From: a virus
Length of the DNA: 28,487 nt
Reading direction: 5' to 3' (one strand)
Virus record (IMG/VR): IMGVR_UViG_3300025138_000251
Coordinates: 1 to 28,487 of that record
Translations under genes and position numbers: made by a program
Notes under the pieces: model-generated
What the model saw: only the letters and a program-made list of their open reading frames with translations
Told to the model about the DNA's origin: nothing
Database searches by the model: none
In this document: positions 1 through 28,487 of the stretch, piece by piece
Numbering within the stretch: position 1 is the stretch's first letter
Layout of the letters: every line of letters begins with the position of its first letter

Positions 1-90
1 ATGTTTGTACCAATAGACACGAAGAACCAAGATTACCAAGATGTACAAGAATGGGTATCAGCAGGAAATACAATAGAAGAAGCAGATTAA
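1..90 (+). CDS. small 29-residue protein, possibly 5'-truncated
   Basis: An open frame begins at the first base of the window (ATG) and ends at TAA 88-90. It encodes a short acidic peptide ending NTIEEAD. Peptides of this style, with a YQ..W...GNT.EEAD pattern, are frequent downstream of tail genes in marine phages, often as the tail of a slightly longer protein, so the true start may lie left of the window. The stop overlaps the next ATG (TAATG), which implies translational coupling. Function unknown. Confidence 0.5.
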   Translation: MFVPIDTKNQDYQDVQEWVSAGNTIEEAD

Positions 91-266
91 TGAAAATGAC
101 CCTTGAACAACTTGCTGTAAAGATAGATTCACTTAGCACACGTATGGACAAGATGGAAAATAAGGTCGATGATTTAACTTCAGTAATTAACAAGAGCAAA
201 GGGGTAATAGGTTTTATAGCATGGGTCGGTGGTATCTGTGCAGTAATTTACAACGTTTGGAAATAA
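90..266 (+). CDS. small coiled-coil membrane protein, XhlA-like
   Basis: This 58-residue protein has a charged heptad-rich N-terminal half (LEQLAVKIDSLSTRMDKMEN, a likely coiled coil) followed by one C-terminal membrane helix at about residues 36-56 (GVIGFIAWVGGICAVIYNVW). That is the architecture of the XhlA haemolysin/holin-accessory family, which works at the inner membrane during lysis; the match is by layout, not by a proven motif. An upstream in-frame ATG at 51 would add 13 residues, but the ATG at 90 overlaps the previous stop as TAATG, the spacing style used throughout this strand, so I prefer it. The next gene, a holin-like protein, starts one base after its stop, which supports a lysis role. 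Confidence 0.6.
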   Translation: MKMTLEQLAVKIDSLSTRMDKMENKVDDLTSVINKSKGVIGFIAWVGGICAVIYNVWK

Positions 267-267
267 C

Positions 268-693
268 ATGTTCGAACTTTTCAATTTATTAGGAAGTTCA
301 ATGCTTGGAGGTCTACTCCAAATTCTTGGTAGCAAAGCCAAAGCATCACAGGATCAATTCAAAATGATGATGCAAAAATCGAAATTTATTGCTGAACAGC
401 AAGATAAATCCAGATCAAACACAAACTCCTTCTTTATGATGACAAGGCGCATAATTGCGCTAACCTGCGTGTTTTCTATAGTTTTACTACCAATGATTGC
501 ACCTGCAATTTTAGATGTCCCTATATACGTTCAATCTGAGATCGTAACTGGATCTGACTGGCTCATATTCAGTACAGAATCGACCAAAATCGCATGGAAA
601 GAGGTTGAGGGCATACCACTTCTCGGATGGCATAAAGACGTGATTATAAGCATTCTAGGGCTTTATATGGGGAGCTCGATAGCAAAATCATGA
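268..693 (+). CDS. putative holin, GTA 3TM-holin-like
   Basis: A 141-residue protein with a hydrophobic N-terminal segment (about 5-20), a polar coiled stretch rich in Lys and Gln (about 25-50), a membrane helix at about 62-82 and a second at about 122-138 ending GLYMGSSIAK. The closing GxYxGSR/S..EK-like motif and the spacing of three hydrophobic segments resemble the 3TM holin family of gene transfer agents, which permeabilises the inner membrane for release. Family membership is inferred from the pattern. Its stop overlaps the ATG of the next gene (ATGA at 690-693), and it sits in a run of small envelope proteins. It could instead be a structural membrane-associated protein. Confidence 0.55.
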   Translation: MFELFNLLGSSMLGGLLQILGSKAKASQDQFKMMMQKSKFIAEQQDKSRSNTNSFFMMTRRIIALTCVFSIVLLPMIAPAILDVPIYVQSEIVTGSDWLIFSTESTKIAWKEVEGIPLLGWHKDVIISILGLYMGSSIAKS

Positions 694-1283
694 AAAAATA
701 TTTAATATTACTGCTTTTTTGTGATCTGGCGATCGGTGACGCCACGAATAATGGTGCAAATAATATAAATCACACTTCCACATCAGGCGATCAAACAAGT
801 ATCAGTGGAGGATATTCTCAAGAAAGTACGAATAACTACACAGGTGGTCAAACCAATTCCACAACCAATTCTACGCAAAACACAACTAATTCAAATCAGG
901 AAACTGCAGTTAACAGTTCGAGCGCACCTGCAATGTCGGTTTTTACACAGGATTCATGCTCCCTCGTGATTTCAGCTGGGGTAAGTATATTGTCTTTTTC
1001 TTTTTCGGGAGGTGGTTATGTTATTCAAGATGAGGACTGCAAAAGATTAAAGCTCAGTCGTCAATTATCTGCTGTAGGGATGAAAGTTAGTTCCATATCA
1101 ATTCTCTGTGATGATCCAAAAGTTTTTGACGCAATGTATCGAAGTGGGACTCCTTGCCCCGTTCTAACTGAAGATGGCAGGTCTGTGATTGGTGAGGAAG
1201 CTATGAAGGTTATTTATGAGAGAAAGAAACCAACAGATGATCCAGTAGAGCAATATCGTAGATATAAACAAAGCCTAAAATGA
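690..1283 (+). CDS. secreted Asn/Ser/Thr-rich protein of unknown function
   Basis: A 197-residue protein with a clear signal peptide (MKKYLILLLFCDLAIG, cleavage about residue 16), then a low-complexity Asn/Thr/Ser/Gln/Gly segment to about residue 75, then a compact C-terminal domain. That domain contains SAPAMSVFTQDSCS, a Gly-rich SFSGGGYVIQ hydrophobic stretch, conserved-looking Cys residues and VFDAMYRSGTPCP. Proteins with this arrangement recur in marine phages beside lysis genes, but no function is established that I know of. Export to the periplasm or insertion through the envelope is likely. It starts with an ATGA overlap and ends with another, so it is coupled to the holin-like gene and to the lipoprotein that follows. 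Confidence 0.7.
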   Translation: MKKYLILLLFCDLAIGDATNNGANNINHTSTSGDQTSISGGYSQESTNNYTGGQTNSTTNSTQNTTNSNQETAVNSSSAPAMSVFTQDSCSLVISAGVSILSFSFSGGGYVIQDEDCKRLKLSRQLSAVGMKVSSISILCDDPKVFDAMYRSGTPCPVLTEDGRSVIGEEAMKVIYERKKPTDDPVEQYRRYKQSLK

Positions 1284-1405
1284 AACACTTGGTGTTAATA
1301 TTTTTGATCTTTTTAGTATCTTGCTCTGCACACAGAGTCACTTTAAAACCAATAGATGTGTATGGAAGCAACGAGCAAAGAATCCCAGAGCCACAAATAG
1401 AATGA
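1280..1405 (+). CDS. 41-residue lipoprotein, candidate outer-membrane spanin
   Basis: A short gene read directly from the sequence. It starts at an ATGA overlap with the preceding stop and encodes a Lys-His N-terminus, a hydrophobic core (LVLIFLIFLV) and a lipobox LVSC with Cys15, leaving a mature peptide of about 27 residues that contains prolines and charged residues. Lipoprotein signal plus a tiny Pro-containing mature part is the format of Rz1-like o-spanins, which pair with an inner-membrane i-spanin to fuse the envelopes at lysis. Identity as a spanin is inference from format and neighbours. The gene ends at TGA 1403-1405, overlapping the next ATG at 1402. Confidence 0.6.
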   Translation: MKHLVLIFLIFLVSCSAHRVTLKPIDVYGSNEQRIPEPQIE

Positions 1406-2724
1406 GATATCTACTTTTACTTATATTACCTTTGACTGCCTTATCCGAAGTAAAGGTGACCGGGAATCTAGTAACTAATGGAACATTTGAGCAAGGCAAT
1501 TCTAATGGATGGACTACATCTGGAGATGTGCAAGTTATAGGCGATTGCTGTGGATCATCATATGATCTGGAATTTGGTGATGCAGGAAGTGTTGAACAGG
1601 ATTTTAATTTAACGAGTGACACAATAAGCCAACAAATGCTTAATAATGGCGTGAGTTTATCGAGCGCAATATTAGTCCAGAATGGAGAAGGTGGTGAAGG
1701 TGGATGGGCTTATAATCGGGGCGATGCAGACTCATTCACGATCAGACTCCAGATCAAAGATGATAGTAATAATATATTAAATTCAGTCTCACAAACCAGA
1801 ACAGAAACGACCGGGATTGAGGGAGAGATTTTCACTAACACTTTATCTTACACAGGATCAGGGAGTAATATTGGAAATATCAATATATCTGGAATTGACT
1901 CTAACGCTCCTAATATATTAGGTGGAGCTAATATTGATAATGTTTCAGTCACGATGACTTACGATGATACTGTTTTATCAGCCATACAGACTGCTGAGAT
2001 AAATCAAACCTTTGAGAATATAGAGCAAGTTATAGAATTGACAGAGCAGTTCAATCCAGAAGAGATTGAAAATTTAATAATTGAGGAGATAGTGTTCGAG
2101 GAAATTGTTGCAGAATTACCTGAAATATTCGAGATATTTCAAATATCACAAGAAGAGGAATTGATTGAGGAAACATTAGTTGTTGCACCTGAAATAATAT
2201 CTGAGCCAAATATAGTTGAATCACAATACGAAGAGCAGATTCCTGAAGAAAATACTGAGTTAATTGCAGAGGTTTTTGAGGAAATAGTGGAATCACCAAC
2301 CGAGGCTCCAGAAGAAACCCCGGTCAGTTCAGAAGAAACCCCGGCCAGTCCAAATCAAGATTTAAATCAAGATCCAGATCAAAACCCAGTCGATTCTGAT
2401 GCAAATGAGCCTAATAACACCCCCGAATCACCTACAGAAAGCACGACAGTGGCGATCTCAATACCTGATATTCAAAGAAAAGTGGATGAAAAGATTAAAA
2501 CAACCGAAGGTAGATTAAAAGCAGTTTCATTTATAGTGGCTAAGGTTATGTCCGAATCCAATAACAAAATAGATAGCTATTCCCAGATCAATGCTGAGAT
2601 ATTTAAGCAACCTGTTATAATTGATAGAAATATCGATGCGTATACAAGTCAAAGTTACGTCGATATAAGGAATATTTATAATAATAAAACATACGAGGAC
2701 AGGCAAAATTGGATATCAAGATAA
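1402..2724 (+). CDS. secreted jelly-roll-like protein with long Glu/Pro-rich stalk
   Basis: A 440-residue protein. Starting at the ATGA overlap (1402) rather than further upstream places a signal peptide at the N-terminus (RYLLLLILPLTALS). Residues 20-190 look like a beta-sandwich, carbohydrate-binding-style domain (NLVTNGTFEQGNSNGWTTSG, CCGSSYDLEFGDAGSVEQDF, GGANIDNVSVT). Residues 200-300 are very rich in Glu and Ile with heptad-like spacing. Residues 300-350 are Pro/Glu/Ser/Asp-rich, with an imperfect repeat of EETP encoded by an 18-base near-repeat around 2311-2345. The C-terminal 90 residues are probably helical. Proteins with this N-terminal domain recur in marine phage genomes without assigned function. 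It may act at the host envelope or on the virion surface. Confidence 0.7.
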   Translation: MRYLLLLILPLTALSEVKVTGNLVTNGTFEQGNSNGWTTSGDVQVIGDCCGSSYDLEFGDAGSVEQDFNLTSDTISQQMLNNGVSLSSAILVQNGEGGEGGWAYNRGDADSFTIRLQIKDDSNNILNSVSQTRTETTGIEGEIFTNTLSYTGSGSNIGNINISGIDSNAPNILGGANIDNVSVTMTYDDTVLSAIQTAEINQTFENIEQVIELTEQFNPEEIENLIIEEIVFEEIVAELPEIFEIFQISQEEELIEETLVVAPEIISEPNIVESQYEEQIPEENTELIAEVFEEIVESPTEAPEETPVSSEETPASPNQDLNQDPDQNPVDSDANEPNNTPESPTESTTVAISIPDIQRKVDEKIKTTEGRLKAVSFIVAKVMSESNNKIDSYSQINAEIFKQPVIIDRNIDAYTSQSYVDIRNIYNNKTYEDRQNWISR

Positions 2725-2933
2725 TCACAGGACTGATAGGTAGCACCATAGCTATTGGATCGCTCTTCGTTTTTCAAGGGCAGTTGATCCAACGAGTAGA
2801 CACACTTGAATCCAGATCATCCCCAAACACTAAGGTGATCGAGCAGGATATATCTGATCTAAAAAGCGAAGTTGCTGTTTTAAAAACAATCATTGAGGAG
2901 ATGAAGTCAAAAGAAAACCCACTGATGAGATGA
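2709..2933 (+). CDS. small membrane-anchored coiled-coil protein, TTG start
   Basis: A 74-residue protein with an N-terminal membrane helix (IITGLIGSTIAIGSLFVF, about residues 4-21) followed by a coiled-coil region (VDTLESR..., VIEQDISDLKSEVAVLKTIIEEMK). The topology, N-terminal anchor and extracytoplasmic coiled coil, is that of an i-spanin (Rz-like), and a candidate o-spanin lipoprotein lies upstream. This is inference only. No ATG is available; the TTG at 2709 lies 16 bases inside the preceding gene, consistent with coupled re-initiation. The stop overlaps the next ATG at 2930 (ATGA). Confidence 0.55.
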   Translation: MDIKIITGLIGSTIAIGSLFVFQGQLIQRVDTLESRSSPNTKVIEQDISDLKSEVAVLKTIIEEMKSKENPLMR

Positions 2934-3091
2934 TTGATATAGCATTATTTGTTTCTTTGTTTATATCCATCTGGATTTTAATTAATCCATCTAAGGTGAG
3001 AACTAAATGGTTCCGTCCAGAATTATCGATAGTTGAAATATTGTTTGTAGTTACTCTATCAGCTATCATAGTCCATAATATATTAAATTGA
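2930..3091 (+). CDS. 53-residue two-helix membrane protein
   Basis: A small gene found by reading from the ATGA overlap at 2930. It encodes two hydrophobic segments (IALFVSLFISIWILI near residues 4-18, and IVEILFVVTLSAIIVHNIL near 34-52) separated by a basic loop (KVRTKWFRP). No family recognised. It is the last of the chain of small membrane proteins before the structural genes; a holin, antiholin or other lysis-timing role is possible. Only 12 bases separate it from the head-tail connector gene. Confidence 0.55.
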   Translation: MIDIALFVSLFISIWILINPSKVRTKWFRPELSIVEILFVVTLSAIIVHNILN

Positions 3092-3103
3092 GGTAATAAT
3101 GGC

Positions 3104-3772
3104 ATGGCAGGTTTAACAGTAACAACAGCAGAGTCTGAATTTGCAATAACTAGTGCAGAGGTCAAAAATTGGCTGAGGATAGATGGATCAGATGATGACA
3201 GTGTTATATCTACTTTATTAAAAGCATCACATAATTGGGCTAAAAGATACACAGCAAGAAGTTTAACAACACAAACTTTGACCATGTCCATCGACAGTGT
3301 TTATGATGCAGATATCCCAATAAGAGAAGGTAGTTATGTTGGAATCGATCAAGATATAACTAGAAGAAGTATTTTATTACCAGAATCCCCGGTCGCATCA
3401 ATTACTAATGTGAAACATTACGATGATGCAGATAACGAGAGCACTTTTGCATCAAGTAAATATTATTTGGATAAAGCAGGTGTTCCTGCGAGATTTGTTT
3501 TGAGAAATGGAGAAAGCTATCCAACAGGATTAAGAGTTTCTAACGCTATTGAAATTAAATATGTTGCAGGATATGGAGGAACTACAGCAGTTCCAGATGA
3601 TATTAAACACGCTTGTTTGATATACACAGCATGGTTATTTGAGCATAGAGGTGATGGCGCTGAAAGAATGACAGCTCCTTATCAGGCAACTCAATTATTA
3701 CAACCCTACGTTATAAGGCAAATGTCTACTAACCCATACCGAGGCACAGCACATTATGGAGGCATGATTTAG
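3104..3772 (+). CDS. head-tail connector protein (gp6-like)
   Basis: A 222-residue protein whose N-terminal part, ITSAEVKNWLRIDGSDDDSVISTLL followed in the same frame by KASHNWAKRYTARSL, is the characteristic start of gp6-like connectors that form the ring beneath the portal. The middle contains the usual PVASITNVKHYDDADN segment and the C-terminal part YVAGYGGTTAVPDDIKHACL is also typical. It caps the portal after DNA packaging. A GAGG Shine-Dalgarno at 3090-3093 precedes ATG 3104. It opens a connector-to-tape-measure block, yet the portal and capsid genes lie about 15-20 kb away rather than immediately upstream. Confidence 0.88.
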   Translation: MAGLTVTTAESEFAITSAEVKNWLRIDGSDDDSVISTLLKASHNWAKRYTARSLTTQTLTMSIDSVYDADIPIREGSYVGIDQDITRRSILLPESPVASITNVKHYDDADNESTFASSKYYLDKAGVPARFVLRNGESYPTGLRVSNAIEIKYVAGYGGTTAVPDDIKHACLIYTAWLFEHRGDGAERMTAPYQATQLLQPYVIRQMSTNPYRGTAHYGGMI

Positions 3773-4101
3773 TGTCATTGGTTGGCGAAATGAGAAACCG
3801 AGTCGTCTTACAAACTCTAGGTGGATCAACAGACGCAGGGGGAGGGCAAAGCACCTCTTATTCTACAGCCTCGACTGTTTGGGCTAAGGTCGAAAATTTA
3901 TCTGGATCAGAGAGCATCTTCGGTGATCAATTAAGATCCACATCAAATTATAGATTTACGATCAGATATTTTTCAGCGCTCACAGAAAAACACAGACTCA
4001 CATTTAATTCTAAGAATTTTAACATTACCCAGATCAGAGATATCGAAGAGGGCAGAAGAAAATATCAGGAAATATTAGCAATTGAGGGAACAGCGCAATG
4101 A
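3772..4101 (+). CDS. phage head-tail joining protein (head closure)
   Basis: A 109-residue beta-rich protein with the family hallmarks: an N-terminal GEMRNRVVLQT, the DAGGGQSTSYSTASTVWAKVENLSG region, and the C-terminal FNITQIRDIEEGRRKYQEILA. This matches the SPP1 gp16/HK97 gp10-neighbour class of head-closure proteins. The likely start is GTG 3772, overlapping the previous TAG by one base; ATG 3790 (MRNRVV) is the alternative. It ends four bases into the next gene, whose start is ATGA at 4098. Confidence 0.85.
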   Translation: MSLVGEMRNRVVLQTLGGSTDAGGGQSTSYSTASTVWAKVENLSGSESIFGDQLRSTSNYRFTIRYFSALTEKHRLTFNSKNFNITQIRDIEEGRRKYQEILAIEGTAQ

Positions 4102-4583
4102 CAATATCTGTGCAAGTATCAACTAATATCGATAGAAATACTAAGGAAGCAGACAAGCTTTATACTCTAAATGCTCAAAGGCACATCAATAGAATTGCTA
4201 ACACGTTTAGAAATGAAATTTTAAAGTCCATGCAGATGACTCCTAAGACAGGTTTAGAATATGAAAAGAATGATGGCAAAATCCATATAGCATCTTCAGA
4301 GGGTAATCCACCTGCAATTGATACGGGAAGGTTAGCTTCGAGTGTAAGAATATCACCTGCGACCGGGTTTTCAGGGAAAGTGATGAGTGCAAAGGTTTCT
4401 ACGAATGTCGAATATGCAGAAAGGCTTGAGCTATATATGAACAGACCATTTATGTCTAAAGAATCTCAGGCTTATGTTTATACAGTATTCTTTGCTAAAA
4501 AAATACAAAACCAAATCAGTATTAAAAGCCAATTCAGACCAGTTAAGGTCAGATCCAACAAGAAAGGTATATCAATAAAATAA
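4098..4583 (+). CDS. HK97 gp10-like neck/tail protein
   Basis: A 161-residue protein with an N-terminal helix rich in charged residues, then GNPPAIDTGRLASSVRIS and a strand-rich part with VSTNVEYAERLEL. The DTGxLxxS and YAxxLE motifs are typical of the HK97 gp10 family, which bridges connector and tail tube. Position between the head-tail joining and tail completion genes agrees. It starts at ATGA 4098 and its stop overlaps the next ATG (TAATG). Confidence 0.82.
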   Translation: MTISVQVSTNIDRNTKEADKLYTLNAQRHINRIANTFRNEILKSMQMTPKTGLEYEKNDGKIHIASSEGNPPAIDTGRLASSVRISPATGFSGKVMSAKVSTNVEYAERLELYMNRPFMSKESQAYVYTVFFAKKIQNQISIKSQFRPVKVRSNKKGISIK

Positions 4584-4993
4584 TGGGATATCATTCATTC
4601 GATCTGCAGTCTGCTTTATATTCCACATTATCTGGAGACTCCACGCTTGATACTTTGCTCGGCAATAATAAGATATTTGATACTGTTGCCCCTCAAGGCA
4701 CAGCATATCCTTATGTTATTATTGGGACAGAACAGACAAGAGAAGCAGGTACAAAAAGCAAAGATGGAAATGTTTATAACTTAGATATTGAAGTATGGTC
4801 TCAATATAGAGGTCAAAAGGAGATTAAGGAAGTCATGGAACGTTTGTATAATATCTTCAATAATAGTACAATTTCGGTGTCGGGAGCAGATTCAGTGATG
4901 AGTTATGTTGTTTCAGGACTCACATTGGTTGAGCCAGATGGAATAACTCGGCATGGATTAATTAATATAGATTTTACAGTATACGATAATTAA
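4583..4993 (+). CDS. tail completion protein (DUF3168-like)
   Basis: A 136-residue protein starting at the TAATG overlap. The sequence FDLQSALYSTLSGDSTLDTLL, then IFDTVAPQGTAYPYVIIG, and VYNLDIEVWSQYRGQKEIKEV matches the DUF3168/gp17 tail completion family, which forms the tail terminator that attaches the finished tail to the connector. Neighbouring gp10-like and major tail genes support this. It ends 13 bases before the major tail protein. Confidence 0.85.
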   Translation: MGYHSFDLQSALYSTLSGDSTLDTLLGNNKIFDTVAPQGTAYPYVIIGTEQTREAGTKSKDGNVYNLDIEVWSQYRGQKEIKEVMERLYNIFNNSTISVSGADSVMSYVVSGLTLVEPDGITRHGLINIDFTVYDN

Positions 4994-5006
4994 GAGGTAA
5001 TTTAAT

Positions 5007-5420
5007 ATGGCAGTACAAAAAGGCGCAAGTCTAGTAGTTAAAATTGGCAACAGTGCTTCTCCAGAAGTGTTTACGACTGTCGCTGGACTACAAGACACAT
5101 CTATCAGTATCAACCAAGAAACTGTAGATGTCACAAATAAGGACTCTTCAAGAGTTAGAACATTATTAGCACAAGGTGGAGTTAAATCATTCACTATAAC
5201 GGGATCTGGAATATTTCAAGATCATGCATCAGAGCAGTCTGTGTTAACAGCGTTTGATGGATCAGGATTCATAAATTTTCAATTTTTAGTACCAGATTAC
5301 AACACATTCACAGGTGCATTTCAGGTGACGACACTTGATTACACAGGAACATATAATGGCGCAGTTCAATATTCTATGACATTTGAAAGCGCATCCACAG
5401 TGACAATTGCTACTGTATAA
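5007..5420 (+). CDS. major tail tube protein (TP901-1-like)
   Basis: A 137-residue beta-rich protein (MAVQKGASLVVKIG, TVAGLQDTSISINQETVDVT, SFTITGSGIFQDHA) with the layout of the TP901-1-type major tail protein that polymerises into the tube of non-contractile tails. A strong AGAGGT Shine-Dalgarno lies a few bases upstream at about 4993, consistent with high expression. The next gene begins at the last base of its stop. Confidence 0.85.
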   Translation: MAVQKGASLVVKIGNSASPEVFTTVAGLQDTSISINQETVDVTNKDSSRVRTLLAQGGVKSFTITGSGIFQDHASEQSVLTAFDGSGFINFQFLVPDYNTFTGAFQVTTLDYTGTYNGAVQYSMTFESASTVTIATV

Positions 5421-5689
5421 TGTGGTTAGATAAAGAAGTATCAATAGGCAAAGCGAAACATTCAGCTAAAGTGAATGTCAGTGATAGCCTGATCGAAGTA
5501 GAACTGCCATTTTTTGATGAATGGCTATCTTGCTTAAATGAGTCTATTGATCTAGATGGTAAATCATACAATATAAATAATATTCAAAATGTTGGTGATC
5601 GTGACGAATCAATAATGATTATGTTAAAAACAGAGGTTAAAAATGAGCCAAAACGTACTGAGAGCAGAAAAAAATCTTTTAATAAATAA
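5420..5689 (+). CDS. small hypothetical protein in the tail operon
   Basis: An 89-residue protein of unknown function, predicted to be beta-rich at first (VSIGKAKHSAKVNVSDSLIEVEL) with a basic tail (EPKRTESRKKSFNK). It starts at the TAATG overlap with the tail tube gene and its last 47 bases overlap the start of the chaperone gene in another frame. Being between the tube and chaperone genes it is probably a minor tail or assembly factor, but I recognise no family. Confidence 0.7.
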   Translation: MWLDKEVSIGKAKHSAKVNVSDSLIEVELPFFDEWLSCLNESIDLDGKSYNINNIQNVGDRDESIMIMLKTEVKNEPKRTESRKKSFNK

Positions 5690-5984
5690 TAAAGAATATA
5701 AAGCTAAAATGAGTGTTGATACGATCATGAGGATCGAGGATTCGCTCGGTGGATCAATATTTGGTGTCGCTAAAAAGTTTGAAATTCCAGATGTAAGAGT
5801 TAATGAATTACTTGTTATTATTTATCAATGCGTAAGAGCAGGTGGTCATGATGTCACTGAAAAAGATATAAAGTCTTATATATCGAGTGTCGGTGTCGTT
5901 GAGGCTACAAAAGTTGCAGGTGAATTGATTGTTTTAGGTTTAAACGTTGATTCAAATAACGATCAAAAAAAAAGCGAGAGTTAA
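5643..5984 (+). CDS. tail assembly chaperone, GTA-type first component (TAC_11-like)
   Basis: A 113-residue protein with the pattern of the GTA-family chaperone: two short N-terminal strands (KNLLINNKEYKAKMSVDTIM), then RIEDSLGGSIFGVAKKF and VNELLVIIYQCVRAGG. It chaperones the tape measure before tube assembly. The start ATG 5643 lies 47 bases inside the preceding gene; the next Met (residue 23) would remove the conserved strands, so the early start is favoured. The last codons contain nine consecutive A residues (5965-5973), after which a -1 slip would join the next open frame (see 5972-6190). Confidence 0.82.
   Translation: MSQNVLRAEKNLLINNKEYKAKMSVDTIMRIEDSLGGSIFGVAKKFEIPDVRVNELLVIIYQCVRAGGHDVTEKDIKSYISSVGVVEATKVAGELIVLGLNVDSNNDQKKSES
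5965..5973 (+). promoter_or_regulatory. A9 slippery run, candidate -1 frameshift site
   Basis: Nine A residues are read as C-AA AAA AAA A-GC in the chaperone frame, so a -1 slip of the AAA AAA pair costs no base pairs. The frame entered stays open to 6190 and encodes the second chaperone component, which has no good start codon of its own. The stop of the zero frame is at 5982-5984. A9 is also long enough for transcriptional slippage. I see no convincing upstream Shine-Dalgarno stimulator or downstream pseudoknot by eye. Confidence 0.6.
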
Positions 5985-6190
5985 CTGCGAATGATGAACT
6001 ACCTATAAAAAGGTGGTTTGAGGTGTGTGTTGGTATGATCGGTGTTCAACCCGACCAATTCTGGAATATGTCAGTCAATGAAATTTACATAGTAATTCAA
6101 GGTTTCAAAGAATATAATAGTGGAAACTCATCAGATCCAATGGATAAAGATGATCTGGATAAATTAATGGAGATGTTCCCAGACGAATAA
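5972..6190 (+). CDS. second tail assembly chaperone component (TAC_6-like), probably made by frameshift
   Basis: The -1 frame is open from 5960 (after a stop at 5957-5959) to TAA 6188-6190; if entered at 5972 it gives about 72 residues. It contains KRWFEVCVGMIGVQPDQFWNMS followed by VNEIYIVIQG. The W...G..G..P..FW.M...E pattern is that of the short GTA chaperone (RcGTA gp10.1/TAC_6 type). The only internal starts are GTG 6023 and ATG 6035, and both fall after the conserved Trp. That argues for synthesis as a fusion with the upstream chaperone, about 182 residues in total, analogous to lambda G-GT. Independent initiation cannot be excluded. The tape measure ATG overlaps its stop. Confidence 0.7.
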   Translation, partial: KRELTANDELPIKRWFEVCVGMIGVQPDQFWNMSVNEIYIVIQGFKEYNSGNSSDPMDKDDLDKLMEMFPDE

Positions 6191-7959
6191 TGGCTACAGA
6201 ATTAGATAAATTATTAGTGCGCATTGAGGCTGACGTCAGCGATCTCAAAAAAGGGATGAAGTCTGCTAATGATCAGGTCAAAAAATCCTCAACAAATATG
6301 GGTAAATCCTTCAAGGATTTGGGCAGGAAACTCTCAGATATCGGAGGCAAGACACTTAAATTTGGATCAATATTTGCAGGTGTGTTTGGCGCATACCAGA
6401 TTAAACAAGTTGTTGATGTTGGTATTCAGGTTGAGAATCTTAAGGTAAGGCTTAACGCATTATTCGGATCAGTAGAGGAAGGATCAAGGGCTTTTGAGGT
6501 CATGATCGGCTTCGCATCTCGTGTACCATTTGAGCTTTCACAAATTCAAAGAGCATCTGGTAATCTAGCTGTTGTAACAGAGGATGCACAAGAACTAGCT
6601 GATTTATTAGAGATAACCGGGAATGTCGCAGCAATAACAGGCTTATCATTCGAGCAAACTGCTGAACAGATTCAAAGATCCTTTAGTGGGGGAATCGCCT
6701 CAGCGGATATGTTTAGGGAGAAAGGCGTAAGAAATATGCTCGGATTCCAAGCAGGTGTTGAGGTTTCATTATCAGAAACTAAAAAAGCATTTAGAGATGT
6801 GTTCGGGCAAGGTGGTGAATTTGGCAATGCAACTAAAGAATTCGCTAACACCCTTACAGGTACATTATCAATGCTATCTGATAAATTATTGGCATTCAGA
6901 CTTGCTATTTCAGAGTCATTTTTTAAAGAAATCAAGCGTCAATTCGGTGATTTAAATAAAACCTTAGAAGAGAATGAAGCATCAATTAGGAAATTTGGAA
7001 GGGATATTGGTGAATCATTAGCTGAATTTACCAGATCAGTCAAAGATAATCTTGATGAAATAATACTATCATTTCAGGCTCTAGGCACATTTTTAGCAGG
7101 AACAGTTATAGCCAAATTAATAGCAGTACTCGTGAGTATGAATACTATTATAAGAGCAATAGGCATAACTTTGACTGCAGTATCGATTTCACTTAAAAAA
7201 ATTAAGCAATTCGCAGAGCCAACAACTAATGCGCTCACTAATCAAGACAAAGCCTTAACAAGCCTTAACGAGGTTTACAATTTGGCAACAGGTGATTTGA
7301 GAGAATTAGAAGAGACTCAAAAGGATGTTAAAAAATCCACAGAGGAATTATCAGGATTATTTATTGATATGGCGTCAATCATTGAGGGTGTGAAAGAAAC
7401 AGTGAATGATGCAGGGCAATCAATATCAGATGCTTTCGGTCAGGCAATCGTAAGTGGTGAGAAACTTGGTGATTCATTAAAAAATATATTCAAAAGCGCA
7501 GTGGCAGAGATTATATCTCTCGTATTCCATCTAACAGTTATGAAACCATTGCTTGATGAAATCAATAGAAAATTAGATGACACAAATGCCAAGCAGAAAA
7601 ATGTCAGAGAGGATCAAATCACAAATGCTTTTATCGGGGGATTCACAGGTGGTAGTGGTGGTGGATTCGGTGGATTTATGGCTAATGGTGGTCAAGTCTC
7701 GCCTAACACTCCCTATATGGTAGGTGAAAAAGGGGCTGAAATGTTTGTGCCTCATTCATCTGGTACGATCGTCGCCAATAAAGATATGCAGGGATCTGGA
7801 GTAAATATCACTCAAAATATCTCATTTAGCACAGGTGTCGTCCCAACAGTGAGAGCCGAGGTGATGAATTTACTTCCTCAAATTCGCAATGAAACTGTAC
7901 AGGCTGTTGCAGAGAGTCGATCTCGTGGTGGATCATTCGCTAAAACATTCGGAGCTTAA
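6190..7959 (+). CDS. tail tape measure protein
   Basis: A 589-residue, mostly helical protein directly after the chaperone pair, the invariant location for the tape measure. The N-terminus (LDKLLVRIEADVSDLKKGMKS) is typical, a hydrophobic segment near residues 300-335 and Gly-rich stretches near 475-495 follow, and the C-terminus has the common GGQVSPNTPYMVGEKGAEMF block followed by VP. It sets tail length and helps DNA entry. At roughly 1.5 angstroms per residue it predicts a tail of about 85-90 nm, short for a siphovirus. Start ATG 6190 overlaps the preceding TAA. Confidence 0.9.
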   Translation: MATELDKLLVRIEADVSDLKKGMKSANDQVKKSSTNMGKSFKDLGRKLSDIGGKTLKFGSIFAGVFGAYQIKQVVDVGIQVENLKVRLNALFGSVEEGSRAFEVMIGFASRVPFELSQIQRASGNLAVVTEDAQELADLLEITGNVAAITGLSFEQTAEQIQRSFSGGIASADMFREKGVRNMLGFQAGVEVSLSETKKAFRDVFGQGGEFGNATKEFANTLTGTLSMLSDKLLAFRLAISESFFKEIKRQFGDLNKTLEENEASIRKFGRDIGESLAEFTRSVKDNLDEIILSFQALGTFLAGTVIAKLIAVLVSMNTIIRAIGITLTAVSISLKKIKQFAEPTTNALTNQDKALTSLNEVYNLATGDLRELEETQKDVKKSTEELSGLFIDMASIIEGVKETVNDAGQSISDAFGQAIVSGEKLGDSLKNIFKSAVAEIISLVFHLTVMKPLLDEINRKLDDTNAKQKNVREDQITNAFIGGFTGGSGGGFGGFMANGGQVSPNTPYMVGEKGAEMFVPHSSGTIVANKDMQGSGVNITQNISFSTGVVPTVRAEVMNLLPQIRNETVQAVAESRSRGGSFAKTFGA

Positions 7960-7961
7960 TT

Positions 7962-8585
7962 ATGTCGCAACCTAGCTATCCCTTAACAATGCCAACAACA
8001 CCAAATTTTGTGACTTCGCAATGGGAGATAATAAAAACTGTGGCTGTCACTCAATCACCTTTTACTTATGCGAGTAACGTTCACGAATATGATGGAGCAG
8101 TATGGAATACAATTGTAACCCTTCCTGCGCTTTCCAGATCCCAAGCAGGTGCTTGGCAATCATTTTATATGCAATTACATGGAAGGAAAGGTACTTTTTT
8201 ATTGGGAGATCCCGATGCAAAAACAATAAGAGGAGGCGCTACAACGACTATATCTGTCAATGGAGTTCATTCAGTCGGGGCATTTGATATTGTGGTGGAT
8301 AATTGTAATGCATCAACAGTAGTATTCAAACAAGGAGATTATGTACAATTTGGCTCAGGATCATCTTCTAAATTACACATGATCGTTAGTGATGTCACTA
8401 GCGACTCGTCTGGCAATGCTACTCTTCCTATAGAGCCCCCACTCAAGACAGCATTGTCAGATGATGCTGTTATCACCTATTCAAACACTAAGGCTGTTAT
8501 GCGCATGGATTCAAACGATCTGGGGTGGAAAGCCAATAAAACCTCGCTTTACAGCTTCTCTTTCTCGTGTACTGAGGCGCTGTGA
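7962..8585 (+). CDS. distal tail protein (DUF2460, GTA gp12-like)
   Basis: A 207-residue protein with the DUF2460 signature: an N-terminal TPNFVTSQWEIIKTVAVTQSP, the ALSRSQAGAWQSFYMQLHGRKGTFLLGDP core and a beta-rich C-terminus. The family forms the distal hub at the tail tip between the tube and baseplate. It starts two bases after the tape measure stop and is the last gene of the rightward tail block. In GTA-like maps it would be followed by the DUF2163-type and J-like genes, but here these are about 17 kb away. Confidence 0.88.
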   Translation: MSQPSYPLTMPTTPNFVTSQWEIIKTVAVTQSPFTYASNVHEYDGAVWNTIVTLPALSRSQAGAWQSFYMQLHGRKGTFLLGDPDAKTIRGGATTTISVNGVHSVGAFDIVVDNCNASTVVFKQGDYVQFGSGSSSKLHMIVSDVTSDSSGNATLPIEPPLKTALSDDAVITYSNTKAVMRMDSNDLGWKANKTSLYSFSFSCTEAL

Positions 8586-8641
8586 TCCCATATATCGGGT
8601 TTTATCAATATTAGTGATATCAATATATCAGGCAAAAGAAA

Positions 8642-8665
8642 CCCCCATATTTTGCAATATAGGGG
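8642..8665 (-). terminator. rho-independent terminator of the leftward early operon
   Basis: The arms CCCCC-ATATT (8642-8651) and AATAT-A-GGGG (8656-8665) form a nine-pair stem with one C/A mismatch around a TTGC loop. Read on the minus strand, the stem is followed by TTTCTTTT (8641-8634), a good U-run. It therefore terminates transcription of the minus-strand operon that ends at 8690, in a convergent zone with the tail genes. No T-run follows on the plus strand. Confidence 0.75.
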
Positions 8666-8689
8666 CTCTCTTGGAATTATTGGTTTATC

Positions 8690-8791
8690 TTAAAGTACAA
8701 AATCCCAAAACAGGGCAATCAGCGATATAATCCCAATCATTTTAATTGTGTCGGGAATCATATCGCAAAGTTCAGCTATTTTTTCTAACAT
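8690..8791 (-). CDS. 33-residue single-helix membrane micro-protein
   Basis: A short gene read from ATG at 8791 to TAA at 8690-8692. It encodes an amphipathic N-terminus (LEKIAELCDMIPDTI) and a membrane helix (MIGIISLIALFWDFVL) to the end. An AGGAGA Shine-Dalgarno lies about nine bases upstream (8799-8804 region), which argues that it is real. Its start overlaps the end of the HTH_39 gene by 20 bases and it is the last gene before the terminator. Function unknown; similar micro-proteins can act on host membrane proteins or in superinfection control. Confidence 0.55.
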   Translation of the reverse strand: MLEKIAELCDMIPDTIKMIGIISLIALFWDFVL

Positions 8792-9014
8792 CTTTCAATC
8801 TCCTAATTTCTGATTTTGATAAATAATATTGAGTGAATCTAGTCCCGTCTTTGACTTTTTCCTCTCTCTCAATTTTGATATTCATATTATCTGACAAATC
8901 CTTAATCCTTCTCGGTGGGCAGTTTGAGTTGTAGGGAGAGAATAACATATCCCTCACAGTTAATTTTTTACCTCGCAATAATCCACTAAGTATTCTTTCT
9001 TTTTGTGTGCTCAT
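8772..9014 (-). CDS. small winged-helix DNA-binding protein (HTH_39-like)
   Basis: An 80-residue protein: KERILSGLLRGKKLTVRDML, then SPYNSNCPPRRIKDL, then VKDGTRFTQYYLS. The P-R-R-I-x-D-L recognition helix followed by a wing ending in YYLS is the pattern of the HTH_39 domain found as a stand-alone protein in many phages. It likely binds DNA as a regulator or replication accessory, though its target is unknown. It overlaps the DUF3310 gene upstream by 29 bases and the 33-residue gene downstream by 20 bases. Confidence 0.7.
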   Translation of the reverse strand: MSTQKERILSGLLRGKKLTVRDMLFSPYNSNCPPRRIKDLSDNMNIKIEREEKVKDGTRFTQYYLSKSEIRRLKDVRKNS

Positions 9015-9222
9015 AATATACCTCTTTTAGTTTGCTCAAATACCATTGACTCTTAGCTAAATCCTCACAACCATTTTTCAATTCAAAGCGCCATAAATAT
9101 TTCATACATTGCGCTTTAAGATATCCTATGAATTGCTCAGGGGTTAAGGTGGATTCTATCGCATGTATAAATTCCACCTCGCCTTGAGTGTAATGATTCG
9201 GTTTATTGATATGGTCTGTCAT
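8986..9222 (-). CDS. DUF3310 family protein
   Basis: A 78-residue protein with the family's diagnostic KPNHYTQGEVEFIHAIES, then FIGYLKAQCMKYLWRFELKNG and a C-terminal DLAKSQWYLSKL helix. DUF3310 is a small helical domain common in early phage operons, also fused to T7 gp1.7-type nucleotide kinases; alone its function is not established. Its ATG overlaps the stop of the 48-residue gene upstream (TCAT on the plus strand at 9219-9222). Confidence 0.85.
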   Translation of the reverse strand: MTDHINKPNHYTQGEVEFIHAIESTLTPEQFIGYLKAQCMKYLWRFELKNGCEDLAKSQWYLSKLKEVYYEHTKRKNT

Positions 9223-9365
9223 TTGTAATTATTCCAACATTCTATCAATTTAGAATCCATATCGTAACTTTTCTGATTGTAGTTTTCTTTTGGTAATTTA
9301 CCTCCCTTGAACATAATCATTCTATTTTTAGCTTCGTTTATTATTTTCTGTGCATCGATTTTCAT
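9219..9365 (-). CDS. 48-residue hypothetical early protein
   Basis: Read from ATG 9365 to TGA 9219. It encodes a helical, basic peptide beginning KIDAQKIINEAKNRMIMF and ending ECWNNYK. An AGGAGA Shine-Dalgarno lies upstream, inside the 15-codon frame that ends immediately before this ATG (TAA then ATG). The stop overlaps the DUF3310 start. No family recognised; the coupling and Shine-Dalgarno make it a credible gene. Confidence 0.55.
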   Translation of the reverse strand: MKIDAQKIINEAKNRMIMFKGGKLPKENYNQKSYDMDSKLIECWNNYK

Positions 9366-9413
9366 TTATTTCTCCTGTGTTAATTCTTTTTTTCTCTTTT
9401 CTGTTAATTTCAT
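9366..9413 (-). CDS. 15-codon open frame with strong Shine-Dalgarno
   Basis: From ATG 9413 to TAA 9366-9368: Met-Lys-Leu-Thr-Glu-Lys-Arg-Lys-Lys-Glu-Leu-Thr-Gln-Glu-Lys. A GGGAGGAAAT sequence sits directly upstream (about 9414-9423) and the ATG overlaps the preceding gene's TGA. The stop abuts the next ATG. It may be a micro-peptide or simply a translational relay that keeps ribosomes on the message; its last codons carry the next gene's Shine-Dalgarno. Confidence 0.35.
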   Translation of the reverse strand: MKLTEKRKKELTQEK

Positions 9414-9655
9414 ATTTCCTCCCTTTGTACACCTATTACTTCTAAATCTATCAAATTAGTAAATATTGCACCTGCATTATTACCTTCATCATCTGAGCTT
9501 GGTACAAGTTTAACGCCATTGTCTAATGTGATTTGAATCGGCTGATAATCCCAACCTAAGTCATCATAAGACTCTTGAGGTGATAAATATTCGACTTTGA
9601 CAATTTTAGCGCCTATAAGATTTTTTTCTATATTTTTAGTAAAATTTTCACTCAT
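9410..9655 (-). CDS. hypothetical early protein, 81 residues
   Basis: An acidic, probably beta-rich protein (LIGAKIVKVEYLSPQESYDD, ITLDNGVKLVPSSDDEGNNA, IFTNLIDLEVIGV). The arrangement resembles small phage proteins of unknown function in which a conserved GWDYQPIQITLDNG stretch is followed by DDEGN. A CAGGAGA Shine-Dalgarno precedes the ATG. It lies in the downstream half of the leftward operon. Confidence 0.65.
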   Translation of the reverse strand: MSENFTKNIEKNLIGAKIVKVEYLSPQESYDDLGWDYQPIQITLDNGVKLVPSSDDEGNNAGAIFTNLIDLEVIGVQREEI

Positions 9656-9667
9656 TTTTCTCTCCTG

Positions 9668-9877
9668 TTAGTTTTTTGGCTTGATAACATCAAATCCTCT
9701 TCCATACATCTCGTGATGAACGATATTTTGGATTGATTTGATTTTTTTTCTATTTTCCATTGTTGATAATGTGTTAGCTAAATGTAAATTTTTATTTAAT
9801 TTAGTTAATAGCTCATCATCTAATTTAGATATATTGCTAGGTGTTGCACTCGCAATAAATTTATCTAGTTTTGTCAT
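9668..9877 (-). CDS. hypothetical early protein, 69 residues
   Basis: A basic helical protein (LDKFIASATPSNISKLDDEL, then TKLNKNLHLAN and RKKIKSIQNIVHHEMYGRGFDV). No family recognised. A strong AGGAGG Shine-Dalgarno lies just upstream of ATG 9877. It is the first gene after the 130-base gap holding the palindromic element at 9949-9982, so its expression may be set by that element. Confidence 0.6.
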   Translation of the reverse strand: MTKLDKFIASATPSNISKLDDELLTKLNKNLHLANTLSTMENRKKIKSIQNIVHHEMYGRGFDVIKPKN

Positions 9878-9948
9878 TTGATCCTCCTGTTATTAATCGT
9901 TTGACAACTATAATATATGCGAATCCGATACAATATTCCACTAATATA

Positions 9949-9988
9949 GGCGAAATCTTGCCTAAATTGGCAAAAAATCGCCTTTTTT
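9949..9988 (+). terminator. nested palindrome with T6 run: plus-strand terminator or operator
   Basis: The arms GGCGA-AATC-TTGCC (9949-9962) and GGCAA-AAAA-TCGCC (9969-9982) pair at both ends, with a three-mismatch internal loop and a six-base TAAATT apical loop, and T6 (9983-9988) follows on the plus strand. This is a terminator for rightward, antisense transcription, inside the leftward operon. The inner TTGCC-N6-GGCAA alone is a 16-base palindrome that could serve as an operator for the minus-strand genes downstream. On the minus strand no U-run follows the stem. Confidence 0.5.
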
Positions 9989-10009
9989 CGATTACCAGAT
10001 CAATGAATA

Positions 10010-10234
10010 TCAGGTTTCTTTGATTTCAGGTGGCTTACCCATATTGACATTTAGGGCACTTAATCCATTCTGAATATTGCCTAAAGCGTAGAATTTCAGC
10101 AAAACTGCCCTCAACTGTTGATCGGTTTTCGGATCTGATAGATCCCTAAAGATTTCTTTTGCAGTAGAATTGAGATCCTCCTGCGCCATATTTCTTAATC
10201 TTGTTAAATTATCTTTTATTACATCGTTGCTCAT
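10010..10234 (-). CDS. hypothetical early protein, 74 residues
   Basis: A helical protein (SNDVIKDNLTRLRNMAQEDL, STAKEIFRDLSD, DQQLRAVLLKFYALGNIQNG). The start is taken at ATG 10234 because a GGAGGTAAC Shine-Dalgarno lies immediately upstream, inside the last codons of the oxygenase gene; the longer frame from 10267 would begin within that gene without such a site. No family recognised. Confidence 0.6.
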   Translation of the reverse strand: MSNDVIKDNLTRLRNMAQEDLNSTAKEIFRDLSDPKTDQQLRAVLLKFYALGNIQNGLSALNVNMGKPPEIKET

Positions 10235-10236
10235 TG

Positions 10237-10752
10237 TTACCTCCATCGATTTCCTTTGATCCAACACACTAATACTTTTCTTTTGCCTTTGGTTACGATT
10301 GAAACTGAATGATCCATAAAGCTAGTAAAGGCGACGATCTCATTAGATTTATTATCAATAACCACCTTCTCCCCTCCATGATAAATTTTAAGATCGCCTC
10401 CCTCATAATCATCGTTCAATGTCCAAGACATACTTATTTTACGCTCACCACCTGCTCCATCATTAATATCGCTATGGATTACGTAATAATCACCTGCTTT
10501 ATATTCCAAATACTGAATATCTTGAATCCCGGTTATTTCATAATCGAACTCACGATTTGCAATATTTGAAATTCCTGTGAAAAAACCCCAGATCCATGAA
10601 TCGCTCGGAATCCTCCACATTTGGACTGATCTTTGATTTTGACCATTTGAGGTTGTTTTCGCTTTGGTTTTAATTCCTACACCTGATGCAATCTCTGTAC
10701 GAGCCAACATCCTATCTTTATTAGAGATCGGAATTTTTAGAAACCCGTACAT
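10237..10752 (-). CDS. 2OG-Fe(II) oxygenase (prolyl 4-hydroxylase-like)
   Basis: A 171-residue protein with the facial triad of the 2-oxoglutarate/Fe(II) family: H93-S-D95 in YYVIHSDIND, the distal H148 in SFMDHSV, and R158 ten residues later to bind 2-oxoglutarate (KGKRKVLVCW). The sequence RKISMSWTLNDDYEGGDLKI between them is typical of P4Hc/PKHD-type enzymes. Such enzymes are common in marine phages, where they hydroxylate an unknown substrate (protein or nucleic acid). It lies in the early operon, two genes from the recombination cluster, so it acts early rather than in the virion. Start ATG 10752; the stop is followed at once by the next gene. Confidence 0.85.
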   Translation of the reverse strand: MYGFLKIPISNKDRMLARTEIASGVGIKTKAKTTSNGQNQRSVQMWRIPSDSWIWGFFTGISNIANREFDYEITGIQDIQYLEYKAGDYYVIHSDINDGAGGERKISMSWTLNDDYEGGDLKIYHGGEKVVIDNKSNEIVAFTSFMDHSVSIVTKGKRKVLVCWIKGNRWR

Positions 10753-10754
10753 GA

Positions 10755-10886
10755 TTAATTAGGATAAGGGGTGAAAAAAACGAATGCCCCCTTATCCACA
10801 GGAGTCTCGTCAAAGCCGACATGACGAGTATATGAGGTAATATGAAAACCTCTCCCTATTTGAACATATTTATTTTTTTCTTTCAT
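10755..10886 (-). CDS. 43-residue hypothetical early protein
   Basis: Taking ATG 10886, the product begins KEKNKYVQIGRGFHI and ends FVFFTPYPN; a longer frame from 10949 is less likely since it lies wholly inside the preceding gene. The chosen start overlaps the preceding gene by 17 bases, with no clear Shine-Dalgarno, so it would depend on coupled translation. No family recognised. It stops two bases before the oxygenase ATG. Confidence 0.45.
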   Translation of the reverse strand: MKEKNKYVQIGRGFHITSYTRHVGFDETPVDKGAFVFFTPYPN

Positions 10887-11343
10887 CTGGATTATAAGGA
10901 ACGTAATCTTGTAAATCATAACCAAAATATGTCTGATTATCATAAACAAAAACTGTGTTCTTTTTAGCCTTTTCTATCATGCCATGCTCATAATTTAACT
11001 CGCCTGACATAACTGCCTTTGATCCTTGCTTACATTGAAAGAGCGTTCCAGCTTTCAAATAAACCTCGCAATAAACCTTCCCACTTTGCCCTGTTTTTCT
11101 AACCATTACAAACTGCTGTTTATGTTCTGATCCGTCATCGATTTTCCCGGTATGTACCATTTTTGGTGGAGAATCCCAACCTGTGAATTCAGCGCTCGAA
11201 CTCATTTTGATTTTATCCAGATCAACTTCATGTTTATGTTGATCCTCAGATGTGGTCGATTTAGCGCCCTGATTTGCAGGTTTTCCTTGATCTTCGTTAA
11301 ATATTGCCTCCATTTCTTGAATTGTCATCTCTTTGTCTGTCAT
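10870..11343 (-). CDS. hypothetical early protein, 157 residues
   Basis: The N-terminal 45 residues are charged and low in hydrophobics (MTIQEMEAIFNEDQG, TTSEDQHKHE) and probably disordered. A beta-rich C-terminal domain follows (AEFTGWDSPPKMVHTGKIDD, FVMVRKTGQSGKVYCEVYL, TVFVYDNQTYFGYDLQDYV). No family recognised. Proximity to the ERF annealing protein would allow a DNA-binding or recombination partner role, but no motif proves it. The ATG overlaps the previous stop (TCAT at 11340-11343). Confidence 0.6.
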   Translation of the reverse strand: MTDKEMTIQEMEAIFNEDQGKPANQGAKSTTSEDQHKHEVDLDKIKMSSSAEFTGWDSPPKMVHTGKIDDGSEHKQQFVMVRKTGQSGKVYCEVYLKAGTLFQCKQGSKAVMSGELNYEHGMIEKAKKNTVFVYDNQTYFGYDLQDYVPYNPDERKK

Positions 11344-11567
11344 TTGTACCTCACATATAATGTTATTTTTTTCTTTATTAGATCGCCTTCACGATCTTCC
11401 TCCTCGATAACCTTATCCACTTTCTTAAAGTTTTTGAGATTATCTAATTTTTTTTGCATTTCAGGATCTGGATCTTGGTATTGACAGAAGAATTTATCCT
11501 CAATCTTGCCCTCCAATTCAGGAAAATGAATCAGAGGGCTACCAAATCCCCACTCGCTATTTGGCAT
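11340..11567 (-). CDS. hypothetical early protein, 75 residues
   Basis: The start is taken at the ATG for MPNSEWGFGSP (11567); a Met two codons earlier at 11573 is equally possible. Both overlap the end of the ERF gene by 11-17 bases. The product has an acidic linker (QYQDPDPEMQKKLDNLKNF, IEEEDREGDL) and a basic end (KKKITLYVRYK). No family recognised. The much longer frame upstream is a shadow of the ERF gene. Its stop overlaps the next gene as ATGA. Confidence 0.55.
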   Translation of the reverse strand: MPNSEWGFGSPLIHFPELEGKIEDKFFCQYQDPDPEMQKKLDNLKNFKKVDKVIEEEDREGDLIKKKITLYVRYK

Positions 11568-12234
11568 CTTCATTAAAAATGCTGTTAGCAGAATTGCCTG
11601 TAAATGATTGCTTGTTGTTTTTGCCTTCTGCTTTAGCACTCTTATCAGCCTTGTCGTACTTAGCTTTAAGAATAAAAAATGATTTCTTAGCCATGTCGCC
11701 AATATCTTCAAGGTCAGATATATCCTTGCATAATGATTGAATTGCATCGAGCCTCGCTGATATTGTCATTGTTGCTGATGCATCATCATCTGCTTCAGGG
11801 ATTGCGCAGAAATTGGTATAAAACAGCCTTTTAGCCTGTGTATACGCTGATTTCTTGCCCTGTGGCGTATTCTTGTCCAATGATACAGTCAAAAATTGAG
11901 GATCGAATACCACGCCTGTTGGGGCATAAGTAACGCTCATTTTGAAAACTGCAACTTTTGGATCAATTGTACCTTCACGATCTCCCTGTGAATAAAACGC
12001 AGTGGTATCCGAAAACTGCGTGATAAATCCATGCTTTAGTAATATTGGCTCTATTTTTTGGACTATTGATTCGAGTCCAAGATATGCGTTATTGAAAGCG
12101 CCTATTTTGTCTTTTACCATTGGAAGCTTGGCAATTTCCTGCCTTGCTAATAACAGTTGATTTAGATGCTCGTCTGCTCTTCCCGATACTTCACGCATAT
12201 GCGTCATAGCAGGGGATTCTTTTTTGTCGGTCAT
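11557..12234 (-). CDS. erf: ERF-family single-strand DNA annealing protein
   Basis: A 225-residue protein with the ERF hallmarks: an N-terminal helix region with GAFNNAYLGLESIVQKIEPI, a strand region (AVFKMSVTYAPTGVV), and the diagnostic TPQGKKSAYTQAKRLFYTNF followed by CAIPEADDDA (residues 123-151), equivalent to the conserved QG.GSA.TYA+RY.L...L....DDD block. These proteins anneal single strands in phage recombination and end repair. The C-terminal 45 residues are Lys/Ser/Asn-rich and likely disordered, as in other ERF proteins. A TAGGAGA Shine-Dalgarno precedes ATG 12234. No exonuclease partner is apparent nearby. Confidence 0.85.
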   Translation of the reverse strand: MTDKKESPAMTHMREVSGRADEHLNQLLLARQEIAKLPMVKDKIGAFNNAYLGLESIVQKIEPILLKHGFITQFSDTTAFYSQGDREGTIDPKVAVFKMSVTYAPTGVVFDPQFLTVSLDKNTPQGKKSAYTQAKRLFYTNFCAIPEADDDASATMTISARLDAIQSLCKDISDLEDIGDMAKKSFFILKAKYDKADKSAKAEGKNNKQSFTGNSANSIFNEDAK

Positions 12235-12243
12235 TGTTTTCTC

Positions 12244-12393
12244 CTATTTTTTTATCCTAACCCAACAAGGATTATATCGCTTTCCACAGTCATCTGATGC
12301 ATAAGATGGCGTTATCACGTTGCCAAAATATAGATGATAGTTGATCCCGAATAGCCCTATAACGATTAAGAATAATAAAGATTTAGTGCTCAT
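12244..12393 (-). CDS. 49-residue small membrane or secreted protein
   Basis: Read from ATG 12393 to TAG 12244-12246. An N-terminal hydrophobic stretch (SLLFLIVIGLFGI) could be a membrane anchor or signal peptide, followed by a short tail with two Cys residues (DDCGKRYNPCW) and a basic end. The ATG overlaps the stop of the upstream gene (TCAT, 12390-12393) and a GGAGAT lies about a dozen bases upstream. No family recognised; it sits directly before the ERF gene. Confidence 0.5.
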   Translation of the reverse strand: MSTKSLLFLIVIGLFGINYHLYFGNVITPSYASDDCGKRYNPCWVRIKK

Positions 12394-12701
12394 TGTAAAT
12401 AAATCTCCAGTTTTGTTATAAGATGATCCGATTTAACCCAACTATCAGGTGATAATCTAAAATAATCACTTCTGATGAATTCAGCAATCAGATAATCGGT
12501 TTTATTCCGAATTCCCAGATCAAGTTGATTCTTATATCTTTGATCGAATCCGACCAAATCCTTAAGAATGTGATCAATCACAAAGGATTTCAGGGGTTTT
12601 ATGGTCAATATTTCGCTGATCCAACGCTGTTGATCCTCGACGGGAATAGCGTTCATGATCTGGTTAATATTGCTCATATTTGGAAAATTATCACAAATCA
12701 T
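12390..12701 (-). CDS. first gene of the leftward operon, hypothetical, 103 residues
   Basis: Helical protein (INQIMNAIPVEDQQRWISEI, LKSFVIDHILKDLVGFDQRY, KTDYLIAEFIRSDYF). Starts considered are ATG 12701, used here, and ATG 12677; both lack a strong Shine-Dalgarno, and the frame from 12728 would eat into the divergent control region. It is the promoter-proximal gene on the left side of the switch, where repressors often sit, but I see no helix-turn-helix, so I leave it unnamed. Confidence 0.55.
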   Translation of the reverse strand: MICDNFPNMSNINQIMNAIPVEDQQRWISEILTIKPLKSFVIDHILKDLVGFDQRYKNQLDLGIRNKTDYLIAEFIRSDYFRLSPDSWVKSDHLITKLEIYLQ

Positions 12702-12776
12702 GTCTATCTGCAAACGATATATATACAAATCGGGTGTAAGCTGTGGTATATTTGGGCTTAAAAATAAGGAGAATTA
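12702..12776. promoter_or_regulatory. divergent control region between early-left and early-right genes
   Basis: About 75 bases separate the leftward operon from the Cro-like gene. On the plus strand an extended -10 (TG-G-TATATT, -10 at 12747-12752) fits a promoter for 12777, though its -35 is weak. The arms TAAGC (12737-12741) and GCTTA (12756-12760) flank this -10, and CGAT (12715-12718) with ATCG (12729-12732) form a second small palindrome over the TATATATA stretch that could be the leftward -10. These short inverted repeats are candidate operators; none is proven. Confidence 0.4.
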
Positions 12777-12959
12777 ATGAAAATTAAGGAATATTTAAAA
12801 GAAAATCGTATATCTGTAGCCAAATTCAGCGAATTATCAGGAATTCCAGCGCCTTCAATGTCGGCATATGTTTATGGGACTAGAATCCCAAATCCTACAA
12901 ACATGGCGAAAATAAGGCAATTAACAGAAAATAAGGTACAACCAAACGACTTTTACTGA
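12777..12959 (+). CDS. Cro/C1-type helix-turn-helix regulator
   Basis: A 60-residue protein consisting of one XRE-type domain: KIKEYLKENRISVAKFSELS, then GIPAPSMSAYVYGTRIPNP and MAKIRQLTENK. The helix-turn-helix spans about residues 14-36, with Ser-rich turn and recognition helix. Single-domain size fits a Cro-like repressor that controls the divergent promoters it borders. AAGGAGAATTA precedes the ATG. Its stop overlaps the next start (TGATG), so both are made from one rightward message. Confidence 0.78.
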   Translation: MKIKEYLKENRISVAKFSELSGIPAPSMSAYVYGTRIPNPTNMAKIRQLTENKVQPNDFY

Positions 12960-13291
12960 TGAGCTTTCACGCTATACATTGGGCGCTAAAACAGGAAATA
13001 AAACACCCTACGACAAAATTAGTTTTAATAATGATATCCAATTATGCCAATGAAAGGAATGAATGCTATCCATCTCAGATTCATTTAGCCAAAAGATGTG
13101 GCTGTTCTGTGAGATCGATAATCACACACACTAAGAAATTGCAAAAGGTCGGGATGATCAAAATAACCAAGATTAGAAAGGGCATAAAATTACATAATAC
13201 TTATTGGGTAAATGCAGGTAGACCACGTGAAAAAGTTGCACATAATACTAATATAAACACAATCAAGAATAAAAACTTTTTAGCAGGATAA
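12959..13291 (+). CDS. HTH_36-type winged-helix replication protein
   Basis: A 110-residue protein with the pattern AIHWALKQEIKHPTTKLVLI, NYANERNECYPSQIHLAKRC and GCSVRSIITHTKKLQKVGMI. The CYPSQ..LA...GCS.R....H...L...G.I signature is the HTH_36 domain seen in phage O-type replication initiators. It probably binds the origin and loads the helicase encoded downstream; the origin itself is not visible. The family often has a longer C-terminal part, here reduced to a short basic tail (KNKNFLAG). It starts inside the stop of the Cro-like gene. Confidence 0.75.
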   Translation: MSFHAIHWALKQEIKHPTTKLVLIMISNYANERNECYPSQIHLAKRCGCSVRSIITHTKKLQKVGMIKITKIRKGIKLHNTYWVNAGRPREKVAHNTNINTIKNKNFLAG

Positions 13292-13296
13292 ATAAA

Positions 13297-13452
13297 ATGA
13301 TAAAAATCGAAGATTATGAAAAAACAGGAGAGATTATTTCCAGTGATAAAATGATGATGGAAGATATTCAAAAAATATTTAATGATAACCCTCACTTTTT
13401 TAGATGGTATCTTAAGAATTTCGATCATATAGGAGGTTGGTATGATGATTAA
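13297..13452 (+). CDS. 51-residue micro-protein, paralogue A
   Basis: Read from ATG 13297 to TAA. It begins IKIEDYEKTGEIISSDK and continues IQKIFNDNPHFFRWYLKNFD. It aligns without gaps over about 43 residues with the product of the next gene (MIK-EDYE, then .E.I.SD, then NP.F..WY.K), so the two are paralogues in tandem. A weak AGGA Shine-Dalgarno precedes the start. No family recognised; acidic N-terminus and aromatic C-terminus suggest a small helical binder. Confidence 0.6.
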   Translation: MIKIEDYEKTGEIISSDKMMMEDIQKIFNDNPHFFRWYLKNFDHIGGWYDD

Positions 13453-13618
13453 ACTTGAAGATTATGAATTAATAGCAGAGTGTATCAGGTCAGATCAAAT
13501 TGAGTTTTGTGATGTTGTTAGAATTCTGCACGAGAATCCAAAGTTTAAAGATTGGTACATAAAAAAATACAGGAGAAAAGATGAGCAAAAAAATAGATGG
13601 ACTTTTTACAGCGAATGA
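13445..13618 (+). CDS. 57-residue micro-protein, paralogue B
   Basis: The start may be ATG 13442 or 13445; the latter aligns with paralogue A. It begins IKLEDYELIAECIRSDQIEF and continues VVRILHENPKFKDWYIKKYR, then a basic tail. A strong GGAGG (about 13432-13436) is well placed. It overlaps paralogue A by eight bases and runs 38 bases into the helicase gene in another frame. The duplicated pair between the initiator-like protein and the helicase suggests a replication accessory role, but this is only positional. Confidence 0.6.
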   Translation: MIKLEDYELIAECIRSDQIEFCDVVRILHENPKFKDWYIKKYRRKDEQKNRWTFYSE

Positions 13619-14474
13619 TCTTTATGATTCGGTGATGGATCTATATTCGGGCAAATCACATGTCCAATATAAAACAGGGTTTGACAGCCTCGATCCCTTT
13701 TTGAAGATTGTGAAGCCATGTTTTACAGTTATAACAGGTACACCTAATTCAGGTAAATCCTCTTTCAGCTACGATCTGGCAATGAATCTTGCAAAAGCAG
13801 AGGGATTTAAGTTTGTTATTTATAGCCCCGAACACTCACTTGCAGTCAATGTCAAGCGCTTGGTAGAAAAATACACAAAGAAACCCTTTGACAAAATGTT
13901 TGATAACCGATTGAAAGAAACAGAACTAGGAGAGGCTTTGGTTTTCATTGATAAGCATTTCTACTTTATGGATAAATTACAGGATTCCCCGGACATAGAT
14001 TGGATTGTTGAGAGAGCCTATTGGTGCGCTGAAAATCTTAACATAGACTGCTTAATAATCGATCCATACAACGAGATAAACCCCAATAGAAACAATGGTT
14101 TCAGGGAAGATGAGCATATATCTGTGGTTATATCTAAGATAAAAAGATTCAACAGAGAAACCGATACAATGTCTTTTTTAATTGCACACCCAAATAAACA
14201 GATAAGAAATCCCGATGGGAAATTTGTTGTAGATTCGTTGTATTCAATTTCGGGATCAGCCCATTTCAATAATAAGGCAGACATTGGCATAATTGTAACA
14301 AGAGATTTTGAGCTTCAACAAACTGATATAAGAATTGCCAAGGTCAGAGAAATAGATGTCTATGGGAATATAGGAAGTGTAACCTTAAAATGGAATCCGA
14401 AACAAAGGTGTTACAACACACTCGAGGAATATGATAATAATTTTACAGTCATCGGTGGAAATAATATATTTTGA
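13581..14474 (+). CDS. DnaB/Twinkle-type replicative helicase, RecA-fold core only
   Basis: A 297-residue protein with Walker A GTPNSGKS at residues 53-60 (followed by SFSYDLA), the catalytic Glu in YSPEHS (residue 84), Walker B CLIIDPYNE (157-165), a histidine-containing sensor motif FLIAHPNKQ (199-207) and the SGSAHFNNKADIGIIV motif. This is the helicase core of the DnaB/T7 gp4 class. No primase or N-terminal DnaB domain is present; the first 30 residues are too short. Priming must then come from the host or from another phage gene outside the window. CAGGAGAAAAG precedes ATG 13581. Confidence 0.85.
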   Translation: MSKKIDGLFTANDLYDSVMDLYSGKSHVQYKTGFDSLDPFLKIVKPCFTVITGTPNSGKSSFSYDLAMNLAKAEGFKFVIYSPEHSLAVNVKRLVEKYTKKPFDKMFDNRLKETELGEALVFIDKHFYFMDKLQDSPDIDWIVERAYWCAENLNIDCLIIDPYNEINPNRNNGFREDEHISVVISKIKRFNRETDTMSFLIAHPNKQIRNPDGKFVVDSLYSISGSAHFNNKADIGIIVTRDFELQQTDIRIAKVREIDVYGNIGSVTLKWNPKQRCYNTLEEYDNNFTVIGGNNIF

Positions 14475-15106
14475 AAGTATTAGTGGCATGTGAATATTCT
14501 GGAATCGTGAGAGATGCATTTGCAAAAAGAGGTCACGATGCGTGGTCATGCGATATATTACCAACAGAATCTGAAGGCAATCATATTCAGGGTGATGTTT
14601 TAGGGATATTGGATCAAGGATGGGATTTAATGATCGCACATCCACCTTGCACACATTTGACAGTCACAGGCGCTAGATGGTTCACTGAGGGCAGAAAAGA
14701 CTACCAATTGCAAAGAGACGGGATTGCATTTGTGCAAAAATTAATGGATGCACCTATTGATAAGATCGCAATTGAGAATCCGAGAAGCGTTATATCTTCT
14801 TATATCCGACCAGCTGATCAATTAATAAATCCTTTCCAGTTCGGTCACCCGGTCAGTAAGGCGACTTGTCTTTGGTTAAAAAATCTTCCTAGATTGATGC
14901 CAACTAAAAACGTTGAGCCTGATTATGTGTATCACAAAAGTGGCAATCGTATGTCCAAGTGGCATTATGAAACGAGTCTACTGCCGTCAAAGAATGGTGA
15001 AAGAGGAAAGGCAAGGAGTAAATTTTTTCAAGGAATCGCTGAGGCAATGGCAGAACAGTGGGGACATGATGAATTCCAACTTGTGCAACAGATTCAAATA
15101 GACTAG
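14471..15106 (+). CDS. compact DNA cytosine-C5-like methyltransferase
   Basis: A 211-residue protein. Motifs: an SAM-binding start VLVACEYSGIVRDAF, then acidic DxxD-like GHDAWSCDILP, the catalytic-type HPPCTHL (Cys preceded by PP), and IENPRSVIS (ENV/ENP-like motif VI). This layout is commonly annotated as a DNA cytosine methyltransferase in phages, although it is much shorter than a full C5 enzyme and I see no target-recognition domain. It starts at TTG 14471, overlapping the helicase TGA (TTGA). It may protect phage DNA or contribute to modification with the methyltransferase that follows. Confidence 0.72.
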   Translation: MKVLVACEYSGIVRDAFAKRGHDAWSCDILPTESEGNHIQGDVLGILDQGWDLMIAHPPCTHLTVTGARWFTEGRKDYQLQRDGIAFVQKLMDAPIDKIAIENPRSVISSYIRPADQLINPFQFGHPVSKATCLWLKNLPRLMPTKNVEPDYVYHKSGNRMSKWHYETSLLPSKNGERGKARSKFFQGIAEAMAEQWGHDEFQLVQQIQID

Positions 15107-15117
15107 AATTTGACTCA

Positions 15118-16386
15118 ATGAGTGAAGGCGTTGAAAAGTGGGCAGTGCATAACCAGATCATTAAAAATATTGATGATTTGATCCCTTATGACACAAATCC
15201 TAGAGAACACGCACCTAAACAAATCAACCAAGTAGCTAAATCTATCCAAGAGTTCGGTTGGACTATGCCTATATTGATCGATGAAAAGAACGAGATCATA
15301 GCAGGTCATGGCAGATTATTGGCAGGAAAACAGCTCGGCTTCAGGAATGTACCTTGCATAGTTGCTGAGGGTTGGACTGAAGAGCAGAAGAAAGCTTATT
15401 GCATAGCTGATAATAAACTCACAGAGAACAGCACTTGGAAATATGATGATCTAAAAATAAATTTAGAGTTTCTCAATGATCAAGGTTTTGATTTGACAAC
15501 TACAGGTTTTTCTTTTGGAGAACTGAGTAGTATATTACCAGAATTTAATATTGATGAGGGAAAGGTTGATGATGAATCTGTACCTGATTTCTCAGATAAT
15601 ATTATATCGAAAATGTCTGATGTTTGGGTGATAGGTCAGCATAGAGTAATGTGTGGTGATTCAACAGAGCAGGAACATGTCGATAAATTAATGAATGGAA
15701 AACTAGCAGATTTAGTGATCACTGATCCCCCTTATAATGTGAATTATGGATCTGCCACTCATGAAAAGTTTAAATCAACGCAAGGCAGAGAGATAAAAAA
15801 TGATTATATGTCAGAAGATGAATTTTCATTATTTTTAAATAATGTTTTTAAGCAGATGGCTCTTCATTCAAAGAAAGGCTGTCCGACTTACGTTTTTATG
15901 TCAGCACAAGAGTGGGGATCAAATATGCAGAGGTTGGCAGAGAATGATTATCACTGGTCTAGTACGATTATCTGGAATAAGGATAGATTTGTCTTATCTA
16001 GAAAAGATTATAACACCAAATATGAGCCTATATGGTATGGATGGTTAAATGGTGAATCAAGACTTAAGGGTATTGAGAACAAAAAAGAGAGTGATGTTTG
16101 GGACATTCAAAGACCACACAAAAACGATCTGCACCCGACCATGAAGCCTGTTGAAGTTATAAGTCGTGCAATAAACAACAGCTGTGAGCCTGAAGAATTA
16201 ATATTAGACTTATTCGGTGGTGGTGGATCAACTCTGATCGCTTCACAAAAGAACAAGAGAGTAAATTATACAATGGAGCTTGATCCTAAATATGTTGATG
16301 TGATCATTAAAAGAATTCAAGAATATACAGGGGAGAATGCTGTATTAGAGTCGACTGGAGAATTATTCAACGATCTATTGAAATAA
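15118..16386 (+). CDS. ParB-N/adenine DNA methyltransferase fusion
   Basis: A 422-residue protein. Residues 15-100 are a ParB/Srx-like domain (LIPYDTNPREHAP, IIAGHGRLLAGKQLG at 60-74). Residues 165-400 are a beta-class N6-adenine or N4-cytosine methyltransferase: VMCGDST, catalytic DPPY (203-206), HPTMKP (339-344) and the SAM-binding FGGGGST (366-372), with the DPPY motif before FxGxG. Such ParB-methyltransferases are frequent in phages; the ParB part may contribute DNA binding or nuclease activity. Start ATG 15118 has no obvious Shine-Dalgarno. A sigma70-like promoter overlaps its last codons (see 16378-16406). Confidence 0.88.
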   Translation: MSEGVEKWAVHNQIIKNIDDLIPYDTNPREHAPKQINQVAKSIQEFGWTMPILIDEKNEIIAGHGRLLAGKQLGFRNVPCIVAEGWTEEQKKAYCIADNKLTENSTWKYDDLKINLEFLNDQGFDLTTTGFSFGELSSILPEFNIDEGKVDDESVPDFSDNIISKMSDVWVIGQHRVMCGDSTEQEHVDKLMNGKLADLVITDPPYNVNYGSATHEKFKSTQGREIKNDYMSEDEFSLFLNNVFKQMALHSKKGCPTYVFMSAQEWGSNMQRLAENDYHWSSTIIWNKDRFVLSRKDYNTKYEPIWYGWLNGESRLKGIENKKESDVWDIQRPHKNDLHPTMKPVEVISRAINNSCEPEELILDLFGGGGSTLIASQKNKRVNYTMELDPKYVDVIIKRIQEYTGENAVLESTGELFNDLLK

Positions 16387-16406
16387 GTTTATTTTTACTC
16401 TATAAA
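16378..16406 (+). promoter_or_regulatory. sigma70-like promoter for the packaging and head operon
   Basis: TTGAAA (16378-16383), a 17-base spacer and TATAAA (16401-16406) match the consensus in ten of twelve positions. The expected start would be about 16412-16414, right at ATG 16415 of the terminase small subunit. That would make its message nearly leaderless, consistent with the lack of a Shine-Dalgarno there. Confidence 0.55.
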
Positions 16407-16414
16407 AAAGATAT

Positions 16415-16798
16415 ATGCCTAAATTAGTAAATATAACAGATGAAGATAAGGAACTTGTCAGGAAACTGTCAGGATTGGGGATCACTCACAATCAAATATG
16501 CTCAATCATCAACATCACTAAACCAACCCTATATAAATACTATCAAACACAACTTGATCTGGGAAAAGCACAGGCAAATACAAAGGTTGCAGAGAATTTG
16601 TTTCGTATGGCAACAGGCACAGGCAGAGAGGCAGTTACAAGCGCCATATTTTGGCTGAAAACACAGGCAGGTTGGCGTGAGACAGATGTCATTGAGATTC
16701 ACAACATAGAAGAGGAAAATGCAAAATTCAGAAAGCTTGTCGGAGATATTCGCTCACTTAGACTCCAAAAGGCAGAAGTCGACGACTCTTCTAGCTGA
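16415..16798 (+). CDS. terminase small subunit
   Basis: A 127-residue protein with an N-terminal helix-turn-helix (ITDEDKELVRKLSGLGITHN, then QICSIINITKPTLYKYY, residues about 8-43) and a helical second part (RMATGTGREAVTSAIFWLKT, then AGWRE). That is the format of small terminases that recognise packaging sites; the phrase WLKTQAGWRE is common in this family. It directly precedes the large subunit, which begins 80 bases inside it. A promoter sits at its 5' end. Confidence 0.8.
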   Translation: MPKLVNITDEDKELVRKLSGLGITHNQICSIINITKPTLYKYYQTQLDLGKAQANTKVAENLFRMATGTGREAVTSAIFWLKTQAGWRETDVIEIHNIEEENAKFRKLVGDIRSLRLQKAEVDDSSS

Positions 16799-17990
16799 TT
16801 GGTATAGGAAGGCTAGGGATTCACAGCTCGTAGACGATTCCCCGGACAAAAATATCCATTTGTTTTTAGCAGGACGAGGATGGGGAAAGACACTCACAGG
16901 AAGTTGGGACATAATACAATATTGCCTTTTAAACGATAATGTGATGTGTGGTGTGATCGCACCGACATATTCCGATCTTAAAAGGGTAGTATTCTCAGGT
17001 GATTCAGGGATCATGAATATCATTGACAAGGATCTATTGAGTGGCGAGGGTTATAATAAATCTTACAATGAGATCAATTTCTATAATGGATCTAAAATAT
17101 TAGGATTCCCTGCTATCGAGCCAGATCGTTTAAGAGGGGTGCAATTCCACAGGGCTTGGTGTGATGAATTGGCATCATGGAGATATAGAGAAACCTTTGA
17201 TAACCTAATGATGGCACTCAGATTGGGGCAAGATCCGAAGTGTATTATCACAACAACTCCAAGACCAACTAAATTAATTAAAGAATTAGCCAAGCGAAAA
17301 GATACCAAGATGATCAGGGGAACAACCTTTGAGAACATTGACAATCTTGCCAAGTCATCAATTGAAATGCTTAGGGAAAGATATCATGGCACAAGGATTG
17401 GACGTCAGGAATTATACGCAGAGATCCTCGAAGACGTGGAAGGTGCTTTGTTTGATGCAGATATGATCGAAACCAATAGGGTGGACGAGCCTCCTGAAAT
17501 GCAAAGAATCGTTGTAGCTATTGATCCTGCAGTCACATCTAATCAGAACTCTGATGAAACAGGAATCATTGTTGCAGGTCGTGGAATGGACGATCACTTC
17601 TATATTCTTAACGATTCAAGCCAGATCAGTAGTCCAGATATATGGATTTCTAAGGTTTTAAGTTTGTATCATCAGTTTGACGCTGATAGAATAATTGCAG
17701 AGGTCAATAATGGTGGTGATCTCATAGAGAGATTATTAAGAACTAAAGAGACAAATGCATCCTATTCAAGTGTCAGGGCAACGAGAGGTAAGGTTGTGAG
17801 AGCCGAGCCTATATCAGCGCTATATGAACAGAACAAAGTTCATCACGTTGGCTTTCATAAGGACTTAGAAGATCAAATGTGTCAATTCACAGGAAATAAT
17901 GTACAATCTCATGATGACCGGGTAGATGCTCTTGTATGGGCTTTGACATCATTGCAAAGTTCAGGAAAGGCAATATTTAAAATTAGCTGA
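16719..17990 (+). CDS. terL: terminase large subunit
   Basis: A 423-residue packaging motor. The ATPase has Walker A GRGWGKT (52-58) and Walker B with AWCDE (146-150), then coupling motif IITTTPRP (177-183). The nuclease has D269 in VVAIDPAVTS, E328 in IIAEVN and D400/D403 in HDDRVDA. The sequence is like the GTA/HK97-type Terminase_6 class. ATG 16719 is the only good start; later candidates would cut into the ATPase. It overlaps the small subunit by 80 bases. The stop is followed by GAGGTAT for the portal. Confidence 0.93.
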   Translation: MQNSESLSEIFAHLDSKRQKSTTLLADWYRKARDSQLVDDSPDKNIHLFLAGRGWGKTLTGSWDIIQYCLLNDNVMCGVIAPTYSDLKRVVFSGDSGIMNIIDKDLLSGEGYNKSYNEINFYNGSKILGFPAIEPDRLRGVQFHRAWCDELASWRYRETFDNLMMALRLGQDPKCIITTTPRPTKLIKELAKRKDTKMIRGTTFENIDNLAKSSIEMLRERYHGTRIGRQELYAEILEDVEGALFDADMIETNRVDEPPEMQRIVVAIDPAVTSNQNSDETGIIVAGRGMDDHFYILNDSSQISSPDIWISKVLSLYHQFDADRIIAEVNNGGDLIERLLRTKETNASYSSVRATRGKVVRAEPISALYEQNKVHHVGFHKDLEDQMCQFTGNNVQSHDDRVDALVWALTSLQSSGKAIFKIS

Positions 17991-17998
17991 GGTATATT

Positions 17999-20137
17999 TT
18001 GGGTATATTAGACAAATTTTTTAAAAAACAAGAGCCAACACAAAGAAAAGAAGCGCCAAGAATCGTACTGAATAAACTTGATGCATATGCAAGTAAGACA
18101 AATCGTAAATATAAAGATTATGCTAAAGAAGGGTATCAAGAGAATGCGATCGTTCACAGGTGTGTGCAATTAATATCTAATTGCGCCTCAGCAGTTAAGA
18201 TTGATGTATTCAGTGGAGATATAAAACTAGACAACCACGAATTAATATCCTTATTGAAAAGACCAAACCCATCTCAATCTGGGATTGAATTTTTTTCATC
18301 ACTGTATTCGTATTTAATGATATCAGGAAACTCTTATATACTAAGAGATACTGATGCGCTAAGACCACCAAGAGAATTATATCTGTTGAGACCAGATCGT
18401 ATGCAGGTTAAATCAGGATCAACAGTTATCCCATCAAGTTATGAATATGTGATCGATGGTGTGACTGTGAACACATATCCTGTGGATCAGACAAACGCAA
18501 TGTCCCAAATCAAGCACATCAAACTTTGGAATCCGATTGATGATTATTATGGACTGTCACCAATTATGGCATCAGCCTACAATATTGATCAGCATAATTT
18601 GGCAGGATTGCACAACGTTGCTCTCCTTAAAAATGGTGCGACTCCATCTGGATATCTTAAATTTCAACCCACAGATGAAACAGGATTATCTACACAATTG
18701 ACTGATGATCAACGTGCAAGACTGTTAGAGGATCTAGAGTTCAGATTTCAAGGCACTCACAATTCAGGCAGACCAATGTTACTCGAGGGTAACTTTGAAT
18801 ATAAACAACTAGGATTATCACCAAAAGATATGGACTTCTTAGAACTCCTTAACTTATCAGCAAGGGAAATAGCGCTGTGTTTCGGAGTTCCTGCACAAAT
18901 GATTGGAATACCAGAGGCGAACACTTACTCTAATATGGAGACAGCAAAGCTTGGATTATATGAAGAGACTATAATTCCACTTCTAAAAAGGGTCGAATCG
19001 GATCTCAACGAATATCTAGCACCCCTTTATAGTGGAGATATAAGAATCCAATATGATCTGGATTCAATTCCTGCTATGGCAGAAAAAAGAAAACAAATTT
19101 ATGAGAATGTTACAAAGGGAGTTCAGGCAGGTATCATCACTCGCAACGAAGCAAGGGAAAGATTAGGTCTTGAGGAAATATCAGGTGGTGACGAGTTATA
19201 TATTCCATCTAACTTATTTCCAATTGGTGAAACAATGGACTCAGACGAGGATAATGAAAAACCTGTCGATCCAGATGATGCTCAAAAAGATTTTGAAATG
19301 ATGTATGGAACGAAAGCACAGGTTGGTTTCGATACCTACACAACAGAAGAAGAGGCAATTGATCGAGCAGAGGAGATAGGATGTGTGGGAACGCATATTC
19401 ACGATAAAGATGGACAGACTGTTTATATGCCTTGCAAAACACACGCAGAATACGAGAGCGCATTGCAGGATCAAAAAGCTTTAGATGATTTAGATTTAGT
19501 GCCTAACGATTCAATGGTGACAGAGGCAAAGCGTGGACTAGATTGGAGGAAAGAATTTAATCGTGGTGGAACACAAATTGGGGTGACAAGAGCGAATCAA
19601 ATAGTTAATAAAACTAGATTATCACCCAATACAGTTTTAAGAATGTACTCGTTTTTCTCAAGGCATGAAGTAGATAAGCAAGGACAAGGATTTGATCGTG
19701 GCGAGAAAGGATACCCTTCTGCAGGTAGAATCGCATGGTCATTATGGGGTGGTGATGCAGGATTTTCGTGGAGCAAAACAAAACGAAACCAGATCATGAG
19801 AGAAGAAGAGAAAGCAGAATCAGTTTCAGGCGTTTCAGGATCAACTCTGAAAGGTTTGCAAGAAAAAGTAAAAGATCACAATGACAAGCATGGAGATAAA
19901 AAAGGTAAAAGGGTAACTGTCAGTATGTTAGCTAAAGTATTCAAAAGAGGCATTGGCGCATATCGTAACAACCCATCTTCAGTCAGACCGAGTGTGAGAG
20001 CATCAGGTGGTGAGGATCGTTGGGCTTTTGCGAGAGTTAATACATTTTTGAGTGCAGTTCGTACAGGCAGATTCAGTGGAGGTAAATTTGATTTAGATTT
20101 ACTCCCAAAGGATCACCCCTTATCTTCTAAAGATTAA
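17999..20137 (+). CDS. HK97-family portal protein with long multi-module C-terminal extension
   Basis: A 712-residue protein from TTG 17999 (GAGG eight bases upstream; no ATG available). Residues 1-410 are a normal portal: GYQENAIVHRCVQLIS, the AFN-like YLMISGNSYIL, GLSPIMASAY, and LCFGVPAQMIGIPEANTYS with the stem helix. Usual portals end here. Then follow an acidic linker (412-435), a 50-residue module (441-490, TTEEEAIDRAEEIGCVGTHI plus MPCKTHAEYE), a module at 500-602 (KRGLDWRKEFNRGGTQIGV, RHEVDKQGQGF, PSAGRIAWSLWGGDAG) and a module at 612-712 (KVKDHNDKHG, GIGAYRNNPSSVRPSV, LLPKDHPLSS). The extra modules recur in phage structural proteins but have no settled function known to me. Confidence 0.87.
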   Translation: MGILDKFFKKQEPTQRKEAPRIVLNKLDAYASKTNRKYKDYAKEGYQENAIVHRCVQLISNCASAVKIDVFSGDIKLDNHELISLLKRPNPSQSGIEFFSSLYSYLMISGNSYILRDTDALRPPRELYLLRPDRMQVKSGSTVIPSSYEYVIDGVTVNTYPVDQTNAMSQIKHIKLWNPIDDYYGLSPIMASAYNIDQHNLAGLHNVALLKNGATPSGYLKFQPTDETGLSTQLTDDQRARLLEDLEFRFQGTHNSGRPMLLEGNFEYKQLGLSPKDMDFLELLNLSAREIALCFGVPAQMIGIPEANTYSNMETAKLGLYEETIIPLLKRVESDLNEYLAPLYSGDIRIQYDLDSIPAMAEKRKQIYENVTKGVQAGIITRNEARERLGLEEISGGDELYIPSNLFPIGETMDSDEDNEKPVDPDDAQKDFEMMYGTKAQVGFDTYTTEEEAIDRAEEIGCVGTHIHDKDGQTVYMPCKTHAEYESALQDQKALDDLDLVPNDSMVTEAKRGLDWRKEFNRGGTQIGVTRANQIVNKTRLSPNTVLRMYSFFSRHEVDKQGQGFDRGEKGYPSAGRIAWSLWGGDAGFSWSKTKRNQIMREEEKAESVSGVSGSTLKGLQEKVKDHNDKHGDKKGKRVTVSMLAKVFKRGIGAYRNNPSSVRPSVRASGGEDRWAFARVNTFLSAVRTGRFSGGKFDLDLLPKDHPLSSKD

Positions 20138-20146
20138 GGAGGCAAT

Positions 20147-21172
20147 ATGCCAAGTAGTAACCGATCGTCCATATCATTGGCAACAGCTCACGACATAGTC
20201 AGAGCGTGGAATCTACCTAATATGAAAAGGCAGAAAGATGTCTTTGAATATTTAGGATTATCAACTGACAGTGGAACGATGTCATTTTATAGGCAACAAG
20301 CAGAAGAACTAACAGGTATTCAATTACTTCCTCACGATAATAAATCAAATCAAATTGTAAGGATAGAAAGAGCAAATCTGCCACCGCTCACAAATAAAGT
20401 TGATATTACAAATCACCCTTATTGTATGCTCGTGTTTTCAGATGCACACTTCGAGGGGCATGAAACAGTGTCGTTTAAGATTATGTGTGAGGTGCTGAAA
20501 GATTTACTTAAAACAAGACAACTGAAATGTGTCGTAGCGAATGGTGATATTATGGATCTGTCGATATTGTCATCCTTTGCAAAATTTCACACAGAGATAA
20601 GACCAAAGGAAAGAACTGTGCAGAAAGAAATACTAGACTCTCAAGCCCAGATCAACAGGATTCAAAAGATAATTGATAGAGCAAAGTACCCGGTCAAGCA
20701 ATTAGCGACGTTTGGCAATCACGAAACCAGATTATCGAAAATCGCAATGTCATGGGGAAGAGCCTTTGAAGATTTAGAAGCCTTTAAAATATCTAGTTTA
20801 TTTCCTGACTGGGATTGGGCTATGTCCCACTTGGTAGATGATACTGTTATCATCAAGCACAGAATGAGAGGTGGCGTTCACACTGCATATCAAAACTCTA
20901 TGAGAGCAGGTATAAATATTGTGACAGGGCATACACATCAATTGAACTCGAGAACATTCAACACTTATTCAACCACATCTATGTCTATTCAAACAGGTCA
21001 TTTATCAGAGCAGTATCATCCTTACCTTGAAGATAATGTAGCGAACGATTGGAATAATGGGTTTGCAGTTATCACTGTCGATCCAGAGGAAAAGACTGTT
21101 CATCCAGAACTCGTCCAAGTAAATAATCTGTATCGATCTGCATATTTCAGAGGTAAGAAATACACTGTATGA
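20147..21172 (+). CDS. calcineurin-like metallophosphoesterase
   Basis: A 341-residue protein. All metal-binding motifs are present in order: D-x-H in FSDAHFEGH (98-101), GDIMD (133-137), GNHE (190-193), H238 in IIKHRM and GHTH (261-264). This supports a catalytically active di-metal phosphoesterase. The N-terminal 85 residues resemble a small helical DNA-binding-like region (AHDIVRAWNLPN, MKRQKDVFEYLGLS). The substrate, DNA, nucleotide or protein, cannot be told. An AGGAGG Shine-Dalgarno lies just upstream of ATG 20147. Location among the portal and head genes is unusual and may reflect DNA end processing or a packaged enzyme. The stop overlaps the next start as ATGA. Confidence 0.85.
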   Translation: MPSSNRSSISLATAHDIVRAWNLPNMKRQKDVFEYLGLSTDSGTMSFYRQQAEELTGIQLLPHDNKSNQIVRIERANLPPLTNKVDITNHPYCMLVFSDAHFEGHETVSFKIMCEVLKDLLKTRQLKCVVANGDIMDLSILSSFAKFHTEIRPKERTVQKEILDSQAQINRIQKIIDRAKYPVKQLATFGNHETRLSKIAMSWGRAFEDLEAFKISSLFPDWDWAMSHLVDDTVIIKHRMRGGVHTAYQNSMRAGINIVTGHTHQLNSRTFNTYSTTSMSIQTGHLSEQYHPYLEDNVANDWNNGFAVITVDPEEKTVHPELVQVNNLYRSAYFRGKKYTV

Positions 21173-21423
21173 GAATAGATGACGTGGCAAAGAAATATCC
21201 AATGGTGATGATAGATTGGCAGGATCATACTGCTGAGGGATCATGGATCGAGAATATCAAAGACTGTGATTATGAGATTGCCAGATCAATAGGATGGCTT
21301 ATTGATGAAGATGACAACACATATAAAATAGCAAATGCCTTAACAAGAGATTCAGGAGTTGGTGGAGTTAGTGTTATACTGAAGTCATGTGTACTTGAAT
21401 ATTGGGAATTTTATGAAGATTAA
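21169..21423 (+). CDS. hypothetical protein, 84 residues
   Basis: Starts at the ATGA overlap. The sequence PMVMIDWQDHTAEGSWIEN, GWLIDEDDNTYKIANALTRD, then GVGGVSVILKSCVLEY resembles a short phage family of small regulatory-looking proteins in which a W-D-T-G-S-W motif is followed by an acidic G-[YW]-L segment. Function unknown. It lies between the phosphoesterase and an HNH-type nuclease. Confidence 0.65.
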   Translation: MRIDDVAKKYPMVMIDWQDHTAEGSWIENIKDCDYEIARSIGWLIDEDDNTYKIANALTRDSGVGGVSVILKSCVLEYWEFYED

Positions 21424-21434
21424 ACAAAGAGCAA

Positions 21435-21725
21435 ATGAAAAAAGCAGAGAAGGAACATTTAAGAAAAGTAGCTGAATTAGGATGTATTATTTGTAATAAG
21501 ATGGGCTACCCAGATTCACCTGCTGAGATACATCATATTAAGAAAGGCATAATGAGTAAGCGATCAACTCATTTTGAGACTATACCTTTGTGTCCACATC
21601 ATCATAGAACCTCAAATGATGCATATCACTTTAATTCAAAAACATTCACAGAAAAATGGGGAACACAAGAGCAATTATTAAATGAAACTAATATAATGAT
21701 TTATGGCGAAAATAAGGTTAGATAG
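21435..21725 (+). CDS. HNH-type nuclease, Ref-like
   Basis: A 96-residue protein. A zinc-type knuckle C17-x2-C20 (LGCIICNKMG), the HH motif in EIHHIKKG (33-34), and PLCPHHHRTS (C53, H55-57) form an HNH/beta-beta-alpha metal site. The segment after it (YHFNSKTFTEKWGTQEQLL) is typical of the small Ref/recombination-enhancement nuclease group in phages. It would nick or cut DNA, possibly in recombination or packaging. It overlaps the next gene by 23 bases. Confidence 0.78.
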   Translation: MKKAEKEHLRKVAELGCIICNKMGYPDSPAEIHHIKKGIMSKRSTHFETIPLCPHHHRTSNDAYHFNSKTFTEKWGTQEQLLNETNIMIYGENKVR

Positions 21726-22476
21726 GCGCAAAGACTACAAAGAACAGCTGAGAATGTTTGTCAGCCTAAGCAATGCTGTGCGAATCCAGATCAGACAATT
21801 ATTTAAGAAATACTCTAATAGAGCCTCAAAAGAATTCACAAGAGATTTAAAAATATCTGATAGTTATTATATAGATTTTTATAACGATCTCTTAGATATA
21901 CTTATAAAATCCTCCACAAGAATAATTGAGGATGTAGATATAAGATTAAAACGAACAAGGATGGTGAAGCAGAACGAGGAGATTGATCCGATTGTAAGCG
22001 CATATATAAGTCAATTTACTGCCAATAATGTAGGGAATATCACAGAGACCACACGAAAATATATTAAAAAAGAGATAGAGTTGGGTATAGAAGCAGGTTT
22101 GGAAATAGGAACTATCGCAAGTAATATTCGTAAATCCACTGCATTCAAGCCTACCAGATCAACGATGATCGCAAGAACAGAATCACATCAGGCTATGAAT
22201 TATGGCAGTTTACAAATTGCTAAAAAAATGGGATTGAAGAAACCAATTAAGGAGTGGGCTAGTGCAATTGATGATAGAACTAGATCATGGCATAGAGTTT
22301 TAAATGGAACTCGTGTTGACGCTGATAAAGATTTTATTATAAACACTCCTGTTAAAGGTGGTGGAATTATAGAGAAACCAATGGCTTATCCAAGTGATCC
22401 GAGAGGTGGTGCAAGTAATGTGATCAATTGCAGATGTTTCGTTTTATATTATGACTCAGATGATTTAGTTGATTGA
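21703..22476 (+). CDS. head morphogenesis protein (SPP1 gp7/Mu F-like)
   Basis: A 257-residue protein. An N-terminal helical part with Lys/Arg-rich segments leads to the diagnostic C-terminal motif set: STMIARTESHQAMNYGSLQI, KEWASAIDDRTRSWHRVLNG, and GASNVINCRCF. This is the phage_Mu_F/SPP1 gp7 minor head domain, a protein internal to the capsid that associates with the portal. Start ATG 21703 overlaps the nuclease gene. It lies right before the protease and capsid, the usual order. Confidence 0.88.
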   Translation: MAKIRLDRRKDYKEQLRMFVSLSNAVRIQIRQLFKKYSNRASKEFTRDLKISDSYYIDFYNDLLDILIKSSTRIIEDVDIRLKRTRMVKQNEEIDPIVSAYISQFTANNVGNITETTRKYIKKEIELGIEAGLEIGTIASNIRKSTAFKPTRSTMIARTESHQAMNYGSLQIAKKMGLKKPIKEWASAIDDRTRSWHRVLNGTRVDADKDFIINTPVKGGGIIEKPMAYPSDPRGGASNVINCRCFVLYYDSDDLVD

Positions 22477-22483
22477 TATTGTA

Positions 22484-22513
22484 TTAACACATCTTTTATT
22501 GTTAGAATACAAA
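22484..22513 (+). promoter_or_regulatory. possible promoter for protease and capsid genes
   Basis: In the 95-base gap before the protease start, TTAACA (22484-22489), an 18-base spacer and TACAAA (22508-22513) form a moderate sigma70-like match (nine of twelve). A promoter here would raise capsid message relative to the packaging genes. The evidence is limited to the boxes and the unusual gap within an otherwise gapless operon. Confidence 0.35.
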
Positions 22514-22571
22514 TAATTATTGACAGGTTATTTTTATTATGGCAATTGAAACAATTAACGAAGAGGAATTA

Positions 22572-23216
22572 ATGGACACAAACACTTTGGATCTGTCATG
22601 CGAGTTCAAACGCATAGATACAGATGAAGATGGATCATTCGAGGGATATGGAAGCGTTTTCAATAATAAAGATTTAGGAAACGATGTGATTAGGAAAGGA
22701 TCATTTTCCCGGACGATCGCTGAGAAGAAACCTAACCAGATCAAATTATTATATCAACACAAAACTGATGAGCCTATCGGTGTGATAGATGCCATAGAAG
22801 AAGATAGTAAAGGTTTAAAAATAAAAGGTCGCCTAGCAATGGGGACACAAAAAGGCAGAGAAGTATATGAGCTCATGAAGATGGGTGCATTAGATTCAAT
22901 GTCAATCGGTTATCGTTTAGCGCCAGATGGATATAAATATGATGATAAAAACAAAAGGCGTGTAATCAAAGAGGTTGATCTCATGGAAATATCTATGGTC
23001 ACCTTTCCAATGAATCCAAAAGCTAAAGTTACTAAAGTAAAACGTAGCGACTTTGATGAAATGGACGTGAGAGAAAAAGAAAACTATCTATGTGAAGTAG
23101 GTGGGATGTCTAATTCCCTTGCAAAACACAGTGCGAGTATACTGCATAAATCTTTTAATAAAGAGCAATGTGATGTTGTCGATAGTATTAAGCATTTAAT
23201 TAACATACTTAAATAG
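22572..23216 (+). CDS. HK97-family prohead protease
   Basis: A 214-residue serine protease that cleaves the capsid delta domain. The active-site block is visible: His63 in LLYQHKTDEPIGV, and Ser111 in the GALDSMSIGYR block, with EGYGSVFNN at the N-terminus and EISMVTFPMNP ahead of the end. I chose ATG 22572 rather than the in-frame ATG 22539 because GAGGAATTA lies just upstream of it, while 22539 has no Shine-Dalgarno. The capsid gene starts ten bases after the stop. Confidence 0.9.
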   Translation: MDTNTLDLSCEFKRIDTDEDGSFEGYGSVFNNKDLGNDVIRKGSFSRTIAEKKPNQIKLLYQHKTDEPIGVIDAIEEDSKGLKIKGRLAMGTQKGREVYELMKMGALDSMSIGYRLAPDGYKYDDKNKRRVIKEVDLMEISMVTFPMNPKAKVTKVKRSDFDEMDVREKENYLCEVGGMSNSLAKHSASILHKSFNKEQCDVVDSIKHLINILK

Positions 23217-23226
23217 AGGACAAAAA

Positions 23227-24438
23227 ATGTCAGAAGAAGTGAAAGAAGTCTTGGACAGTCTTGGATCTACATTTGAAGAGTTTAAATCTGAAAATGATAA
23301 AAGACTAAAAGAGATCGAAAGCAAAGGTCATGCTGATCCTATCCTTCAAGAAAAAGTTGATAAAATGTCAGAGGATGTTGCTAGTTTATGTGAAGCTAGA
23401 CAGTCTATCGAAATTCAACAAAAAAACCTTGAAGATGCAACAGCAAAAATAGAAAAATTAGAAACAGTTATTAACAGACCTGAATCAGGTGGATCTAAAG
23501 AAGTAGATTACCAAAAACAAGTGTTTGATAAATGGCTAAGAAAAGGTGAAGTAGATCCTGAAGAGAGAAAGGCTTTATATGAGTCAGATGATACTCTTGG
23601 TGGATTTTATGCGCCTACTGAGTACGTGGCAGATCTTATTAAGACTGTGACAGAAATATCTCCTATTCGTTCAATTGCGAGAGTAAGACAAACAGATAAG
23701 AGAGGGATTGAGATTCCAAAAAGAACTGGTCAGTTCTCTGCATCATTTGTTGCAGAACAAGGTACCAGATCAGAAACAACAGGGTACACAACAGGCATGA
23801 TGTCAATTGATGCTCATGAATGCTTTGCAGAAGTTCATATCTCACAAGCTATGCTTGAAGATTCTGCGTTTAATTTAGAATCCGAAATGGGTACTGAATT
23901 TGCAGAACAATTTGCAAAACTTGAAGGTACTTCTTTTGTTGCAGGTAATGGTGTCGGAAAACCTTTAGGCTTCACTGACAGCAGTGCTGGAGTTGGATCT
24001 ACTAATTCAGGATCTGGAACGGCTCTAACTGCCAATGGTATATTAGACTTAGTTTATGCTATCAAGTCTGAATATCTAGGCAACTCACGTTTCGTCATGA
24101 ACAGAACAACTCTTGCTAAACTTCTACAATTAGAAGATGGCGAAGGTCAAAAAATATTCCACGTAGGTTTAAACCTTGTAAATGGAGCTCCTTCTACAAT
24201 AGCAGGTCATCCATATACATTAGCTACAGATATGCCTGACATAGGTGGTAGTGCTAAACCGATTGCTTTCGGAGACTTCTCTAAAGCATACACAATCGTG
24301 GATAGAGTTAATATCTCAGTAATGAGAGATCCATACTCACAAGCTTCTTCAGGTAACATTAAATACCTAGCAAGAAAAAGGGTCGGTGGAACAGTAGTTC
24401 TTGCCGAAGCAATTAGACTACAGAACATTAGTTCATAA
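23227..24438 (+). CDS. major capsid protein, HK97 fold
   Basis: A 403-residue protein. Residues 1-90 are a charged coiled-coil delta domain (EEVKEVLDSLGSTFEEFKS, IQQKNLEDATAKIEKLETVI) that acts as internal scaffold, then a Ser/Gly linker (PESGGSKE), likely the cleavage zone. The mature HK97 fold follows: GGFYAPTEYVADLIKTVTE, FVAEQGTRSETTGY, FVAGNGVGKPLGF, and the C-terminal ISVMRDPYSQA. A GAGGA Shine-Dalgarno precedes ATG 23227. The protease upstream and decoration-type gene downstream fit the classic module. Confidence 0.94.
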   Translation: MSEEVKEVLDSLGSTFEEFKSENDKRLKEIESKGHADPILQEKVDKMSEDVASLCEARQSIEIQQKNLEDATAKIEKLETVINRPESGGSKEVDYQKQVFDKWLRKGEVDPEERKALYESDDTLGGFYAPTEYVADLIKTVTEISPIRSIARVRQTDKRGIEIPKRTGQFSASFVAEQGTRSETTGYTTGMMSIDAHECFAEVHISQAMLEDSAFNLESEMGTEFAEQFAKLEGTSFVAGNGVGKPLGFTDSSAGVGSTNSGSGTALTANGILDLVYAIKSEYLGNSRFVMNRTTLAKLLQLEDGEGQKIFHVGLNLVNGAPSTIAGHPYTLATDMPDIGGSAKPIAFGDFSKAYTIVDRVNISVMRDPYSQASSGNIKYLARKRVGGTVVLAEAIRLQNISS

Positions 24439-24450
24439 CGGAGGACTATT

Positions 24451-24882
24451 ATGAGAGATTTATCTAACAACGTAGTTGCCGTAGTGGGAACAGTTCCTGC
24501 TGTAGTAACAGCTGACGCTAACGGTACTGGAGTAGATTTGAAAGGTTTTGAATCTGCAATGGTTATTGTTAATACAGGCATAGAGGGAGATACTTTAGGT
24601 AGTACTGTCAAATTTGATTTCATTCTTGAAGAATCTGATGACAACTCTACTTATAGTGCTGTAACAAGCTCAACATCTGTAACAGAAACTTCTGTTGATA
24701 GTAGTGGTATCTTTTTAACATTAGATGCAAACGGTGAAACACCACAAATCAAACAAATTGGTTATATTGGTGGGAAACGTTATATCAGATGTAAAATTGA
24801 TGCTACAGGTTCCCATTCAAATGGAACACCAATGTCAATTGAGGTAATAAAAGGTAATCCACAGGATTCTGAGGATGCTTAA
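24451..24882 (+). CDS. probable capsid decoration protein
   Basis: A 143-residue, beta-rich acidic protein: AVVTADANGTGVDLKGFESA, KFDFILEESDDNSTYSAV, and QIGYIGGKRYIRCKIDAT. Proteins with ADxNGTxVDLxGFxSA and an I-G-Y-I-G-x-K-R-Y motif, placed directly after the capsid gene, are typical decoration or head-surface proteins of alphaproteobacterial phages. The role is inferred from position and pattern. A CGGAGGA Shine-Dalgarno lies upstream of ATG 24451. Confidence 0.75.
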   Translation: MRDLSNNVVAVVGTVPAVVTADANGTGVDLKGFESAMVIVNTGIEGDTLGSTVKFDFILEESDDNSTYSAVTSSTSVTETSVDSSGIFLTLDANGETPQIKQIGYIGGKRYIRCKIDATGSHSNGTPMSIEVIKGNPQDSEDA

Positions 24883-24885
24883 TTA

Positions 24886-24937
24886 GTCTAGTTATCTAGA
24901 CAAACGAGGGTAGGGTTTGCTCATTGTCCCTGCCCTC
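24886..24937 (+). terminator. two tandem hairpins after the capsid and decoration genes
   Basis: Hairpin 1: GTCTAG (24886-24891), TTAT loop, CTAGAC (24896-24901), a perfect six-pair stem. Hairpin 2: arms GAGGG-T-AGGG (24906-24915) and CCCT-G-CCCTC (24928-24937), ten pairs including one U-G pair, with a 12-base loop. No T-run follows either, so they are not classic terminators. They could attenuate read-through into tail-tip genes or protect the capsid message from 3' exonucleases. Confidence 0.5.
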
Positions 24938-24951
24938 ACCTAGAGGTGAAT

Positions 24952-25155
24952 ATGTGTAACAGCACACCATACTCGGATAAAGAGATAGCAATTATAAAAG
25001 CTATCTACAAGATTGATCCTAAAGCTAAATTTCGTGTGAAAGGATCATTAGAGAATCGTATTGATTTTTTATATGGTGGAATCGAATGGGAATCAGAGCC
25101 TATCAGCTGGGAAACAGTGGTAGAAAAAATGTATGAATTAGAGGTTAACAAATGA
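24952..25155 (+). CDS. hypothetical protein, 67 residues
   Basis: ATG 24952 is favoured over GTG 24946 because GAGG (24943-24946) is then at a proper distance. The product is short (STPYSDKEIAIIKAIYKIDP, KFRVKGSLENRIDFLYGGIE, SWETVVEKMYEL), with an N-terminal helix and a beta/alpha end. No family recognised. Its stop overlaps the next ATG. It may be a structural accessory since it is in the head-to-tail stretch. Confidence 0.6.
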   Translation: MCNSTPYSDKEIAIIKAIYKIDPKAKFRVKGSLENRIDFLYGGIEWESEPISWETVVEKMYELEVNK

Positions 25156-25397
25156 ATATTAAAATGATCAAAGAAACAGTAGCTAGTTGTAATGAAAGCG
25201 GTAATGCTACTAAAGTTTACAAACAAGATGAAATTATAGAGTGCGATAATCAATGGCAAATCGATCTCGCAAACAATTTAGTTGCATCTGGATTGGCGAT
25301 GGAATGTAAAACTGTAGCACCAAAAGAAACAAAAAAGGCTGAAAAGAAAGCTACAGCGCCAAAAGTTAAAAGAAAAAAATCAGTTAAGAAGGACTAA
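25152..25397 (+). CDS. hypothetical protein with Lys-rich tail, 81 residues
   Basis: Starts at ATGA 25152. The first 50 residues (KMIKETVASCNESGNATKVY, DNQWQIDLANNLVASGLAM) form a small domain that resembles short proteins found between capsid and connector genes of phages. The remaining 30 residues are Lys/Ala-rich (KKAEKKATAPKVKRKKSVKK), probably disordered and nucleic-acid-binding or surface-exposed. The stop codon directly precedes the next ATG with no gap. Confidence 0.62.
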   Translation: MNIKMIKETVASCNESGNATKVYKQDEIIECDNQWQIDLANNLVASGLAMECKTVAPKETKKAEKKATAPKVKRKKSVKKD

Positions 25398-25973
25398 ATG
25401 TCTAGATCAATAGGATCAGATTTTTCTAGTCAATTATCATCTGGTGTTATCAGACCCTTTTATGCGATATCAGTCGGATTCAAAGATTCAACACTTAGAT
25501 TATGGACTGGTATTGGCGATCTATTTTTTGATGGCTACACTTTCATTGGATCTGGAAATTTATTATCTATATCCAATGTGAATGAAACAGCTGATATCAG
25601 GGCATCTGGTGTCAAAGTGTCATTGTCAGGTCTTGATTCATCTATATTAAGCTCATCAATTTCTCAGGACTCAGAGGGTGGAGTCGTTAAGCTTTATTTT
25701 GGTGTTTTAACTACGACAGAAAATGCAACTGCTGTGGTGGATTCTCCATATCAATTATTCGAGGGATCATTAGACACAATCCAAATAACAGAGACAGGTG
25801 AAACTGCTATGATAACAGTCACTGTTGAAAATAAACTTATCATGTTGGAAAGACCTAGAAACAGAAGATATACAGATCAAGACCAAAAGAATTTATTTGC
25901 AGGAGATAAAGGATTAGAATTTGTAGATGACTTACAAGACAAGGAGTTAATCTGGGGTGGTGGAACGAGATAA
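25398..25973 (+). CDS. minor tail protein (DUF2163-type)
   Basis: A 191-residue protein. The start SSQLSSGVIRPFYAISVGFK, the core RASGVKVSLSGLDSS and the ending ERPRNRRYTDQDQKNLFAGD are typical of the tail-tip protein located before the J-like gene in lambda-like and marine phages, related to the GTA gp13/DUF2163 class. The domain is shorter than a complete DUF2163 protein, so it may be a reduced version. It ends 17 bases into the acyltransferase gene. Confidence 0.72.
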   Translation: MSRSIGSDFSSQLSSGVIRPFYAISVGFKDSTLRLWTGIGDLFFDGYTFIGSGNLLSISNVNETADIRASGVKVSLSGLDSSILSSSISQDSEGGVVKLYFGVLTTTENATAVVDSPYQLFEGSLDTIQITETGETAMITVTVENKLIMLERPRNRRYTDQDQKNLFAGDKGLEFVDDLQDKELIWGGGTR

Positions 25974-26385
25974 CGCACGAATATATGAAGTTATAAATTT
26001 TTATAAACAATTTCATCAATATTCGTACAACACAGAAAGCGAATTATTCTATCATATATACCCCTCATTCGTGCATGGGCAATATAGAATATATCGTGAT
26101 GGTAACGATATAATCGGTTTTTGTAATTGGTGCTTTTTAAACGATTTAACTCAAGCTAAATTCATCAAATCAGGGATTATAAGTCCAGATCAATGGAAGT
26201 CAGGTGAAAATTTATGGATTCATGATTTAGTTGCATCTAAAAATACTGTTAGAATAGCCAAAGATATAAAAAAAATGTCTTTGATCATGATAGGCAATAG
26301 AAAGAATATGAATTATTTAAGAATTAAGAACAGCGAGATATTTGCAAAGCGCACATTTCAAACTAAAAACCACTGGGGTAAATAA
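25957..26385 (+). CDS. HlyC-like toxin-activating acyltransferase homologue
   Basis: A 142-residue protein. The pattern YHIYPSFVHGQYRIYRDGND followed by IIGFCNWCFLND, and the W80-KSGENLWIHD90 segment before LVASK, follows HlyC (LPAI..QY.L...D..PVAYCSWA.L, then DW.SG...W..D..AP). H20 and D90 align with HlyC's catalytic His23 and Asp92, as far as a hand alignment allows. HlyC transfers fatty acyl groups from acyl-ACP to lysines of RTX proteins. Similar genes occur in marine and cyanophages next to tail-tip genes. Start GTG 25957 (AAGGAG about ten bases upstream) overlaps the preceding gene. Confidence 0.72.
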   Translation: MVERDNARIYEVINFYKQFHQYSYNTESELFYHIYPSFVHGQYRIYRDGNDIIGFCNWCFLNDLTQAKFIKSGIISPDQWKSGENLWIHDLVASKNTVRIAKDIKKMSLIMIGNRKNMNYLRIKNSEIFAKRTFQTKNHWGK

Positions 26386-28487
26386 TGGGTGGAATAGTAA
26401 GAAGTATTGGGAGAGCGATAGGATCAGTAGCAAGTACTGTAGGATCAGTCGTATCTCACGCTGTATCTGGATTCAACACAGGAAATTTTTTAACAGGCGT
26501 TGCAATTTCTTTCGTAGGTAGTCTTTTAGCTCCTAGACCAAGTGTTCCTAATTCATCTACACAGCAGACAGCATACGATACTCAAGCTAACACTAGATCC
26601 GTTATGTCAAAACAGCCTTTGACGACAAGAGAAACTGTTTATGGAACGTCTAAAAAATCAGGGTCTATTATATTTATGGAAACCACTGATAACAACAAAC
26701 AGTTACATTTATTAATTCAAATAGCATCTCATGAGATTGAATCATTTGATAGAATATATTTTAATGATGAAGAACTAACTTTAGCAAGACAAACTGACTT
26801 ATTTGGGAACATAATAAATGATGCGAATGGTATTCATAGATTTTACATAACAGCACCGAGTAAGTATGCACAGAATACAAGAACTATAGTGAACAATTCA
26901 CCATTTGGATTAGGTGTTTCCTATGGTAATAAAATTAAACTTCATACAGGTAGTGATGACCAATTAGCTGATGCAGATTTAGTAGGTCTAGTGAGTGAGT
27001 GGACTTCATCTCATAGACTTAGAGGGATAGCATATATATATCTACAATTAGAATATGATGCTGACACTTTTCCTAATGGCATTCCTAATGTCAGTGCAGA
27101 AATTAAAGGCAAGAAACTTTTTGATTTTAGAGATTCATCGACAGCATTTTCGAGTAACCCTGCACTTTGTATATATGATTATTTAACTGATACAAGATTA
27201 GGTTTAGGAGTGAGTCGTGATGAAATAGACACAACATCTTTCACAGCAATGGCAAATATATGCGATCAAAATATAAATCTTTCAGGTGGTGGAACAGAGA
27301 AACAATATGAATGTCATGGGATTGTTTACAGTGATATATCTCCCATGGATGTGCTTAATGATTTACTATCGTCATGCGCAGGAGTTTTGACTTACACAAA
27401 TGGTAAGTTCGTTTTAAAAGGTGGAGCATTCAGCTCACCATCTATAACTTTGGGAGAAGATGATTTTATTGGTGGATTTAATTTATTAACTAAAACATCA
27501 AGAAAAGAATTATTTAATACTGTTAAAGGTGTTTTCACGTCTGACGAGTCAAATTGGCAACCCACAGATTATCCAGCTGTCACAAGCACCACATTTTCAG
27601 ATGCAGATGGGGAAACGATAACTGTAGATGTAAACCTCGCATTTACAAAATCGAGCAGTATGGCGCAGAGGATCGCAAAAATAACGCTGTTTAAGAACAG
27701 AGAACAAATGATCCTGTCAGCAAGATTGCGATTGACCGCTTTCACTTTGCAGGTTGGAGATACAGTCCAGATCAACAACTCGAGATTCGGTTTCAATAAT
27801 AAAATATTTGAGGTAGCTGATTGGACGTTCGTGGGAGAATCAGAAGAAGTCGGTGTTGATGTCATTTTAAAAGAAACATCATCATCTGTTTATGATTGGA
27901 ACGCAGAAGAGAGCGAGTTTACTTTAAATAACACAACTCTTCCATCAGCAGAGGATGTAAACCCACCATCTATTGTGGTGACAGATGAATTAAGAGCATA
28001 TGCAGAAACACCTATAACAGTTATGAAAGTAGTATGTTCTAGTAGTCAGGGAACAACTAATGAATTTGAGGTAGAGGCACAAAATACAAATGAAGCAGGA
28101 AGTGAATTTATAACTCTAGGTAGAAGTAAAGGTAACATATTCGAGTTAGTCAATGCACAAGATGGAGCAATATATAACGTGAGAGCCAGATCAATAAATG
28201 CTTTTAACGTGCATTCATCATTCACTACAACAACTCACGAAGTTATCGGTAAGACAGCACCACCTTCTGATGTGACTAATTTTTCTAGCAATGTTGTTGG
28301 AGATATTGTGCATCTTAATTGGACACCTGTGTCTGACTTAGATTTATCACATTACATAGTTAGGCACACACCTTTAACTTCAGGTGCAAAATTTGAAGAA
28401 GGTTTAATTGTAGCTAAAAAAATAGGTAAACCTGCAAACTCAATTACACTTCCTGCACAGACAGGAACTTACATGATTAAAGCTATT
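26385..28487 (+). CDS. J-like tail tip/host-specificity protein, 3' end outside window
   Basis: 701 codons are visible with no stop. It starts at TAATG overlapping the acyltransferase stop. The N-terminal 60 residues are Gly/Ser/Val/Ala-rich with a hydrophobic helix (FLTGVAISFVGSLLAP). A Phage-tail_3-like central region follows (TRETVYGTSKKSGSIIFMET, ALCIYDYLTDTRLGLGVSRD, PMDVLNDLLSSCAGVLTYTN), and a fibronectin-III-like section begins near residue 630 (APPSDVTNFSS, HLNWTPVSDLDLSHYIV). The family forms the tail tip and binds the receptor. Truncated only by the end of the sequence. Confidence 0.85.
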   Translation, partial: MGGIVRSIGRAIGSVASTVGSVVSHAVSGFNTGNFLTGVAISFVGSLLAPRPSVPNSSTQQTAYDTQANTRSVMSKQPLTTRETVYGTSKKSGSIIFMETTDNNKQLHLLIQIASHEIESFDRIYFNDEELTLARQTDLFGNIINDANGIHRFYITAPSKYAQNTRTIVNNSPFGLGVSYGNKIKLHTGSDDQLADADLVGLVSEWTSSHRLRGIAYIYLQLEYDADTFPNGIPNVSAEIKGKKLFDFRDSSTAFSSNPALCIYDYLTDTRLGLGVSRDEIDTTSFTAMANICDQNINLSGGGTEKQYECHGIVYSDISPMDVLNDLLSSCAGVLTYTNGKFVLKGGAFSSPSITLGEDDFIGGFNLLTKTSRKELFNTVKGVFTSDESNWQPTDYPAVTSTTFSDADGETITVDVNLAFTKSSSMAQRIAKITLFKNREQMILSARLRLTAFTLQVGDTVQINNSRFGFNNKIFEVADWTFVGESEEVGVDVILKETSSSVYDWNAEESEFTLNNTTLPSAEDVNPPSIVVTDELRAYAETPITVMKVVCSSSQGTTNEFEVEAQNTNEAGSEFITLGRSKGNIFELVNAQDGAIYNVRARSINAFNVHSSFTTTTHEVIGKTAPPSDVTNFSSNVVGDIVHLNWTPVSDLDLSHYIVRHTPLTSGAKFEEGLIVAKKIGKPANSITLPAQTGTYMIKAI

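Follow-up and report, generated by a model that had tools for sequence, protein, structure and literature searches.

In a marine phage, the tail chaperone very probably comes in two versions owing to a slip, of the ribosome or possibly of RNA polymerase, on nine consecutive A residues near the end of the first chaperone frame, as judged from comparison of related sequences. The sequence studied is an IMG/VR virus record of 28,487 bases, which is referred to as a whole as the window. Our preferred reading, which we consider probable, is lambda-type -1 ribosomal frameshifting in a gene of the G/G-T type, leading to a fusion of 182 aa. Frameshifting of this kind is an established mechanism for tail chaperones in lambda and many phages (PMC5009743) and is described for long-tailed phages in general (Xu, Hendrix and Duda, 2004, as cited in PMC5009743). 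The locus thus belongs to a known kind of system, the lambda-type frameshifted tail chaperone, to which it adds a well-supported new and conserved case in the GTA-type protein family. The relevant features, all on the plus strand, are the following:

5007..5420 (+), major tail tube protein, given as context (PF06199, E 1.6e-32)
5643..5984 (+), first chaperone part, counterpart of lambda gpG, GTA-type TAC of the Phage_TAC_11 family, 113 aa (open reading frame, PF11836)
5965..5973 (+), A9 slip run (sequence; nine invariant columns among 43 relatives)
5966-5972 (+), in-phase heptamer A AAA AAA inside the A9 run (sequence)
5972..6190 (+), second chaperone part, counterpart of lambda T, read after the putative slip, 72 codons and a stop, Phage_TAC_6 family (translation of the -1 frame, PF09550)
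5985..6013 (+), stretch from the first stop to the conserved Trp, whose translation requires that the frames be joined (substitutions by codon position)
5996..6019 (+), hairpin present in part of the clade only, of doubtful role (folding)
6190..7959 (+), tape measure protein, expected client of the chaperone, given as context (phrog_1538, tail length tape measure, E 1e-10)

The first frame starts at ATG 5643, behind a Shine-Dalgarno sequence with a duplex energy of -7.0 kcal/mol, and terminates at TAA 5982-5984 with the C-terminus DQKKSES. Its codons across the A9 run are CAA AAA AAA AGC. In the -1 frame no stop occurs between 5960 and a TAA at 6188-6190, the end of which overlaps with the start codon ATG of the tape measure gene (6190). 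This frame contains no ATG, GTG or TTG ahead of its first conserved Trp (6014-6016), the earliest start codons being GTG 6023 and ATG 6035. An initial annotation made from the sequence alone had described the run at 5965-5973, the -1 frame open to 6190, the missing start and a fusion of 182 residues, and all of this agrees with the sequence, with a slip at 5966-5972 giving 110 + 72 aa. The genes follow the order tube, chaperone, tape measure, with one small open reading frame between the major tail protein gene and the chaperone gene. The tape measure protein also matches TMP_3 (E 3.7e-10), slightly below the Pfam cut-off. The locus resembles the lambda gpG/gpG-T gene in its location, with the major tail protein gene on one side and the tape measure gene on the other, in the -1 overlap close to where the first frame ends, in the slippery heptamer and in a second part that lacks a start of its own. 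It differs in the protein families involved (TAC_11/TAC_6 here, G/T in lambda) and in the slip site, which is G GGA AAG in lambda and an A9 run here.

Profile searches assigned the first part to PF11836 (Phage_TAC_11; E 1.2e-9, 38.5 bits, cut-off 27.8) and the second to PF09550 (Phage_TAC_6; E 1.4e-9, 38.7 bits, cut-off 23.4). Both matches exceed the curated cut-offs, in accordance with the earlier assignment of the two parts to GTA-type tail chaperones. Foldseek searches with the first part against the PDB and with the second part against BFVD yielded no match with E <= 0.001, and among phage records the closest proteins were none for the first part and weak matches only for the second. The predicted structure of the first part (pLDDT 84) consists of a folded domain followed by a disordered C-terminal tail (residues 104-113), which places the slip point in a linker. 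In the model of the second domain (mean pLDDT 75) the first helix comprises residues 16-27 of the open frame, and the start codons at 6023 and 6035 correspond to residues 22 and 26. Initiation at one or the other would, according to this model, remove half or nearly all of the first predicted helix, which bears out the previous suggestion that these starts would truncate the domain.

Relatives were collected with the tube protein as query, which gave 79 viral contigs, in most of which both chaperone parts were detected by profile searches. Removal of identical sequences left 48 distinct chaperone regions, window included. The second part lies in the -1 frame, with an in-phase A AAA AAA ahead of the first stop, in 45 of these 48, and an in-phase X XXY YYZ heptamer is hence conserved at the overlap. 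In a divergent pair of contigs (L077/L079, one distinct sequence) the A-run is replaced by G GGA AAA G, a lambda-like motif without a long homopolymer. Their second part is still found in the -1 frame, and no ATG, GTG or TTG occurs in it as far as 14 codons beyond the Trp. Two exceptions were observed, one with A11 and the other frame offset (L025) and one with a TAA immediately ahead of the run, where relatives have GAA (L029); sequencing error or decay could account for both. None of the relatives has an ATG or GTG ahead of the Trp of the second part, and a TTG five codons ahead of it is present in a single group of the close relatives (L033/L036). The comparison of homologous loci which the initial annotation had proposed as a check is therefore in line with its claim.

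The A9 run is the longest A or T run within the 28,487 bases. One such run in an AT-rich genome is not surprising by itself, but its place, phase and conservation are not a matter of chance, and a chance origin was ruled out on the grounds of conservation and phase. None of the nine A columns changes on a tree of 43 sequences, the next longest invariant stretch of the alignment being 5 columns, and none of 20,000 shuffles preserving codon position matched the observed length of the invariant run. All 92 Lys codons at the slip site are AAA, compared to 330 AAA and 104 AAG (24% AAG) elsewhere in the gene, although these counts come from related sequences and thus do not represent independent events. 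Depending on the relative, the run starts 14, 20 or 32 nt before the end of the first stop, which indicates that it is retained while its surroundings move.

A further line of evidence comes from the bases that separate the first stop from the conserved Trp (5985-6013). They would be untranslated if the second part began at 6023 or 6035. Among 43 sequences, the changes in this stretch fall on positions 1, 2 and 3 of the -1 frame codons in the ratio 32/11/48, which is incompatible with an equal distribution (chi-square about 22.7, 2 degrees of freedom, calculated by hand). The excess at third positions suggests that the stretch is read in the -1 frame, and it is thus very probably translated. 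The comparative evidence for a joining of the two frames is strong, and the central claim of the initial annotation, that the two chaperone parts are connected by slipping back one base on the A-run, is supported by the conserved run, its phase, the missing start and the coding constraint.

From these observations we infer that a slip occurs and that the ribosome is its agent, as well as its frequency and the roles of the products in assembly. The majority of ribosomes would translate 5643-5984 and release the chaperone of 113 aa, while a minority would move one base back on A AAA AAA (5966-5972) and continue to 6190, yielding the fusion of 182 aa. The Phage_TAC_6 domain would be produced solely through this slip. 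As in lambda, the short form, present in excess, would be expected to cover the product of the adjacent gene, the tape measure protein, and the rare fusion would be expected to recruit the tail tube protein.

Several points count against ribosomal frameshifting at this site, among them the two relatives (L025 and L029) that depart from the pattern. The A9 run is longer than needed, as seven A residues would do, and A_AAA_AAA is less efficient than A_AAA_AAG as a shift site in E. coli (PMC5009743). Regarding stimulatory structures, which tailed phages often seem to lack (PMC5009743), the hairpin at 5996-6019 folds better than shuffled sequences when taken as a short segment (z -2.98), while no such advantage was found in a longer segment. 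It starts 23 nt past the heptamer, and 8 of 32 relatives cannot form one of its central pairs. RNAalifold predicted no conserved structure downstream of the heptamer in the relatives. It was therefore not accepted as a stimulator.

The length of the run is also an argument for transcriptional slippage, in which some mRNAs would acquire one additional A as RNA polymerase copies the A9 run and ribosomes would read these normally. All 46 distinct A-run sequences with the second part in the -1 phase contain at least nine A residues, whereas a ribosomal heptamer needs only seven, and the length of about nine A or T expected of slippage sites is reached here (A9) and in all A-type relatives (at least nine). 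Bacterial RNA polymerases slip on runs of this length, nine A residues, and it is also from nine onward that such runs begin to be avoided in coding sequences (PMC1088944). A case in point is dnaX of Thermus thermophilus, for which transcriptional slippage on an A9 run has been described (PMC1088944; PMC5009743). It is similar in having nine A residues within a coding sequence and a functional alternative frame, yet slippage leads to a shorter product there and to an extension with a conserved domain here. The two A residues in surplus are, however, partly explained by coding (Glu/Gln before, Lys/Asn in the -1 frame after), and polymerase slippage is an improbable explanation for the G GGA AAA of the divergent pair as well as for the GGGAAAC or short-run AAAAAAG of distant phages. 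The occurrence of such non-homopolymer motifs in divergent and distant relatives makes it more likely that the ancestral mechanism was ribosomal. As a whole, we regard transcriptional slippage as rather unlikely to be the route used by the phage, while polymerase and ribosome may also slip together. It might be, as a tentative possibility, that the chaperone ratio is set by polymerase slippage, alone or together with the ribosome, in this clade and by ribosomal heptamers in its relatives, which would amount to a switch of mechanism at a single conserved junction. The initial annotation had named polymerase slippage as another route to the same product, and this stands: the protein (...QKKKRELT...) is identical whether the ribosome slips by -1 or the mRNA has gained one A, for which reason mass spectrometry cannot tell the two mechanisms apart.

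An arrangement as separate genes, with the second part initiated internally at GTG 6023 or ATG 6035, appears highly improbable in comparison. A Shine-Dalgarno-like GAGGTG precedes ATG 6035 in the window (duplex -9.4 kcal/mol), the ATG codon is found in 43 of 43 aligned relatives, and the second part has its own ATG or GTG in about half of the bacterial GTA-like loci. This Shine-Dalgarno sequence is not conserved, however, with a median of -2.7 in the relatives as compared to -7.1 at the start of the first gene, and a relative with 91% identity (L002) reaches only -3.0 at this position. Relatives with a well-placed ATG and a Shine-Dalgarno sequence for the second frame had been named in advance as the observation that would speak for separate genes. 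In addition, L077 has no ATG equivalent to 6035, an internal start would delete most of the first predicted helix together with the conserved Trp, and it would leave the invariant run and the coding constraint upstream unexplained. Finally, homopolymer runs are error-prone and the window is an IMG/VR virus record, but a sequencing or assembly error, with one A more or less in the real genome and a single fused gene, has a negligible probability and was rejected, since the same phase recurs in dozens of independent contigs from other samples with diverged sequence, all of which contain the first frame's own stop; only an error made systematically in every sample would escape this argument.

The preferred reading of lambda-type frameshifting is consistent with the organization of more distant phages. 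Both chaperone parts were seen in eight distant records of phages or phage-like elements, and in each of them the second part lies in the -1 frame and is annotated from a later ATG. In phages of this sort the second part is thus cut short by annotation. In-phase motifs at the junction are GGGAAAC (in three), GGGAAAA, AAAAAAG and CCCTTTA, while two of the eight, MW091529 and MW462191, which resemble bacterial GTA loci, contain no canonical heptamer by a strict rule. In RcapNL, both parts are apparently encoded in one frame of 191 aa, as judged by eye. A -1 frameshift in the tail chaperone gene has been reported for most of the Rhodobacter capsulatus phages of one study (PMC8601537). Moreover, the gp93/gp94 chaperone pair of phiCbK-like Caulobacter phages is reported to employ AAAAAAC, and that of Colossus GGGAAAC (PMC3556154). 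These phages share with the one studied here the -1 shift, the A-rich heptamer and an alphaproteobacterial phage context with GTA-related tail genes; they belong to another phage group and are likened by arrangement, not by chaperone family.

Separately, an unannotated -1 open frame was seen ahead of the tape measure gene in HTVC111P (2352-2884) and CRP-811 (1801-2284). In both cases it follows an annotated tail protein or chaperone and is accompanied by an in-phase AAAAAAG or AAAAAAC. These frames are probably unannotated frameshift products and are candidate parallels to the chaperone pair studied here.

In gene transfer agents, tail chaperones 1 and 2 correspond to RcGTA g10 and g10.5, which are described as two genes (PMC11409702). 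The comparison with RcGTA is one by publications only: the first part belongs to the same Pfam family (pfam11836 is named for g10), whereas RcGTA is described with two separate genes and without mention of a frameshift. Bacterial loci were sampled as 80 GTA-like loci plus 24 matches among 190 genomes of the class searched, of which 102 were usable, and their second part is likewise of the Phage_TAC_6 family. In these alphaproteobacterial loci, the second part has an ATG or GTG start in 50, no start in 38, TTG only in 7 and another frame offset in 7. An in-phase X XXY YYZ heptamer is present in 31 of the 38 start-less loci (1 each in the other two phases) and in 13 of the 50 loci with a start (Fisher p 3.7e-7, an optimistic value given that the loci are related). 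Among the heptamers, A AAC CCT and C CCT TTG/C recur, and G GGA AAC is also seen. Many of the GTA heptamers (CCCTTTC, TTTCCCT) overlap the codons of the PFPW motif of the second domain and may be a coincidence. The initial annotation had assumed that GTA-type pairs are usually separate genes, which holds for the 50 of 102 loci with an ATG or GTG. It does not hold for the eight distant records, all in the -1 phase, nor for the 38 start-less loci, and the arrangement is thus less exceptional than had been suggested.

The start-less loci with heptamers suggest that frameshifting takes place in gene transfer agents themselves, and the survey as a whole suggests the same recoding in many alphaproteobacterial GTAs, where descriptions treat the two chaperone genes as separate. 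If borne out, this would bear on the question of whether domesticated particles still depend on a viral recoding signal. No description of a frameshift in GTA tail chaperone genes was found in the open-access literature. As an observation in its own right, about 40% of the alphaproteobacterial GTA-like chaperone pairs (L096-L200) lack a start for the second part, mostly with an in-phase heptamer.

Apart from the chaperone locus, the order of modules in the window is unusual. Head-tail connector, tube, chaperone and tape measure genes are located at its start (3104-7959), and capsid protease, capsid and then tail genes extend up to its end (22539-28487). A gene for a HlyC-type lysine acyltransferase (25957-26385; PF02794, E 2e-15) lies immediately ahead of that for a large tail protein, and the same order is found in the pelagiphage HTVC111P (gp50 then gp51).
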